In this document: positions 1 to 64,000 of the stretch, piece by piece
Numbering within the stretch: position 1 is the first letter of the stretch
Layout: every line of letters starts with the position of its first letter
DNA from: Methylobacter tundripaludum
Lineage (GTDB): Bacteria; Pseudomonadota; Gammaproteobacteria; Methylococcales; Methylomonadaceae
Assembly (NCBI RefSeq): GCF_002934365.1
Contig: NZ_PTIY01000004.1
Location: 124,001 to 188,000, forward strand
Direction of reading: 5' to 3'
DNA: 64,000 nucleotides
Translations under genes and position numbers: made by a program
Notes under the pieces: model-generated
The model's database searches: none
Told to the model about the DNA's origin: nothing
Seen by the model: the letters and a program-made list of their open reading frames with translations, nothing else

Positions 1-1154
1 TGAATTCCCGGAAGGCTTAAAAAAACACCTATCGGAAATAAATAGCGCATTTTTATGAATATCCGGCTATAGGTGTCGACGCCTGAATAAATTCGCCCCG
101 CGCTATCCAGTGCGTATAAGTCGGTTAACAGGGTCTCGTTATTAATGGACGCAAGTTCCGGGTAATGTGCGGCATGTTCCTGAGCGTTTTTGAAGTCTAT
201 GCAATTGAATACATCAAAATGATTAAGGACCAGAACGGTACGATTACACAAAGGACACAGCTGATCATAAAATACGGTAAGAGAAGGCTGTTTTGCGGTA
301 ACCAGCCGGCCAATACAACGCCACCATTTGAAAGGGACCAGTAAGGTATAAAAGCTCAGCATCCCGAGGCCAAAAGGATAAATATTGAAGGACAAGGTGA
401 TACCGAGATGAAGCCCGCAGCCGATCAATAAATAGACGATGCGTAGCCGGCGTTTGGCGAAAAAGAAAATAAAGGTAAATTGGAAGATTAAAATCGTATA
501 GCCAAGGATGTTTTGCAACAGTTTATTGTTCAGCAGATAAGACATGTCGATGGCTGAAACATAATAAGGCTGTGTCGCCGGTAACCAAGTGCCTAAGCCG
601 TTGCGCCAGTGTTCGGCAAACATCTTGTGTATGGCCGAGTCAAAGTAGAGGAAGCCGAGACAGATAGCAACCGGCAGGTAGTAGGCAAGAACTGATACAG
701 TCGGTTTCGGGTAGTTGCTGTAATGAGTAAAAGGCGTACTCAGTTTGTATCGAAGATTGTCGAGTGAAAATGCCCTGTCTCCCGGCATAAAAAGCAGAAA
801 AAATCCCGTCCCGATCATGAATAAATCAAAGCCGCCGTCAAAATCCCGTTGCATCGGTGTGAAATTAACAAAAATAATCCAAATGATGTAATTGCAGGTT
901 ATTGCAAATCGGTAGCGGTAGCCGGCCACAATAAAGGCGGCAATAACGCCCCAAAGGCACAAGAAGAAAGGAATCATCGGGAATTCGACGTCTATATAGG
1001 GAACGGGGTCGAAAATTAAATGATTAAAGTACAGCAGGAAAATGATTTCCTGTAGCGTGATCAAGCCGTAAAAAATCCGGAATAAGCCTATGCCGGTGGC
1101 TGGAGCTTGCTTGAAATGAAGTTCTAAGAGTTTGGCGGGGATAAGTTTATACAT
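1..1154 (-). CDS. HTTM-family membrane protein with C-terminal DCC thiol-oxidoreductase-like domain (partial, runs off left edge)
   Basis: An open frame runs from an ATG at 1154 (MYKLIPAK) to the window edge, about 384 codons with no stop, so the C-terminus is missing. The first ~270 residues contain several hydrophobic segments with the character of the HTTM domain (horizontally transferred transmembrane domain, related to vitamin-K-dependent gamma-carboxylase). After a last membrane segment the sequence reads LTVFYDQLCPLCNRTVLVL, the CxxC start of a DCC1-like (DUF393) thiol-disulfide oxidoreductase domain. The fusion suggests a membrane redox role, but no substrate can be named. An alternative ATG at 1159 is in a different frame and stops quickly. 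The Shine-Dalgarno is weak. The frame and CxxC motif are seen directly; family names are recognition by eye. Confidence 0.75.
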   Translation of the reverse strand, partial: MYKLIPAKLLELHFKQAPATGIGLFRIFYGLITLQEIIFLLYFNHLIFDPVPYIDVEFPMIPFFLCLWGVIAAFIVAGYRYRFAITCNYIIWIIFVNFTPMQRDFDGGFDLFMIGTGFFLLFMPGDRAFSLDNLRYKLSTPFTHYSNYPKPTVSVLAYYLPVAICLGFLYFDSAIHKMFAEHWRNGLGTWLPATQPYYVSAIDMSYLLNNKLLQNILGYTILIFQFTFIFFFAKRRLRIVYLLIGCGLHLGITLSFNIYPFGLGMLSFYTLLVPFKWWRCIGRLVTAKQPSLTVFYDQLCPLCNRTVLVLNHFDVFNCIDFKNAQEHAAHYPELASINNETLLTDLYALDSAGRIYSGVDTYSRIFIKMRYLFPIGVFLSLPGI

Positions 1155-1227
1155 TTCATGATTCGGGAAATCGAGAGGATGTATAAATTATATAAGAAAT
1201 GTAGGGTTAATGTATTGAAATGTGCAG

Positions 1228-1276
1228 ACAAAACAAAGGCCGCCCCCAACTCATGATGAGCTGAAGTGAGCGGCCT
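1228..1276 (-). terminator. Rho-independent terminator of the 43-aa gene
   Basis: On the - strand the arms AGGCCGC and GCGGCCT (1237-1243 and 1270-1276) form a GC-rich hairpin followed by a T-rich tract (TTTGTTTTG). It lies about 27 bp after the stop codon of the small gene at 1303-1434 and before the HTTM gene, so it separates the two transcripts. Confidence 0.7.
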
Positions 1277-1302
1277 AAGTTAAGATTAAATCGGTTGACG
1301 GC

Positions 1303-1434
1303 TTATTTTTCGTCGTCTGGGTGCTCAGCAAATACCCACTTTACTAGGAAGTAGCCAGCAGCTATAACTACAACCGCGCCGACCATACCAGCTGGTTCTT
1401 TTAACATTTCGGTGATATCTAAGATCGCTCCCAT
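1303..1434 (-). CDS. 43-residue single-pass membrane peptide, unknown function
   Basis: ATG at 1434 to TAA at 1303-1305 encodes 43 residues. It has a short amphipathic start (MGAILDITEMLKEPAG), one hydrophobic helix at about residues 17-35 (MVGAVVVIAAGYFLVKWVF) and an acidic tail (AEHPDDEK). An AGGTAGGA Shine-Dalgarno lies 6-7 bases before the ATG, and a strong hairpin terminator follows, so this is a self-contained transcription unit. The architecture resembles the single-helix small subunits of bioenergetic membrane complexes, but no specific family is recognised. It is not CydX-like. The helix, ribosome site and terminator are visible; any role as an accessory subunit is inference. Confidence 0.75.
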   Translation of the reverse strand: MGAILDITEMLKEPAGMVGAVVVIAAGYFLVKWVFAEHPDDEK

Positions 1435-1659
1435 GGGATGTCCTACCTATAATTTTGTATTTTTAGAAATAATGCTAAGTTACATAGCAAACGGAATGAG
1501 CATAATACTTTAGGAAAAGTTAAAGTCAAGGCTTATTGTTGCGCGGTTTGAGTGATGGGATATAAATAATGTTTCCGCTTGAAATTTATTGCTCGATAGC
1601 CAATGTGGTATAGTTTAGAATCTGTTTTTTGAGTGCTGATACATTTTAGATAAGGAATT

Positions 1660-2046
1660 ATGATGAATAGATGCGTTAAAATATTACCACTGGTCGCAAT
1701 TTTCTTTACGTTATCGGCAAATGCTGACGTCCAACTAAAAGATAATTCTGAAATTTTAGGGAAATGGAATCTTCATGACGAAGCTGTCTCGTTAACTAGC
1801 CCCAAAAAGGCTGTGACTCAGGAATGGGAATTTAAGGAGGATGGAACACTTATTTCATCGGCAACTGATGTCGCAGGACGAATCAGTGCGTTGAAGATTG
1901 CATTGAAGTATTCCATCGAAAATGGCGAAATCAAAAAACAGTCCGCTCCTGGACGAGAAAAATACGAATCTTGCAAGGTAATTGAAAAACAGGGTTCGGA
2001 GATGATTTTAAAGTGTACATATTTCTTCTTTCTAACAAAAAAATAA
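1660..2046 (+). CDS. Secreted protein of unknown function, lipocalin-like size
   Basis: The 128-residue product begins with a signal peptide (MMNRCVKILPLVAIFFTLSANA, cleavage probably after ANA). The mature part is about 106 residues and rich in alternating polar/hydrophobic stretches. It contains ILGKWNL and EWEFKEDGTL, a pattern seen in small beta-barrel, lipocalin-like periplasmic proteins. AAGGA lies just ahead of the ATG. Its stop codon is 20 bases before the next start, so it is probably co-transcribed with the membrane protein at 2067. No specific family can be named. Confidence 0.75.
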   Translation: MMNRCVKILPLVAIFFTLSANADVQLKDNSEILGKWNLHDEAVSLTSPKKAVTQEWEFKEDGTLISSATDVAGRISALKIALKYSIENGEIKKQSAPGREKYESCKVIEKQGSEMILKCTYFFFLTKK

Positions 2047-2066
2047 TTTAAAAAAAGGATACAGAT

Positions 2067-2495
2067 ATGATTGGTGGCATTGTAATGATTTTAGTGGCTC
2101 TCTGGATTTATCAGTCGGCTATGAGAGCAAAAACAAGTAATGTAATGATGTGGGTCGCGATTGGTGCTGTTACATTTTTCGTTGTGCAGCTGGGATTCAT
2201 CGATCTCAACCTTTATATTTTAGAGGCTATAAGAAGCGGTGAAGGCGGCAGCGATTACGAACGTGATTTAATCAGTGTCGGCGACAGAAAAAACGAAGGC
2301 GGTTTTCAGGGATTTGGCGGCGTTCTGCTGTCGGTTTACTTGGAATTAATGCCGTCAGTTGTCGGCGTTTTAGCGGCCGCGCTGATTCGGGTAAAGTTTA
2401 TTACCAAAGAACCGATTACTGTCGGTAATTTATTTGGCGACGTTAAAGAAATGTTCCAAAGCATCAAGCAAAGCTTTAAAACCTCTGGTCAGTAA
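2067..2495 (+). CDS. Small membrane protein of unknown function
   Basis: A 142-residue protein with three likely membrane segments (about residues 2-18, 26-50 and 80-110) and a soluble tail ending VKEMFQSIKQSFKTSGQ. A loop rich in Gly, Glu and Asp separates segments 2 and 3. An AAAGGA Shine-Dalgarno precedes the ATG. It follows the secreted protein gene by 20 bp and ends just before a strong terminator, so the two form a two-gene operon. I do not recognise the family. Confidence 0.75.
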   Translation: MIGGIVMILVALWIYQSAMRAKTSNVMMWVAIGAVTFFVVQLGFIDLNLYILEAIRSGEGGSDYERDLISVGDRKNEGGFQGFGGVLLSVYLELMPSVVGVLAAALIRVKFITKEPITVGNLFGDVKEMFQSIKQSFKTSGQ

Positions 2496-2510
2496 GACGT
2501 AATGTTAGTT

Positions 2511-2543
2511 AAAAAAAGCCCAAGCAGTGCTTGGGCTTTTTTT
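2511..2543. terminator. Bidirectional Rho-independent terminator
   Basis: A perfect 9-bp stem AGCCCAAGC/GCTTGGGCT (2517-2525 and 2529-2537) with a 3-base loop. It has seven A on the left and a run of T on the right. It therefore serves both the + strand operon ending at 2495 and the convergent - strand DUF2970 gene. Confidence 0.9.
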
Positions 2544-2572
2544 ATGGTTGCGGGTTACAGCGGTTTTGATTT

Positions 2573-2764
2573 CTAACCGCCCAAAACGGTAGAAACAAGA
2601 AATACAAGACCGCAAATAAAAAGCACGGTAAAAATCACCCCCGCAATAATATACGTTGAAAGAGATCCCTGTTCGAAGTCCTTTTGCCGGTTTTCGTCAC
2701 TTTGTACTCCAATGGCGGCAGCTAGAACGCTCTTTATGATTTGAGTAATCGTTGGTTTTGACAT
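2573..2764 (-). CDS. DUF2970 small membrane protein
   Basis: Starting at the ATG at 2764 (MSKPTITQ) the product is 63 residues. This start has GGAG six bases upstream; an ATG two codons earlier abuts the GGAG and is less likely. The sequence has the DUF2970 pattern: an N-terminal helix with SVLAAAIGVQSDENRQKDFE, then one membrane helix (YIIAGVIFTVLFICGLVFLV). Members are found throughout beta- and gammaproteobacteria and have no established function. It converges with the upstream operon onto a shared terminator. Confidence 0.85.
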   Translation of the reverse strand: MSKPTITQIIKSVLAAAIGVQSDENRQKDFEQGSLSTYIIAGVIFTVLFICGLVFLVSTVLGG

Positions 2765-2858
2765 GTTCATCTCCGGCAAAAATAGAAAAAAATGATAGTG
2801 CGTGATTGTTTTTTAAGCAATGAATATATCCAAAACCAATAACCCTTGGACCGTTCCT

Positions 2859-5800
2859 ATGAGCAAAACAGAATTATTAAAACAGCAACTATCCCAGCGC
2901 ATTTTATTTCTCGATGGCGCGATGGGTACGATGATCCAAAGCTACACGCTGGAGGAAAAAGATTATCGCGGTGAACGTTTTGCTCAATGGGAGGTCGATC
3001 TTAAGGGAAATAACGATCTGTTATCGATAACCCAGCCGGACATCATTAAAGCCATTCATAGCGCTTATTTCGAAGTCGGCTCAGACATCGTTGAAACCAA
3101 TACCTTCAACGCGACCAGTATCGCGATGGCCGATTACAAAATGGAATCGCTGGCGTATGAGATCAATGTCGCGTCGGCGCGTGTGGCCAGAGAGGCGGCT
3201 GATGAATATACCCAAAAGACCCCAGAAAAGCCGCGTTTTGTCGCCGGCGTATTAGGCCCTACCAACCGCACGGCGTCCATGTCGCCCGATGTCAACGATC
3301 CGGGTTTTCGTAATATTTCATTCGACGACTTGGTCGTAGCCTATACCGAAGCCACCAAAGGCCTGATTGACGGCGGCGCGGACATTATCCTGATTGAAAC
3401 CGTTTTCGATACCCTGAATGCCAAAGCCGCCATTTTTGCGGTTGAACAGGTTTTTGAGCGGATTGGCTACAAACTGCCGGTGATGATTTCCGGCACGATT
3501 ACCGACGCATCCGGCAGAACGCTGTCAGGGCAAACCGTTGCCGCCTTCTGGAATTCGCTGAAACATGTTCAGCCGATTTCTTTCGGCTTTAACTGCGCGT
3601 TGGGCGCAACCGAATTGCGCCAGCATATCGATGAATTATCGGGCATTGCCGACACCTATATTTCCGCTCACCCTAACGCAGGCTTGCCCAACGAGTTCGG
3701 CGAATACGACGAAACGCCCGAAGCGATGGCCCAAGAGTTGGCCGATTGGGCGAAAAACGGCTACCTGAATATTATCGGCGGCTGTTGCGGAACCTCGCCT
3801 GCCAATATCAAAGCGATAGTCGAGGCCGTGCAAAAATACAGCCCCAGACAAATTCCCGAGATACCCAAACAATGCCGGTTATCGGGGCTCGAACCGCTGA
3901 ACATCGGGCCGGATTCGCTATTCGTCAATGTCGGCGAGCGCACCAACGTGACCGGTTCGGCGGCATTCAAACGTCTGGTTATTGAGGGCGATTTTGAAAC
4001 GGCGCTGGATGTGGCCAAGCAGCAAGTCGAAAACGGCGCACAAATTATCGACATCAACATGGACGAAGGTATGCTGGACTCCAAAGAGGCGATGGTGCGC
4101 TTTTTGATGTTGATCGCGTCCGAGCCGGACATTGCCAAAGTGCCGATCATGCTGGATTCGTCCAAATGGGAGATTCTGGAAGCGGGCCTTAAATGCATCC
4201 AGGGCAAAGGCGTGGTTAATTCCATCTCGCTGAAAGAAGGCGAAGCGGCGTTCATCGAACACGCCAAACTGGTGCGCCGCTATGGCGCGGCGGTTATCGT
4301 GATGGCTTTCGACGAGGAAGGCCAAGCCGATACCAAAGCCCGGAAAATCGAGATATGCCAACGGGCTTACAAGATTCTGACCGAACAAGTCGGCTTTCCG
4401 CCCGAAGACATCATTTTCGACCCCAACATCTTCGCGGTCGCCACCGGCATCGACGAACACAACAATTACGGCGTGGATTTCATAGAAGCGACCCGCGAGA
4501 TCAAGCGCACCTTACCATACGCGCTGATTTCCGGCGGCGTTTCCAACGTATCGTTTTCGTTCCGGGGCAATAACCCGGTACGGGAAGCGATCCATGCGGT
4601 GTTTCTATTCCATGCGATACAGGCGGGCATGGATATGGGGATCGTCAATGCCGGCCAGCTGGCGATTTACGAGGACATTCCGCGTGATTTACGCGATGCG
4701 GTTGAAGCGGTCATATTAAATACCCACGACGGCAGCGGCACCGACAAATTGCTGGAGCTCGCCGAGAAATACCGCGGCGACGGCAGCAGCGCCGGAAAAG
4801 AGCAGGACCTGGAATGGCGCAGCTGGCCGGTCAGAAAACGTCTGGAACATGCGTTAGTCAAAGGCATCACCGATTACATCGACGAAGACACCGAACAGGC
4901 GAGACTGGAAGCCGAAAGACCGCTGCACGTCATCGAAGGCCCGCTAATGGACGGTATGAACGTAGTCGGCGACTTGTTCGGCGCGGGCAAAATGTTCCTG
5001 CCGCAAGTGGTCAAGTCGGCACGGGTCATGAAAAAGGCCGTGGCTTATTTGATGCCGTATATGGAAGCCGACAAAGCCGCAGGCGATAGGCAAACCAACG
5101 GCAAAATTCTGATGGCGACCGTCAAAGGCGATGTGCACGACATCGGCAAGAACATCGTCGCGGTGGTATTGCAATGCAACAATTACGACGTGATCGATAT
5201 GGGCGTGATGGTGCCCGCAGAAAATATTTTGCAAACCGCGCGCCTGGAAAACGTCGACATCATCGGCTTAAGCGGCCTGATCACGCCGTCGCTGGATGAA
5301 ATGGTGCATGTCGCCAAGGAAATGCAGCGCCAGGGCTTTACCATCCCGTTGATGATAGGCGGCGCAACCACTTCGCGCGCGCATACCGCGGTAAAAATCG
5401 CCCCGAATTACGACGGCCCGATAGTTTACGTGACCGATGCATCGCGCGGCGTCGGCGTCGCCAGCAACTTGCTGAGCGCCGATTTAAAAGACGATTTCGT
5501 CAAAGGCATCAGCGAAGAATACGAGGAAGTTCGGGAACGGCACAAAGGCCGCGAAGCCAAAACCAAGCAACATCCGTTGGAAGAAGCCCGGCGCAATAAA
5601 TTCAACTGGGGCAACTACGAGCCGGTTCAACCGTCGTTCCTGGGCATCAAGGTCATCGATCATTTCCCGTTGGACACGCTGGTCTGGTATATCGACTGGT
5701 CGCCGTTTTTCCAAACCTGGGAAATGGCCGGAAGCTATCCCAAAATACTCGACGATAAAGTCATCGGCGTCGAAGCCAGAAAACTGTTCGACGACGCTCA

Positions 5801-6536
5801 GGACATGCTGAAAAAAATCCTTCGCGAAGAATGGCTGACCGCCCGCGCCGTGGTCGGCTTCTTCCCGGCCAACAGCGACGGCGATGATGTCGTGGTCTAC
5901 ACCGATGACGCTCGCACCGAGAAGAAAGAAACCCTGCATCATTTGCGTCAGCAAAACGTCAAAGCGCCGGGCAGGCCGAATTACTGCCTGTCCGATTTTA
6001 TCGCCCCGATTGACAGCGGCAAAGCCGACTACATCGGCGCTTTTGCGGTCACGACCGGCATCGGCATCGAACAAAAACTGCAAGAATTTGAGCGGGACAA
6101 TGACGATTACAGCGCGATCATGCTGAAAGCCTTGGCCGACAGATTGGCCGAAGCGTTTGCGGAATACATGCATCAGGTGGTCAGGAAAGAGTATTGGGGC
6201 TATGCCCAAGATGAAACACATGAAGCCGATCAGTTAATCAACGAAGCCTATCAAGGCATACGGCCAGCGCCCGGCTATCCTGCGTGTCCCGATCATACCG
6301 AGAAGGGCAAGCTGTTTGAGTTGCTCAACGTGACCGAACATACCAGCATTGAACTGACCGAAAGCTATGCGATGTACCCGGCCTCGGCGGTCAGCGGCTG
6401 GTATTTTTCCCATCCCGAATCGCAGTATTTTAACGTCGGCAAGATAGATAAAGACCAGCTGCAGGATTACGCCAGACGTAAAGGCATTGCCGAAGAAGTC
6501 GCCGAGCGTTGGCTGGCCGCGCATTTGCATCATTGA
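2859..6536 (+). CDS. metH: Cobalamin-dependent methionine synthase
   Basis: Transfers a methyl group from 5-methyltetrahydrofolate through cobalamin to homocysteine, making methionine and tetrahydrofolate in the cytoplasm. From the ATG at 2859 ([10 protein letters not shown]) it is 1225 residues, close to E. coli MetH; an in-frame ATG at 2820 would add 13 residues without a ribosome site. All four modules are visible. The homocysteine domain carries zinc-ligand cysteines in FNCALG (C246) and GGCCGTSPA (C309, C310). A pterin-binding domain follows ([12 protein letters not shown]). The B12 domain has DVHDIGKN, with the cobalt-ligating His near residue 760. The C-terminal reactivation domain includes [15 protein letters not shown]. 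No cobalamin riboswitch fits in the short upstream gap. A glutaredoxin-like gene follows after 1 bp. Confidence 0.97.
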
Positions 6537-6537
6537 T

Positions 6538-6777
6538 ATGCGCTTGATACTGTTCGGCACATTCGGCTGCCATCTTTGCGAACAGGCTGAGGTTATTGTT
6601 AGTACCTGTGTGCCGGATGGCGTTGACTATGTGGATATTGCCGAGCAGGAACAGTGGCAGGAGCGATATGCTGTGCGTATTCCGGTTTTGTATGATCCAG
6701 AGACCAAGCAGGAGCTGGGTTGGCCGTTTGATTTGGCTGAGGTTGAAGATTTTGTTTGTCGTGTAGCCCGTATGTAG
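6538..6777 (+). CDS. Glutaredoxin-like (DUF836) protein
   Basis: A 79-residue protein that opens MRLILFGTFGCHLCEQAE, giving the CxxC redox motif typical of the small glutaredoxin-like DUF836 family, followed by the cis-Pro segment RIPVLYD. The ATG lies one base after the metH stop, so the gene is translationally linked to metH. A longer reading from 6487 would only overlap the metH tail. A thiol-redox role next to a cysteine- and cobalt-dependent enzyme is plausible but not shown. Confidence 0.85.
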   Translation: MRLILFGTFGCHLCEQAEVIVSTCVPDGVDYVDIAEQEQWQERYAVRIPVLYDPETKQELGWPFDLAEVEDFVCRVARM

Positions 6778-6799
6778 CGTAGCGGAATATGGGATGATC

Positions 6800-6838
6800 G
6801 GAGTCACGAACCCCAGGATTTCGTAAGCCCCATCCAGG
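6800..6838. repeat. 39-bp dispersed repeat, copy A
   Basis: GGAGTCACG...CCATCCAGG recurs at 36678-36716 with 32 of 39 positions identical. Both copies are intergenic and immediately downstream of a + strand gene. Nature unknown. Confidence 0.5.
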
Positions 6839-6904
6839 TTTGCTGGGCTGAGTTTTTTGATGTTCATCACCAACCAGGTGTTTACTTATAGATGTGCGTA
6901 GGAA

Positions 6905-7609
6905 ATGAATCGAATTCTTATCGTAATAGGAACTATCGCGGGGATAATACTCCTTGTTCCGGTGATTCCGTATGTATCAATGTACGGCTTCCATTGGGTT
7001 AACTCGCAAGAAGTATGGGGACAGTTTGGTGACTTTTTTGGCGGCTTACTAAATCCAATTTATGCATTTCTGGCGTTTCTAGCATTGCTTTATACAACCT
7101 CCCTTCAAGCAGCAGAGTTTAAGCGGACGGCCAATTCGATGCAGCAACAATTGGATCACCTCAAGCATTCGGCTGAGAAGGAAGATATTTTTAAAATTAT
7201 AAAAGACATTGATGATGATCTTGAGGCCATCTTAAAAACGGTAGTAAGCCCTGATGGGTCTCAGACAGAGCTAAATGTTAATCATATAATTCATGAAGGC
7301 TTTAGACTCAGAAATATATCTATCAAAACTCAGAGTTACAATGATTTCATAAGTCTTGCAAATTCTAGTGGAAGTATAGTTGAGTCGGTTTATCTTAGGT
7401 TGGCTTTGTCTATAGGCAGCTTATTTAGACATTTAAATATGTACTATGAAATTTCTAATGAATCTTCATATGTGTCAGATTATTTTAGATACAAGTATTT
7501 TATGGTCGGCCAACTTCTAAAAGATATTGGTAATGTCGACGAGGAAATATATGATTTTTTTCTGTCGGCCAACGAAGTTCATGAGCAACAAGAAAAATCA
7601 AAGCTGTAA
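6905..7609 (+). CDS. Membrane protein resembling putative phage abortive infection proteins (PutAbiC-type)
   Basis: 234 residues. An N-terminal membrane helix (about 4-24) is followed by WGQFGDFFGGLLNPIYAF leading into a second helix (about 50-68), then a cytoplasmic, coiled-coil-prone region (TANSMQQQLDHLKHSAEK) and a helical C-terminal domain. The QFGDFFGGLLNP signature before the second helix is characteristic of the family annotated as putative phage abortive infection proteins. Base composition is visibly more AT-rich than metH next door, consistent with horizontal acquisition. There is no obvious partner gene. The family call is from motif memory. Confidence 0.65.
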   Translation: MNRILIVIGTIAGIILLVPVIPYVSMYGFHWVNSQEVWGQFGDFFGGLLNPIYAFLAFLALLYTTSLQAAEFKRTANSMQQQLDHLKHSAEKEDIFKIIKDIDDDLEAILKTVVSPDGSQTELNVNHIIHEGFRLRNISIKTQSYNDFISLANSSGSIVESVYLRLALSIGSLFRHLNMYYEISNESSYVSDYFRYKYFMVGQLLKDIGNVDEEIYDFFLSANEVHEQQEKSKL

Positions 7610-7761
7610 GGCGGATATTTGTAACTAAAGTTTCGGAGTTCGTTTTTATCCGCATAACAGTCGCTCATCCTTGGTTCCAAGCGGGACGGGGCTTGTAAGC
7701 CCATCCCTAACCTTTCTGCGATGTTCGAAGCGCTGTTACATTTAACCAAAGCCAAACGTTT

Positions 7762-7786
7762 CGGTCGGGGCAGCATGCCCCGACCG
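7762..7786. repeat. 10-bp GC-rich inverted repeat
   Basis: CGGTCGGGGC and GCCCCGACCG flank a 5-base loop. There is no T-run, so it is more likely a repeat element or mRNA hairpin than an intrinsic terminator. It lies 43 bp before the DUF3574 gene. Confidence 0.5.
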
Positions 7787-7828
7787 GCTTTCAGTTATGT
7801 CTATCGAGATATAATAAAAAAACACCCT

Positions 7829-8203
7829 ATGAAAAACTGTTTATTGCTGCTTACCGTCTTGGCCTGTCTAGGCTGCGCACCTGCCAATCAACTGAACCGC
7901 TTTTATTTCGGCATGAATAAACCTACCGGTGGAGCAGTCAGTGAGCAGGCGTTTAATCAATTTTTGCAGCAAGAAATCGGTTCGCGTTTCCCTAAAGGCT
8001 TAACGCTGTTTGAAGCAAAAGGGCAATGGAAAAGTGCAAACGGCACGATTGAGCAGGAAAAAAGCCGGGTGGTGGAAATCGTTTGCGATGATACGCCGGA
8101 AAACCGCGACAAAGTCGCCGCTATCGCCGCAAAATATAAGGCATTGTTTGCACAAGAGGCGGTGATGGTCATTAAAAGCCAGCCTGAAATTGTTTTTCAT
8201 TAA
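7829..8203 (+). CDS. DUF3574 lipoprotein-like protein
   Basis: 124 residues from the ATG at 7829 (MKNCLLLLTVLACLGCAP). The N-terminus is a signal sequence with Cys residues that could serve as a lipidation site. The mature region, with VSEQAFNQFLQQEI, FPKGLTLFEAKGQW and KSRVVEIV, is the pattern of DUF3574 proteins, which are short alpha/beta domains of unknown role. Longer in-frame starts exist upstream, but only this one gives a sensible signal peptide. No clear operon partner. Confidence 0.8.
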   Translation: MKNCLLLLTVLACLGCAPANQLNRFYFGMNKPTGGAVSEQAFNQFLQQEIGSRFPKGLTLFEAKGQWKSANGTIEQEKSRVVEIVCDDTPENRDKVAAIAAKYKALFAQEAVMVIKSQPEIVFH

Positions 8204-8256
8204 TAATCGGAATTTAAAGCGGTCTCACGATAAAGCTGTAAGGCGGATACAGGGTA

Positions 8257-8295
8257 GCGTTTCCGGCGAATTCGGGTGATGATTGCCGGAAACGC
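8257..8295. repeat. Palindromic repeat, copy 1
   Basis: A perfect 11-bp inverted repeat, GCGTTTCCGGC/GCCGGAAACGC, around a 17-base centre. The reverse complement of this unit, centre included, recurs at 31404-31440, so this is a dispersed element and not a local hairpin. A 17-base string just upstream (8233-8249) is also found at 7601-7617. Confidence 0.65.
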
Positions 8296-8413
8296 GGGAT
8301 GCCCGTTGCCGCTTGAACCGGCTTATTGCCGCCGCCATGACGGATTCAGCAATTTCTGTCAGGCGTTGTCGGCTTCCGGGCGATAGTCTATCGATTGCCG
8401 AGGAGATATTTCG

Positions 8414-9298
8414 TTGAGCACAACAACCGCAGAGAGCTATCGCGCCAGATTCCGCAAAGTGCTTGAGTACATCGACGCCAATCTGGACGACGAGCTTAGC
8501 GTAAAGCAACTCAGCAGTGTTGCCGCTTTCTCGAAATATCATTTCGACCGGCAGTTTGCTGAATTTTTTGGAATCGGAGTCTACAAATACGTCCAGCTAT
8601 GCCGGATGAAACGGGCTTCCTATCAGCTTGCATTTCGCTGCGGCAGTCAAGTTATCGACATTGCATTGGCCAATGGTTACGAAAGCCCCGAGTCGTTCTC
8701 GCGCGCATTCAGGAAGAGCATCGGGCAATCGCCGTCCGAATTCAGAAAACAGCCGCTGTGGAATCTTTGGTGCGCAACCTATCAACCATTGACTGAACTG
8801 AGGAACCATTACATGAGGTCTGCAAAACCAGCCGAACAGGTCAAGCTCATCAACTTCAACGATACAAAAGTCGCCGTCTTTGAGCATCGCGGCGATCCGC
8901 GACTGGTCGGGAATTCCGTGCGTAGTTTTATAGAATGGCGAAAGCAGAATCATCTGCCGCCGAAAATCAGCGCCACTTTCAATATTCTCTACGACAACCC
9001 GGCGGACGTTGCGCCAGAGAACTATCGATTTGACATCTGCGCCGCAACCGATAAAGGTGTGGGCGATAACCAATTTGGCGTTGTGGGCAAGATAATTCCG
9101 GGTGGCCGATGCGCCGTGCTGCGGCATATCGGTTCCGACGATACGCTCGGCGAGACGGTCAGTTATCTGTACTCGGAATGGCTGCCGCAAAGCAGAGAGA
9201 CGCCGCGAGATTTTCCGCTGTATTTGCAGCGCATCCGGTTCTTTCCTGATGTGCCGGAATGCGAGGCCATTACCGATGTATTCCTACCTCTCGGCTAG
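8414..9298 (+). CDS. AraC-family regulator with GyrI-like effector domain
   Basis: 294 residues from a TTG at 8414, chosen because GAGGAGA sits 8 bases upstream. Residues ~10-110 form the two helix-turn-helix AraC DNA-binding domain (DELSVKQLSSVAAFSKYHFD and YESPESFSRAFRKSIGQSP). Residues ~135-290 are a GyrI-like/effector-binding domain (VKLINFNDTKVAVFEHRGDP, IPGGRCAVLRHIGSDD). This N-HTH/C-GyrI arrangement is that of SoxS/Rob-like regulators such as those acting on drug-efflux or stress genes. The gene stands alone, so its target is not evident. Confidence 0.9.
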   Translation: MSTTTAESYRARFRKVLEYIDANLDDELSVKQLSSVAAFSKYHFDRQFAEFFGIGVYKYVQLCRMKRASYQLAFRCGSQVIDIALANGYESPESFSRAFRKSIGQSPSEFRKQPLWNLWCATYQPLTELRNHYMRSAKPAEQVKLINFNDTKVAVFEHRGDPRLVGNSVRSFIEWRKQNHLPPKISATFNILYDNPADVAPENYRFDICAATDKGVGDNQFGVVGKIIPGGRCAVLRHIGSDDTLGETVSYLYSEWLPQSRETPRDFPLYLQRIRFFPDVPECEAITDVFLPLG

Positions 9299-9351
9299 CT
9301 TGTTGAAACGCCGGTCTGTCGGAGGAAAAACGCGGGAAGGTGTAATTTTTA

Positions 9352-9384
9352 GGGCGCAATACAGCAAATATCACTATTGCGCCC
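9352..9384. repeat. 10-bp inverted repeat between convergent genes
   Basis: GGGCGCAATA/TATTGCGCCC with a 13-base loop lies between the AraC-family gene and the convergent gene at 9410-9724. It could act as a transcription stop for either, but there is no T tract. Confidence 0.5.
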
Positions 9385-9409
9385 GACAAGCCTGAATAAG
9401 CTGAAACCG

Positions 9410-9724
9410 TTATATGAATTTACATTCCTCTTCGCCGTTTTGTTTGATTTTGCAGACTCGCGACTTAGGCGCCGGGTTTACTTGTTGCTGGATGGATTGG
9501 ATCATCTTTGCGGTTGATTGGACAATGCTGTTTATTTTTAGGGCTTCAGAATCGGTTGGATTTGCTGCGGGCGTTTTTAATTCCTTTGTCAGTCCTATAC
9601 CGTTTGCTATCAATACAAGTGCGACTATTCCAAATAAAATGATTTTGTATAGAGCGCTTGATTTTGTTTTTGGTTTTTCATTTCTTAGTCTTTCCAGCAT
9701 GTAGTCTCGGTCTGGGATGTTCAT
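9410..9724 (-). CDS. Membrane-anchored protein of unknown function
   Basis: 104 residues from the ATG at 9724 (MNIPDRDYMLERL). AGGTGA is 5 bases upstream; a GTG three codons earlier is possible. A single membrane helix (IILFGIVALVLIANGIGL, about 25-42) is followed by a periplasmic region ending in a Lys/Cys-rich tail with two cysteines (RVCKIKQNGEEECKFI). No family is recognised. Confidence 0.65.
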   Translation of the reverse strand: MNIPDRDYMLERLRNEKPKTKSSALYKIILFGIVALVLIANGIGLTKELKTPAANPTDSEALKINSIVQSTAKMIQSIQQQVNPAPKSRVCKIKQNGEEECKFI

Positions 9725-9733
9725 TTTCTTCAC

Positions 9734-10097
9734 CTCGATAGGAATGTTTGCGCTGAGTTTGTAGCGGCTTAAATCCGCCGCCTTGTCCGTTTTTTCGCTT
9801 TATGTTTTAACCGCTCCCTGTTTCCGGGATGTTTCGGCTAATGGTTTTCTGTGGTTATTCGTAAGCGTATTCGGGGAATAGCTTGATTATTGATTTTAAT
9901 TCAAAGCCTTACGGCATCGAATTAGCTAATAAAAAACAATATTCGGATTTGCCGGGAAGTCATTATTTTTTATCGAAGTTCTCGGTCGCACTATAAGGGC
10001 TTAAAGATCAATGGTCAAGCTATCGGGTTACGCCGCCTCGAGACCGTTACGCGGCCGCACTCGGCATCGTAAGTGACTATGTTGGGTAACTGACTTT
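9734..10097. other. Gene-free stretch
   Basis: About 360 bp between two - strand genes. No convincing open frame, RNA gene or terminator was found in it. Confidence 0.5.
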
Positions 10098-11066
10098 TCA
10101 TTTGACGGCATTGTCCATCTGCTGGGGAGCACTCCTTTTAAGCCATGTATTGACTGCCGGTTCTTCGGCCAGTCCCTGCCGGTTGATAAAGGTAAACGGT
10201 ACGGAAACCAGCTTCATATCACGATTAATCTGAACGGTGAAATGCAGATGCGGGCCGGTGGTAAAACCGGTGTTGCCCGAATAGCCGATCAATTGACCGG
10301 CGGCCACCGCCATCCCCGGATAAACCTGGGCTTTCTCCAGTTCCAAGTGGGCGTAAAGCGCCATGGAACCGTCATCGTGCAGAATCCTGATGTTGTTGGC
10401 TTCTGAGGCGTAGGCCCTATTGGCGCCGCCCTTGGAAAAATCATCCTCGGCTTCGAGCACGATACCCGATCTGGCCGCATAAACCGGGGTGCCGATCGGC
10501 ATGATAATATCTACGGCATATTTGTTCTGTTCGTCGGCATGGCTGAAACTTCCGCCGAAAGCCTGGGAAATTTGAAACGACGTATCGGGCGCTATCGGCG
10601 GCAAATAGCTTGCGCTGGAACGGTAATGCGCTAAAGGGCGGCCGATGACATAGCGGTATTGAAGCGTAAACCGCGATGGCTGATGGTCATCAACCGGGTT
10701 TATTTCAAAAAGCGAGTCCGATTTTCCCGGCGCAACTACAAAGCGCCTGGGCAAGTCGGGCTTAGCCTGGATATTGTTTTGTTCGGTAAAGTCGATTTCG
10801 ACTTCAACGGGACCGGCATAGTCGTTACGGATAAAAAACCGGGGATGCTGCTTGTCGCCCGACCGTAATAGCCAGACCCATTGCTTGGGCGCCGGGGCCT
10901 TAAGCTGCCTGACCTCAAGCTTTAGCTCGGTTCCGGTCGGCTTGTCGGTAAAATGCCAGGTGCCTTGCGCATCCTGAAATTTATACAGTTTTTGAGCGGC
11001 GACACTAAACGAACAGAGCGGTAGCAGTATTAAAATTGACAGCGAGGTTTTTAATCGAGTGTTCAC
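10098..11066 (-). CDS. M23-family (LytM-type) peptidoglycan endopeptidase with DUF4124-like N-terminus
   Basis: 322 residues. A signal peptide (LSILILLPLCSFSVAAQ) is followed by a DUF4124-like segment (KLYKFQDAQGTWHFTDKP), a beta-rich middle, and a C-terminal M23 domain. Visible metal-site elements are SFSHADEQNKYAVDIIMP, YAHLE and the HxH motif in GPHLHFTVQ. The first ligand region lacks the classic HxGxD spelling and instead has KYAVD with a nearby SH, a variant seen in some M23 subfamilies, so zinc binding probably persists. Its expected role is periplasmic cleavage of peptidoglycan cross-links. It lies 17 bp downstream of a small membrane protein gene, probably co-transcribed. Confidence 0.88.
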   Translation of the reverse strand: MNTRLKTSLSILILLPLCSFSVAAQKLYKFQDAQGTWHFTDKPTGTELKLEVRQLKAPAPKQWVWLLRSGDKQHPRFFIRNDYAGPVEVEIDFTEQNNIQAKPDLPRRFVVAPGKSDSLFEINPVDDHQPSRFTLQYRYVIGRPLAHYRSSASYLPPIAPDTSFQISQAFGGSFSHADEQNKYAVDIIMPIGTPVYAARSGIVLEAEDDFSKGGANRAYASEANNIRILHDDGSMALYAHLELEKAQVYPGMAVAAGQLIGYSGNTGFTTGPHLHFTVQINRDMKLVSVPFTFINRQGLAEEPAVNTWLKRSAPQQMDNAVK

Positions 11067-11083
11067 TGAAAAAAAGCGCCGAC

Positions 11084-11302
11084 CTACTCTTCAGGCCGGG
11101 TGGGGAAAAAAGGATCAACGATCAAAACCGGGATAAACAGCGCAATCAGTACCGCAATCGCAACAAAAGCCGGGCTAATAACCCCCGATAGCCAATAGGC
11201 TATCAGGCTTCCCCATACCATGCGCATGGGCTTGGGTACTTTAACGATTTTCAAAATATGCTCCTCGGCGTTGAGCCTTGTTGTCTCGATAACGGGCTTC
11301 AC
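11084..11302 (-). CDS. Small membrane protein of unknown function
   Basis: 72 residues with a hydrophobic stretch from about 28 to 63 (two closely spaced helices) and an acidic end (FFPTRPEE). It sits between the M23 peptidase gene and the divergent lnt gene, only 5 bp from the latter's first possible start. No recognised family. Confidence 0.6.
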   Translation of the reverse strand: MKPVIETTRLNAEEHILKIVKVPKPMRMVWGSLIAYWLSGVISPAFVAIAVLIALFIPVLIVDPFFPTRPEE

Positions 11303-11307
11303 TTATT

Positions 11308-12876
11308 ATGACAGTTAACTTCAATGCGCGTCCATTGACAAAGGCGCTCATATTCCGAATCCAAAAACAAAACATGCATTATTCAAACAGTAAGTATTGG
11401 GATTTTTGCGCCCCGGTTGCCGGTATTTTACTCACCTTATCTTTTGCCCCGTTCGATTATTCCTGGCTGGCTTTGGCCGCGATGGCGTTTTTGTTTGCCG
11501 CTTGGCGGGGTTGTTCGGCCAAACGCGCCGCCTTGCGCGGTTATTTGTTCGGCTTGGGCGCGTTCGGTTCGGGCGTATCCTGGGTGTACATCAGCATGCA
11601 CGATTTTGGCGGAGCCGGCGCGCTGGAATCGAGTCTGCTGACCGCCGTGTTTGCCGCCTTTTGGGCATTGTTTCCGGCGTTGGCGGGCTATCTTTCGGTA
11701 AAAATGAAAGGGCCGGGTCAGGTCATATTGACGCCGGTTATCTGGATGCTGGTTGAATATCTTCGCGGCTATTGGGTGCTGAACGGATTTCCCTGGCTGC
11801 AACTGGCCTATTCTCAGCTGGAAACGCCGCTGGCCGGATACATACCGGTATTGGGCGCTTACGGTGCCGGATTTATCGCGGCGTTGACGGCTTCGATCGC
11901 CGTAGAAATTTGTCGGGGTAAAAAAAGGCTGTTGCTGATAACGGCGCTTACAATCTTGTGGGGAACGGGCGCTTTGTTGCGGAACCAAACATGGACGCAT
12001 GAAATCGGTCAGCCGATCCGCGTTTCGATGATTCAGGGCAATATAGCGCAGGATCAAAAATGGCGGCCGGAAAATAAAATCAATACCCTGTTGAAATATA
12101 AAAGGATGACCGAAGAACATTGGGATTCCAATGTCATTATCTGGCCGGAAACCGCCATCCCCGCCTACCTGGATCAGGTTCAAGACGCTTTTTTAGCGCC
12201 TTTGGCTAACGACGCCAAGCTGCACAATACCGATTTAATCATCAGCGTTCCGGTGCAGGAAACCGCCCCGGTTAAAAACTTCAATGCCGTAATAACCTTG
12301 GGTAAAGAGCAAGGCATGTACCGCAAGACCCATTTATTGCCTTTCGGGGAATATCTGCCGCTGCAACCTTTATCGGGATTCGTGCTCGACCTGATCAATA
12401 TCAGGTTGGGAAATTTTACGCCGGGAACGGCAACCCAGCCCTTGTTGAAAGCGGGCGGCTACCCGTTCATAACGCTGATCTGTTACGAAGACGTATTCGG
12501 TGATTTGAGTGTCCGGGGCCTGCCAGATGCAGCTTTCCTGGTTAACGTGACCAATGACGGCTGGTTCGGCGATTCGATAGAGCCGCATCAGCATATGCAA
12601 ATGGCAAGAATGCGGGCGATCGAAACCGGTCGCTTTTTGTTGCGATCGACCAATACGGGAATGACGGGGATTGTTTCGTCGAAAGGTGAAATCGTTGGTC
12701 AAGCTCCGCTGTTTCAGGAAACAGCGCTTACCGGAACGATAAACCCGATGGGCGGCATGACGCCTTACGCGAGATGGGGCGACAGGCCGGTTATTGGACT
12801 AATGGTTGTTTTGTTGCTCGGTTTGCTGGGGTACGGCAAGGTTAATGTAGGGCGTATTAGCGTTACAGCAGTTTGA
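11308..12876 (+). CDS. lnt: Apolipoprotein N-acyltransferase (first copy)
   Basis: Adds the third acyl chain to the N-terminal cysteine of lipoproteins in the inner membrane. 522 residues from 11308; an alternative ATG at 11374 removes 22 residues and neither has a good ribosome site. The N-terminal ~220 residues are membrane helices (GILLTLSFAPFDYSWLALA). The rest is the nitrilase-like domain with the catalytic triad in place: Glu281 in WPETAIPAY, Lys340 in YRKTHLLPFGEY and Cys392 in LICYED. A second lnt lies at 41584-43164. It is divergent from the M23 operon and overlaps the end of a convergent DUF1640 gene by 14 bp. Confidence 0.95.
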   Translation: MTVNFNARPLTKALIFRIQKQNMHYSNSKYWDFCAPVAGILLTLSFAPFDYSWLALAAMAFLFAAWRGCSAKRAALRGYLFGLGAFGSGVSWVYISMHDFGGAGALESSLLTAVFAAFWALFPALAGYLSVKMKGPGQVILTPVIWMLVEYLRGYWVLNGFPWLQLAYSQLETPLAGYIPVLGAYGAGFIAALTASIAVEICRGKKRLLLITALTILWGTGALLRNQTWTHEIGQPIRVSMIQGNIAQDQKWRPENKINTLLKYKRMTEEHWDSNVIIWPETAIPAYLDQVQDAFLAPLANDAKLHNTDLIISVPVQETAPVKNFNAVITLGKEQGMYRKTHLLPFGEYLPLQPLSGFVLDLINIRLGNFTPGTATQPLLKAGGYPFITLICYEDVFGDLSVRGLPDAAFLVNVTNDGWFGDSIEPHQHMQMARMRAIETGRFLLRSTNTGMTGIVSSKGEIVGQAPLFQETALTGTINPMGGMTPYARWGDRPVIGLMVVLLLGLLGYGKVNVGRISVTAV

Positions 12877-13111
12877 CCAGCGCGGCGACAATGCTAATAG
12901 CTACCGTTATGAGAGCGCCTAGTTTGATGATAAGGCGTTGTTCAAGATCGCGCATGTCACGGTGCATATCTTCTTTGGTAACTAAATCTTTGAGATTGAC
13001 TTTCAATACTTCGGACAGTGCAACGGCTTCAGCTTCGGCCTGTGCAGGAGGGACACCGGCGGCTTTCAGGGTGTTGGCGAATTTCAGGGTATCAAAAGTA
13101 ATCGTGGTCAT
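12863..13111 (-). CDS. DUF1640 coiled-coil protein
   Basis: 82 residues from the ATG at 13111 (MTTITFDTLKFANTLKAAG). The sequence has the DUF1640/CCDC90-like layout: KLKAAGVPPAQAEA-type N-terminal region, a charged coiled coil (LVTKEDMHRDMRDLEQRL) and one C-terminal membrane helix (LITVAISIVAALVKLL). Homologues are common as short genes in proteobacterial accessory DNA with no known role. Its 3' end overlaps lnt in the opposite direction. Confidence 0.8.
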   Translation of the reverse strand: MTTITFDTLKFANTLKAAGVPPAQAEAEAVALSEVLKVNLKDLVTKEDMHRDMRDLEQRLIIKLGALITVAISIVAALVKLL

Positions 13112-13326
13112 GACGTGCCCACCGGTTTTAAATGTAGTATTCAGTTTGTCGCGCTTAACATGCGCCGCAAATTGTCGAGCTGTTGCTGGAGGCGATAAAA
13201 TGCAGCCGGCCAAAAAGTCTTGCGTTGGCTAATGCCTCCTCTTAGCTCAGGCATCGTAAAAACGTTAGGGACGAGGTTGGAGTTGCACCTTACCGCGTTG
13301 AGCTTGGGCGCACCAACTCAATGCTG

Positions 13327-13569
13327 CTATCCAATCCTAATATATCTTCCTGGGATGGGTGGCGGGGATGCAAGTCTTGTAACAGATGAATCGGTTATGT
13401 TTTTTTCGTGCCCACCATAGTTTGCATCAAGCGCGATAAGCCCAGAAACAAAACCTGTTTCATTGTTCATTATCCAGCACGCAACAGGAAATGTTATTTC
13501 GTTTTCATCATCCTGTTTTTCTGAAACCCAATTCCATGTTCCAGAAACTGGAATTATGCTATTCCCCAT
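13327..13569 (-). CDS. Hypothetical protein
   Basis: 80 residues. AGAGGTG is placed 6 bases before the ATG, which supports translation. The composition is normal (NSIIPVSGTWNWVSEKQDDE, IALDANYGGHEKNITDSS) but no family is recognised. The short length and proline-rich end (ASPPPIPGRYIRIG) could mean a truncated C-terminus. Confidence 0.5.
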   Translation of the reverse strand: MGNSIIPVSGTWNWVSEKQDDENEITFPVACWIMNNETGFVSGLIALDANYGGHEKNITDSSVTRLASPPPIPGRYIRIG

Positions 13570-13614
13570 AAATACACCTCTTTCTTTGTAAAATTAATTT
13601 ATTTAAACAGTAAT

Positions 13615-13680
13615 GTAGTGCGTTGGGTAGAACGCAGTGAAACCCATCTCAATGATAGTAAATCATGATGGGTTTTGTTA
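13615..13680. repeat. GGGTAGA/AACCCATC dispersed repeat, partial copy
   Basis: TTGGGTAGAACGCAGTGAAACCCATC and a downstream ATGATGGGTTTT reproduce the left half and inner hairpin of the complete palindromic element at 57889-57971. The right outer arm is missing here. Confidence 0.65.
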
Positions 13681-13747
13681 TCACTCCACCGATCCTACCG
13701 TGCTTTGAAAATCCGCGTCATCCGTGTTCTATTTCTATAAAGCCAAA

Positions 13748-16429
13748 TCACTGCCTCAAATCCTTAACAACCCGCACCACTTCATTGTCACCCGCGATAG
13801 TTTCAATGCTGAAACCCAGCTTGGCAACCAGCGACAACATCGGTTTGTTGACAGCCAGCACTTCGCCTTCAAAGAACGACAAGCCTTTGGCTTTGGCAGT
13901 CTGCAACAAGGTTTTCATCAGTTTGGTGCCGATGCCCATGCATTGGCAGTCGTCGGCAACGACCAGCGCAAATTCCACCGAATTGCCGTCCGGGTTGACC
14001 ATGTAGCGGCCCACGCCCAATTCGTTCGGCATGTTTTCGTCCTCGGTGACCGCAACAAAGGCAATTTCACGGTCGTAATCGATTTGGGTGAAGCGCACCA
14101 CCATTTCCGGCGTCAGTTCCTGCAAGGCCTGCATAAAACGGAAATATTTAGTGCGTTCGGACAGGCGATGGACGAAATCTTTTTCCATGCCCGCATCTTC
14201 AGGGCGGATCGGCCTGATCGTAACATTGACGCCGTTCGATAATTGATGATGCTGGATCAGTTCATGCGGATAAGGGTGGATCGCCATATGCGAATAAGGC
14301 GAAAGTTGGTGCGATGTTTCGGCTTTAATACGCGCATCAACCGCCATTACGCCGTGTTCGTCGACAATCAGAGGATTAATGTCCAGCTCCAAAATCTCCG
14401 GCAGCTCGCTGACCATAGTCGATACATTCAGCAGCACGTCCACCAGCGCTTGTTTATTGGCGACGGGTAACTGACGGAACGCTTCCAGGTATCTGGCCGC
14501 CTTGGTTTTGGCGATCATCTGCTCAACCATATACGCATTCAACGGCGGCAGCGCGACGGCGCTGTCCTTCAAAATTTCCACCATCGTGCCGCCCAGGCCG
14601 ACGCTGATCGCCGGGCCGAATACAGGGTCCCTGACCACGCCTATCATCAGCTCGCGCCCGCTGGGGGATTTGAACATCGGTTCAACCGTCATGCCGACTT
14701 CGGTGATTTCGGGATATTTTTGCTTAATGGCCGACTCCATTTCCATGAAGTGCTGCGAAACTTCCTTAACGCTGTTGATATTAAGCCGCACGCCGCCTAT
14801 ATCGGATTTGTGGCTGAACTCGGCCATATTGATTTTTAACACGACCGGAAAGCGCATCGATTCAGCGGCAATCATCGCATCCTTGGCGCTGGAAACCTTG
14901 ATGGTCTGGTTGACCGGGATGTGGAATGCGGCCAGGATGGCTTTGGCTTCCTGCGCGGTTAAAACCTGGCGGCCTTCCGAAAGCACCCGTTCGATAATCA
15001 AGCGCGCGCCCGTAACATCGGGTGTCGCCAATTCATCGGTAGGCGAGGGAATTTGTTTCAGCAGGATCTGGTTCTGGCTATAGCTGGCCAGGAATGAAAA
15101 CGCATCGACCGCAATTTCCGGCGTACTGAAGTGCGCGACTTTGCTGTTGGCGAAAAGATTGCGGCCTTCCTGAACCCGTGAGCCGCCCGTCCATGACGCC
15201 AACACCGGTTTTTTACTGGTTTTCGCGGCTTCGATAACGCATTCGGCGACCTGAGTCGGATTGGTCATCGCCTGGGGCGTCAGTATTACCAGTATGCCGT
15301 CGATATTTTTGTCTTTAAGGCAAATTTCCAGCGCTTTTTGGTAACGTTCGGAGGTCGCATCGCCCAGAATATCGACAGGATTGTCATGCGACCAGTGTAC
15401 CGGCAACACCTCGTTTAGTGCGGCGATGCTGGCAGGGCTCAGTTCCGCCATTTGCACGCCGACGTCCTCGGCGCGGTCGGTGCTCATCACGCCGGGACCG
15501 CCGGCGTTGGTGATGATCGCCAGACGGTCCTTTTTGACCACATAATTGTTGGCCAAAACGCGGGCCGCGGAAAACAGCTCATTGATGCTGTAAACCCTGA
15601 CCACACCGGCCCTGGCAATCGCCGCATCGAATACGTTGTCGCCGCCGACCATCGCGCCGGTATGCGACATCGCCGCCTTGCAGCCCGCTTCATGACGGCC
15701 GGACTTGATCAGGATCACCGGTTTTAGCCGCGCCGCGGCTTTAAGGCCGCTCAAAAAGCGGCGGGCGTCGCGGATGCCTTCAACATACATCAAAATGCCG
15801 GTGGTTTTGCTGTCGGTCGCCAGATAATCCAGCACCTCGCCGAAATCAATGTCCGCCGCCCCGCCCATCGAAACAACCGTCGAAAAGCCGATGTCCTGGG
15901 ATTTTGCCCAATCCAGAATCGCCGTACACACCGCGCCGGATTGAGACAGCAGCGCCAGATTGCCGTCCTTGATCGTGCCGTCGCCGAAGGTCGCATTAAG
16001 GTGTCCGCTGGGACGGGCAACGCCCAGGCAGTTAGGGCCGATGATGCGGATACTGTAGCGATGGGCGATGTCCAGCACTTCCTGTTGCAGCCGCTTGCCT
16101 TCAACGCCCAGTTCGCCGAAACCTGCGCTGATAATGATCACGGACGTGACGCCTTTTTCTCCGCACTGGCGGACAACGCCTGGAACGCTGGGAGCCGGGG
16201 TCGAAATCACTACCAAGTCGAGATCCTCGGGAACGGCATTGAGATCGGGATAAGCCTTTAAGCCTAATAAGGTGTCGCGCTTGTTGTTGACCGGATAAAG
16301 CCCGCCTTTAAAGCCCGCTTCCTGCATGTTCAGCAGCAGCCGGTAACCTACGCTTTCCTCGCGTTCGGAAGCGCCAACGATAGCAACAGATTTGGGGGTG
16401 AAAAAGCGATTCAGATAATGAGGGCCCAT
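13748..16429 (-). CDS. NDP-forming acyl-CoA synthetase-like / GNAT acetyltransferase fusion (Pat/PatZ-type)
   Basis: 893 residues from the ATG at 16429 (MGPHYLNRFFTP), which has TGGAG upstream. Order of domains: CoA-binding Rossmann domain (SVAIVGASEREESVGYRLL), succinyl-CoA-synthetase-like flavodoxin domains (IIGPNCLGVARPSG, SQSGAVCTAILDWA), an ATP-grasp domain from about residue 480 (FPVVLKINMAEFSHKSDIGG), and a C-terminal GNAT domain from about residue 730 (VTIRPIRPEDAGMEKDFVH, DDCQCMGIGTKLMKTLL). This is the architecture of protein lysine acetyltransferase Pat (YfiQ), in which the synthetase part is regulatory and the GNAT part acetylates targets such as acetyl-CoA synthetase. The conserved HKSDIGG keeps open whether the synthetase half is active. 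Confidence 0.9.
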   Translation of the reverse strand: MGPHYLNRFFTPKSVAIVGASEREESVGYRLLLNMQEAGFKGGLYPVNNKRDTLLGLKAYPDLNAVPEDLDLVVISTPAPSVPGVVRQCGEKGVTSVIIISAGFGELGVEGKRLQQEVLDIAHRYSIRIIGPNCLGVARPSGHLNATFGDGTIKDGNLALLSQSGAVCTAILDWAKSQDIGFSTVVSMGGAADIDFGEVLDYLATDSKTTGILMYVEGIRDARRFLSGLKAAARLKPVILIKSGRHEAGCKAAMSHTGAMVGGDNVFDAAIARAGVVRVYSINELFSAARVLANNYVVKKDRLAIITNAGGPGVMSTDRAEDVGVQMAELSPASIAALNEVLPVHWSHDNPVDILGDATSERYQKALEICLKDKNIDGILVILTPQAMTNPTQVAECVIEAAKTSKKPVLASWTGGSRVQEGRNLFANSKVAHFSTPEIAVDAFSFLASYSQNQILLKQIPSPTDELATPDVTGARLIIERVLSEGRQVLTAQEAKAILAAFHIPVNQTIKVSSAKDAMIAAESMRFPVVLKINMAEFSHKSDIGGVRLNINSVKEVSQHFMEMESAIKQKYPEITEVGMTVEPMFKSPSGRELMIGVVRDPVFGPAISVGLGGTMVEILKDSAVALPPLNAYMVEQMIAKTKAARYLEAFRQLPVANKQALVDVLLNVSTMVSELPEILELDINPLIVDEHGVMAVDARIKAETSHQLSPYSHMAIHPYPHELIQHHQLSNGVNVTIRPIRPEDAGMEKDFVHRLSERTKYFRFMQALQELTPEMVVRFTQIDYDREIAFVAVTEDENMPNELGVGRYMVNPDGNSVEFALVVADDCQCMGIGTKLMKTLLQTAKAKGLSFFEGEVLAVNKPMLSLVAKLGFSIETIAGDNEVVRVVKDLRQ

Positions 16430-16579
16430 TGATGCTCCAGAAATAACGGAAAGAAAATGCGGTTTATAGGCCAAAATTCTAGCATTGTTATCCCGTTGAC
16501 CGGATTAAATTTTAATGACGGAGCCGTGTGCCGCGCCGGAAGTTGATACACTAAGCTTTTTGAATCGACGGAAAGTATT

Positions 16580-17143
16580 TTGAAACGTTTGAAGAACCAG
16601 CTCAGTGCGCACCTCCTGTTCATAGCGCTTTTTAGCGTCATGATGCATCAACCGGTATTTGCTCATGCCGGAGATCATAACAATAGTTGTTTTCTGAGCG
16701 TGGGCGATACCCGGTTGCGCATAAGCGGCTACCAATTCCAGCGGGAGCTGGAAGGAAAGCACTTTTGCCATTTTTTCCCCGAGTTGGGGCAGATCGTGCT
16801 GGCGGTGGAACCGCTGGCGGCAGGGGAGGAAAAGACCTTGGTCACACTGGAGCTGGCGGCATTGACGTCGTGGTTTAACCCCGGCCAGGCGTTTACCGTG
16901 ATCAAGCAACAGCCTGAAGAGCTGCTCGGCACAGGCCTTGCGTCAATTTCGCAAAGCATCGGGCAGCGCGGCGTCTACAGGCTTAATGTTACGCTGCACG
17001 ACGGTTCCGGTGACATACAGCAACAGCGGTTTTTGTTTTTGGTGGGTTTCCCGGTGACCAAGATAATGGTGATGATTGCCGGGTTGCTGGTTTTGGTGAT
17101 CGGCTTTGCCGGGCTGAAAGAGTTTAAAAAGAAAGGGCGATAA
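16580..17143 (+). CDS. Periplasmic, C-terminally membrane-anchored protein of unknown function
   Basis: 187 residues if started at the TTG at 16580, which includes the only sensible signal peptide (LLFIALFSVMMHQPVFAHA). The mature domain (~30-150) has two cysteines (NNSCFLSVGDTRLRI, GKHFCHFFPELGQIVLAVEP) and reads like a beta-sandwich. A C-terminal membrane helix (VTKIMVMIAGLLVLVIGFAG) and Lys-rich tail follow. No close family comes to mind. It is divergent from the Pat-like gene. Confidence 0.7.
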   Translation: MKRLKNQLSAHLLFIALFSVMMHQPVFAHAGDHNNSCFLSVGDTRLRISGYQFQRELEGKHFCHFFPELGQIVLAVEPLAAGEEKTLVTLELAALTSWFNPGQAFTVIKQQPEELLGTGLASISQSIGQRGVYRLNVTLHDGSGDIQQQRFLFLVGFPVTKIMVMIAGLLVLVIGFAGLKEFKKKGR

Positions 17144-17237
17144 TGCGACCAAGTTATTTCCGGTTAGATTCGCCCGTGTCTTAAGCCTTAGGAACATGGA
17201 TGAAATAACTTGAGCAAGTTTTATTTTTCATTTTTTA

Positions 17238-17292
17238 ACCATGAAGGACATGAAGCGGCATGAAAGGTTTAAGCCTTCATGCTCTTCATGGT
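17238..17292. repeat. ATGAAGG-type palindromic repeat
   Basis: ACCATGAAGGACATGAAG at the left pairs with CTTCATGCTCTTCATGGT at the right. A cognate spelled CACGAAG...CTTCGTG occurs at 21361-21410, so these are two members of one repeat family placed downstream of - strand genes. Confidence 0.6.
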
Positions 17293-17309
17293 AATTGCCT
17301 AAATTAATT

Positions 17310-18998
17310 TTATGCACGATCCTTAGCTTTATCAGCGGCATCTGTGCTGAATGGGGCGGACAGGATGGACAGACAAAGCAACCAAGCCAGCAGTTGCTGG
17401 TTATGAAATGTATAAGCCAACGCGAACGGCAGGCCTTCGTAAAAACCCGGATGCGCCAGAATGAAATCATGCCCGTCCATAAAAGCCTTGGTCTCGCCCA
17501 ATATCAAGGCGATAACCCCAATGCCCATCAAGTAGGCGAGAATGCGGTCGTGACGGCTTGAAAAATTCCCGCCGGTTAGATGATCGAACGCCAGGGTTTG
17601 ATAGTTTAACCGGCGTTGGCGCAGCCACAGGCAAACTATCAAACCGCAGACGCCAATCGCGGGAATGGCGAATTGCTCGACCGGGAAGCTCAGATAGCGT
17701 CCGTTGAAGGCCAAGCTGTAGGTTTTATAAAGCGCCAGCAGTATGAAAATCAGGTAGCCGGTTCTCAATCGGGTCGCTAATTTTTGCATGTCGGGATTGT
17801 CCGCCAAAACATCATAGAAACGCCGGATCAGCAATCCGGCCAATACGGTATTCGCGGCAATCATCGACAGACTGTACGCGCGTTGCCAAGGGTTGTAACT
17901 GGTGTACCACAGAAAATCCGCCAGCGTAACCAGACAAACGCCAAGCGCCTGCGCCAAAGCCAAAAACACCAGCGCTCGCGGCAGGGAAACACCGTGCAGC
18001 TTTTTATAGTAAGCAGCAGCAATCAGTAACCACAAGCCCGTCGCTAAAGCGAAATGCACCGGCCAGGCAGGATTCTCGCTGACCGGGCCGGTTAAAGGGA
18101 AAATCGGTTTATGATCAGTCGTCAGCAATCCCCAATTGGCGCCGGCCACTCCCTCAAAATCAACTTTCCAAGGCTGGTTAAAAGCCTCGATGATGTTGTA
18201 GTCGAAATGTTGGCGGCCGGCGACCTGAAGCAGGCTGCGAATGAATTTGGCGGAATTGACGACGCTGGGGACGGCACCGCCGCGCTGCCGCCCGACGCTC
18301 GGCCAGCCGGACTCGCCGATCAGGATAGGCTTGTTTTGCCCCATGCTGAGCGCTTTATCTTTGACTTGTTGAACGATTTTCTCAATATGTTCAGTTGCCT
18401 GTTCAACCGGTACCGGTTCGTCTTCCCAATAAGGCAGTATATGGATGGTGATAAAATCCACCTCATTGATCAGTTGGGGGTATTTCATGTACATCGACCA
18501 AACATCGGCGTATGACACCGGCTGTTTAACCGCCTGTTTGACCTGCCGGATATAACCGATCAGGCTGTCGATATCCATGTCCCGACGCAGCAGCACTTCA
18601 TTGCCGACGATGATCCGTTTGACCACATCGGGGTGGGCGTTAACCGATTGGATCAACGCCTCGATTTCTTTTTTATTGTTTTCATGGTCAGGTCCCAGCC
18701 AGCCGCCCTGAATCATATTGACGCCGTATTTACGCGCAATATCGGCGGTAGGTTCGCCGCCAAGAATCGAGTAAGTGCGGATGGTATAGGTCTTATCCGC
18801 CAGCAATCCCAAATCTTCGTTGATATGCTCAGGCAGCGGCGTTTTAAAGCCTTCACGGGACGATGCGAAAGACAGACTCATGATTTTTCCGGCCGGTACA
18901 TCCGCGCCTGCATCCTGCGGCCGGTTGGTAAACCAGTCGATAGCGCCGTGGATAATAATGATTAAAATCAGGCAGAGCGGGATTTTTGCGTGTTTCAT
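17310..18998 (-). CDS. Membrane-bound GH17-family glycoside hydrolase/transglycosylase
   Basis: 562 residues. An N-terminal signal-anchor (IPLCLILIIIIHGAIDWF) is followed by a GH17 (beta-1,3-glucanase fold) domain at ~40-300. The family acid/base glutamate is in IIVGNEVLL and the nucleophile in ILIGESGWPS. The last ~240 residues contain about seven membrane helices. A periplasmic GH17 domain with a membrane module recalls the catalytic part of NdvB/NdvC-type proteins that remodel cyclic or branched beta-glucans. No glucan synthase is adjacent, so the substrate is open. A MITE-like element starts 12 bp upstream of the ATG. Confidence 0.85.
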   Translation of the reverse strand: MKHAKIPLCLILIIIIHGAIDWFTNRPQDAGADVPAGKIMSLSFASSREGFKTPLPEHINEDLGLLADKTYTIRTYSILGGEPTADIARKYGVNMIQGGWLGPDHENNKKEIEALIQSVNAHPDVVKRIIVGNEVLLRRDMDIDSLIGYIRQVKQAVKQPVSYADVWSMYMKYPQLINEVDFITIHILPYWEDEPVPVEQATEHIEKIVQQVKDKALSMGQNKPILIGESGWPSVGRQRGGAVPSVVNSAKFIRSLLQVAGRQHFDYNIIEAFNQPWKVDFEGVAGANWGLLTTDHKPIFPLTGPVSENPAWPVHFALATGLWLLIAAAYYKKLHGVSLPRALVFLALAQALGVCLVTLADFLWYTSYNPWQRAYSLSMIAANTVLAGLLIRRFYDVLADNPDMQKLATRLRTGYLIFILLALYKTYSLAFNGRYLSFPVEQFAIPAIGVCGLIVCLWLRQRRLNYQTLAFDHLTGGNFSSRHDRILAYLMGIGVIALILGETKAFMDGHDFILAHPGFYEGLPFALAYTFHNQQLLAWLLCLSILSAPFSTDAADKAKDRA

Positions 18999-19009
18999 AA
19001 CGATAGAGT

Positions 19010-19172
19010 TTAGGATACGGCCATTAATAATTTCCCAATATGGATCGGGTAAAATTTTTCCGTTCGCCCTGAGCCCTTCGGCTACGCTCAGGACTAAAGG
19101 ACTTGCCGAAGCATGATCGGCTTGACGATAGAAGACAGTGATTTCGGGAAGTTATTTTTAACCAAATCCTTA
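19010..19172. mobile_element. MITE-like element, copy 1
   Basis: About 162 bp. The left end (TTAGGATACGG...AATAATTTCCCAATAT) and the right end (ATTTCGGGAAGTTATTTTTAACC...) are imperfect inverted repeats. The right end and the core CCCTTCGGCTACGCTCAGGA are identical to the copy at 41343-41582. It has no coding capacity. Confidence 0.65.
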
Positions 19173-19249
19173 GAGCGAACAGATGAACTTCAAAACCGAC
19201 TTGCGAATTATACGGTTTTTGAGATTTTGATGGTGGAGTTAGACGATCT

Positions 19250-19867
19250 TTAATGTTGCCGATACCGCTCCAAATCCTTCGGGGTATCCAAGTCCCACTG
19301 TTCGCGCAGTTCATGATGGCGGAGCCTATGGCGCGCGATACGGTCGCGGGTTTCATCAAGCACCCTCGACGTTCCCCAGGGCATGTTATCGAACAGTTCC
19401 GGCTGGGGCCGATTGAATCCGATCAGTACATAGCCTCCGTCTTCCGCGGGGGCCAGCACGACTTCGTTTTTCTGATTTAAGGCGGCTAACGCTTGCTCCA
19501 GATCCTGACCGGTTAATGACGGGCAATCGCAGCCCATTAGCAAGGCATGGGAGTAGTCGGCAAGCGCCGAGCAAAAAGCGTGGTGCATGCGTTCGCCTAA
19601 ATCGGCTCCTTGTTGTTGCCGGAGGACTAATGGATAGTTTGCCGCCGATTCGGTAAAAAACGGATGCTCGGTTGCCGGTGCGCACCAGAGTTGTACCGGA
19701 CATAAGTTGCTTTGTACCGCCCGTTGCAGCGTTTTTGTGCTGAGTTCGATATGAAGCTCGGCGGCCTGTCCGGCGGTTAATTGAGGGATTAAGCGGGTTT
19801 TGACTTGGCCGGGAACCGGGGCTTTGCAGAAAATCATTAGCACGGCATCGGGGTATTTGTAAGTCAT
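19250..19867 (-). CDS. TIGR04282/DUF2064-type glycosyltransferase
   Basis: 205 residues with the nucleotidyl-/glycosyltransferase A fold: MIFCKAPVPGQVKTRL at the N-terminus, GADLGERMHHAF, MGCDCPSLT (metal-binding DxD-like Asp) and LAPAEDGGYVLIGF. These are the landmarks of the DUF2064 family, automatically named arsenosugar biosynthesis glycosyltransferase. Its ATG overlaps the TGA of the upstream hydroxylase gene (ATGA), so it is translationally coupled. No arsenic methylation gene is nearby, so the arsenosugar label should not be taken literally. Confidence 0.85.
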   Translation of the reverse strand: MTYKYPDAVLMIFCKAPVPGQVKTRLIPQLTAGQAAELHIELSTKTLQRAVQSNLCPVQLWCAPATEHPFFTESAANYPLVLRQQQGADLGERMHHAFCSALADYSHALLMGCDCPSLTGQDLEQALAALNQKNEVVLAPAEDGGYVLIGFNRPQPELFDNMPWGTSRVLDETRDRIARHRLRHHELREQWDLDTPKDLERYRQH

Positions 19868-20655
19868 CGTTTCCGCAAGGCCTTAAAAGGCAGCAGCAAT
19901 AATTGCATAAAGCCTAACTCATGCTGTTCGCGGAAAGGCTTTAACCCTATATCCATAGCCGTTTGAGGCTGTTTGGGTTCGGCAACGTAAGTTCTGCACA
20001 GCCTGTCCCAGCAGGAAATCGAAAAGCCGTAATTGCTGTCGGTTTCGGCCGGAACGGTCGAGTGATGGATGCGGTGCATGTCCGGCGTGATGATCAGCCG
20101 ACGCAGTTTTTTGTCTATCGCCGATGGGATGTCGATGTTGCTGTGGTTGAAGGTCGCCGCGCCGTTCAGGATGATCTCAAAAGCGATGACCGCCCACGGA
20201 TTCGCGCCGATCAAAGCAATGCACAGCACTTTGTACAGCATCGAAATCATGATCTCCAGCGGGTGAAAGCGCACGGCGGTGGTGGCGTCGAATTCCAGGT
20301 CGGTATGATGCACCTGATGCAAACGCCACAGCAGCGGCCATTTGTGCGAAACGATGTGCTGGCAGTAAATCGCAAAATCAAGAAACAGCAAGGTCACGAT
20401 AACCGACAGCCATTCGGGTGCGGCCAACCAGTTTAACAGGCCGTAACCTTGGCCTGCGGCGGTTACGGCGCTCAGGTAGGCAATGCCGCCCAGGCTTAAT
20501 CGCATGATCGCGATGTTGAAAGCGGCAAGCCCCAGGTTAACCGACCAGCGCTGCTTGCGGCTGATGTGATGAGTTCTTCTGGGGCAGAGGTATTCCCAGA
20601 CTATCATGATGCAGAAAATGCCCAGCGCTACGGATAAACGGATTACGGTTTCCAA
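19864..20655 (-). CDS. Sterol desaturase / fatty acid hydroxylase superfamily membrane di-iron protein
   Basis: About 263 residues from a TTG at 20655, preceded by GGGGG at a suitable distance; the start is uncertain because it lies inside the preceding gene. Four membrane segments surround the histidine clusters of the superfamily: HIVSHKWPLLWRLHQVHHTD (HxxxH then HxxHH) and HRIHHS (HxxHH). Members oxidise lipids such as sterols, fatty acids or ceramide-like molecules using a di-iron centre. The gene sits between two glycosyltransferase genes with overlaps on both sides, suggesting a common lipid or glycolipid pathway. Confidence 0.85.
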   Translation of the reverse strand: METVIRLSVALGIFCIMIVWEYLCPRRTHHISRKQRWSVNLGLAAFNIAIMRLSLGGIAYLSAVTAAGQGYGLLNWLAAPEWLSVIVTLLFLDFAIYCQHIVSHKWPLLWRLHQVHHTDLEFDATTAVRFHPLEIMISMLYKVLCIALIGANPWAVIAFEIILNGAATFNHSNIDIPSAIDKKLRRLIITPDMHRIHHSTVPAETDSNYGFSISCWDRLCRTYVAEPKQPQTAMDIGLKPFREQHELGFMQLLLLPFKALRKR

Positions 20656-21335
20656 AATTGCCCCCTGGAATAAAGTGCGGCCAATAATTGCGGGTCTGCG
20701 CCGAAGAAGTAACGCAGGCGCAAGCTCCACATCAGCAGTATAGTCCTGTACAGCCCATAGCGCTCCCATCTTCGGCCGGAACTGGTGACTTTGGCGCTAA
20801 GACAAAGCGGCGGGCTGATTTTTTTCAGCGCTTTGCTGATGGCGATGTCTTCCATCAACGCGATTTCGGGATATTGACCAACGGCTGCAAACGCTGCTTG
20901 TGTGACAAAGATTACTTGGTCGCCGGTAGCAATGCCGGTCAGGCGGGAGCGTAGGTTCATCATCCAGGCGATCACGTTCAACATGACATGATCGCCGCTT
21001 AGTTGAATGTCGAAACGCCCCCATTGTTTGCCGTTACTGAGTTGTTGTTCGATCAATTGCAAGGCGTGTTCGGGCAGGTAGGTGTCGGCGTGGAGGAAGA
21101 TCAAGATGTCGCCGCCGGCATGGCTTGCGCCGACGTTCATTTGCCGGGAGCGGCCTTTTGCCGAGTAGATGATTTTGTCAGCTAAATGGGCGTGAGGGTA
21201 ATTAATATTCGACTGGCCGCTAGTCGCGTCAACAATGATGATTTCGCAGTTGCTGCGTAAAGGCTGCAACGCGAGCAGGCACGAGGCTATGGTTTTTTCT
21301 TCATTCAGGGTTGGGATGATGATCGAAAATTTCAT
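20643..21335 (-). CDS. TIGR04283-type family 2 glycosyltransferase
   Basis: 230 residues of GT-A fold. MKFSIIIPTLNEEKTIASCL opens the nucleotide-binding region, ILIFLHADTYLP carries the DxD-equivalent HAD motif, and LMEDIAISKALKK holds the catalytic ED pair. These match the TIGR04283 family that habitually travels with the DUF2064 family protein, as here. First gene of a three-gene overlapping operon; its stop lies inside the start region of the hydroxylase. Confidence 0.88.
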   Translation of the reverse strand: MKFSIIIPTLNEEKTIASCLLALQPLRSNCEIIIVDATSGQSNINYPHAHLADKIIYSAKGRSRQMNVGASHAGGDILIFLHADTYLPEHALQLIEQQLSNGKQWGRFDIQLSGDHVMLNVIAWMMNLRSRLTGIATGDQVIFVTQAAFAAVGQYPEIALMEDIAISKALKKISPPLCLSAKVTSSGRRWERYGLYRTILLMWSLRLRYFFGADPQLLAALYSRGQFWKP

Positions 21336-21360
21336 TAGTCAAAAAATTAAAAAATTTTCA

Positions 21361-21410
21361 CCACGAAGACACGAAGGGCACGAAGTTTTATTTCTTCGTG
21401 CCCTTCGTGG
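21361..21410. repeat. CACGAAG palindromic repeat
   Basis: CCACGAAGACACGAAGGGCA on the left pairs with GCCCTTCGTGG on the right around CGAAGTTTTATTTCTTCG. It lies between recQ and the glycosyltransferase operon. Related to the repeat at 17238-17292. Confidence 0.65.
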
Positions 21411-21448
21411 CGAGTAAGAGCTTTTTAAGCTGTTCGTAGACACTGCAA

Positions 21449-23587
21449 TCACCCCGTTTGATGCTGCAACGCGGCCCTGATACAGCGCAAAACCCCGTAA
21501 CTGTATTGCCCGTCAAACAACTCGTAAACCGGTTTAAGCGCGTTACGCTGCTCTTCGGGCAAGTTGAGAATAGCGGCTTCTATTTGCCTGATTTCCTGCT
21601 CGGGCAATTCAACGACATCGGCCAGCACCAGCATGCCTTGTTCCAGCGACTGGGCCAAATGCCCGTAAATAGTCGTATCTTGCAGTTCCCGTTGCTGAGC
21701 GATCTGCTTTACGCTGTAGCCCAAGCGGAATAAGGCCACCGATTCGGCCATCGTATCCGACAGGCCGATCGGCCCGTTTTTATTGATGTCGACAAACTCG
21801 CCGATCACCGCCAGGAACTCATCGGCATAAAGTTCCAGCTTGCGTTCGCCGACACCGGACAGCTGGCTCATTTGCTGGCGATTGGTCGGCTTGGCTTCCA
21901 GCATCGCCATCAAGGTTGCGTCATGGAAAATAACATAGGGCGGCACATCCTGGGCATCGGCAAGCATCTTGCGCTTGGCGCGCAAGGCGTTCCACAGCAG
22001 GGTATCGTCGGTTTTGGCAAACTGCCTGTTTTCTCTTTTACTACCTTTGATTTTCTCGGCTTTCAAGTCCTTGCGCAGCATCAGCTGCTGCTCGCCGCGC
22101 AAAATAGGCCGACAGGCTTCGGTCAGTTGCAATGCACCGAAGCGGTCGAAATCGACGGCAACCAGCCCTCTAGCGACCAGCTGCCGGAACACCGAATGCC
22201 ATTGCTGTTCGTCAATATCCGTGCCGATGCCGAAGGTCGACAGTTTGTCGTGAGCGGCTTTGACAATCCGCTCGGTGGCCTTGCCGCGCAACACATCGAT
22301 CAGATAGCCGACGCCGTAGCGTTGTTGGGTGCGGTGGATGCAGGACAGCGCTTTTTGCGCGGCCACCGTTCCGTCCCAGGTGTTGACCGGTTCCAGGCAG
22401 GTGTCGCAGTTGCCGCAGGGCTGATCGAGAATGTCGCCGAAATAAGCCAGCAAGGCCTGACGACGACAATGGACCTGTTCGCATAAGGCCAGCATCGCAT
22501 CCAGTTTGTGGTATTCAACACGCTTGTGCGCTTCGTCGGCATTGGAATCCTGAAGCATTTTCCGCAACGTGATCACATCCTGCAAACCGTAAGCCATCCA
22601 GGCGTCGGCGGGCAAACCGTCGCGCCCGGCCCGGCCGGTTTCCTGGTAATAGGCCTCAACGCTTTTCGGCAAATCCAGGTGCGCGACAAAGCGGACATTG
22701 GGCTTATCGATGCCCATGCCGAACGCGATGGTCGCGACAATGACCAAACCTTCTTCCATTAAAAACTGGTGCTGATGCCTGGCGCGCAAACCGGCGTCCA
22801 TGCCGGCATGATAGGGCAGGGCGTTAACGCCTTTGGCCCTGAGCCATTGGGCGGCGTCATCGACTTTCTTGCGTGACAGGCAATAAACAATCCCGGCGTC
22901 ACCGGCGTGTTCGGCGCGGATAAAATCGATCAGCTGGTCGCGGGCATTTTGTTTTTGCACGATCCGATAACGGATGTTCGGGCGGTCGAAGCCGCTAAGA
23001 TACAGTTGCGCTTGCTCCAGATTCAGGCGTAACTTGATTTCTTCGCGGGTTTTGTCGTCGGCGGTTGCAGTCAGCGCGATGCGCGGAATGTCGGGGAAGC
23101 GCTCGTGCAGCAGGGACAGCTGGAGATAATCGGCCCGAAAATCGTGTCCCCATTGGGATACGCAATGCGCCTCGTCAATCGCGAACAGCGCAATCTTGAT
23201 GCGCTGGAACAGTGCGCCGGTGCGTGCCGAAGTCAATCGTTCCGGTGCGATATACAGCAAATCCAGATCGCCGTTAAGCAGCTGCTGCTCGGTTTTACGG
23301 GATTGTTCAAGGGATAAAGTAGAATTCAAAAAAGCGGCTTTGACGCCCAATTGCAGCAAGGCGTTGACCTGATCCTGCATCAACGCGATCAGCGGAGAAA
23401 TCACGATGCCGACGCCGGGCCGGATCAAAGATGGAATCTGGTAACACAACGACTTGCCGCCGCCGGTCGGCATCAGCACCAACGCATCCTGACCGGCTAT
23501 CAACTGTTCGATGACTTCCTGTTGCGATCCCCTGAATTTATCGTAGCCGAAGACAGTTTTGAGGACTTCGATGGGTTTATTGTTCAT
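21449..23587 (-). CDS. recQ: ATP-dependent DNA helicase RecQ
   Basis: 3'-5' DNA helicase acting in recombination and fork repair. 712 residues from the ATG at 23587 ([20 protein letters not shown]), with AAAGG upstream. Visible motifs: Walker A in [15 protein letters not shown], Walker B DEAH in [17 protein letters not shown], the RecQ aromatic loop within that stretch, motif [15 protein letters not shown], a zinc-binding RQC module (CGNCDTC with an upstream C) and a C-terminal HRDC-like region ([20 protein letters not shown]). Length is slightly above E. coli RecQ because of an extra C-terminal helical region. Confidence 0.95.
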
Positions 23588-23644
23588 AAAGCCTTTTGTG
23601 ATCAACCTAGTATCCAGCGCATGTCAAAATTCGGTATTTCTGTT

Positions 23645-23677
23645 CCCTCTCCTGATGGAGAGGGTTAGGGTGAGGAG
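23645..23677. repeat. CCCTCTCC/GGAGAGGG dispersed repeat
   Basis: CCCTCTCCTGATGGAGAGGG followed by TTAGGGTGAGG. The same unit in inverse orientation is at 41258-41288, next to intI. Confidence 0.65.
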
Positions 23678-23759
23678 ATTTAAAAAACGACAACGATGTG
23701 CAAACGCTATTATGTCATTATGCCGCAGAATACGCTCAACGCCTACTGCGTATAAGCGG

Positions 23760-24260
23760 TTAGCCTTTGTAGGCAATGCCCGTAAGCGGGAGAATAAGTT
23801 GCTGAGGGAGAGAGCCTAAGTTTGTAAATCCATGATGGCGATAGAAAGCTTCCGCGTGATCGTCCTTGGCATCAACCACAACAGCAAAAACCGTTACCTC
23901 GGAACGCAAAGCTCTGATAATCGCATCCCAAAGCAGCGCACCACCCAAGCGCCGCCCCTGAAAATCAACATCAATGGCAAGCCGCCCCAATCTGGCAACG
24001 GGAACCGACGGATAGCGCGGAAGACGTTTTATAATGTCCTCCGGCATATCGGTTAAAAGAATGCCGCCAGCCGCAAGGGTGTAGTAACAGGCAACGCGGT
24101 TTGTATCGGTTTCCAATGCCACATAACAAGCCGTCGCTCGGCGGCGCACGTCTTGCGTGACGTGCTCCAGGAAATAACTGTTCAAGACTTCCACGTCGCA
24201 GGAAAATTTTTCCCGGTCGTGTTTGGAGTCTAAAACCTCAATGCGAAACCGCCCGGTCAC
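23760..24260 (-). CDS. GNAT-family acetyltransferase, TacT-like toxin
   Basis: 166 residues from a GTG at 24260 that overlaps the antitoxin stop (GTGA). The sequence reads as a GNAT toxin of TacAT/AtaT type: FSCDVEVLNSYFLEHVTQDV, RVACYYTLAAGGI, RLGRLAIDVDFQGRRLGGAL (acetyl-CoA pyrophosphate loop) and AEAFYRHHGFTNL with the general-acid Tyr. Such toxins acetylate charged tRNAs and are neutralised by a DUF1778 antitoxin encoded just upstream, as here. The antitoxin frame carries a premature stop (24257-24541), leaving an apparently intact toxin with a damaged partner. Confidence 0.85.
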   Translation of the reverse strand: MTGRFRIEVLDSKHDREKFSCDVEVLNSYFLEHVTQDVRRRATACYVALETDTNRVACYYTLAAGGILLTDMPEDIIKRLPRYPSVPVARLGRLAIDVDFQGRRLGGALLWDAIIRALRSEVTVFAVVVDAKDDHAEAFYRHHGFTNLGSLPQQLILPLTGIAYKG

Positions 24261-24541
24261 TCTGAGTCGATCAGCTGATCGTGGGCTTCTTTAGCTCGCA
24301 CCAATGCAGGCGAAGGAGGGGCGGGATTGAGTAGCAGGTCTACAAAGCGGCGTTGATCTTCAGCAGCAATGCGGATGATGCCGGTTTCTTCAATAGTGCG
24401 ATAGGCAGCTTCTTGGGCGGCGGTGACGACGAAATCGCTGACGCTCCGGCCTTAAAGCTCTGCGGCGCGTTTGACGACGGCAAGTACATCCGGGGCAATG
24501 CGGGCTTCAATTCGGGATGTGCGTATGGGCTCAGTTATCAT
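24257..24541 (-). pseudogene. DUF1778 (TacA-like) antitoxin gene with premature ochre stop
   Basis: From the ATG at 24541, with GGAGG upstream, the frame reads MITEPIRTSRIEARIAPDVL, a ribbon-helix-helix start. It meets TAA at codon 30 (24452-24454) after RAAEL. The same frame then continues GRSVSDFVVTAAQEAAYRT to a natural end (QLIDSE, stop 24257-24259). Family members read ELQGRS here, so a CAA codon probably became TAA. The N-terminal half binds DNA and the C-terminal half neutralises toxin in characterised TacA proteins. A C-terminal fragment might still be made by reinitiation, but no ATG follows closely. Confidence 0.8.
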
Positions 24542-24587
24542 GATGATGTCCTCCTTTTCGCAGTGTACGGGTAATAACCGGACAACG

Positions 24588-24781
24588 TCAAATATTCCTT
24601 GCAGCTGCCTTATACACAGCATTACGTTCACGCTTGCCAACGGCCACTACAGCGACGATTAACTCAGCATCTCACACACTTCGTACACCAGCCGAAACCC
24701 CATATTACGGAGTTTGATTTTGTATCGGTTTTTTTTGCCCCGAAAGTTTTGAGGCAGGGACATGCGGATTGGCGAGCTTAA
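24588..24781 (-). pseudogene. relE-like toxin relic with frameshifts
   Basis: Stitching frames gives LANPHVPASKLSG, then RYKIKLRNMGFRLVYEV, then ELIVAVVAVGKRERNAVYKA and the end ARNI. This is the C-terminal two-thirds of a RelE-family mRNA interferase, in order, with a frame change at an A-run near 24737 and another near 24660. No start or antitoxin remains recognisable. Confidence 0.7.
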
Positions 24782-25000
24782 TAGGTCATGAAAATAAAAC
24801 AGTAAGCTTAAAACGTGGCTCTGCGAAAAAATGATTACCTTTTATAGCTGATGATTTTTGCGAGTCTTGAAATCAGTGATTTGATAGAAACCAATGCTCA
24901 TCAAAAATTTTTTAGTATCGTGAACTTTGTAGGGTACGCTATGCCTATAGTTCCAAGAACAGAAGGCTTTGTGAGCCGGTTAATTTGAGCGGAGGTTAAG

Positions 25001-25210
25001 ATGAATATTGCAGAACATAAGTTAAATTTAATACGTCAAATCGACGAACTGCCGGAAGAGTCATTAATAGAGCTGGAAAAAATAGTTTCACAATTGCAGC
25101 GTAATAAAAAGCCGAAATCAAAGCGGCTGGCGGGCTGTATGAAAGGCTTGGTGGAATATATGGCAGATGATTTTGATGCGCCATTGGATGATTTTAAAGA
25201 GTATATGTGA
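25001..25210 (+). CDS. DUF2281-type antitoxin
   Basis: 69 residues. MNIAEHKLNLIRQIDELPEE and SLIELEKIVSQLQRN match the short helical antitoxins of the DUF2281/VapB-like group, ending in an acidic toxin-binding tail (DDFDAPLDDFKEYM). GGAGGT precedes the ATG. Its stop TGA shares its A with the ATG of the PIN toxin gene. Confidence 0.85.
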   Translation: MNIAEHKLNLIRQIDELPEESLIELEKIVSQLQRNKKPKSKRLAGCMKGLVEYMADDFDAPLDDFKEYM

Positions 25211-25593
25211 TGCGTTATTTGCTGGATACGCATACGTTGATCTGGTTTTTAGAGGGCGATCATCGTCTTTCTGCAGCTGCAAACGACATTGTCAGCGATG
25301 CCGATAATGATATTTATGTGAGTATCGTTAGTCTTTGGGAAATGGCAATCAAGATAAGTCTTGGTAAATTGCAGTTGTCGCAATCGCTGGAGCAGGTGAT
25401 TGAGCAATTGGGGCAACAAAATATTACCTTGTTTGAAGTTCATCCAACTCATGTTTTAACAGTGTTAAGTTTACCTTTTGAGCATCGCGATCCCTTCGAC
25501 CGTTTGTTGATTGCTCAGGCTTTGGTGGAAGACATGAAGTTTATCAGCAATGAAGCGTTGTTTTTGCGATATGGCGTGGATAGGGTTTGGTGA
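25210..25593 (+). CDS. VapC-like PIN-domain toxin
   Basis: 127 residues from the ATG at 25210. PIN-domain acidic residues are in YLLDTHTLIWFLEGD (Asp), VSLWEMAIKISLGKL (Glu) and HRDPFDRLLIAQA (two Asp), the spelling of the single-strand RNase subfamily with the HRDPFDR motif. It is coupled to the preceding antitoxin by overlapping stop and start. Expected to cleave RNA when unneutralised. Confidence 0.9.
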   Translation: MRYLLDTHTLIWFLEGDHRLSAAANDIVSDADNDIYVSIVSLWEMAIKISLGKLQLSQSLEQVIEQLGQQNITLFEVHPTHVLTVLSLPFEHRDPFDRLLIAQALVEDMKFISNEALFLRYGVDRVW

Positions 25594-25757
25594 ATAATCA
25601 GGGGGAACCTCTTAAATAGTTGGCAGGGTAATTTTTCCGTTAGAATGCAAAGCTCCCTTCCTCTTTATAATATTGGATAAGGCTCAAACTGTTGTCTAGC
25701 GGGCTTTATCTATAGAACCAAAAGAATTCCACATATCAAAAATTACAAGGTCGTTTC

Positions 25758-28522
25758 ATGGACAATTCTATTCGTTGGCTGCATCTATCCGATTTCCACG
25801 TTGGTAGTGACAATTATGCGCAGAAGCGGCTGTTCGAGAAAATCATCGAACACGTCAAAGATCAAGTAAGCAAAGGCTTTGTCCCTGATTTAGTCTTTAT
25901 AACGGGAGATATTGCCAACAAAGGTTTGAAGGCCGAGTACGAGATATTTCGCAAAGAATTTTATAAGCCTTTGGAAGAAGTGCTGGTTGATGCGAAATTT
26001 TTTACCGTACCAGGAAACCACGATGTAGCCCGTCCTCCGTCAGACGGATTGAATAGGTTAAAATTCGTGGAGCCCGGCAGCCGTTTTTTTGATTCGAATA
26101 AAGAAGGGAAAAAGGCTAGAGAGCAAGTTACTCCCCGATTCAATCTCTATAAAAAATGGGTACCTTGTAGTGCGACCAGCGATTGGGTTGCTTCCGCTGA
26201 TGGTGCGTTTATCGAAAAATTAGATATGCGTGGGCAATATGTTGGCATTGTGGGCATCAATACCGCTTGGCTTTCTATGGATGATCATGACAAAGACAAG
26301 CTCACCCCCGGATTTCATCTTGTTGAATCCTCGCTCGATAAAATCAAAGACTGCTCTGTCCGTATCGTCATTGGGCATCATCCTTTGCATTGGCTGATCG
26401 AAGAAGATGCGCGACGCTTGCGCACTCTATTCGGTCGTCACCGAGTGATCTACTTGCATGGCCACATGCACCGAGCGGAAGCGCGAAAGGAAGACGGAGC
26501 GGGCGAATCATTCCTCGTGTTTCAGGCGGGAGCGGCTTTTCAAGCCCGTGATGATGAGCCTTGGTATGGGGGGAGTTGGATTGCAGCAAGCATGAACTAC
26601 GCTTGAGTCCGCGTTATTGGAATCCCGATAATATGGATTGGCCTACCGAAACCGGACGTTTCCCGGAAAAACTGCGTGTACCCAATAGCGACTGGTGGGC
26701 TTATGACTTGCCAACTTCAGATGAGATAAAGCCGTCCTCATGGCAAGCGCCGGACGGCTGGATGCTGATTGATCAGGCCGTTCTGGAAAACCATCGCCGC
26801 GATATTTCCGCCGATGAGGCGGAGCGTTTTTTCGATGGAGCCGAACCGGATTGGTCGCTGGCTCTGTGCAGCGATCTGCCGAGGCGGGCGGTGGTGGAGA
26901 GTTTGGTAGAGCGCATCGCCACTTATCAAGGCAAGGAACGGCCCTTGGTGGTGTTGCTTACCGGGCCGGGCGGTGAAGGCAAGTCTATGGCGGGGCGGCA
27001 AACGGTGGTCGGATTATTCGAGCGCGATCCCGGTTTGCGGGTGCTGTGGCGAAACGACGATGCCGCTACCCTCACTGCCGAGCAATTGTTGAATTTACCG
27101 CAAGGGTCATCGCCTTGGCTGGTCGACACCGATGCGTCCGATCTAAGCGCCAAATCACTTTGTGAAGCGATGAAAGCCTTGTCTAAAGCAGGGCGTAGCG
27201 ATGTGCGTTTTTTGCTGACTGCGCGGGAAAGCGACTGGCGGTCGGCGGGCGGGGCGAGTTTGCCCTAGGTCAATCATGCCGACTTTCACCAAGAAACGCT
27301 CAGTGGTCTTACTCAAGCCGATGCCACGGTCATCGCAGGCGCGTGGCTGAAATTCGGCAGGGTCGATTGTCAAGGCGAGGCGGCAACCAATCAAGACGAA
27401 TTGAGCCAACGCCTGTTCGACGCGGCGAAAGCCGAAGCGTCTTTGGGCGAGGGCGCATTGCTGGGCGGCGTGTTGCTTATACGCAAGGGCGAGGGGTTGC
27501 GTGCTCATGTCCGATCGCTGCTGGAGCGTTTACAGGCGAATCCGTTGACGAATGGATACACGCTCTATACCGCTTTCGGCTATATCGCCGCAATGCACGC
27601 TGAAGGTTTGGATTTTCTCTCCCGCCCTGTTTTGGCGGAAGCCTTGGATTGCAAAACCAGCAGCCTTCAAAAGGACGTGCTTTTTCCACTAGGCAGGGAG
27701 GCGGCGGCGGGCGGCGGCACGATGATACGCACTCGCCACCGCCGCATTGCTGCCGCAGTTATTGAAGTTATGCAAGAGGAGTTTGGTGAAGACATAGAAA
27801 ACTTCTATTTGGATTTAGTTCAAGCTGCTGTTAAAGCCAGACCGAAAGCATTTATTCAGGGATATTCGCGTTGGGAATATGACTTACCCGGTCACTTTTT
27901 GAAAAAACAACCAGAACTTGCTTTGCAAATCGGGAGCATATTGTTGGAACTGACCCCCCATGCCAAGTTGGCAGTCAGCCTAGCGCGGATTTACCGCCAA
28001 TCGGACGATCCAGCCGAAGGCGCCCGTGTGTTGCGCGAGTTCACGGGTGACGTTAGTGGTGATAGGAGCTACTGGTATGAATGGGGCACTTGCGCTGGCG
28101 GAACGGGCGATCATGCTCTTAGCGCATGGCTGGCGGGCTGGTCGCTGGCGGATCAATCAGGTGTTGAGCCGCCAGACAATGACCGTGCCAAAAAGAGCCT
28201 TGCCGGGTTGGGCGTTGCTTTTGCCGAGCTGTTCAAGCGTTACCCGGACCGTGCCTTTATCGAAGCGCGATATGCTGTAGGACAGTTGGGGTTGAAATTG
28301 CGGCTTGATGATACGGCACGCCGTTACTTTAAGAGTCACCTTGGCGAAGCCGAAGCGGAGGGTGTGAAGCCTACCGATTTGGACGGAGCCTTTAGCCGTC
28401 TACAAACAGGTTTAAACCTTGCTTGGGAAAACTGCGCCGAACACGAAAGCCTTACAGAACGGATACCAAAGCCACAAGCCATGCGATTCGATGGGCTTAA
28501 GCGATTGTTTCCTTTAGGATAG
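25758..28522 (+). pseudogene. Metallophosphoesterase / P-loop NTPase / helical-repeat fusion, disrupted by one frameshift and one nonsense codon
   Basis: Three open segments join into a single ~921-residue protein. Segment 1 is a calcineurin-like phosphoesterase (WLHLSDFHVGS, GDIAN, VPGNHDV, IGHHPLHWL, YLHGHMH). It loses frame in a run of six G at 26569-26574; adding one G joins ...EPWYGG directly to ELDCSKHELRLSPRYW. Segment 2 carries a Walker A (LLTGPGGEGKS) and ends at TAG (27266-27268). The same frame continues as VNHADFHQETLSGL and, after ~80 codons, into an alpha-helical region to TGA-equivalent stop at 28520-28522. TGG to TAG is the simplest explanation. The intact form would resemble STAND-like conflict NTPases with an N-terminal effector. 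Function is inferred from domains only. Confidence 0.8.
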
Positions 28523-28690
28523 TCGGATAGGTAGCGCTTTCCTGCAAACTATATTTGTCTTTTTTTTCTGTATAAAACAAGATACAGAGTCATAGGATAA
28601 TGGTATGGACTCCTCCTCTTCCCTACGGCATCGCGATGTGCCAAAGTGGAAGAAAGTAACAACCACTTAAATGAAGAAGAGGAATCCACC

Positions 28691-29719
28691 ATGAATATTA
28701 CGACAATCGGTTTAGACATTGCAAAAAACGTTTTTCAAATACACGGCGTGGATGCGAATGGAAAAGTCGCATTTCGAAAACAACTTAAGCGTATTCAGGT
28801 GTTGTCCTTTTTCGCCAACCTGTCGCCTTGCTTGATCGGCTTGGAAGCCTGCGGCGGGGCGCATTACTGGGCTCGGGAGTTGCTCAAGTTAGGGCATGAT
28901 GCACGGTTAATCAGTCCACAATTCGTCAAACCGTATGTCAAAGGTAATAAAAACGATGCCAATGATGCGGAAGCAATCTGCGAGGCGGTGGGTCGCCCGA
29001 GCATGCGTTTCGTACCGGTAAAAAGCATTGAGCAACAAGACATCCAGATGGTGCACCGGGTGCGTAGCGGCTTGGTCAAGGAGCGCGCAGCACAAGCCAA
29101 CCGTTTGCGTGGTTTATTGAGCGAATACGGGATAGTCATGGGTCAAGGTCTGACGCAGCTACGCAAGCGCCTGCCGGAGATATTGGAAGATGGCGAGAAT
29201 GTCTTAACGATGGCGGCGCGGCAAATCTTCGCAGACTTGCAACAACAACTCATCGAACTGGATAAACAAGTATCCGTTTACGGCGAGAAAATCCTGACGC
29301 TGCATCGGTCAAGCGCAGTCAGTAAAACGCTGGGCACCGTCCCCGGCATTGGGCCGATCACCGCCACGGCGCTGCTGGCTTCGCTGGGCGATGGCAAGGC
29401 TTTTGACAAGGCGCGGCAAGTTCCGGCTTGGCTGGGCCTTGTTCCTAGGCAAGATTCCAGCAGTGGTAAACCGAAACTGCTGGGTATCAGCAAACACGGC
29501 GACACCTATTTGCGCACCTTATTGATCCACGGGGCCAGAGCAGTCGTCAAAGCAGCGGCAAAAAAAGACGACGTACAGAGCCGTTGGATCAACGACTTGG
29601 TCAAACGGCGCAACGCCAATATCGCGGCAGTGGCGGTCGCCAACAAAAATGCCCGAATCGTCTGGGCACTACTGACCCGGACGGAGAGCTACCACGCCCC
29701 TATACCAGCCGGTAGCTAA
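28691..29719 (+). CDS. IS110-family (IS1111-type) DEDD transposase
   Basis: 342 residues from the ATG at 28691 (MNITTIGLDIAKNVFQIHG), with GAGGAA upstream; a longer in-frame start has no ribosome site. The RuvC-like DEDD domain shows Asp in GLDIAKN, Glu in LIGLEACGGAHYW and the NDANDAEAI pair. The C-terminal Tnp2 domain has VPGIGPITATALLASLGD and the serine-bearing segment LGISKHGDTYLRTLLIHGAR. The frame is full length and undisturbed, so the element may be active. Confidence 0.93.
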   Translation: MNITTIGLDIAKNVFQIHGVDANGKVAFRKQLKRIQVLSFFANLSPCLIGLEACGGAHYWARELLKLGHDARLISPQFVKPYVKGNKNDANDAEAICEAVGRPSMRFVPVKSIEQQDIQMVHRVRSGLVKERAAQANRLRGLLSEYGIVMGQGLTQLRKRLPEILEDGENVLTMAARQIFADLQQQLIELDKQVSVYGEKILTLHRSSAVSKTLGTVPGIGPITATALLASLGDGKAFDKARQVPAWLGLVPRQDSSSGKPKLLGISKHGDTYLRTLLIHGARAVVKAAAKKDDVQSRWINDLVKRRNANIAAVAVANKNARIVWALLTRTESYHAPIPAGS

Positions 29720-30006
29720 ACAAGTAAAGGATGCACCACAACCCATTTTTAAACATTTATAAAGAGGTTTTAACAGTCACTCCCCCAGTTGTGAAGCATT
29801 TTTCAATACGATGGCAAACAGGTCAAACCGGTGTTTTCAGGAATCCGTTCAGCGCATGGGCCTTCGAGGTCGGTAGGATGATAGAGATGAGAACACGCGG
29901 AAATCCATCAGGGCCAGAGGCAGCAAAGGCCTCATTAACAGGCCGGATATATGGCAGCAACTGCGTTGACTGACCGTAGCGATCAAAGAGAAAAAGCTTG
30001 CAAAAC
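29720..30006 (+). ncRNA. Possible bridge-RNA region of the IS1111-type element
   Basis: The 287 bp between the transposase stop and the right inverted repeat has no convincing gene. In IS110-family elements the longer non-coding end encodes the bridge RNA that pairs with donor and target; in the IS1111 group this is the 3' side. Placement here is by analogy. Short hairpin-forming stretches are present (e.g. AAAGGCC...GGCC near 29925-29945), but the loops were not folded. Confidence 0.35.
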
Positions 30007-30040
30007 GGAGGAGTCCATATATGTGCCGACGATAGGAGGA

Positions 30041-30060
30041 GCATCATTCGTGAATGATGC
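30041..30060. repeat. REP-like hairpin
   Basis: GCATCATTC GT GAATGATGC is a perfect 9-bp stem with a 2-base loop, followed by GCTTCACTTTGTTCAGC. It resembles common REP-type repeats and lies 22 bp outside the IS right end. Confidence 0.5.
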
Positions 30061-30282
30061 GCTTCACTTTGTTCAGCACACCCTATATGGTGCAACCTAT
30101 GGCTTTTAACCGTTGTCAAAAGAATTAGCGCATGAAATACGCTGATGAAGATTATTTTATTCCTGCGCTGATGTCTTAGTTCCAATATAATTCCCCCCCA
30201 ATAGCCGAAAAGTACGCACAACGTACCCCGCCAAAATGAGAGTTGTCGGCAGCCGGTACATCCTTAAAAACAGGAGAAAACC

Positions 30283-30552
30283 ATGCAAGCCATCGAATTT
30301 GAAACTATTGCTCACGGGCATACCATCCGTATCCCCGACACAGTGCCGGACGGGGTTCGTTTACAGGTTCGGCTGTTATTGGATGAGGATGCCGCCGTAG
30401 CGATGGAGCGGGTATTTCCCGAAGAGAAGAATGTCAAAAATCATCCCCCTCAATCTATCAAGCAGCTTAAAGGGATCGCGCCTAAACCTGAGCGGGTTGT
30501 CAGTTTGGAGGAAATGGATGCCGCTATCCAATTAGAAGGCGCGAAACGTTGA
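30283..30552 (+). CDS. VapB-type antitoxin
   Basis: 89 residues. The N-terminal part (MQAIEFETIAHGHTIRIPD) reads as a short beta/AbrB-like binding domain. The rest is charged and ends EMDAAIQLEGAKR, the kind of tail that threads into a PIN toxin. CAGGAG precedes the ATG. Its stop overlaps the TTG start of the toxin gene. Confidence 0.8.
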   Translation: MQAIEFETIAHGHTIRIPDTVPDGVRLQVRLLLDEDAAVAMERVFPEEKNVKNHPPQSIKQLKGIAPKPERVVSLEEMDAAIQLEGAKR

Positions 30553-30950
30553 TCGGCTTGGATACCAATGTCTTGATTCGCTACATTGTGCAAGATGATG
30601 AGCTGCAAGCTCGGTTAGCGAGTGACTTGATTGAAAACCAATGCTCTACAGAAAATCCTGCATTTATCAATGAAATCACCTTGTGCGAAATCGTATGGGT
30701 ATTAAAGCGGGCTTATCGCTACGATAAAACTGTTATTTTGACGATATTAAAACAACTGCTCAGCATTAGTGAAGTTTGTATCTCATCCCGCACGGCAGCA
30801 TGGGCCGCTTACTCTGATTATGAAATAGGCAATGCTGATTTTTCAGATTATTTTATTGCGCGCATTAACAAAAAAGCCGGTTGTCCTTTCACATTTACGT
30901 TTGATAAAAAGGCCTGTCAAAACGGCAATTTTAAATTGCTCTCTTCTTGA
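30549..30950 (+). CDS. VapC-type PIN-domain toxin
   Basis: 133 residues from TTG at 30549, which overlaps the antitoxin TGA. PIN landmarks: IGLDTNVLIRYIVQDD (Asp), ITLCEIVWVLKRAY (Glu) and GNADFSDYFIARINKKAGC (Asp residues), followed by TFDKKACQ. This is the classic VapC with the LDTNVLIR start. Expected to be a ribonuclease neutralised by the adjacent VapB. Confidence 0.92.
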   Translation: MIGLDTNVLIRYIVQDDELQARLASDLIENQCSTENPAFINEITLCEIVWVLKRAYRYDKTVILTILKQLLSISEVCISSRTAAWAAYSDYEIGNADFSDYFIARINKKAGCPFTFTFDKKACQNGNFKLLSS

Positions 30951-31012
30951 ATAGATTTGGTTGCATCGGGCAAAATCTTTTCGTTGCCTGACATTCTGGC
31001 TGTTGTAGGGTA

Positions 31013-31231
31013 TTAATTAACAATCAGGCGGTCATAGCACTCTTCGCGGTTAAATTTGCTCGCTTTGAAACGGCCGCGATATTTCGCTAAAGTGGCAAGT
31101 GCATTTTCTCTGCGTATACGCTCATCATCGGCCTGTTTGGCTTTTAAACTTTCAGCAAAATCCAGTACCTCGGCAGCGGTGTGTTCGGGCAGGGTTTTGA
31201 CGGTTTCATAAATGCGTTCGGCAATGTTCAT
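31013..31231 (-). CDS. DUF2281-type antitoxin, apparently orphan
   Basis: 72 residues: MNIAERIYETVKTLPEHTAA, EVLDFAESLKAKQADDERIR and a tail GRFKASKFNREECYDRLIVN. The TLPEHTAAEVLDFAESL pattern is the DUF2281 antitoxin signature. No PIN or other toxin gene follows on the same strand before the SNF2 helicase gene, so it is an orphan or a decayed pair. The ribosome site is weak. Confidence 0.75.
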   Translation of the reverse strand: MNIAERIYETVKTLPEHTAAEVLDFAESLKAKQADDERIRRENALATLAKYRGRFKASKFNREECYDRLIVN

Positions 31232-31363
31232 TAGATTAGCTCATTGATTGAGTTATTATGAAAAAATCCATTCGCGTGGATACAAAACGACATGTATCCA
31301 CTGATTCGTCCTTACTATACCAGATTCGTGAATTGCGACCTTCTGGATTTGAAGAGCAGCCTT

Positions 31364-31481
31364 GTAGGCCGGAATAAGTCGGTTTGAGCGATAGCGAAAA
31401 TCGGCGTTTCCGGCACCAACACCCGAACTCGCCGGAAACGTCCGACCTATGCTACGCGTGGTCGGTCTTATTCCGGCCTAC
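31364..31481. repeat. Nested palindromic element containing repeat copy 2
   Basis: Outer arms GTAGGCCGGAATAAG (31364-31378) and CTTATTCCGGCCTAC (31467-31481) are a perfect 15-bp inverted repeat. Inside is GCGTTTCCGGC...GCCGGAAACG (31404-31440), which is the reverse complement of the unit at 8257-8295. About 118 bp, non-coding, just beyond the helicase stop. Confidence 0.75.
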
Positions 31482-31514
31482 CTCGGCATCGATAATGAAA
31501 ATCCCAAGCCCGCC

Positions 31515-34500
31515 TCACAACGGCTCAAACAAAGCCGTCAGATCCTCCGCCGTCAGCTTCAACGATTCCTCTTTAGCCCCGCCCTTATAAATCCCTTCGG
31601 CCAGCGCGCGCTTTTTGTCCTGCATCGCGATAATTTTTTCCTCGACGGTATTTTCAGTAATCAGCTTGTAGATGAATACCGGCTTGTCCTGGCCGATGCG
31701 ATGGGCGCGGTCGGCGGCCTGGCTTTCGGCGGCGGGGTTCCACCACGGATCGTAAATAATCACGGTGTCGGCTTCGGTCAGGTTTAAGCCGACGCCGCCC
31801 GCTTTCAGGCTGATCAGGAACACATTGACTTCGCCGCTTTTAAATCGTTCGATGGCTTCGTCGCGGTTGCGGGTTTGGCCGGTCAGTTTGGCGTAGCCGA
31901 TTTTTCGGGTGTTCAATTCGTTTTCAATCAGCGCAATCATGCGGGTGAATTGCGAGAACACCAGGATGCGGCGGCCTTCTTCCAGCTGTTCCGGCAATAG
32001 CTCCATCAGCAGGTCGAGTTTGGCGGATTCCTGCACTTTTTGCGCTTCTTTCAGCGGCAGGGTGCGCGGGTCGCAGCAGGTTTGGCGCAGTTTAAGCAGG
32101 GCGTCCAGAATGGTGATGTGGCTGCGCGACAGGCCCTTTTGGGCAATCGCATCGCGGACTTTTTTCTCCATAGTCAGGCGGATGCTTTCGTATAAAGCGG
32201 CCTGTTTTGCATACAACGGCACGGAGCGGATGATTTCGGTTTTTGGCGGCAGTTCGGTGGCGACGTCCTGTTTGGTGCGGCGCAGCATGAACGGCGCAAC
32301 CCGGCGCGACAGCCGCGCTCGTTGTTCGCTGTCGCCATGTACTTCAATCGGCGTGCGGTAGATTTTTTTAAATGTGGCGCTGTCGCTTAAAAAGCCCGGC
32401 ATCAAAAAATCGAATTGCGCCCACAGTTCGCCCAGATGGTTTTCCATCGGCGTACCGGTCAGGCAAAGCCGGTGATTGGCTTTGATGCGGCGCACCAGTT
32501 GCGCGGCTTTGGACAACGGGTTTTTGATGGTTTGGGCTTCGTCCAGGATCAGGTAATGGTACTCATGCTCCAGCAGCGTTTCCTCGTCCCGTGACAGCAG
32601 CGGATAGGTGGTCAGGATCAGGTCGTAGTCCCTGATTTTGTAGAACAGCTGTTTGCGTTCGGTGCCTTGCAGGATCAGGATTTTCAAATCGGGCGTGAAG
32701 CGTTCGGTTTCCCGCCGCCAGTTGCTCATCAGGCTGGTCGGCGCGATGATCAGCGTGGGCAGATTCATCCGGCCGCTTTGTTTTTCGAGCAACAGGTGGG
32801 TCAACGTCTGTATGGTTTTGCCGAGGCCCATGTCGTCGGCGAGTATGCCGGAGAATTTATATTCCCGTAAAAATTGCAGCCAGTTGAGTCCGTGCTGCTG
32901 GTAAGGCCGCAGTTCCGCCTGCAAATTGGCAGGCAGGGCGACATCCTGAATGCCGGTAAAGTTTTTCAGTTTTTGCCCCAGTTCCCGCAGCTCTTTACCG
33001 CCGCTTATGCTGAACAGGCCGTAGTTTTGTTCTTCCATGTCGGCCAGTGCGGCGGCGTTAAAGCGGGACAGTTTCAGCGTGCCGTCTTTGTCCATCGTGC
33101 TGCTGTTGAACAGCTCTATCAATACGTTCAGGAACGGCTTGATTTTGTCGCTGGGCAAGTTCAGATAGTTATGCCCGCCGAGAGGTATGCTGAGCATTTC
33201 CGGCAGGTTTTCCGGGTCGTAGTTTTCCAGCACCGGCATAATCAACGGCAGTAACGGCATGGGTTGGCCGTCGATTTCTATGTTAAAGCGCATCTCAAAC
33301 CAGTCCTGCTGGCTTTCGCTGATTTGCGCGTCCCAGTTCTGCGCGGTCTGGAAATTAAGCAGGAAACTTTCGTCGATGTCGATAATCCAGCCCTCCTGTT
33401 CCAGATCCAGCAGGGTGTTTTGCAGAAAGTCCCCCCAGCGCGCGGCGCTGTCCATTACGGTTTGTGCCGGGCTGTATAGGAACAGTTCCTGTGCACCGAA
33501 TTGCACGGTAGAGGCGGGGGCGAAACCGAGGTCGGTCAGGCGTTGTATTGCCGGTTGTTCGGTTTCCATGTTGCGTTTAATTCGCACCAGTCCATGTTCG
33601 GTTTTTACCACGCTGTAATCTTCCGGGGGGATCGCGGAAACCGTCCAGTCGCCGTAATTGAAACCGACCGCCATAAAATGGATGTACTGCTGGGGCGTCG
33701 ACTGATGGCCGAACAGCAATAGTCTGGGCGTAGGCGTTAGTTCGTCGGCTTCGATTAACTCGACCTTTTTGGGAGCAGGCAGCGGTAGGCTGGGGTGCTC
33801 GATAATCAGACGCTGGCTGAATTCATCGGCATACTCGGCCGGAATGCGTGGGGCGGCCAGAATATGTTTAAGTTGCTCGGCCGAGAGGTTGTGGGTATGG
33901 AGCGCGCCTATCACGCCCAAAGCGCCGTCCAGGTATTGCGGCGGTTCGGTCAGCAGCAGGAAAGCGGGCGGGTCGATTTCGACGGCTAATTGAAAATCGC
34001 CGTTATCGGCTGTCCGCCAGTTAAATTTTAAATCGCGGTCGGTTCCTTTTGTTAGCGGAGCCCGTTCTACGTTTTGCCAGAACAGCCTGCCGGTTTGCAA
34101 TAATTTGGACAAGGCCAAATAACCGGTGGCGCCGGCAATCAAGGGTTCGTCTTTAAAAGCGGGGTTAAGCGCCGTCAGCAGTTTGGCAATTTCCTGATCT
34201 CCCGGCTGAACGTAATTAAGATAGGAGTAGCTGTAACGGAGATTATTCAAGGTCGTTTTTCTGCCCTTATTTAAACCGTCGGTTTTCTTTGCCTTGGTGA
34301 TTAAAAAATCGACAGTGAATTCGTGTTTTGCATTGCCGGGTATCAGGATATACGCAATAAACTCCTGCGAGGCGTCGTGTTGCCAGGGCGTTTGTTGATG
34401 AAGGCTGTCGAGCCAGTCCAGACAATTGGATTTTGCATTCGGTGCAGCAAAGCCTTGGCTGGAGTTTTGATACATCAGGCAGGCGGCGGCAACGTGTTTG

Positions 34501-34766
34501 CAGTTATAGCCGACAGGGCAAGTGCAATCGCCTTCAATTTCAGCTGCACTATAATCAGGCCGCCAGACGATGCGGATGTTTTGCCGGTATGGGTCTTTAT
34601 GGCTGCCTTTTACGGAGGCATTAATCTGTACAAAAAGGGCCCCTTCGCTCTTAACTGTGAGACTAAGCACCATGCCCTTTTCAAAATAACTGCGTCCGCG
34701 CTCATAAAAAGCGTCGCCACATTCGTAACGTATATCGGAGCGAAGCAGTTTTTTTTGTTTAATCAT
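31515..34766 (-). CDS. SWIM zinc-finger / SNF2-family helicase
   Basis: About 1083 residues from the ATG at 34766 (MIKQKKLLRSDIRYECG); a TTG at 34793 is also possible. Residues ~60-80 form a SWIM finger (CTCPVGYNCKHVAAACL). The middle is a long family-specific region. The C-terminal ~450 residues are a complete SNF2 ATPase: Walker A DDMGLGKTIQTLTHLL, DEAQ box in LILDEAQTIKN, CLTGTPMENHLGELWAQF, and helicase C motifs SLKAGGVGLNLTEAD and DRAHRIGQ. These bacterial RapA/HepA-like proteins are thought to remodel nucleoprotein complexes; targets are unknown. It stands alone at the edge of the accessory region. Confidence 0.92.
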   Translation of the reverse strand: MIKQKKLLRSDIRYECGDAFYERGRSYFEKGMVLSLTVKSEGALFVQINASVKGSHKDPYRQNIRIVWRPDYSAAEIEGDCTCPVGYNCKHVAAACLMYQNSSQGFAAPNAKSNCLDWLDSLHQQTPWQHDASQEFIAYILIPGNAKHEFTVDFLITKAKKTDGLNKGRKTTLNNLRYSYSYLNYVQPGDQEIAKLLTALNPAFKDEPLIAGATGYLALSKLLQTGRLFWQNVERAPLTKGTDRDLKFNWRTADNGDFQLAVEIDPPAFLLLTEPPQYLDGALGVIGALHTHNLSAEQLKHILAAPRIPAEYADEFSQRLIIEHPSLPLPAPKKVELIEADELTPTPRLLLFGHQSTPQQYIHFMAVGFNYGDWTVSAIPPEDYSVVKTEHGLVRIKRNMETEQPAIQRLTDLGFAPASTVQFGAQELFLYSPAQTVMDSAARWGDFLQNTLLDLEQEGWIIDIDESFLLNFQTAQNWDAQISESQQDWFEMRFNIEIDGQPMPLLPLIMPVLENYDPENLPEMLSIPLGGHNYLNLPSDKIKPFLNVLIELFNSSTMDKDGTLKLSRFNAAALADMEEQNYGLFSISGGKELRELGQKLKNFTGIQDVALPANLQAELRPYQQHGLNWLQFLREYKFSGILADDMGLGKTIQTLTHLLLEKQSGRMNLPTLIIAPTSLMSNWRRETERFTPDLKILILQGTERKQLFYKIRDYDLILTTYPLLSRDEETLLEHEYHYLILDEAQTIKNPLSKAAQLVRRIKANHRLCLTGTPMENHLGELWAQFDFLMPGFLSDSATFKKIYRTPIEVHGDSEQRARLSRRVAPFMLRRTKQDVATELPPKTEIIRSVPLYAKQAALYESIRLTMEKKVRDAIAQKGLSRSHITILDALLKLRQTCCDPRTLPLKEAQKVQESAKLDLLMELLPEQLEEGRRILVFSQFTRMIALIENELNTRKIGYAKLTGQTRNRDEAIERFKSGEVNVFLISLKAGGVGLNLTEADTVIIYDPWWNPAAESQAADRAHRIGQDKPVFIYKLITENTVEEKIIAMQDKKRALAEGIYKGGAKEESLKLTAEDLTALFEPL

Positions 34767-34924
34767 AGCAGGCATGGGCGAACAGTTGGACAAAGCGCTT
34801 ATTGTACTGCAATCCGGCGAAGTTGTAGGGGGTAGGTATCTTTAACAATAGCTTTATTTGCCGATTTCTGGTTAAGTACGATTAAAATTGATGGTTGCAA
34901 ATCTGTAAATACCAGGAGAAAAAT

Positions 34925-35482
34925 ATGAAAAGGTGCTTATTACCCATCTGTCTATTGTTGAGCGCATGTTCGAGTTTGCCGCTTGCGATAAGAAATCCCC
35001 CTTTGTACGATATTTCCTATACCCAGGCCATCCAAAAGATAGCCAGTTATAACAATGCGCCGGTGCGTTGGGGCGGGGTTATTATCGATGTGGAAAATGA
35101 ACAAAATTTCAGTCTGGTGCAGGTGTTGTCTTACCCGCTCGACAGCGAGGGTGAGCCGGAGACAGATCAACAGGCTGAGGGACGGTTTCTTATCAAAAGC
35201 CCGGAGTTTCTCGATCCGGCCGTTTACACCAAAGACACAAAAATCACTGTAGCGGGAACGCTTAGCGGCGATATGGAACGCACGATAGGCAAAAAACTTA
35301 TACGCTTGCCGGTGGTTTCAGCCTCGACCACCTACCTGTGGCCGGTTTATGTGTACACTAATTATTACGATAGTTTCGGCTATGGTTATGATCCTTTTTA
35401 TGGCGGTTATCCGTATTATTGGGGGAATTACTATTGGCCATCGGCTTCTCCATTCGTGCGCGGACCGTTCCGTTATCGTTAA
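34925..35482 (+). CDS. Slp-family outer-membrane lipoprotein
   Basis: 185 residues from the ATG at 34925 (MKRCLLPICLLLSACSSLP), with AGGAG 9 bases upstream. The lipobox LSAC gives a lipidated N-terminus. The body matches Slp (starvation lipoprotein) proteins: ASYNNAPVRWGGVIIDVENE, TQVEV-like strand FSLVQVLSYPLDSEGEP, AEGRFLIKSPEFLDPAVY and ITVAGTLSG. The C-terminus is unusually rich in Tyr, Gly, Pro and Phe. E. coli Slp is induced by carbon starvation and acid; regulation here is not evident. Confidence 0.88.
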   Translation: MKRCLLPICLLLSACSSLPLAIRNPPLYDISYTQAIQKIASYNNAPVRWGGVIIDVENEQNFSLVQVLSYPLDSEGEPETDQQAEGRFLIKSPEFLDPAVYTKDTKITVAGTLSGDMERTIGKKLIRLPVVSASTTYLWPVYVYTNYYDSFGYGYDPFYGGYPYYWGNYYWPSASPFVRGPFRYR

Positions 35483-35541
35483 ATGTTGAGTTAAAACGGC
35501 ATGGCTTTTCGACGTAGATAGCCCAAAAAATCTTAGATAGG

Positions 35542-35571
35542 TCTAGTTTATTTTTTTTGTTGCTATATAAT
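35542..35571 (+). promoter_or_regulatory. Putative promoter of tRNA-Leu
   Basis: A perfect TATAAT -10 (35566-35571) lies about 25 bases before the mature tRNA. The -35 position at 35542-35548 (TCTAGTT) is weak. A GC-rich discriminator (ACGCGGC) follows, as at many stable-RNA promoters. Confidence 0.5.
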
Positions 35572-35595
35572 ACGCGGCTTACCAAAGTTATCGAT

Positions 35596-35682
35596 GCCTC
35601 GGTGGCGAAATTGGTAGACGCAAGGGACTTAAAATCCCTCGTTCGAAAGGACGTGCCGGTTCGACTCCGGCCCGAGGCACCA
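35596..35682 (+). tRNA. tRNA-Leu (anticodon UAA)
   Basis: 87 bases including the encoded CCA. The 7-bp acceptor stem GCCTCGG/CCGAGGC, D-arm with GGTAGAC, anticodon loop CTTAAAA between GGGA and TCCC, a class II long variable arm (CGTTCGAAAGGACG) and T-arm GCCGGTTCGACTCCGGC are all present. The anticodon TAA reads leucine UUA and UUG codons. Confidence 0.97.
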
Positions 35683-35691
35683 TACACAATC

Positions 35692-35727
35692 AAAGGGCTT
35701 AAGAGTTTTCTTAAAGCTCTTTTTTTA
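35692..35727 (+). terminator. Rho-independent terminator of tRNA-Leu
   Basis: AGGGCTTAAGA and TCTTAAAGCTCT form a hairpin with one bulge, followed directly by TTTTTTT, nine bases beyond the tRNA 3' end. Confidence 0.75.
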
Positions 35728-35812
35728 TGTCTGAAAATCCCCGTAGTTCGCCCCAAAATAAGTAACCATCAACACCTTCGGCATTTGACACGATGGAGAT
35801 GATTGGGGAATC

Positions 35813-36637
35813 ATGACCAAACAACGCTACCGGCACAATAAAGAACACGATATCACTATGGCATTGAAAATTTGCAAAGTATGCGGCAACAGGATTAACG
35901 CAAAAGCCAAAAAATGCCGGTATTGCGCACTTACCAAACAGGAAATGCCGGCTTTTGTTAAATACGAGATAGCGGCGCTTGTGCTGCTTTTCGTTGTCAT
36001 GATGGCGGCCGCCAGGAATGTCCCGCAACTCCACCCGGTAGAGCCGTCGGCAGCACAGCCGGTTGTCCAGGAACCAGCACCGCCTGCCGGGATGTTATTT
36101 AACATTCCAAAGATCGCAGGGAAAACCCAAGCCGAAGTTGAAGTGCTACTGGGTGAGCCTGTTTTCTGTTCCAAGGCGGAGTCAGTCCTGAACTGCTCAT
36201 TTCAGGACAACGAAATTGATATTGTATTCATCGACGGCAAAGCGGATTGGATTACCGTAAACGGAACATTCCATAATCCATCTTATAGCCAAAAACTCGA
36301 AGGGAAAACCAAAGCCGAGATACTAAAGTTGCTTGGCGACCCTGTTTTTTGCGTCAGGACAAAATCGAAATCGGCCCTGAATTGCTCATTCAACGACGGC
36401 AATGTGAGTGTTGAATTTATCGACGGCAAGGTGGAAGAAGTTAACGTAAAAGGAAGCCTGGGCAAGGCCCCGTACAGCAAAGATACTCTGGAGCTGCTTG
36501 GTCTCCAGGCAAAGGATGCGACTTTTAGCAATGAACATGTGATGCGCTGGGATAACATTCAGGGACTCCTTAGCGTAACGTTATATTCGGAAGAGGGGAT
36601 TGTTTCTCTTGCCACTGTAAAGGCGAAAACTAAGTAA
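35813..36637 (+). CDS. Zinc-ribbon, membrane-anchored protein with two BamE/SmpA-like repeats
   Basis: 274 residues from the ATG at 35813, with GGGGA upstream; a second ATG at 35858 is possible. An N-terminal zinc ribbon (CKVCGNRINAKAKKCRYC) is followed by one membrane helix (YEIAALVLLFVVMMAAA) and a proline-rich linker. Then come two copies of a ~55-residue domain: GKTQAEVEVLLGEPVFC...LNCSF...VFIDGK and GKTKAEILKLLGDPVFC...LNCSF...EFIDGK. The KTxAEVxxLLGxP start is that of SmpA/OmlA (BamE) -like modules. Each copy keeps two Cys that could pair. No function is known. A + strand gene bordering the end of the integron array. Confidence 0.75.
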   Translation: MTKQRYRHNKEHDITMALKICKVCGNRINAKAKKCRYCALTKQEMPAFVKYEIAALVLLFVVMMAAARNVPQLHPVEPSAAQPVVQEPAPPAGMLFNIPKIAGKTQAEVEVLLGEPVFCSKAESVLNCSFQDNEIDIVFIDGKADWITVNGTFHNPSYSQKLEGKTKAEILKLLGDPVFCVRTKSKSALNCSFNDGNVSVEFIDGKVEEVNVKGSLGKAPYSKDTLELLGLQAKDATFSNEHVMRWDNIQGLLSVTLYSEEGIVSLATVKAKTK

Positions 36638-36677
36638 GGGGAAGAATATTCCTCAGCATTATCCTTCGGCGTTGATT

Positions 36678-36716
36678 GGAGTCACGTAGCTCCTGATTTC
36701 GCAAGCTCCATCCAGG
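36678..36716. repeat. 39-bp dispersed repeat, copy B
   Basis: Counterpart of 6800-6838 (32/39 identical), between the zinc-ribbon gene and the last attC of the integron. Confidence 0.5.
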
Positions 36717-36781
36717 CGCTTGCTAATTTTATCGGATTCGTCATCTTTAGCTTCGTTCATATGTCGCCAACCTTTCCAAAT

Positions 36782-36828
36782 GCATAACGTCTAGCTCAGC
36801 CGATGTCGGCTGGAGCGACGTGTTATGT
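36782..36828 (-). repeat. attC of cassette 5 (last)
   Basis: On the - strand: ACATAAC (36828-36822), inner complementary arms CGTCGCTCCAGCCGA and TCGGCTGAGCTAGACG, and GTTATGC (36788-36782). The stop TAA of the preceding gene is inside the first box. 47 bp, at the short end of the attC range. Confidence 0.8.
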
Positions 36829-37191
36829 GCCACCACACTCATACTCTGGTGAAGACTCAGCCTTTGTGTTGATATCAATAAGCTTTCCTGTTTCGCTAAA
36901 CTCAAAACGAAGCCTCCTTAATTGAACCGTACATTTTCTTTCAACAATAAATGCTTCTGGGTATTCACGCCTCAACAAATAAACTATATCTTTTTTGGAA
37001 TAGACATCTTTTGGAAATACCTTTGCCAGCCTTTCTAGGTCTTTTTCGGTATCACCATACCCTTGAGACATGTAAGTAATTGTGACGCCTTGATCCATTA
37101 CCGCATAAAGCAGAAAGGCAACAGCAGAAATTAAAAGTGCCGTCGATATAAAAAACGCCCACTTCCATTTGTTAATGCTCTTTTCCATCAT
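36823..37191 (-). CDS. Integron cassette protein resembling Imm58-family immunity proteins
   Basis: 122 residues (start ATG 37191; the ATG at 37188 is equally possible). One N-terminal membrane helix (WAFFISTALLISAVAFLLYAV) is followed by a periplasmic domain with DQGVTITYMSQGYGDTEKDL and two Cys, ending ESSPEYECGGT. The DQGVTxTYMxxGYxDTxxDLE string is how I remember Imm58-type immunity proteins, often carried as integron cassettes. There is no toxin partner here, as expected for a cassette. It begins 8 bp after the preceding attC and its stop lies in its own attC. Confidence 0.65.
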   Translation of the reverse strand: MMEKSINKWKWAFFISTALLISAVAFLLYAVMDQGVTITYMSQGYGDTEKDLERLAKVFPKDVYSKKDIVYLLRREYPEAFIVERKCTVQLRRLRFEFSETGKLIDINTKAESSPEYECGGT

Positions 37192-37198
37192 CTATTGC

Positions 37199-37288
37199 AC
37201 ATAACGTAGAGCTAACCGGGCGCGGCCCCGAAAGCTGAAAAAATAAAACCGCATTATAGCCGCGCTCCGGTTGAGCGCTGGGTTAGCG
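37199..37288 (-). repeat. attC of cassette 4
   Basis: On the - strand: CGCTAAC (37288-37282), arms AGCGCTCAACCGGAGCGCGG and CCGCGCCCGGTTAGCTCT, and GTTATGT (37205-37199). 90 bp. The toxin stop TAA lies inside the first box. Confidence 0.85.
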
Positions 37289-37585
37289 GTCACGGGTACG
37301 ACCGACCCAGTAACGGGGTTTACGAGAATTATGTGAAGCTGCAAAAACGACTATACCTTCGCCCTCTTGTCGGTAGAAAAGCGAGAAAGGAAACCCTCTG
37401 AGAAAAACGCGCCTCGTATTTGAAGCTGATGGTGTCCCTGATAGCGGGAAAGTCAACGCTCGGGCAGTTGCTTCTTCGACGGCTTTGGTAAAGCGGTCTC
37501 CTAAGCCCGGTTGTGCTTCGTTGTAATAAGCGACCTCAGCAAGAAATTCTTGGCGAGCTTCTGCGACAAAACGTGCTCGCTTCAC
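37283..37585 (-). CDS. RelE/ParE-superfamily toxin (integron cassette)
   Basis: 100 residues: MKRARFVAEARQEFLAEVAY, RFTKAVEEATARALTFPLSG, TRRVFLRGFPFSLFYRQEG and FAASHNSRKPRYWVGRT. This is the ParE/RelE fold with the helical hairpin and a C-terminal basic stretch. The spelling VFLRGFPFSLFYR and HxxRKPRYW matches the ParE-like branch paired with TIGR02574 antitoxins. Its start overlaps the antitoxin stop. As a cassette module it may stabilise the array. Confidence 0.9.
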   Translation of the reverse strand: MKRARFVAEARQEFLAEVAYYNEAQPGLGDRFTKAVEEATARALTFPLSGTPSASNTRRVFLRGFPFSLFYRQEGEGIVVFAASHNSRKPRYWVGRTRDR

Positions 37586-37812
37586 TGGGTTATGCGCCTT
37601 GCTTCAGCAAACACATCCTCTGCCGGATAGGTCTGTAGTTCCCCCTTGTCGAAAGCGGCGACACGCTTCTCAATTTCTCGTTCCCACTCTGTTTCGATTT
37701 CGGATAGGGGGGAGTCATGTAGTGACTCAAGAAGAACTTCAGCAAGATGTGCTCGCTCTTCAGGCAAAAGTGAACATGCTTGTTTCTCTAACTCGATTAG
37801 TAACGCGGACAT
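37582..37812 (-). CDS. TIGR02574-type addiction module antitoxin (integron cassette)
   Basis: 76 residues: MSALLIELEKQACSLLPEER, AHLAEVLLESLHDSPLSEIE, EWEREIEKRVAAFDKG and ELQTYPAEDVFAEARR. The LPEERAxLAExLLxSL motif and GE..xxxxxEVF.E.R tail define the antitoxins of RelE/ParE-like pairs. It overlaps the toxin gene by 4 bp and lies just after the attC of the methyltransferase cassette. Confidence 0.9.
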   Translation of the reverse strand: MSALLIELEKQACSLLPEERAHLAEVLLESLHDSPLSEIETEWEREIEKRVAAFDKGELQTYPAEDVFAEARRITQ

Positions 37813-37879
37813 GGTGAATACTCCTTTGGCTGTGATTAAGGCATTTTACTCTTGGCGCTCCCTGTTGTCTTGGTTTGGT

Positions 37880-37948
37880 CGCTAACGTAAAAGTAAGGGG
37901 CTGCGCGAGGCTTTATTCGCGCGGTCCCTCTTGACTGACAGGTTATGC
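37880..37948 (-). repeat. attC of cassette 3
   Basis: On the - strand: GCATAAC (37948-37942), arms GTCAAGAGGGACCGCGCG and CGCGCAGCCCCTTACTTTTAC, and GTTAGCG (37886-37880). 69 bp. The AGGGACCGCGCG/CGCGCAGCCCCT core closely resembles that of the attC at 38866-38987. Confidence 0.85.
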
Positions 37949-38611
37949 CTCACGCTGATAGCACCCACGGAACCTGCGTACCGCAGGTTGTTCGTCGTCA
38001 ATGTAATCCTCGGAATATCTCTCAACAAAGCCTTGCGACTTAAGTGTGTCGATTTCTCGTTGCGCAAGTGGCCAAGGCATCGAGCCTATTGCTTCTGAAT
38101 CTCCTCTCAGTCGGGTGATGAGCATAAGATAGCCACCGGGCAAAACAAATTCAGAGATTTGCTTTAGCGCTTTAGCACGTAACTCCGGTGGCAGCACCTG
38201 AAGTGTGTACGATTCAAGCACCAAATCGAAAGCACCCGACCAGTTATCAGGAGCTTGAAATAGATCGCGTGTTATGTACATGACTTTGGAATTGGGAAAT
38301 CGGCTTTCACATACTGAAATGGCGGTAGGCGAAATGTCGAAAGCCGTAACATCAAAACCGAGACCGGAAAGCCATTCAGCATCGTCACCCAAGCCACATC
38401 CGACCTTCAAAGCCCTTTGTCCGAAAGAGAAACGACCATCTATCTTTTGGAAAAGCTCAATCAAGTTCGGATTGGGCACATGGTCGGCCCAAGGGACAGA
38501 AACTCCTTCCGAGAGAGCTTGGGCATACAACTGCTCAAACCATTCGAGAGGATGCCCGGCGGCGATTGCTTCTTGGGCTAACTGCCTCGCGGTAGCGCGA
38601 TGATTATTCAT
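37943..38611 (-). CDS. SAM-dependent methyltransferase (integron cassette)
   Basis: 222 residues from the ATG at 38611 (MNNHRATARQLAQEAIAAG). Class I Rossmann methyltransferase: SAM motif I in ALKVGCGLGDDAEWLSGLG, motif II acidic in VTAFDISPTAISV, then DLVLESYTLQVLPP and a post-core LPGGYLMLITRL. It resembles the thiopurine methyltransferase/UbiE-like group found in integron cassettes, but the substrate is unknown. The stop lies in its attC. Confidence 0.85.
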   Translation of the reverse strand: MNNHRATARQLAQEAIAAGHPLEWFEQLYAQALSEGVSVPWADHVPNPNLIELFQKIDGRFSFGQRALKVGCGLGDDAEWLSGLGFDVTAFDISPTAISVCESRFPNSKVMYITRDLFQAPDNWSGAFDLVLESYTLQVLPPELRAKALKQISEFVLPGGYLMLITRLRGDSEAIGSMPWPLAQREIDTLKSQGFVERYSEDYIDDEQPAVRRFRGCYQREA

Positions 38612-38629
38612 AAACGTACTTTCTATGGG

Positions 38630-38674
38630 GCATAACGTTTTGCGCATCGTGTACGCTCTAACGACGCGTTAGCC
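38630..38674 (-). repeat. attC of cassette 2
   Basis: On the - strand: GGCTAAC (38674-38668), short arms GCGTCGT and ACGATGCGC, and GTTATGC (38636-38630). 45 bp, the shortest of the array. Confidence 0.7.
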
Positions 38675-38695
38675 GATATTTATACTGCACAGTTG

Positions 38696-38815
38696 TTAAT
38701 CGTTGGGACGAAAGTGGGGGTGTGTTGACTTTAGAAAGTGATACCCTCGCCCCGTCGTATCAACGCAGTTATACGACGGGGCGAGGGAATCACTTTTAAG
38801 AAGAAACAACAACAT
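38696..38815 (-). CDS. Possible 39-residue ORF in the palindrome cassette
   Basis: ATG at 38815 with AGAGG five bases upstream opens a 39-codon frame (MLLFLLKSDSLAPS...FRPND) ending at TAA 38696-38698. The whole 26-bp-arm palindrome lies inside it. The amino-acid sequence shows no known motif. It may be a leader-like peptide or chance; the well-placed ribosome site is the only evidence for coding. Confidence 0.3.
   Translation of the reverse strand: MLLFLLKSDSLAPSYNCVDTTGRGYHFLKSTHPHFRPND
38735..38796. repeat. Long palindrome in cassette 2
   Basis: Arms 38735-38760 and 38771-38796 are 26 bp each with a single mismatch and a 10-base loop (CAACGCAGTT). The core is CCCTCGCCCCGTCGTAT. The hairpin would be very stable on either strand. 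There is no T-run immediately after, so it is not a classic terminator. Confidence 0.85.
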
Positions 38816-38865
38816 AAAACCTCTTTTGTTTCAATCGATTAACGTATCTATGGGGTATAAATGTT

Positions 38866-38987
38866 GGCTAACGTTACGGTAAGGGGCGCGCCGCTAACGG
38901 AAGCCAAACGAAGCCACCCAACCTTGAAAAAAACCAAACTTCAAAACCGCCACCGGGCGGCGCGTCCCTTTGACTGACTTGTTAGAT
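38866..38987 (-). repeat. attC of cassette 1
   Basis: On the - strand: ATCTAAC (38987-38981), arms AAGTCAGTCAAAGGGACGCG and GCGCGCCCCTTACCGTAAC, and GTTAGCC (38872-38866). 122 bp, the longest and most canonical of the set. The stop of the third gene of the cassette borders the first box. Confidence 0.88.
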
Positions 38988-39400
38988 CATTTATAGGGTT
39001 CGAATTTTTGACTGTTAAAATGGTAAGTAGCGAAATCGCCATCAGAATCAATAAGGCCTAACACAACATCAAATGGCTCATTGAAATATTGCGACCCTCC
39101 TTCTTGTGTGATGTCGAATACTTGCTTCTCTAATTTTCGCACTATAACAGCAGGTTCACCTTCTTTTGGAAGCTTTCTATCCTTCATTCCTTCCTTCCAG
39201 CGGACAATGTCTCCTTCTTTGAAATCATGCTTAACTTTATAAATGTCATACAGGCGTTTCAACTCATCGGGTGTGCTTTGCTTTCTTTTACTTGAAAGTG
39301 CGTTACTTAAAAGCTCTCTTAGCAATAATTCTTTATCTTTATCACGTCCAGGTCTATCTGCTAAGACAGATATGAGCATTTCTTTATCTAACTCTGACAT
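38987..39400 (-). CDS. Third gene of cassette 1: soluble protein of unknown function
   Basis: 137 residues, GGAGAG placed just before the ATG. An alpha-helical N-terminal half (SELDKEMLISVLADRPGRDK, TPDELKRLYDIYKV) is followed by a compact domain beginning HDFKEGDIVRWKEGMKDRKL and ending YFNEPFDVVLGLIDSDGDF... HFNSQKFEPY. The latter resembles a widespread uncharacterised beta-rich domain found at the C-terminus of many hypothetical proteins. It overlaps the upstream gene by 17 bp, so the three cassette genes are translationally linked. Confidence 0.75.
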   Translation of the reverse strand: MSELDKEMLISVLADRPGRDKDKELLLRELLSNALSSKRKQSTPDELKRLYDIYKVKHDFKEGDIVRWKEGMKDRKLPKEGEPAVIVRKLEKQVFDITQEGGSQYFNEPFDVVLGLIDSDGDFATYHFNSQKFEPYK

Positions 39401-39674
39401 TTTTTCTCTCCGAAATTAGTGCGGTCAGGTCGTAAATATTGTTTTGATTAGAACTGGATTCTTTACTATTTTGTGGTTCAATTTCATTGATTCCAGAATC
39501 TTCCTCAAGTTCTTTTCGAAGCATAGGCGCAAGGCGAGCCGCTAGCTCTGATACAAATTCATCTGTTATTGTGGGCGCTTGTTTTATGTGGCTCGCTTCT
39601 TGAAAACCTATGGCTATTGCCACTAGAAATACGATAACTACGAGTACACTAATTATTACTACTATTGATGCCAA
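39384..39674 (-). CDS. Second gene of cassette 1: single-pass membrane protein
   Basis: 96 residues from a TTG at 39674, with AGGAGG 8 bases upstream, so the non-ATG start is well supported. One membrane helix at the N-terminus (SIVVIISVLVVIVFLVAIAI) is followed by TITDEFVSELAARLAPMLRK and an acidic, Asn/Ser-rich tail. No family is recognised. It overlaps both its neighbours. Confidence 0.75.
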   Translation of the reverse strand: MASIVVIISVLVVIVFLVAIAIGFQEASHIKQAPTITDEFVSELAARLAPMLRKELEEDSGINEIEPQNSKESSSNQNNIYDLTALISERKNVRVR

Positions 39675-40108
39675 AGGGTTCCTCCTTTCTTGCTCTTATA
39701 AAAGAGATACGCTTTTCCGAAAGTTGCATAAATAAGAGCCATCGCAAAAGATGAAATATTTAGATTATTGACAACTGAAATTTTGTTTGGATCTGAAGTT
39801 TCACTGGAAAAAATCAAATAAGAAGTGATAACAAAGCTCATTATGGCTATTGGCATAAATGCAAATGCAGTGGCTTTCCATAGGTTTCCCAACTTTGATT
39901 TTTCATCATCAAAAAAGTAATCCAGTGTCACGCCAATTGTTACTGCTAAAGTGAAAAACAACAACACACCATCTTTCACAAAAAAGTATAGTGTTGCATC
40001 TTTAGGCTCATTATATAAAGAAACCCCAATATCTACCCAAAGTTGCATAAGACCGAAAACCACGATCAGTATCGTCCAGTAAACTCCTTTGCCGATGCAT
40101 ATTACCAT
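39662..40108 (-). CDS. First gene of cassette 1: four-helix membrane protein
   Basis: 148 residues with four predicted membrane helices (about 8-30, 45-63, 79-101 and 117-135) and short loops. AAGGA lies 8 bases before the ATG at 40108, which is 17 bp inside the cassette boundary. No conserved motif is recognised. Being first after attI, it and the two overlapping genes behind it are best placed for expression from an integron promoter. Confidence 0.75.
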   Translation of the reverse strand: MVICIGKGVYWTILIVVFGLMQLWVDIGVSLYNEPKDATLYFFVKDGVLLFFTLAVTIGVTLDYFFDDEKSKLGNLWKATAFAFMPIAIMSFVITSYLIFSSETSDPNKISVVNNLNISSFAMALIYATFGKAYLFYKSKKGGTLWHQ

Positions 40109-40124
40109 GATTGAGTATCCTTTG

Positions 40125-40246
40125 ATCTAACGTAATATATACGACACCATTTGTCGTATAAAAAAATCGCATTGTCGTATAATCATTTTTGATTAAAGTT
40201 ATCTTATTGTTTTCAATGGTTAGATTGTAAGGTAAGGCGACATATC
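40125..40246. other. attI region and intI/array intergenic control region
   Basis: The - strand GTTAGAT at 40131-40125 fits the GTTRRRY recombination box where the first cassette joins attI. The 115 bp between it and intI is AT-rich and should hold attI, the cassette promoter and the intI promoter. No canonical LexA box (CTGT-N8-ACAG) is present. Confidence 0.7.
40138..40160. promoter_or_regulatory. Operator-like palindrome at attI
   Basis: TATACGACA (40138-40146) and TGTCGTATA (40152-40160) form a perfect 9-bp inverted repeat with a 5-base spacer. A third TGTCGTATA copy is at 40173-40181. Spacing suggests a dimeric regulator site, or IntI binding sites of attI. Confidence 0.55.
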
Positions 40247-41239
40247 ATGCAAACAAATACGACATCGGCGCAGCCCAAAAAACTACTCGACCAAGTCCGT
40301 GACAAGATTCGTTTCAAGCACTACAGCCTGAGCACGGAAAAAACCTATATCGCCTGGATTAGGCAGTTTATTTTGTACCATCACAAGCGCCATCCCTTGG
40401 AAATGGGGGCGCTTGAGGTAGAGGCGTTTTTAACCTATTTGGCTACGCAACGGCATGTATCCAGCTCTACCCAAAATCAAGCGTTGTCGGCGATTTTGTT
40501 TTTGTACCGCGAGGTATTGGCTGTGGATTTATCGTGGCTGGATAATTTTGAGCGTTCGAAAAAGCCCCGGCGTTTGCCTGTGGTGCTCACGATTCAGGAA
40601 ATACAGGCTCTGTTGCATGAGGCTTCCGGTGCGCCTGAGCCGATTTGTTTGATCATTAAGTTATTGTACGGCACCGGTATGCGGTTGATGGAGGCGGTGC
40701 GGTTACGGGTGAAAGATGTTGATCTGGAACGCAAGGAAGTTATTGTGCGTGACGGTAAGGGCGGTAAGGATCGGGTGACTATGTTGCCGGAAAGCCTGGT
40801 GGAATCGATGCGCACTCAGCTTGCGTTGCGCCGGGTCTGGCACGAGCAGGATGTTGTTTTGGGTAAGGTCGATGTGTGGTTGCCGGATGCGCTGGCGATC
40901 AAGTATCCTAACGCTTCAAAAGAATGGGGTTGGCAATATGTGTTTGCCGCCAAAAATTATTCAGTCGATCCACGCAGAAAATCGGAACGCCGTCATCATG
41001 TTGAAGAAAAACAGGTGCAACGCTATGTCAAACTGGCTGCTCAAACGGCAGGCATCGCCAAGCCGACGAGCCCGCATACTTTACGGCACAGCTTTGCGAC
41101 GCACATCTTGCAGTCGGGTTACGACATTCGTACTGTACAAGAATTGCTGGGGCATAGCGATGTCGCCACGACCATGATTTATACCCACGTGTTAAACAAA
41201 GGCGGCAAAGGCGTGGTGAGTCCGCTGGATCGGTTGTAG
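40247..41239 (+). CDS. intI: Integron integrase
   Basis: 330 residues, a tyrosine recombinase. The N-terminal SAM-like core-binding domain includes YSLSTEKTYIAWIRQFILYH. Catalytic residues lie in GTGMRLMEAVRLRVKDV (Arg), HTLRHSFATHIL (His, Arg) and LGHSDVATTMIYTHV (His, Tyr). The diagnostic IntI-specific extra domain is present before the last catalytic block (ALAIKYPNASKEWGWQYVFA then DPRRKSERRHHVEEKQVQR), which separates IntI from XerC/D. The gene is intact and divergent from the cassettes, so the integron may still recombine. Confidence 0.96.
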   Translation: MQTNTTSAQPKKLLDQVRDKIRFKHYSLSTEKTYIAWIRQFILYHHKRHPLEMGALEVEAFLTYLATQRHVSSSTQNQALSAILFLYREVLAVDLSWLDNFERSKKPRRLPVVLTIQEIQALLHEASGAPEPICLIIKLLYGTGMRLMEAVRLRVKDVDLERKEVIVRDGKGGKDRVTMLPESLVESMRTQLALRRVWHEQDVVLGKVDVWLPDALAIKYPNASKEWGWQYVFAAKNYSVDPRRKSERRHHVEEKQVQRYVKLAAQTAGIAKPTSPHTLRHSFATHILQSGYDIRTVQELLGHSDVATTMIYTHVLNKGGKGVVSPLDRL

Positions 41240-41257
41240 CGTACATCGAAAGAATTT

Positions 41258-41288
41258 CCTCACCCTAGCCCTCTCCAGCAGGAGAGGG
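41258..41288. repeat. CCCTCTCC/GGAGAGGG dispersed repeat
   Basis: CCTCACCCTAGCCCTCTCC...GGAGAGGG, inverse copy of the repeat at 23645-23677, just beyond the intI stop. Confidence 0.65.
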
Positions 41289-41342
41289 AACAATAGCGCC
41301 GAATTTGAGTATGGTATGCCGTTAAAGTTAAGCGGTTATCGG

Positions 41343-41582
41343 TAAGGATATGGTCAGTAATAACTTCCCGATATTGAACGGATGAAATTTTTCCGTTCGC
41401 CCTGAGCCCTTCGGCTACGCTCAGGAGAGCCTTGTCGAAGCCTGTCATGAGCTTGTCGAATGGGGTGGGCGGAAAAATTTCGCCCTACCGCGTCAAGCCG
41501 ATCATGCTTCGACAGGCTCAGCACGAACGGCTTGACGACCGGAAATAGTGATTTCGGGAAGTTATTTTTAACCAAATCCTAA
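41343..41582. mobile_element. MITE-like element, copy 2
   Basis: About 239 bp. The ends contain a perfect 13-bp inverted repeat AATAACTTCCCGA (41359-41371) / TCGGGAAGTTATT (41554-41566) within ~30-bp imperfect terminal repeats. The interior includes CCCTTCGGCTACGCTCAGGA, TTCGACAGGCTCAGCACGAA and no gene. The right end is identical to that of the copy at 19010-19172. Confidence 0.75.
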
Positions 41583-41583
41583 G

Positions 41584-43164
41584 TTATTTACCGTTAGTAG
41601 TGTCCAATCGCTTTACAACCCCGATTCCCAACAACAAAACCAAGGCCCCCCACAATAAACTCGGCACCAGCCAAAACCAGTTCTGGTAAAAAGTGGCCGG
41701 CGGGTTTTTCAGGTAAGGCACTTCGTATAAGCCTGTCCAAGCTTGATGTATCGGCGAACGTTCCAGGATTTCTCCCGATGCCAGCGATACCGTGGATATG
41801 CCGGTATTGGTGACGCGAAGTACCGGGCGGCGGAACTCCACGCCGCGGGCCAGGGTCATGTACATGTGTTGGTAGGGTTCCTGCCATGCGCCGTACCAGG
41901 AATCATTGGTCGCATTGACGATGAACTGCGCGCCGAGTTCCGCCAGCGAATGGGTAAATCCGGGGAACAGGCTTTCGTAGCAGATTTGCGCGCCCATTTT
42001 ATAGCCGTTCCAGCGCAGTAATTCGGTCGGGCCGTGGCCTCGTGCGAAATGTCCGGTGGGCGGCAGCCATTTGCGGATTTCCGGGAAAATCTGTTCGCCG
42101 GGGATGTATTCGCCGAAAGCCAGCAGGATCGATTTGCTGTAATGCGGCGGCACGATCTGACCGTCCTTGTTCAACACGAACAGGGAATTGGTAATCAGTC
42201 GGGATTTCTCATCAATGCTGTAAGCGCCGGTAATCAGCGGCAGTTGCCGGTCTTGGAGAAACTGCGCCAGCGCTACCGGGTAGTCGTCGGATTTAAATCG
42301 CTCGCCCAGCAATGCCGGGAATGCGGTTTCAGGCCACATCGCGAAGTCGATTTTGGCGTTTTGGTGAGCGCTGAGCGCGTTATCGGTCAGCGTGGTATAG
42401 CGGTTGAAGATTTCTTTGCCGTAGCCTTTGCCTAATTCTGCGGCCAGTTTCTCCGCGTTATCGATATAGGCTTGAATCAGCAAAACTTTAAACGACGCAT
42501 CCGGTTGCGGGAGTCTGTTTTTAAGCCAGAGGCCGCCGACATTCAGCAAGGTAAAACCGGTAACGACAGTCGCCAGGATGATTTTTCCGGCGCTTTGTTT
42601 GCGCTTTTCCCAGGCAATATACAGCGGCAGGTTGCAGAGTAGTGTCGCTGCGCTCAGTCCGCTAAAACCGATCACTTCCGCCCAATGGTAAACGGGGATG
42701 TTTGCGCCATACCAGGAGTAACCGAAGTTCCAGTCGAACAGTGTCAGCGAGTAAGCTTCGCAAAGAATGGTGATCAGCGCCATCAGCCACAACGAAAGCC
42801 GTGGTGACCATTGGAATTTCTTTCGGCCCCAAAACCACAGTGCGCCGGCCAGCGGTACGAACAAGTGGGCTATCAAGCCGTAGACTACCATGCCGACGGC
42901 CGCTATAGGCCAGTCCAGATGGGCAAATTCATGCAGTAGGTAAGTGACCCAGTTAAAGCCGATCAGCGTGAAAACGAACGAGGTGATCATGCCGCCAAGC
43001 AAAACGCTTTTTAGGCTGGTTTGCCGATTCCAGAAAATCCATAATGGAACGAAACAGAATAGCGAAGCCCAAGGCGGGAAGGGGATGTAACTGGTGCCGA
43101 TCAGGATGCCGGACAGGATGGGGAGTAGCCAGGGTTTAAGATTGCCGGGTGTAACGCTGTTCAT
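41584..43164 (-). CDS. Apolipoprotein N-acyltransferase paralogue (second copy)
   Basis: 526 residues. About eight N-terminal membrane helices (WLLPILSGILIGTSYIPFPP), then the nitrilase-like domain with an intact triad: Glu279 in MWPETAFPALL, Lys344 in YSKSILLAFGEYIPG and Cys395 in QICYESLFPG. The lysine motif (SKSILLAFGEY) departs from the usual KxHLVPFGEY, while the first copy keeps KTHLLPFGEY. Both copies look catalytic, so this one may have another acceptor or acyl preference. It is alone, followed by a MITE-like element 1 bp after its stop. Confidence 0.88.
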   Translation of the reverse strand: MNSVTPGNLKPWLLPILSGILIGTSYIPFPPWASLFCFVPLWIFWNRQTSLKSVLLGGMITSFVFTLIGFNWVTYLLHEFAHLDWPIAAVGMVVYGLIAHLFVPLAGALWFWGRKKFQWSPRLSLWLMALITILCEAYSLTLFDWNFGYSWYGANIPVYHWAEVIGFSGLSAATLLCNLPLYIAWEKRKQSAGKIILATVVTGFTLLNVGGLWLKNRLPQPDASFKVLLIQAYIDNAEKLAAELGKGYGKEIFNRYTTLTDNALSAHQNAKIDFAMWPETAFPALLGERFKSDDYPVALAQFLQDRQLPLITGAYSIDEKSRLITNSLFVLNKDGQIVPPHYSKSILLAFGEYIPGEQIFPEIRKWLPPTGHFARGHGPTELLRWNGYKMGAQICYESLFPGFTHSLAELGAQFIVNATNDSWYGAWQEPYQHMYMTLARGVEFRRPVLRVTNTGISTVSLASGEILERSPIHQAWTGLYEVPYLKNPPATFYQNWFWLVPSLLWGALVLLLGIGVVKRLDTTNGK

Positions 43165-43205
43165 GGTGTTAAAGGTCGTGATGTGATTATGCGGGAGTTA
43201 CGCTA

Positions 43206-43309
43206 GTTCCCAAGCTCCGGCTTGGGAATTCGAGAGACGAAGCTCTAGCTTCGCGAGACGGGAAGCTAGAGCTTCCAAGACTGGGTTCCCAAGCTTGGAG
43301 CTTGGGAAC
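43206..43309. repeat. Nested GTTCCCAAGC palindromes
   Basis: GTTCCCAAGCTCCGGCTTGGGAA at the left, GTTCCCAAGCTTGGAGCTTGGGAAC at the right (given here in words: each arm pair is GTTCCCAAGC/GCTTGGGAA). Between them GAAGCTCTAGCTTC and GGAAGCTAGAGCTTCC form a further hairpin. Non-coding, between lnt2 and the ParA-like gene. Confidence 0.7.
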
Positions 43310-43443
43310 CAGCACAAAACCAGACCAAACCAGCAATTTTCCTGGGGTCGTTATATTTTTCCGCCTACTCTGCATTCCGCACCGCTGGAGCGGTACTGGA
43401 TGCGTTTCCACGCCGGAGCATGGGAACGATAAATATGTATACC

Positions 43444-44226
43444 TTAGCCGCCATGAATCTCCGCATGTAACGCGCGGTATTCGTCGGTCAGCTTATGATT
43501 GGGGACAAAATGCACCAGCGGTTTCGATTCGGTGTGCGATTCCCTGACCTTGACCGATGGCGAGATCATTGCGGCCAGCACCGGCAGTCCTTCGGCAATT
43601 AGCTCTTCGACTATCTGGCGGGGCATATTGGCTTGTTTTTGGTATTGGTTGACGATGATGCCTTCAACTTCAAGATTGTGATTATGGTCGGCTTTAACCT
43701 CTGCGACCACCTGCATCAGAGAATACAGGGCTTCCCTGGCAAAGGTGTCGCAATCGAAAGGGATCAGGCATTTGCCGGCCGCGATTAACGCCGACTGGCT
43801 GTAAAAGTTCAGGATCGGCGGGGTGTCCATATAGATTTCATCGAAACCTTCGAGCTTTTCCAGCGCCTCTTTCAATTTGAAGATTTTCATCCGCGATTCC
43901 AATCGGCTTTGCAACGGTTCAAGCTCGGGGTGGGATGGAATGACGAACAAATTGGGGAACGGGGTCTCATGTATCGCGCTTTCCAAGCCGGAACCGGATG
44001 AACCGCCGCCAAACAGGGACAGGCTCAGCGTATCTTTGAAGAAGTGGGCAATCGTCTTGTCGCTATCGCTGACTTTTTCGCCGAGCAGGTATTGCGTTGA
44101 ATTGCCCTGAACATCAAGGTCGATGACTAAGGTACGCTTACCTTCAACGGCACTGATGGCGGCTAAGTTGCACGTAATAGTCGATTTGCCGACGCCGCCT
44201 TTCTGGTTGAAAATGACTCTGCGCAT
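43444..44226 (-). CDS. ParA-family ATPase
   Basis: 260 residues. The deviant Walker A FNQKGGVGKSTITCNLAA, LVIDLDVQGNSTQYL (Walker A') and IYMDTPPILNFYSQSAL (Walker B) define a ParA/Soj-type ATPase. The middle holds a Gly/Ser-rich insertion (SLFGGGSSGSGLE). No parB or parS is adjacent, so it is more likely an orphan ParA used for positioning a protein complex than the chromosomal partition gene. It is transcribed away from the YbeL-like gene. Confidence 0.9.
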   Translation of the reverse strand: MRRVIFNQKGGVGKSTITCNLAAISAVEGKRTLVIDLDVQGNSTQYLLGEKVSDSDKTIAHFFKDTLSLSLFGGGSSGSGLESAIHETPFPNLFVIPSHPELEPLQSRLESRMKIFKLKEALEKLEGFDEIYMDTPPILNFYSQSALIAAGKCLIPFDCDTFAREALYSLMQVVAEVKADHNHNLEVEGIIVNQYQKQANMPRQIVEELIAEGLPVLAAMISPSVKVRESHTESKPLVHFVPNHKLTDEYRALHAEIHGG

Positions 44227-44284
44227 GTTATCCCCGTTAAATCAAATAGTTGAAAGCCGCATTATAAGCCTTGGACCGCTAATA

Positions 44285-44770
44285 TCAAATACGGATAAAG
44301 GTTTTGCCGTGGCATTGCGGACATTCGGGAATTTCGCTCGGTGTTTTGAACGCGATTTCCTTGCCGCAGTCGTCGCAGATAAAAGTTCCCGGCACGGTAA
44401 TGTCGCCGCTGTGATAGGTGTGCGCTTTCGCTAATTGTTCAATTTTTGCCAGTTCCAGGCGGGTTTTATCGGCAAGGCTTAAAAAGGCGTCCAGCGTGAA
44501 GTTTTCAATCAACTCAATATCGAATTTAAACCATTCGGATAAAGACTCCTTGTCTTCCTCAGCAGACAAACCATGCGCCGCATGCTCGATGTCGCGTTTA
44601 ACAAACTCTGAAACCCTGTCCAATTCCTCACTGGTCAAATCACTGTCTTTTCCGGTTTTTTCTTTTGATATTTCCAGCGCTTCGGCAAACGAATGCAGCG
44701 TATCTTCCATGGTTTCATGGAGATGCTTCATAAAATCGGTATAGGCGGTGACAAGTTTGTTTTTATTCAT
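44285..44770 (-). CDS. YbeL-like (DUF1451) zinc-ribbon protein
   Basis: 161 residues. A helical N-terminal region (MNKNKLVTAYTDFMKHLHET) leads to a C-terminal zinc ribbon with CDDCG and CPQCHG. This is the DUF1451 family, of which E. coli YbeL is a member; ybeL also neighbours leuS in E. coli, and here the gene is divergent from leuS, 85 bp away. Function unknown. Confidence 0.85.
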   Translation of the reverse strand: MNKNKLVTAYTDFMKHLHETMEDTLHSFAEALEISKEKTGKDSDLTSEELDRVSEFVKRDIEHAAHGLSAEEDKESLSEWFKFDIELIENFTLDAFLSLADKTRLELAKIEQLAKAHTYHSGDITVPGTFICDDCGKEIAFKTPSEIPECPQCHGKTFIRI

Positions 44771-44855
44771 AAGGGTTGGGCTCCTGAAAATGGCGCTTTA
44801 GATTTAAGCAACTGTACGGTATTCTAACGCTTTTGACTGGTAAAAGACGAGAAGG

Positions 44856-47306
44856 ATGCAAGAAAATTATAAGCCGTTGGCAATCGAGCAAGAAGTACAG
44901 GCCGCCTGGGACGCTTCGGGCGTGTTTAATGTGTCGGAATCGTCTACACAGGAAAAGTATTATTGCTTGTCCATGTTCCCTTATCCGAGCGGCAAGCTGC
45001 ACATGGGGCATGTCCGTAACTATACCATCGGCGACGTGATCAGCCGCTACCAGCGCATGTTGGGCAAGAATGTGATGCAGCCTATGGGCTGGGACGCGTT
45101 CGGCTTGCCGGCGGAAAATGCCGCGATGCAGCATGGCGTACATCCGGCCGACTGGACCTACAGCAACATCGACTATATGCGCGACCAGCTCAAGCGGCTG
45201 GGTTTCGGCTATGACTGGAAGCGCGAACTGGCCACCTGCAATCCGCATTATTATAAGTGGGAGCAATGGTTTTTCCTGAAGCTGCTGGAAAAAGGCCTGG
45301 TTTACAAAAAAACCGCGCCGGTCAACTGGTGTCCGCATGACATGACCGTTCTGGCTAACGAGCAGGTTATCGACGGTTGCTGCTGGCGTTGCGACACGCA
45401 GGTTGAGCGCAAGGAAATCGCCCAATGGTTCTTGAAAATCACCGCCTACGCGGATGAATTGCTCGCCTCGCTGGAAACGCTGGACGGCTGGCCGGAACAG
45501 GTCAAAACCATGCAGGCCAACTGGATAGGGCGTTCCGAAGGCGTGGAGATGAATTTCTCTGTGCCTGGGTCGGATCAGCCTTTGAGCATCTACACCACGC
45601 GCCCCGATACCTTGATGGGCGTGACCTATCTGGCCGTGGCGGCGGAACATCCGCTGGCGCTGAAAGCCGCGGAAACCAATGCTGAAATCAGCGCATTTAT
45701 CGATGACTGCAAGATGATGGAAACTTCGGAAGCGGCCATGGAAACCATGGAAAAGCGCGGTATCGATTCCAGCATCAAGGCGCTGCATCCGATCACCGGC
45801 GAACAAGTTCCGGTCTGGATCGCCAATTTCGTGTTGATGGGTTACGGCACCGGCGCGGTGATGTCCGTTCCTGCTCATGATCAACGCGATTTTGAGTTTG
45901 CTCTTAAGTACGGCATTGCTATCAAACAGGTGATTTTTGCCAAAGACGGCGGAGACGATGATTGTTCGGAGCAGGCTTACACGGTAAAAGGCGTGTTAAA
46001 GAATTCGGGCGCATTTGACGGGTTAACGTCTGAACAAGCTTTTGCAGCCATTTCCGAAACGCTGGAAAAAGACCAAAAAGGCCAGCGCAAAACCAATTTC
46101 AGGTTGCGCGACTGGGGTGTTTCCCGTCAGCGTTACTGGGGCGCGCCGATCCCGGTCATTTATTGCGACGACTGCGGCACGGTTCCGGTTCCCGAGCGGG
46201 ATTTGCCGGTCGAGCTGCCCAGGGATGTCGTGCTGGACGGTTCGCAATCGCCTTTGGTCGCTCATCCGACTTTTTCCCATACGACTTGTCCGACATGCGG
46301 TAAAGCAGCGCGCCGGGAAACCGATACCTTCGATACCTTTATGGAATCGTCCTGGTATTTTGCGCGGTTCGCCGGTAATAACCCGGACAGCATGCTCGAT
46401 CAAAGCGCCAAATACTGGCTGCCGGTCGATCATTATATCGGCGGCATCGAACACGCTATATTGCATTTGTTGTATGCGCGGTTTTACACCAAGCTGATGC
46501 GCGATGAAGGTTTGCTGATTTGCGACGAGCCGTTTAAAAGGTTGCTGACCCAAGGCATGGTGCTCAAAGACGGCAGCAAAATGTCCAAATCCAAGGGCAA
46601 CACGGTTGATCCGCAAGGCCTGATCGATCAATACGGCGCGGATACCGTGCGTCTGTTCATCATGTTTGCAGCGCCGCCGGAGCAATCGCTGGAATGGTCC
46701 GACAGCGGCGTGGAAGGCGCGTTCCGTTTCCTGAAACGGCTCTGGAAACAGGCTTACCAGCATTGCGATGCCGGTGGTTCTAAAGCGCCGCTGGATAAGC
46801 AGGCGTTAACCGCAGAGCAACAGGCGGTGCGCCGCCAGCTCCATCTGGCTATCCAGAAAGCAACCGACGATTTCGGCAGGCGCTATACCTTTAATACCGT
46901 GATTGCCGCAAACATGGAGCTGATCAACACCTTGTCAAAGTTTGTCGATGATTCGGACAACGGCAAGGCGATCAGGCAGGAGGTTTTGGAAGCCATTGTG
47001 CTGATGTTGTCGCCGATAGTGCCGCATATCTGCCATCAACTGTGGCTGGATCTGGGCCATCAGCAGGCGGTGGTCAGCGCGTCATGGCCCGAGGTCGATG
47101 CAACGGCATTGGAACAGGACGCCCTGGAGCTGGTGCTACAGGTGAACGGCAAGTTGCGCAGTAAGATGTCGGTATCAATCAACGCATCTAAAGACGAAAT
47201 AGAGGCAATGGCGCTGAGTGACGAACATGTGATGCGCTTTATTGAAGGCCAGCCGATCAAAAAGGTGATAATTGTGCCGAAAAAATTGGTCAATATTGTT
47301 GTTTAA
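44856..47306 (+). CDS. leuS: Leucyl-tRNA synthetase
   Basis: 816 residues. Charges tRNA-Leu with leucine. HIGH-type signature in [16 protein letters not shown], editing domain with [20 protein letters not shown], and KMSKS at about 575-579 ([15 protein letters not shown]). Then an anticodon-binding region and C-terminal domain ([13 protein letters not shown]). Length is slightly under E. coli LeuRS (860), from shorter insertions. The first gene of a leuS-lptE-holA cluster conserved in gammaproteobacteria. Confidence 0.98.
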
Positions 47307-47315
47307 GGGGAGCCT

Positions 47316-47813
47316 GTGTTAACAAAAAAAGCAGCCATCTTTGTTATGGCTTTGTTATTGAGCGCTTGCGGGTATCATTTGCGGGGCGCTATTCAATTGC
47401 CTGAAAATATGAAAAGTATTTATGTCGAGGGCGGGTCCGGGGCTCTGCTCGAACAATTCAAACAGGTTATGAAGGCGTCTTCTGCCCAGCTTTCAAATTC
47501 CCGTACTGGGGCGGGTATTGTTATCAAGATATTTAACGAGGACTTTAACCGGCGCGTGTTGTCGCTGAGCTCCAGAGGCAAGTCCAACGAGTTTGAACTC
47601 AATTACCGGCTGGACTATGAATTCGCCAATGCGAAGGATGTCACGTTGATGGAGAGGCAGTCGGTTGAAATCAAGCGCGACTATTACAACGATCAGCAAT
47701 ATATTATTGCCAAAGATAATGAAGAAACCGGGATACGCAACGAAATGTACCAGCAGGCGGTGCAGACCATCGTCAATCGCGCCAGGGTGGTATTAGAGTC
47801 AGGCGCGAAATAA
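47316..47813 (+). CDS. lptE: LPS-assembly lipoprotein LptE
   Basis: 165 residues from a GTG at 47316 with AAGGGGAG upstream. A signal peptide with lipobox LLLSACG, then GYHLRGAIQLPENMKSIYVE, the LptE (RlpB) start, and a helix/strand domain with SLSSRGKSNEFELNYRLDYE. LptE sits inside the LptD barrel and guides LPS to the outer leaflet. It follows leuS by 9 bp and precedes holA by 1 bp, so all three are one operon. Confidence 0.93.
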   Translation: MLTKKAAIFVMALLLSACGYHLRGAIQLPENMKSIYVEGGSGALLEQFKQVMKASSAQLSNSRTGAGIVIKIFNEDFNRRVLSLSSRGKSNEFELNYRLDYEFANAKDVTLMERQSVEIKRDYYNDQQYIIAKDNEETGIRNEMYQQAVQTIVNRARVVLESGAK

Positions 47814-47814
47814 T

Positions 47815-48828
47815 ATGCGGCTCAAGCCTGAGCAAATGGCTGCGGCGTTGCAAAAGGATTTGGCGCCGGTTTATTTTATTAGCGGCGATGAATCGTTGCA
47901 GCTTGGCGAGGTGGCGGATGCGATCAGGGCGGCGGCGCGAAAAGCCGGTTATGACAGTCGCGACGTTTTGGTTGCCGACGCCGGGTTTTCATGGAATGAA
48001 TTAATGGAGTCGGCAGGTTCATTATCTATTTTTGCCGATAAAAAGATTATCGATTTAAGGCTGCCCACCGGTACGCCGGGTACCGACGGTGCGAAAGCTC
48101 TGATCGACTACTGTGAGCGCGTGCCGGAAGATACGCTGCTGCTGATTACCGCAGCAAAACTGGCCGGCGCCTCCTTAAAATCGCGCTGGTTTCAGGCTTT
48201 GGATAAGGTTGGCTGCGTTATTCAGGTCTGGCCGTTAGAGGGACAGGATTTAATCCGCTGGTTGCAGCAAAGAATGCAGCGGCGCGGGTTACAGGCGGAA
48301 ATGGAAGGAATAAAGATATTGGCTTCCAGGATTGAAGGCAATCTGCTGGCCGCCGCCCAGGAAATAGAAAAACTTTATGTATTATACGGCGCCGGACAGT
48401 TAAGCAATCAGCAGATTTTTGATGTGGTGGCCGACAGCTCCAGGTTTGACGTGTTTAAGCTGATGGATGGCGTACTGGCAGCCAGGGTAGGCAGAATCTT
48501 AAAGATATTGTCCGGTTTGCGTTCGGAAGGCATCGCGGCCCCTGTGGTGTTATGGGCTGTGACGCGTGAAGCTAGGGCGTTGATCAGGATTAAGCAGGCG
48601 TTGGCTCAGGGGCAAAACAGGGCGCTGGTTTTTAAAAACAATCAAATTTGGGACAAGCGCCAGCAGCTGGTTAGTGACGCATTGAGCAGGTTGACGGATG
48701 GCGATCTCAACAGTATTTTAGTCTTGAGTGCAAAAGCTGATCGGCAGATTAAAGGCCGGCAGCAAGGCGAACCCTGGGAAACGCTGCTGGATATTTGCTT
48801 GATGTTTGGGCTAAAGGCTAAAGGCTAA
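47815..48828 (+). CDS. holA: DNA polymerase III subunit delta
   Basis: 337 residues. The N-terminal region LAPVYFISGDESLQLGEVAD and the AAA+-like fold with WPLEGQDLIRWLQQRMQRRG and LAAAQEIEKLYVLYG are those of HolA, which opens the beta clamp in the clamp loader. The C-terminal region (ALIRIKQALAQGQN, DGDLNSILVLSAKADRQIKG) is complete. Third gene of the leuS operon. Confidence 0.95.
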   Translation: MRLKPEQMAAALQKDLAPVYFISGDESLQLGEVADAIRAAARKAGYDSRDVLVADAGFSWNELMESAGSLSIFADKKIIDLRLPTGTPGTDGAKALIDYCERVPEDTLLLITAAKLAGASLKSRWFQALDKVGCVIQVWPLEGQDLIRWLQQRMQRRGLQAEMEGIKILASRIEGNLLAAAQEIEKLYVLYGAGQLSNQQIFDVVADSSRFDVFKLMDGVLAARVGRILKILSGLRSEGIAAPVVLWAVTREARALIRIKQALAQGQNRALVFKNNQIWDKRQQLVSDALSRLTDGDLNSILVLSAKADRQIKGRQQGEPWETLLDICLMFGLKAKG

Positions 48829-48866
48829 AAATTTGAAATACGCCTTAATTAAATGCAAGCTTTTTT

Positions 48867-48901
48867 CGCCCTTCGCCCTTCGCCCTTCGCCCTTCGCCCT
48901 T
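48867..48901. repeat. Tandem heptamer repeat (CGCCCTT)x5
   Basis: Five perfect copies of CGCCCTT preceded by TTTTTT, between the convergent holA and histidine kinase genes. The variant motif GCGAAGGGC(A) recurs at 63156-63181. Confidence 0.85.
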
Positions 48902-48921
48902 CGTCTTTTGTTTTTCTTCTC

Positions 48922-49608
48922 TTATGGCAAATACAATTTAAACCTGGCTCCGCCGAACTGACTATTATTGTCGGTTACAATAAATCCGTGCTTATCGTCT
49001 TTGACATGTAATTGTGCAATGGTCTCGGTAAAAAACAAGCCCAGTCCGGTATTGCCGGTAGCCAGATCAACTTGGTGGAGTTGTTTATAGTCGGGCGACA
49101 TCAGGTTTTCCGGATAGCCTTTGCCGTCGTCTTCAATACAAAAAACAATATAATCATCTTCTTCTGAGGCGGAAATCAGAACCTTGCTTTTGCAATAGCG
49201 CTGTGCGTTATTGACCAGCGTGCAGAGGGCGTTGCTGATCATCGCGCTGTCGCAATAACAAAACAGGTCGCCGTGGCATTCGGTAATGAGTTGAACATTG
49301 CCCAAAGATAATAAGGTGGATTGCTGGGCGACAATGTCCTCCAATATATCGGCGGCGCTATGCTCGTCTACACTTAGGCTGAATTGGGATAAATCAATTT
49401 TATAAAGTGTCAGTAACTGCATGAGGCTATTGTTCATGCGGTTGGTTTCAAATTCCAGTTGTCTGAATTCCGTGGGTTTTGGGTCCTGATAGATGTTTTC
49501 AAGCTGACCGACCAGAGCTCGAAGAGCTGTCAATGAATTCTTTATGTCATGCACTGAAGAGGCCAGAATGGCGGGAAAACCGATTGAAAGCATATGGGTA
49601 TTAGACAT
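48922..49608 (-). CDS. Sensor histidine kinase without sensor domain
   Basis: 228 residues. HisKA-type phosphoacceptor in SSVHDIKNSLTALRALVGQ (His at ~20), then an HATPase_c domain with N-box LVNNAQRYCKS, G1 IEDDGKGYPE and G2 TGNTGLGLFFTETIA. There is no membrane or sensory domain, so it must receive input from another protein, most simply the response regulator-TPR protein encoded 9 bp upstream. A truncated second copy of its 5' end remains at 51316-51392. Confidence 0.88.
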   Translation of the reverse strand: MSNTHMLSIGFPAILASSVHDIKNSLTALRALVGQLENIYQDPKPTEFRQLEFETNRMNNSLMQLLTLYKIDLSQFSLSVDEHSAADILEDIVAQQSTLLSLGNVQLITECHGDLFCYCDSAMISNALCTLVNNAQRYCKSKVLISASEEDDYIVFCIEDDGKGYPENLMSPDYKQLHQVDLATGNTGLGLFFTETIAQLHVKDDKHGFIVTDNNSQFGGARFKLYLP

Positions 49609-49617
49609 TTTGGCGGC

Positions 49618-51240
49618 TTATTGGTTAGATTTATTTTGAATAGTGTCCAGTTCTACTTGAAGGCCACCGATTTGATTGTGAGGTATGCCTATCTGAACGC
49701 CTTTATTGATATAGGTTTGAGCGCTGATGATTTTTTCCGGGTCGGGCTTAGATGTTTTAAGATCGTGAATAATGATTTTTATCAGGTTTAACAGGACCGT
49801 CTGGTTGCTAGGCATTTTGGCAATCGCTTGTTTAAAAACCTCTAGGGCGCCCTTAACGTTACCTTCCTGGAACAAGCTGACGCCTCTATTGTTGATGTCG
49901 ACCAATTCTTTCTTTATCTGCCGAATCAGTGTTTCTGCGTAGTTTTCGCCGATAATGGCGTCGCATAGGGTTACAATGTCTTTGATAAAAAGCTTGTCAT
50001 CAATATTGGTTTTAACCAAATCGTTAAGAATTTCATCGCAAGTTTCGTTGTTTCCATTCAGATAAAAAGTTTTTGCCATTTCCAGGCGAAGCTCGCGGGA
50101 AATCTGTTTGTTAAACTGTTGGTTCAGTTTCACTGTTTTTTCGTGGGCCTGTTGAGCCAGCGCTTTGTTGCCTTTTGCCTGATGAATTTCGGTTTCCAGC
50201 AGGGAAGCTCTAAGTTTTGCTTCAGGATCATTGTGAAACTGCTGATTCAGTTCGTACAGTATTTTCAGCGCCTCGTCGGATGCGTTGCTTTTTAAGTAAA
50301 CGTTGGCCAATCCTGAATAGTCGCCGGATGACCGGTGTATAGAGTTTTTGCCCAGTTTGATCGTCGCTGTATAAGCTTTTTTGGCAACCGGGAGGTTTTC
50401 GGTTTTATCGGCCAGCGACGCCAGTTTTTTTTGTCTTAAGATGGACATCGGCGAAAGCGTAACAGCCGAATTAAGTGAAGATACCGCATGCTCATCGTTA
50501 CCCATGGCTTCGTGCGCTTTAACCAGCCAGTCGTAAGCTTCCAGCATCATCGGATATTGCTCAATAAGGTCCTGAAATGTCTTGATGGCTTGGTCGAAAT
50601 CGCCGAGAAAAAAAGCCACAACACCCAAGCCCAATCTGGCCCAAGGGAGTTCCCGTTCATGTAGAATATTCCGATAAATTTTCTCAGCCGTTTTAAAATC
50701 CCCAACCTTAACGGTCAGTTCGGCATGCAGCTTTAATAATTGCATGCGCATTTTTTTGTCATCTTGTTGGAGCAGCCTTTCGCAATTCTGTATGGCTTGG
50801 TAGAGATTGCCGTTGTCTATTTCATTTTCAATGCAGGCCAGGTATGTCTTGCGGGCGTGGCATCTTTCAATACGGTTTAATAATTGCAGCCGGTTAAAAG
50901 GTTTAATCAGATACTCGTCGGGCTTGTTGTCGATGGTGCTAAGCACCATCTCCAGGCGCTGTTCAAAAGTGACCATGATAAAGATGGCGTTAACCGGCAA
51001 TAGCTTAAGATACCGGGCTTCTTCCAGAACCTGTTGGCCGTTTTTGCCTTTGGGTAGGTTGTAATCGCAGAGCACGATATCGAACCGGTTAATTTTCATC
51101 GCGGTGAGCGCATTAACACCGGATTCCGTCTCGACAATAAACTGGGCGTTAAATAAACCCAGAATATGTTTAATGGTTTCGCGCATGATCGCTTGATTTT
51201 CGACGACCAATATTTTTTTTGATGAGAGGTTTATTGCCAT
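49618..51240 (-). CDS. Response regulator-TPR protein, copy B
   Basis: 540 residues. A receiver domain at ~8-130 has the phosphoacceptor Asp59 (FDIVLCDYNLP), Thr/Ser switch MVTFEQ and Lys in YLIKPFNRL. The rest is TPR-like repeats (WARLGLGVVAFFLGDFDQAI, PMMLEAYDWLVKAHEAMGND). It differs from its tandem twin (51402-53024) in the acidic pocket: VVENQ instead of VVEDQ, so one of the two magnesium-binding acidic residues is Asn here. No DNA-binding domain; output is probably through protein contacts. Confidence 0.9.
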   Translation of the reverse strand: MAINLSSKKILVVENQAIMRETIKHILGLFNAQFIVETESGVNALTAMKINRFDIVLCDYNLPKGKNGQQVLEEARYLKLLPVNAIFIMVTFEQRLEMVLSTIDNKPDEYLIKPFNRLQLLNRIERCHARKTYLACIENEIDNGNLYQAIQNCERLLQQDDKKMRMQLLKLHAELTVKVGDFKTAEKIYRNILHERELPWARLGLGVVAFFLGDFDQAIKTFQDLIEQYPMMLEAYDWLVKAHEAMGNDEHAVSSLNSAVTLSPMSILRQKKLASLADKTENLPVAKKAYTATIKLGKNSIHRSSGDYSGLANVYLKSNASDEALKILYELNQQFHNDPEAKLRASLLETEIHQAKGNKALAQQAHEKTVKLNQQFNKQISRELRLEMAKTFYLNGNNETCDEILNDLVKTNIDDKLFIKDIVTLCDAIIGENYAETLIRQIKKELVDINNRGVSLFQEGNVKGALEVFKQAIAKMPSNQTVLLNLIKIIIHDLKTSKPDPEKIISAQTYINKGVQIGIPHNQIGGLQVELDTIQNKSNQ

Positions 51241-51315
51241 AAGGGATTATTTAACCTTATATTTCATCCGTTTGAATTGGGCTTGAGAAATAATGAGTCC
51301 TTAGTCTTAGTGCCT

Positions 51316-51392
51316 CAGGCTGTCCTTTATATTATGCGCCGAACAGTCCAGAATAGCGGAAAACCGATTGGCGGCATGTGAATATTAGACCT
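51316..51392 (-). pseudogene. Remnant of histidine kinase 5' end
   Basis: On the - strand, CAATAAGCCGCCAAAAGG then TCTAATATTCACATGCC and CCAATCGGTTTTCCGCTATTCTGG parallel the first ~75 bases of the kinase gene (start 49608). The start codon position reads AGG instead of ATG and the homology fades after ATAAAG. It marks the second copy of a duplicated regulator-kinase unit. Confidence 0.75.
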
Positions 51393-51401
51393 TTTGGCGG
51401 C

Positions 51402-53024
51402 TTATTGGTTAGATTTATTTTGAATGGTGTCCAGCTCTGCTTGAAGGCCGCCGATTTGGTTGTGCGGTATGCCTATTTGAACGGCTTTATTGATATAGGC
51501 TTGAGCGCTGATGATCTTTTCCGGGTTGGTTTTAGATGTTTTAAGATCGTGAATGATGATTTTTATCAGGTTTAACAGGACCGTTTGGTTGCTAGGCATT
51601 TTGGCAATGGCTTGTTCGAAAACCGTTAGAGCGCCTTTAATGTTACCTTCTTGAAACAGGCTGACGCCTTTGTTGTTGATGTCGACCAATTCTTTTTTTA
51701 TGTGTTGGATCAATGATTCGGCATAGCTTTCGCCGATAATGGCGTCGCATAGGGTTACGATGTCTTTGATGAAGGACTTGTCGTCAATATTGGTTCTAAC
51801 TAAATCGTTAAGAATTTCATCGCAAGTTTCGTTGTCTCCGTTCAGATAAAAAGCCTTCGCCATTTCCAGGCGAAGCTCCCGGGAAATCTGTTTGTTAAAC
51901 TGTTCGTTCAGTTTAACTGTTTTTCCATAGGCCTGCTCGGCCAGCGCCGAATTGCCTTTTGTCTGATGAATCTCGGCTTCCAGCAGGGAGGCTCTAAGTT
52001 TTGCCTCAGGGTCATTGTGAAACTGCTGATTCAGTTCGTACAGTATTTTCAGCGCCTCGTTGGCGGCGTTGCTTTTTAAGTAAACGTTGGCCAAGCCCGC
52101 ATAGTCGGCGGATGACCGGTGTATAGAGTTTTTGCCCAGTTTGATCGTCGCTGTGTAGGCTTTTTTAGCAACCGGGAGGTTTTCGGTTTTATCGGCCAGC
52201 AACGCCAGTTTTTTTTGTCTTAAGATGGACATCGGCGAAAGCGTAACGGCCGAATTAAGTGAAGATACCGCATGCTCGTCGTTACCCATCGATTCGTGTG
52301 TTTTAACCAGCCAGTCGTAAGCTTCCAGCATCATCGGGTACTGCTCGATAAGATCCTGGAAAGTCTTGATGGCTTGGTCATAATAGCCGAGAAAGAAAGC
52401 CACTACGCCCAAGCCCAATCTGGCCCAGGGAAGTTCCCGTTCATGCAGAATGTCTTGATAAGTTTCCTCGGCTTTTTTAAAGTTTCCAACCTTAAGGGCC
52501 AGTTCGGCATACATTTTTAATAATTGCATGCGCATTTTTTTATCATCCAGTTGCAGCAGCTTTTCGCAATTATATATAGCCTTGTATAGATTGCCGCTGT
52601 CTATTTCATTTTCAACGCTGGTCAGGTATGTTTTACGGGAATAGCATCTTTCGATACGGTTTAATAGTTGCAGCCGGTTAAAAGGTTTAATCAGGTAGTC
52701 GTCGGGCTTGTTGTCGATGGCGCTAAGCACCATCTCCAGGCTCTGTTCGCAAGTGACCATGATAAAGATGGCGTTGACCGGCAATAATTTAAGATGCCTG
52801 GCTTCTTCCAGAACCTGTTGACCGTTTTTTCCTCTGAGCAGATTGTAGTCGCAGAGCACAATATCAAACTTGTCAATTCTCATCGCAGTGATTGCGTTGA
52901 TGCCGGATTCCGCTTCAACAATAAACCGGGCGCCAAACGAACCCAGAATATGTTTAATGGTTTCGCGCATGATCGCTTGATCTTCGACAACCAATATTTT
53001 TTTTGATGCCAGGTTTATTGCCAT
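51402..53024 (-). CDS. Response regulator-TPR protein, copy A
   Basis: 540 residues, the same length as copy B and about 85-90% identical by eye. Its receiver has the full acidic pair (KKILVVEDQAIMRETIKHIL), Asp59 in FDIVLCDYNLL, MVTCEQ and the KPF motif, followed by the same TPR-like array. It is divergent from htpG, and its start is separated from htpG by 105 bp that contains the heat-shock promoter. Confidence 0.92.
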   Translation of the reverse strand: MAINLASKKILVVEDQAIMRETIKHILGSFGARFIVEAESGINAITAMRIDKFDIVLCDYNLLRGKNGQQVLEEARHLKLLPVNAIFIMVTCEQSLEMVLSAIDNKPDDYLIKPFNRLQLLNRIERCYSRKTYLTSVENEIDSGNLYKAIYNCEKLLQLDDKKMRMQLLKMYAELALKVGNFKKAEETYQDILHERELPWARLGLGVVAFFLGYYDQAIKTFQDLIEQYPMMLEAYDWLVKTHESMGNDEHAVSSLNSAVTLSPMSILRQKKLALLADKTENLPVAKKAYTATIKLGKNSIHRSSADYAGLANVYLKSNAANEALKILYELNQQFHNDPEAKLRASLLEAEIHQTKGNSALAEQAYGKTVKLNEQFNKQISRELRLEMAKAFYLNGDNETCDEILNDLVRTNIDDKSFIKDIVTLCDAIIGESYAESLIQHIKKELVDINNKGVSLFQEGNIKGALTVFEQAIAKMPSNQTVLLNLIKIIIHDLKTSKTNPEKIISAQAYINKAVQIGIPHNQIGGLQAELDTIQNKSNQ

Positions 53025-53065
53025 AAGGAATTACTTAATCTGATATTCAATCTGTCTTATTCGGG

Positions 53066-53093
53066 CTTGAAAAAAACCAATGCGTCCCAATAT
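53066..53093 (+). promoter_or_regulatory. Sigma-32 (heat-shock) promoter of htpG
   Basis: CTTGAAA (-35, 53066-53072), a 13-base spacer and CCCAATAT (-10, 53086-53093) match the consensus CTTGAAA-N11-16-CCCCATNT at nearly every position. The htpG ATG is 36 bp downstream. Confidence 0.85.
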
Positions 53094-53129
53094 TGGCGTT
53101 AATCTTATAATTAATCAGGATTAATAAAC

Positions 53130-55058
53130 ATGACTGTTGAAGCAAAAAAAGAAACATTAGGCTTTGAAACCGAAGTTAAGCATCTGCTGCATTTAATGAT
53201 TCATTCGTTATATAGTAACAAGGAAATTTTCTTACGGGAATTGATTTCCAATGCGTCGGATGCGGCGGACAAGCTGCGCTTTGAGGCGCTGTCCAATGAC
53301 GGTTTGTACGAAGGCGATAGCGAGTTGAAAATTCGCCTGGAATACGACAAAGACAAACGCACTATTACCATCATCGATAATGGCATCGGCATGACCCGTG
53401 CGGAAGTTCAGGAACATATCGGCACCATTGCGAAATCGGGCACCAAACAGTTTTTTCAAGCATTAACCGGCGACCAGGCCAAAGACAGCGAATTGATCGG
53501 CCAGTTCGGCGTGGGTTTTTATTCAGCGTTCATCGTTGCCGACAAAGTGACCTTAACCACCCGCAAGGCCGGCGCCGACAAGAGCGAAGGCGTGCGCTGG
53601 GAATCTGCGGGCGAGGGCGATTACACGCTCGAATCGGTGGAAAAAATCCAACGCGGCACCGAGATTGTACTGCATTTGAAAGAAGACGAAAGCGAGTTCC
53701 TGGACGGCTACCGCATTCGCTCTATCGTCAGAAAATTCTCCGATCATATTTCCCTGCCTATTGTGATGGACAAAGAAGTTCCGCCATCTATGGGTGAAGA
53801 AGGCATTGATGAAAAGCCGACGGAAATCGTCGAAGAGACCGTCAATTCGGCTTCCGCATTGTGGACTAAAGCCCGTCAGGACATTACCGATGAGGCTTAT
53901 AACGAATTTTACAAGCACGTAGGGCACGATTTCCAAGACCCGTTAACCCATGTGCACAGCAAAGTGGAAGGCACCAATGAATATACTTTGCTGCTTTATG
54001 TGCCGTCGCGCGCGCCGTTCGACCTGTGGGACAGGGACGCCAAGCACGGGGTAAAACTGTACATCCGCAAAGTGTTCATTACCGACGATGCCGAGCAGCT
54101 GATGCCGCGCTATTTGCGCTTTATCAGGGGGATTATCGATGCGAACTCACTGCCGCTGAACGTATCGCGGGAAATCCTGCAACAGAGCAAGCAAATCAGC
54201 GCTATCAAGTCGGGCGCAATCAAGAAAGTGTTGGGCACGCTGGAGGATTTGGCCAAGACTGAACCGGAAAAATATGAGAAATTCTGGTCTCAATTCGGCC
54301 CGGTCATCAAGGAAGGCCCGATTGAAGATCACGCCAATAAAGAGCGTGTCGCCAAATTGCTGCGTTTCGCTTCAACCTATGCCGATACCGACAAACAGGA
54401 CGTTACGCTGGAAGCTTATGTCGGCCGAATGAAAGAAGGGCAGGACAAGATTTACTATGTCACCGCAGACACTTTCTCGGCCGCTAAAAACAGTCCGCAC
54501 CTGGAGATTTTCCGCAAGAAAGGCATAGAAGTCTTGTTGTTGTCTGACCGTATCGACGAATGGTTGGTGTCTAACCTGGACGAATTCGACGGTAAGCATC
54601 TCCAGTCTGTCGCTAAAGGCGATCTGGACCTGGGCGTTTTGGACGCCGAAGAGGACAAAGAAGCGCAGGAAGAAGTGAACAAGGATTTTGAAACCGTGTT
54701 GAAGCAGATTAAAGACGTGCTGGCCGATAAAGTCAGCGAAGTGCGTTTGAGTCATCGTTTGACCGAATCGCCCGCCTGTCTGGTGGCCGACGTTTACGGC
54801 ATGAGCCTGAACATGGAAAGAATTATGAAGGAAGCCGGACAAGGTTTGGGCATGGGAATGGGCAGAAAGCCGATCTTCGAGCTCAACCCGACCCATCCGC
54901 TGGTGGTTAAAATGAAAGAAGAGCAAGACGACAGCCGTTTTGCCGATTTGACCCATATCCTGTTCGATCAAGCCATACTCAGCGAAGGCGGACAGCTGGA
55001 TGATCCGGCGGCTTTTGTGCATAAATTGAACGGTTTATTGCAGGGCTTGTTGCATTAA
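53130..55058 (+). CDS. htpG: Chaperone HtpG (Hsp90)
   Basis: 642 residues. The GHKL ATPase domain has [31 protein letters not shown] and [17 protein letters not shown]; the middle domain includes [18 protein letters not shown] and the C-terminal domain ends with the dimerisation region. It remodels client proteins together with DnaK. A sigma-32 promoter is directly upstream and a terminator follows, so it is monocistronic and heat-inducible. Confidence 0.97.
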
Positions 55059-55069
55059 TCATTAAGAAA

Positions 55070-55103
55070 CAAAAAAAGGCTGGAGAATATCCGGCCTTTT
55101 TTA
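55070..55103 (+). terminator. Rho-independent terminator of htpG
   Basis: AAAAAAGGCTGGA and TCCGGCCTTTTTT form a hairpin with one mismatch and a 6-base loop, 14 bp after the stop. Confidence 0.85.
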
Positions 55104-55247
55104 TGTGTGATGGTGCTGCATTGCTTGTCAGTTTTTAACTGAAGACGCACTTTATCTGGCTTGTAAGTATGAACGGCAACTATAGTAATGGTATTTTATG
55201 GCGTATCCCCCCTTTTGTACCGTACACAAAACAATGAATGAAAGTTA

Positions 55248-56144
55248 ATGAGTAACAACCGGATCACTATTTTCGGCGAGGTGCTGTTCGATCATTTTCC
55301 CGATGGCAGTTGCGTGTTGGGTGGGGCGCCGTTTAACGTCGCTTGGCATCTTCACGCTTTTGGCCAGGAGCCGTTTTTTATCAGCCGGGTTGGCCAGGAT
55401 CGGCTGGGCGATTCCATTCGCTCGGCCATGCAGTCATGGGGCATGGATTTGTCGGGCTTGCAACTGGATCGGGCCTATCCGACCGGGACCGTGCAGGTCT
55501 CTATCGAACAGGGCGAACCGAGTTATGCGATCGTGCCGGAACAGGCTTACGATTTTATCGCCGCCGATGAATTGGCAACTGCGCAATCCGGCGGCTTGCT
55601 TTATCACGGCACCCTGGCCCTGCGTCATGCTGACTCCAGGCGGACTCTGGAGACATTGAAAGCGCGGCATAAAGGCACGTTATTTATGGATGTTAATTTG
55701 CGCGCGCCCTGGTGGAATAAAGCTGAAGTGCTAAAGCGGGTTGGCGATGCCGATTGGGTCAAACTGAACCAGCATGAGTTACAGGCGCTGCATTCGACAA
55801 CCGGCGACATGAGTGCCGATATGCGGGCGTTTCGAGCGGAGTACGGTTTGACCGGATTGGTTGTGACTTGCGGCGAGCAGGGGGCGATGGCTGTGGATGC
55901 GAGCGGCGAAGTTGTTGCCGTCGCGCCGGTTGACGCCTTGGCAGTGGTTGATACGGTCGGCGCCGGAGACGCTTTCGCCGCGGTGTTATTGCTCGGGATC
56001 AATCAGGGCTGGCCGTTGTCGCTGACGATGGAGCGGGCGCAGGCTTTTGCTTCGGCGTTGGTCGTCCAACGCGGTGCAACGGTGCAGGATCCTCGGTTCT
56101 ATCGGTCGTTTGTGAATTTATGGGCGTTGGAGGCGGTGAAATAA
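55248..56144 (+). CDS. PfkB-family sugar kinase, fructokinase-like
   Basis: 298 residues. N-terminal ITIFGEVLFDHFPDGSCVLG, GGAPFNVAWHLHAFG and the C-terminal PfkB signature DTVGAGDAFAAVLLLGINQG identify a ribokinase/PfkB carbohydrate kinase. The FGEVLFDxFPDG opening is typical of fructokinases. In methanotrophs such enzymes accompany sucrose biosynthesis genes, but here no sucrose gene is adjacent, so the substrate is an inference. Confidence 0.85.
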   Translation: MSNNRITIFGEVLFDHFPDGSCVLGGAPFNVAWHLHAFGQEPFFISRVGQDRLGDSIRSAMQSWGMDLSGLQLDRAYPTGTVQVSIEQGEPSYAIVPEQAYDFIAADELATAQSGGLLYHGTLALRHADSRRTLETLKARHKGTLFMDVNLRAPWWNKAEVLKRVGDADWVKLNQHELQALHSTTGDMSADMRAFRAEYGLTGLVVTCGEQGAMAVDASGEVVAVAPVDALAVVDTVGAGDAFAAVLLLGINQGWPLSLTMERAQAFASALVVQRGATVQDPRFYRSFVNLWALEAVK

Positions 56145-56225
56145 CTCCGCAAGACAAGTCAGCGTAGCGCCAATCAAACGGTGTTTTAATGCTTCAATGT
56201 ACATTCATTTAAAAAGCCGGGATAA

Positions 56226-57371
<1,146 letters not shown>

Positions 57372-57526
57372 TGGCAAACTTTTTAGTGTAGCTGCTCAGT
57401 AGTTGCAAAATAGAATGCGGATTTAAAAACGTGTCATCCGTATTTATTATCCATAGGACTAATATCCGCTGAATAGCCGTTTTTTATAACATAATTATTT
57501 TAATAACAATAATCCCGAGGATCACC

Positions 57527-57877
57527 ATGAGTTTTTTAATTTCCGACGCTGTAGCCGCAGCTGCTCCCGCCGCCCAACAACCCGGCATTGAAGGCATGAT
57601 ATTCCCGCTGGGCATATTGGTGTTTTTTTATTTTTTGTTTCTGCGTCCGCAATCCAAGCGCGCGAAAGAGAAAAAACAAATGCTTGCCACGATTAATAAA
57701 GGTTCTGAAGTGGTCACTTCGGGCGGGATTTTGGGCAAGGTCGTCGATTTGGATGAGAATTTCGTCAAGCTCGAGATCTGCGACAATACCTTTATTCAAG
57801 TACAGCGGCACAGTATCGAGAACATGATGCCGAAGGGAACTTACAAAGCGATAACCAAAAAAGTCGCTAAAGTTTAA
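57527..57877 (+). CDS. yajC: Sec translocon accessory protein YajC
   Basis: 116 residues. An N-terminal membrane helix (MIFPLGILVFFYFLFLRPQ) with the YajC mark FLRPQxKRxKE, and a small cytoplasmic domain (GSEVVTSGGILGKVVDLDEN). Forms the SecDF-YajC complex with the next two genes. GAGGA lies before the ATG. Confidence 0.95.
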   Translation: MSFLISDAVAAAAPAAQQPGIEGMIFPLGILVFFYFLFLRPQSKRAKEKKQMLATINKGSEVVTSGGILGKVVDLDENFVKLEICDNTFIQVQRHSIENMMPKGTYKAITKKVAKV

Positions 57878-57888
57878 TGTCATTGCGC

Positions 57889-57971
57889 GTAGGATGGGTA
57901 GAGCATTGCGAAACCCATCGTATAGACGATTGATTATGATGGGTTTCGGCTGCCGCCTCTACCCATCCTAC
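57889..57971. repeat. GTAGGATGGGTAGAG palindromic repeat, complete copy
   Basis: Outer arms GTAGGATGGGTAGAG (57889-57903) and CTCTACCCATCCTAC (57957-57971) are perfect 15-mers. An inner pair is GAAACCCATC / GATGGGTTTC. It sits between yajC and secD, inside the operon. A partial copy is at 13615-13680. Confidence 0.85.
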
Positions 57972-57998
57972 GACATAGTTGAATTGTTGGAATAACAC

Positions 57999-59846
57999 AT
58001 GCAAAACCATTATCCACTTTGGAAAAATCTATTGGTCCTGATCGTTTTTGCGGTCGGGATTATTTACTCGTTGCCGAATTTGTACGGCGACGATCCTTCT
58101 GTCCAGGTGTCATCGACACGCGCTGTCAAATTGGCGCAGGAACAGGCCAATCAGGTCGAGTCTGTCATTAAAACGGCCGGATTTAATATCAAGGCATTCG
58201 AATTTAAAGACGGTCATATTTTAGCCCGGTTCAACAGTGCCGACGATCAACTGAAAGCGGCGGATTTACTCAGGGAAAAAATGAGCGACGATTATAATGT
58301 CGCGTTAAATTTGGCGCCTACCACGCCTGCCTGGCTTAGGTCTTTGGGCGCGGAAGCGATGTATCTTGGTTTGGACTTGCGCGGCGGTGTGCATTTCCTG
58401 CTCGAAGTGGACATGGATGCGGCCGTTAAACAGGCTGAAGAGCGTTACAACGATGATGTGCGTCTGGCGTTAAGAAACGAAAAATTACGCTATCAATCGG
58501 TTTCCAAAGACAGCGGGTTTATTAAGGTTAAGCTGAACTCGGCTGACGACAAGCCTGCGCTGCTGAAAATATTGGCTAAGGATTTCCGTTCTTTGGATGT
58601 CACCGAGCCCAAAGAGCAGGATCAAGTCTGGTTAAAGCTTTCTGAAAAGGAAGTGCGGGAGATTAAAAAATTCGCTGTCGCGCAAAACATGACGACTTTG
58701 CGTAATCGCGTCAACGAATTGGGCGTTGCGGAGCCGGTGATTCAGCAACAAGGCGAAAACCGCATCGTGGTCCAGTTACCGGGCGTACAGGACACGACCC
58801 GCGCCAAGGAAATTTTGGGTACGACGGCTACGCTGGAATACCGTCTGGTTGATGTGGAACACGATGTGCAAAAAGCGGTCGAAGGGCATGTTCCGGTCGG
58901 CAGCCGCTTATATTACGAAAGAAACGGCAATCCGATTCTGTTGGATCGCCGGGTCATCGTAACCGGCGATCAAATCGTCGATTCCTCTTCCGGCGTTGAT
59001 CAGGACGGCAGGCCATCGGTGAATATTTCGCTGAACGGCGTAGGCGGCGCCAAAATGGGCAAATTGACCCAGGCTAACATCGGCAAGCCGATGGCCGTGG
59101 TGTTTATCGAATATAAAGTTGAAACCAAGGTGGTGAACGGCCAAAAAGTCCGCCATAAAGAAAAAGTTGAAAAAGTCATCAACGTGGCGACTATCCAGGG
59201 CGTTTTCAGTCATCGCTTCCAAACGACCGGTTTGGACAGTCCTCAGGAAGCGCGCAATCTGTCGTTGCTGTTAAGAGCGGGTGCGCTGGCGGCTCCGGTT
59301 GATATTGTCGAAGAACGTACCGTGGGCCCGAGTTTAGGTCAGGACAATATCGATAAAGGTATGCTGTCTTTTGTGGTGGGTTTTGCGCTGGTCGCGCTGT
59401 TCATGGTGATCTATTACCGGCTTTGCGGCGTATTTGCCAATATCGCGTTGGTGTTTAACGTGTTTATTATTATCGCAATTTTGTCGATGTTGCAGGCGAC
59501 GCTGACCTTGCCGGGCATAGCCGGGATCATCCTGACCGTGGGCATGTCGGTTGACGCCAACGTATTGATCTTCGAGCGGATTAAGGAAGAGCTTCGCAAT
59601 GGCAATACGCCGCAATCGGCTATTTACATCGGTTTTGAAAAAGCCTTTGCGACCATTCTCGATTCCAATATCACCACCTTGCTGGTGGCGGTTATGTTGT
59701 TTGTTTTTGGCACCGGTTCGGTAAAAGGTTTTGCGGTGACGCTGATTATCGGTCTTTTGTCGTCGATGTTTACGGCAATCACCGGCACGCGGATGATTAT
59801 GAACTGGGTATACGGTAACCGCAGGGTTGAGAAGTTATCTATTTAG
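57999..59846 (+). CDS. secD: Protein translocase subunit SecD
   Basis: 615 residues. N-terminal helix (LLVLIVFAVGIIYSLPNLYG), a large periplasmic region with LGLDLRGGVHFLLEVDMD, NRVNELGVAEPVIQQQGENR and GRPSVNISLNGVGGAKMG, and five C-terminal RND-like helices with GMSVDANVLIFERIKEEL. Uses the proton-motive force to pull preproteins across the inner membrane. Co-transcribed with yajC and secF, with a palindromic repeat in between. Confidence 0.97.
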   Translation: MQNHYPLWKNLLVLIVFAVGIIYSLPNLYGDDPSVQVSSTRAVKLAQEQANQVESVIKTAGFNIKAFEFKDGHILARFNSADDQLKAADLLREKMSDDYNVALNLAPTTPAWLRSLGAEAMYLGLDLRGGVHFLLEVDMDAAVKQAEERYNDDVRLALRNEKLRYQSVSKDSGFIKVKLNSADDKPALLKILAKDFRSLDVTEPKEQDQVWLKLSEKEVREIKKFAVAQNMTTLRNRVNELGVAEPVIQQQGENRIVVQLPGVQDTTRAKEILGTTATLEYRLVDVEHDVQKAVEGHVPVGSRLYYERNGNPILLDRRVIVTGDQIVDSSSGVDQDGRPSVNISLNGVGGAKMGKLTQANIGKPMAVVFIEYKVETKVVNGQKVRHKEKVEKVINVATIQGVFSHRFQTTGLDSPQEARNLSLLLRAGALAAPVDIVEERTVGPSLGQDNIDKGMLSFVVGFALVALFMVIYYRLCGVFANIALVFNVFIIIAILSMLQATLTLPGIAGIILTVGMSVDANVLIFERIKEELRNGNTPQSAIYIGFEKAFATILDSNITTLLVAVMLFVFGTGSVKGFAVTLIIGLLSSMFTAITGTRMIMNWVYGNRRVEKLSI

Positions 59847-59868
59847 CACTTTCGATGAAGATTAAATC

Positions 59869-60795
59869 ATGTCAAAAACAAATATAAATTTTATAGGCAA
59901 CCGCAATATAGCGCTGATATTTTCCGCTGTGCTGTCGATTGTCTCGATAGGATCGCTGGCTGTACGCGGCTTGCAAATGGGCATCGATTTTACCGGCGGG
60001 ACGTTGATTGAGGTGGGTTATCAACAGGCGGCGGATTTAACGGTGTTGCGCAATACCTTGGATAGCTCCGGCTTTGCCGATGCCACAGTGCAGAATTTCG
60101 GCACCACCAAAGACGTGTTGATTCGCCTGAAACCGCATGAAGATGTGAGTAGCGTCGATTTAAGCGCCAGGGTGCTTGAGGCGATTAATAAAACGACTAA
60201 TGAGCCGGCCAGTATCCGCCGCGTTGAATTTGTCGGTCCTCAGGTCGGCGACGATCTGGCTGAGGATGGTTTTTTAGCCCTGTTGTACTCAACGATAGGC
60301 ATTTTGATTTATGTCGCATGGCGATTTGAGTGGAAATTCGCGGTCGGCTCGATCATAGCGACATTTCATGACGTCATTGTTACGTTGGGCTTGTTCTCTA
60401 TTTTAGGACTGGAGTTCGACCTGACCGTATTGGCCGCAATTCTTGCATTGATTGGTTATTCATTGAACGACACCATTGTGGTTTATGACCGCATTCGGGA
60501 AAATTTTCGGCAACTCAGAAGCAAATCGACCGAGGAAATCATGAATATCTCGGTCAATGTGACCTTAAGCCGAACCATCATGACCTCGTTGACGGTATTT
60601 CTGGTATTGGTTTCGTTATTTTTCCTGGGCGGCGAGGTGATTCATAATTTTTCGATTGCACTGTTGTTCGGCGTCGTTTTCGGCACTTATTCCTCTATTT
60701 TTATCGCCAGTCCTGCGGCTTTATTGTTGGGCATCAGCGCTGAGGATTTGATGATCCCGGTAAAAGAAGGCGCGGAATTGGACGGCAGGCCTTAA
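59869..60795 (+). CDS. secF: Protein translocase subunit SecF
   Basis: 308 residues. MGIDFTGGTLIEVGYQQAAD in the periplasmic domain and the helix pair with YSLNDTIVVYDRIRENFRQL are SecF hallmarks. Partner of SecD, 22 bp upstream. Confidence 0.96.
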   Translation: MSKTNINFIGNRNIALIFSAVLSIVSIGSLAVRGLQMGIDFTGGTLIEVGYQQAADLTVLRNTLDSSGFADATVQNFGTTKDVLIRLKPHEDVSSVDLSARVLEAINKTTNEPASIRRVEFVGPQVGDDLAEDGFLALLYSTIGILIYVAWRFEWKFAVGSIIATFHDVIVTLGLFSILGLEFDLTVLAAILALIGYSLNDTIVVYDRIRENFRQLRSKSTEEIMNISVNVTLSRTIMTSLTVFLVLVSLFFLGGEVIHNFSIALLFGVVFGTYSSIFIASPAALLLGISAEDLMIPVKEGAELDGRP

Positions 60796-60807
60796 CCGTC
60801 AGGTATT

Positions 60808-60837
60808 TTCAAAATACAGCGGCTGATCAGGTATAAT
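60808..60837 (+). promoter_or_regulatory. Putative ndk promoter
   Basis: TATAAT at 60832-60837 with TTCAAA (60808-60813) 18 bases upstream, 43 bp before the ndk ATG. Confidence 0.45.
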
Positions 60838-60880
60838 TAGCCGCTTAACAACATTTATTCACACTTGGAGTTTTAAACAA

Positions 60881-61312
60881 ATGGCGATAGAACGCACTTT
60901 TTCAATCATTAAACCTGATGCCGTAGCAAAAAACGTAATCGGTGAAATCTACAGCCGCTTTGAAAAGAACGATTTGAAGATCGTTGCCGCAAAAATGCTG
61001 CATTTGACTAAAGAACAAGCCGAAGGTTTTTACGCGGAACACAGCGAGCGCGGTTTCTTTAATGATTTGGTCGCATTCATGATTTCAGGTCCTGTGATCA
61101 TGCAAGTGCTGGAAGGCGAAAACGCGGTTCTGAAGCATCGCGAAATCATGGGCGCCACCAACCCGAAAGAAGCGGCTGCCGGCACTATCCGCGCCGATTT
61201 TGCCAGCAGCATCGATGAAAATGCGGTACACGGTTCAGACGCTGTCGAAACCGCTCAAAGGGAAATTGCTTACTTTTTCTCAGACAATGAAATCTGTGCA
61301 AGAACCCGCTAA
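60881..61312 (+). CDS. ndk: Nucleoside diphosphate kinase
   Basis: 143 residues. [35 protein letters not shown] and the phospho-histidine motif [16 protein letters not shown] are all in place. Balances (d)NTP pools. Its last 26 bases overlap the rlmN start. Confidence 0.97.
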
Positions 61313-62399
61313 AACCCAAACCATCAATTTGCTCGATTTCGACAGGGAAGGCCTCGCGGCCTTTTTTGTCGAGTTAGGCGAGAAGCCTTTTCGGGCGACA
61401 CAATTACTTAAATGGATCTATCAGGAAGGCGTCGAAGACTTCGACCTGATGACCAATCTGAGCAAGTCACTGCGCGCTTATTTAACTGAAAACTGCACTA
61501 TCGCGACGCCTGAAATCGTGCTCGAAAAAATCGCAACGGACGGCACCCGGAAATGGGTGATGCAAACCGGTTGCGGCAATCGGGTCGAAACGGTTTTTAT
61601 CCCCGAAGAGGGACGCGGCACCTTATGCGTCTCATCGCAAATCGGTTGCGCGTTGGCTTGCACCTTTTGCTCGACCGCCCAGCAAGGCTTTAACCGCAAC
61701 CTAACCACGTCGGAAATTATCGGCCAGTTATTTGTTGCGCAAAAACGGCTGGGATCGGAAAACAGAATCACCAATGTGGTCATGATGGGCATGGGCGAAC
61801 CGCTGTTGAATTTCGACAATGCGGTCGCGGCGATGAACCTGATGATGGATGATTTCACCTTCGGGCTGTCCAAGCGCCGGGTGACCGTCAGCACTTCGGG
61901 CGTCGTACCCGCGATGTACCGCTTAACCCAGGTCTGCGATGTCAGTCTCGCGGTATCGTTGCATGCGGTAACCGATGAGCTGCGTGATGAGCTGGTGCCG
62001 ATCAACAAGAAATATCCGTTGAAAGAACTGATGGAAGCGTGCCGGGATAACGCCAAGATAGCGCCGCGTCGCACCGTTACTTTTGAATATGTGATGCTGG
62101 ACGGCGTTAACGACTCGACGCAGGATGCGCAAGGACTGATTAAGCTGTTAAAAACGGTGCCGTCAAAAGTCAACTTAATACCATTTAACCCGTTCCCTAA
62201 CTCGGCTTACCGCTGTTCCAGCAAAGAAGCGATTAATCGCTTTAAAACCTTGTTAAATGATGCGGGCATCGTCACCACGGTCAGGAAGACGCGCGGAGAA
62301 GACATCGACGCCGCCTGCGGTCAGTTGGTAGGACAAGTTAAGGATAAAAGCCGCAGACACTTGAAAGTTCAAGCGGCAGGTTCGGAACGTGCGGCCTGA
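61287..62399 (+). CDS. rlmN: Dual-specificity 23S rRNA/tRNA m2A methyltransferase RlmN
   Basis: 370 residues from the ATG at 61287 ([18 protein letters not shown]), overlapping ndk. Radical-SAM cysteines in [15 protein letters not shown], the essential [15 protein letters not shown] and a C-terminal [16 protein letters not shown] with the methyl-carrying Cys. Methylates A2503 of 23S rRNA and A37 of some tRNAs. Confidence 0.97.
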
Positions 62400-63150
62400 C
62401 AGATCGAACAAGATTAACCGGTTTGCGCTTGGCCTGCTCATTGCCGCGTTGGCCGCCTGTGATTCGGCAAGCAATGTTAAACAGGACAATGCCGACGACA
62501 TACATTTACAGCTGGGCGTGCGTTACCTGAACATGAACAAGCTGGAGCTGGCCCGGGATAACTTGCTGCTGGCAGTAAAGCGGAATTCGGGCAATACGCA
62601 GGCGCATAATGCCCTGGCTTTTTTGTATGAAAAATTAAATCAGCCCGACAAAGCCAAAGATCATTATGAGACGGCTCTGGGTTTGACGCCCGACGACTTG
62701 GGCGTGAAAAATAATTTCGGCCGTTTCCTTTGCGAACATGGCGAGGTCGACGAAGGCATGGAGTTGCTGTCCGAAGCAAGCTCAAATCCGTTGAACGACC
62801 GGCAGTGGTTGGCGTTAACCAATGCCGGTCGATGCCAGTTGGGCGCCGGGAACAGGCAACAAGCCGAGACTTATTTCAGGCAAGCGTTGCAACTGAATAA
62901 GGCTTATGCGCCGGCATTATCGGAAATGCAGAAAATTGCTTATCAAAACGGTGATTTCTGGGCGGCAAAAGGATTTTTGCAACGCTATCTGAATGTGGCG
63001 GCCCATACGCCTGAAACCTTATGGCTTGCTGCGCAAACCGAGCGGGTGATCGGCAATAAGGAACTTGCCAAGGAATATAAACGTTTATTGCTGGAAAAAT
63101 TCCCGCTTTCCAATGAAGCAAAAAAAATCGCCGGGCTTAAAGATTTTTAA
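62389..63150 (+). CDS. pilW: Type IV pilus assembly lipoprotein PilW/PilF
   Basis: 253 residues from a GTG at 62389 that overlaps rlmN. Signal peptide with lipobox LAAC, then a stack of TPRs ([59 protein letters not shown]). This is the pilotin/secretin-assembly protein PilW (PilF in Pseudomonas), usually found between rlmN and the ispG/hisS genes. Confidence 0.93.
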
Positions 63151-63273
63151 TTAATGGGCGAAGGGCAAAAGGCGAAGGGCAAAAAAACACAGCTTTCGCC
63201 TTTCGTCTCTTTTGATATTTACCTGTTACTAACGAGAAGTTATTTAAATCCGTGGCATCAACCCTATTTAAAT

Positions 63274-64000
63274 ATGGCAAATAATATTCAAGCAATTCGC
63301 GGGATGCACGATGTACTTCCCGAACAGACCCCGCTCTGGCAGTATGCGGAACAATGCATCAGAGACGTACTCGGTGCTTACGGTTACAGCGAAATACGCC
63401 TGCCGATCGTCGAAAAAACCGAACTGTTCAAACGCTCTATCGGCGAAGTGACCGATATCGTCGAAAAAGAAATGTATACGTTCGACGACCGGAACGGCGA
63501 CTCCTTGACCCTGCGTCCCGAGGGTACGGCCGGTTGTCTGAGGGCTTGTCTGGAGCATGGCTTGTTACATAACCAGGTGCATCGGTTATGGTATTACGGG
63601 CCGATGTACCGGCATGAGCGCCCGCAAAAAGGCCGCTATCGCCAGTTTATTCAACTGGGCGTTGAAACCTACGGCATGGCGGGTCCCGATATTGATGCGG
63701 AATTGATCCTGATCATGGATCGGCTATGGAAAAAGCTGGGAATCCGCGACAAAGTTCGCCTACAGCTCAATTCCTTGGGTACTATTGCCGAGCGTATCGT
63801 TTACCGGGAAAGCCTGGTCAGCTATTTTCAACGCCGGTTGGAGCAATTGGATGAAGACAGCCTACGCAGGTTGGAGGCCAATCCGTTGCGGATTTTGGAT
63901 ACCAAGAACCCGGCGATGCAGGACGTTGTGGCCGGTGCGCCGGAATTGACCGATTTCCTGGGCGACGAAAGCCGTCAGCATTTTAACGCGATAACGGCGA
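63274..64000 (+). CDS. hisS: Histidyl-tRNA synthetase (partial, runs off right edge)
   Basis: 242 codons from the ATG at 63274. [20 protein letters not shown], motif 2 region [16 protein letters not shown] and [19 protein letters not shown] identify class II HisRS. The C-terminal part, including the anticodon-binding domain, is outside the window. rodZ and ispG, often found between pilW and hisS, are absent. Confidence 0.97.

Follow-up and report, generated by a model that had tools for sequence, protein, structure and literature searches.

A three-gene membrane cassette captured by a Methylobacter integron is a candidate undescribed self-defence module

Integron arrays are able to carry defence genes, and systems in which a STAND/NLR-type sensor works with a separate membrane effector form a known class. 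PADLOC lists a candidate system, PDC-M29, that consists of an ATPase and a second gene, and toxin–antitoxin pairs of the ParE type occur as integron cassettes. Among smaller systems, PD-T4-10 is presented by Vassallo et al. (2022; PMC9519451) as a two-gene toxin–antitoxin anti-phage system that protects against T-even phages, and the same paper counts DUF6575 among domains new to phage defence.

Here, we describe a three-gene integron cassette (ORF1, ORF2 and ORF3; Table 1) from the window, by which we mean the whole 64,000-nucleotide stretch of Methylobacter tundripaludum DNA that was analysed. Like PD-T4-10, the cassette is built from overlapping small genes, and at three other loci PD-T4-10-cluster genes are followed by an ORF3 relative; it differs in that its first two genes encode membrane proteins and none of its three proteins matches PD-T4-10A or B (PADLOC, up to E 5). 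The link to STAND/NLR-type systems lies in an ORF1 relative elsewhere whose next two genes encode a membrane-anchored NB-ARC-like protein and a TPR protein, whereas the window cassette contains no STAND NTPase and a small putative adaptor plus ORF3 occupy that place. One ORF3 relative sits directly before matches to PDC-M29A/B, and PDC-M29-type two-gene clusters were also seen in further Thiomargarita-type loci, but the cassette itself has no ATPase or nuclease. It shares a multi-gene layout with ParE-type cassettes, one of which is present in the same array, but none of its three proteins significantly matches a known toxin or antitoxin family (Pfam, NCBIfam). The closest known folds for ORF3 are SH3-like barrels (PsaE, NdhS, NusG KOW and the C-terminal domain of nitrile hydratase beta). 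In the open literature searched on integrons, SH3-like proteins and phage defence, no name for the cassette or the ORF3 family appears in the abstract openings.

We consider that the cassette is probably an undescribed bacterial self-defence switch, because ORF3 relatives adjoin several different virus-defence-like genes. The specific reading we favour, at a probability of roughly 0.47, is a mobile three-gene module of the abortive-infection type, with ORF1 as membrane effector, ORF2 as membrane adaptor and ORF3 as soluble sensor or regulator. In the mechanism that we infer, the three proteins would form a complex whose triggered toxicity would confer phage protection: ORF1, as an effector with four helices in the inner membrane, would damage or depolarise that membrane once released, ORF2 would be a single-pass adaptor linking it to the soluble partner, and ORF3, through its helical N-terminus and conserved SH3-like barrel, would either keep the membrane pair inactive or activate it on recognising a phage- or damage-related ligand. 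The infected cell would then halt growth ahead of phage release.

Table 1. Coordinates of the cassette, its genes and the adjoining integron features in the window.
Feature	Position	Strand	Description
ORF1	39662..40108	-	148 aa; four-helix membrane protein, proposed effector; homologues at L138, L144, L035 and L019
ORF2	39384..39674	-	96 aa; starts at TTG; polar tail after a single N-terminal membrane helix; adaptor role proposed
ORF3	38987..39400	-	137 aa; soluble; predicted helices and SH3-like barrel (about residues 60-137); proposed sensor/regulator
Whole cassette	38873..40131	-	1,259 bp; limits from the empty site on contig C8
attC region of cassette	38866..38986	-	Five further matches, on C6, C8, C11 and C19 (two), at 78-91% identity
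attI region, cassette-to-intI interval	40127..40246	.	97.9% copy of 40127-40272 on C8
Integron integrase gene intI	40247..41239	+	TIGR02249, E 1.5e-138
Next cassette, apparently gene-less	38638..38872	.	Three near-identical copies in the genome

A preliminary description of this DNA had placed the cassette first after attI and judged it the most recently acquired; the first claim holds and the second is supported. The cassette adjoins the attI side of the integrase gene, which scored 461.5 against TIGR02249 (cut-off 265), and forms a separate unit with attC-like sites, bounded by attI on one side and the next cassette on the other. An empty site survives on contig C8 of the same genome, where attI (97.9%) abuts the next cassette (99.6%) and the three genes are absent. 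The junction, TAAC|GT, is identical in both copies, which fixes the inserted unit, and the C8 arrangement supports capture of the three-gene cassette at attI after the next cassette was already in place. This is a clean example of a complete multi-gene membrane module captured by an integron, with the empty site surviving in the same genome. At 0.368, the GC content of the three genes lies below the 0.497 of the window; a scan for promoters yielded 3 sites, compared with an average of 5.2 in shuffled sequence.

Several other features of the integron deserve mention. Repeated TGTCGTA/TACGACA motifs lie in the attI region just 5′ of ORF1 (40140-40180) and are possible operator or integrase sites. 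The gene-less cassette contains a long hairpin and has three copies (99.6% identical): one is here, another adjoins attI on C8, and the third lies by a second integrase on C18; that second integron-integrase-like gene (G000:C18:67878-68843, L131) is 41% identical and lies in a 478-aa frame. The C8 stretch (L129, 2638-3013) comprises attI, the gene-less cassette and 26 bases of intI; a full integrase match is absent from it, and it looks like a displaced array start. Further cassettes on the minus strand of the window encode a ParE toxin with an Unstab_antitox partner (37283-37812) and a methyltransferase (Methyltransf_25, TPMT; 37943-38611).

The three genes were found where the preliminary description had put them, with overlaps of 13 bp (ORF1/ORF2) and 17 bp (ORF2/ORF3) and with ribosome-site-like stretches (AAAGGA, AAAGGAGG and GGAGAG) 5′ of the three starts. 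ORF1, described as a four-helix membrane protein, shows three strong hydrophobic stretches; its structure model, of low confidence (mean pLDDT 64.9), contains four helices, and Foldseek returned no match for it at E 0.001. ORF2 has the single N-terminal hydrophobic stretch claimed for it; its supposedly acidic tail is a weak feature, with 12 D+E against 9 K+R in the window and 10 against 14 in its counterpart at locus L138. Searches of Pfam, NCBIfam and PADLOC (the last up to E 5) gave no significant match for any of the three, so the genes are not drawn one by one from unrelated known families. Such a want of database families might also be expected of three spurious or decayed ORFs, a reading that we find scarcely credible: homologues occur in the same order elsewhere, and the differences between the window and L138, counted by codon position, were 51/31/80 over 141 codons for ORF1 and 58/38/89 over 134 codons for ORF3, a pattern of selection by which ORF1 and ORF3 are not chance ORFs and the reading is refuted for both. 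The corresponding figures for ORF2, 50/36/60 (81 codons), are less clear.

The order multi-TM gene, single-TM gene, ORF3 was recovered at four loci: the window, L138, L035 and L019. Thus, the homologues do occur together in other genomes, which the preliminary description had proposed to look for. The best preserved set, L138, comes from a single-contig genome of the same family. Its ORF1 (157 aa) is 50% identical to that of the window (E 9e-54) and its ORF3 (137 aa) 49% identical (E 5e-50); the gene between them encodes a single-TM protein of 110 aa, and the overlaps are 4 and 20 bp. More distant sets in the same order were found in Oceanospirillales Hp36 (L035) and in a Thermaceae MAG (L019). 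An ORF1 HMM built from the window, L138 and L144, with L035 and L019 left out, was searched against 5,511 ORFs of the collected loci and matched L035 at 4.9e-14 and L019 at 1.3e-3; the next, unrelated ORF scored E 0.73 and there were no other credible further matches. Against shuffled sequences, ORF1 of the window gave z 7.65 with L035 and z 5.6 with L019, while L035 and L019 compared directly gave only z 2.2. For ORF2, sequence similarity was not significant (shuffle z 2.7, 0.3 and -0.9 when the window, L035 and L019 were compared pairwise), and BLASTP found no meaningful match to the L138 counterpart (E 0.89); ORF2 is conserved in place and topology across loci, and our claim goes no further. 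Searches of class samples with ORF1 gave matches beyond its own genome only in G428 (E 0.005) and G264 (E 7e-4), and these were rejected as not real; by HMM, ORFs of the two loci concerned, L100 and L147, scored E 4.7 and 0.73.

GC content falls within the module relative to its flanks at L035 (0.32 against 0.42), L019 (0.42 against 0.69) and G923 (0.40 against 0.52-0.54). From this contrast and the patchy presence of the set, the three genes appear to have been transferred as a unit. At L035 the flanks carry a tyrosine integrase along with Vsr, a C5 methylase and an Mrr nuclease; a transposase lies upstream of L019; and the neighbours of L138, read by eye, include an SDH-type protease-like gene. 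Looked at for neighbouring defence genes, the preliminary suggestion of an anti-phage or membrane-stress module fares unevenly: the L035 island fits a defence role, and so, often, do the neighbours of ORF3 relatives elsewhere, but the other three loci with the full set (window, L138 and L019) lack clear defence neighbours, most of their neighbours being read by eye only.

The protease-like gene at L138, the presence of two membrane proteins and the lack of a recognised toxin or nuclease in the cassette would also suit an accessory module for membrane stress or transport, with ORF1 and ORF2 as a small channel or transporter under the control of ORF3 and no link to phages. We think this unlikely, given the defence-like company kept by L035 and by ORF3 relatives, and given the patchy presence of the genes: a single-sequence query with ORF3, for example, found no match in 20 genomes of the same genus.

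The AlphaFold model of ORF3 combines helices with a small five-stranded barrel, the arrangement that characterises SH3-like barrels, and this fold assignment is predicted from the model. ORF3 relatives were collected from one scan of genome contigs with a single peptide pattern and from samples of genomes. PHROGs returned two families without assigned function (3e-5 and 4.2e-4), Pfam gave no convincing match among 70 family members, and a search of the PDB with the ORF3 profile returned no chain up to E 10. Within the family, W68 and E108 are present in 70 of 70 members, D111 in 69 and R132 in 68; conservation of this kind suggests a specific ligand. The window protein departs from near-invariant positions at N74D, D129N, R131Q and R132K, although it shares D74, N129 and Q131 with ORF3 of L138.

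A possible kinship of ORF3 with nitrile hydratase was examined and set aside. The top Foldseek hits had E 1.4e-2 and a layout similar by eye; profile comparison with PF02211, the beta C-terminal domain, did not bear it out (hhalign probability 4.2%, E 0.0099) and that family was absent from the Pfam matches of the 70 members, leaving a likeness of fold only.

Neighbours of ORF3 relatives were surveyed at 81 genome and viral loci, of which 80 were analysed (L079 had no ORF), with adjacent genes picked mechanically; families were identified by scan in representatives and the remaining cluster members were assigned by BLAST clustering only. At 15 of the 80 loci there was no same-strand gene within 150 bp of the ORF3 relative. 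At nine it directly followed one of three recurrent pairs, with L138 as a tenth case and the window an eleventh: a HEPN-cluster gene and a gene of ~200 aa (L021, L024, L049, L069), two PD-T4-10-cluster genes (L044, L053, L074), or a multi-TM and a single-TM gene (L019, L035). The ORF3 relative is not always the last gene, since more same-strand genes lie downstream at L021, L044 and L049. Scans identified HEPN at L021 (5.3e-10) and L081 (4.8e-8), PD-T4-10_A (2.1e-27) and PD-T4-10_B (2e-28) at L053, PD-T4-10_A (9.1e-9) at L044, and DUF6575 at L011 (2.9e-6) and L018 (2.1e-31); L011 looks like the L074 locus and has a TIR_2 gene (5.8e-17) after the ORF3 relative. Elsewhere, ORF3 relatives precede an AAA_15 ATPase (3.3e-26) and a nuclease-like gene (L026; PDC-M29A 1.1e-40, PDC-M29B 1.1e-11) or an AAA+ ATPase (L013, where the scan found AAA+ and WYL/WCX genes). 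By BLAST clustering, the AAA+ cluster extends to 23 loci; another, probably that of the WYL gene, covers 18.

As a control, 73 adjacent genes were compared with 58 genes lying >1.5 kb from an ORF3 relative, excluding seven Halomonas near-copies (L083-L089), eight viral loci (L090-L097), L079 and any gene that touched an end or was <80 aa (100 aa in the control), and counting members per family. Among adjacent genes, 16 members matched IetA, although such IetA-like AAA+ matches are generic, and 5 matched PDC-M29A; in the control, each family was limited to a single member at most. One control match is probably L035's own methylase, and hence defence genes are not wholly absent from the control. 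Taken with the L035 island, these neighbours support a putative association with defence, as judged from gene content.

The same survey bears on whether the cassette is instead an addiction module that stabilises the array, in which ORF1 (with ORF2) would be a membrane toxin and ORF3 its antitoxin, any phage protection being absent or incidental. Overlapping small genes are what such a module would have, ORF3 relatives follow PD-T4-10A/B-like genes, themselves a toxin–antitoxin pair, and a ParE and Unstab_antitox cassette lies in the same array; yet there are three genes where two would suffice, no integron was seen by eye in the stretches read at L138 and L035, and the genes beside ORF3 relatives also include ATPases and a nuclease-like one, unusual neighbours for a dedicated antitoxin. 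On balance, we regard this explanation as rather unlikely.

Several of the results above count against the abortive-infection-type reading: the want of a PADLOC match for any of the three proteins, the three loci that lack clear defence neighbours, the 15 loci where the ORF3 relative has no adjacent same-strand gene, the non-significant ORF2 similarity, the z of 2.2 between the ORF1 proteins of L035 and L019, and the departures of the window ORF3 from near-invariant positions. ORF3 relatives also occur in phages, where a role in host defence is not the obvious interpretation. They were found in 8 viral contigs and, with a viral relative as query, in 9 phage records, and a Bcep22 protein resembles ORF3 by fold (E 2.2e-7). 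These occurrences would suit a superinfection-exclusion or anti-host device of phage origin that was captured by the integron, but that origin is improbable: ORF3 of the window, used as query, had no match in the phage collection; ORF1 of the window, searched alone, had no close relative in viral contigs; and with the ORF1 HMM no ORF of the viral and phage loci collected did better than E 1.2. Nor do the phage neighbourhoods speak for it, as the relative in phage DC1 (L106, 3324-3746) lies beside replication genes (a replication protein and DnaC) and that in phage PEp14 (L105, 1258-1836) has hypothetical neighbours.

On the ORF3 tree (70 rows, 83 columns), which leaves out the later-found L138 and takes its partner labels from the mechanical gene picks, the three membrane-type rows show no resolved grouping. 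Five partner types require 7 changes where the least possible is 4, by which partners seem to have been exchanged, on a tree with many unresolved forks. ORF1 was seen once without ORF3, at G043. The gene after this ORF1 relative (E 9.5e-18) encodes a protein of 414 aa that has a membrane helix at its N-terminus and contains the motif GLGGIGKT, and a TPR-like gene comes next; no ORF3 match was found in G043, where the contig stops some 275 bases upstream of the ORF1 gene. Neither PF00931 nor phmmer against PDB recognised the 414-aa protein, and ‘NB-ARC-like’ is thus a reading by eye. This partner counts against the abortive-infection-type reading to the extent that it is known from one locus, near a contig end. 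Exchangeable sensors and effectors would give just such a pattern, with ORF1 accompanied by either ORF3 or an NTPase-like and TPR pair, and ORF3 by many partners.

A broader and more tentative idea, which we hold at well below even odds, is that ORF3 is a shared, unnamed immune subunit. Recognition would fall to a conserved SH3-like module, the helical N-termini would be interchangeable, and the subunit would serve at least five unrelated effectors, namely HEPN proteins, PD-T4-10-like toxins, an AAA_15 ATPase with a nuclease-like protein, AAA+ ATPases and, here, the four-helix membrane effector, whose other relative would be driven by an NLR-like sensor. Phage copies would perhaps be decoys or the thing sensed. 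If true, a small domain with no Pfam match in 70 members, found beside several effector-like genes and in phages, would become a searchable marker for defence biology, and one could ask which common signal the ORF3-linked effector-like genes answer to.

No relatives of ORF1 or ORF2 were found in plasmids. The 414-aa protein of G043 has several plasmid relatives, annotated as tetratricopeptide repeat or FxsT proteins, and one, on a Methylomagnum plasmid (L148), is 77% identical. It is preceded by a 67-aa gene with one hydrophobic stretch and followed by a TPR gene with kinesin-light-chain-like repeats, and a TIR gene lies upstream. Both the 67-aa protein and the NB-ARC-like product encoded after it (L148, 3549-5035 for the two genes) contain ‘NSPII’, a motif that we take to resemble bacterial amyloid signalling motifs.
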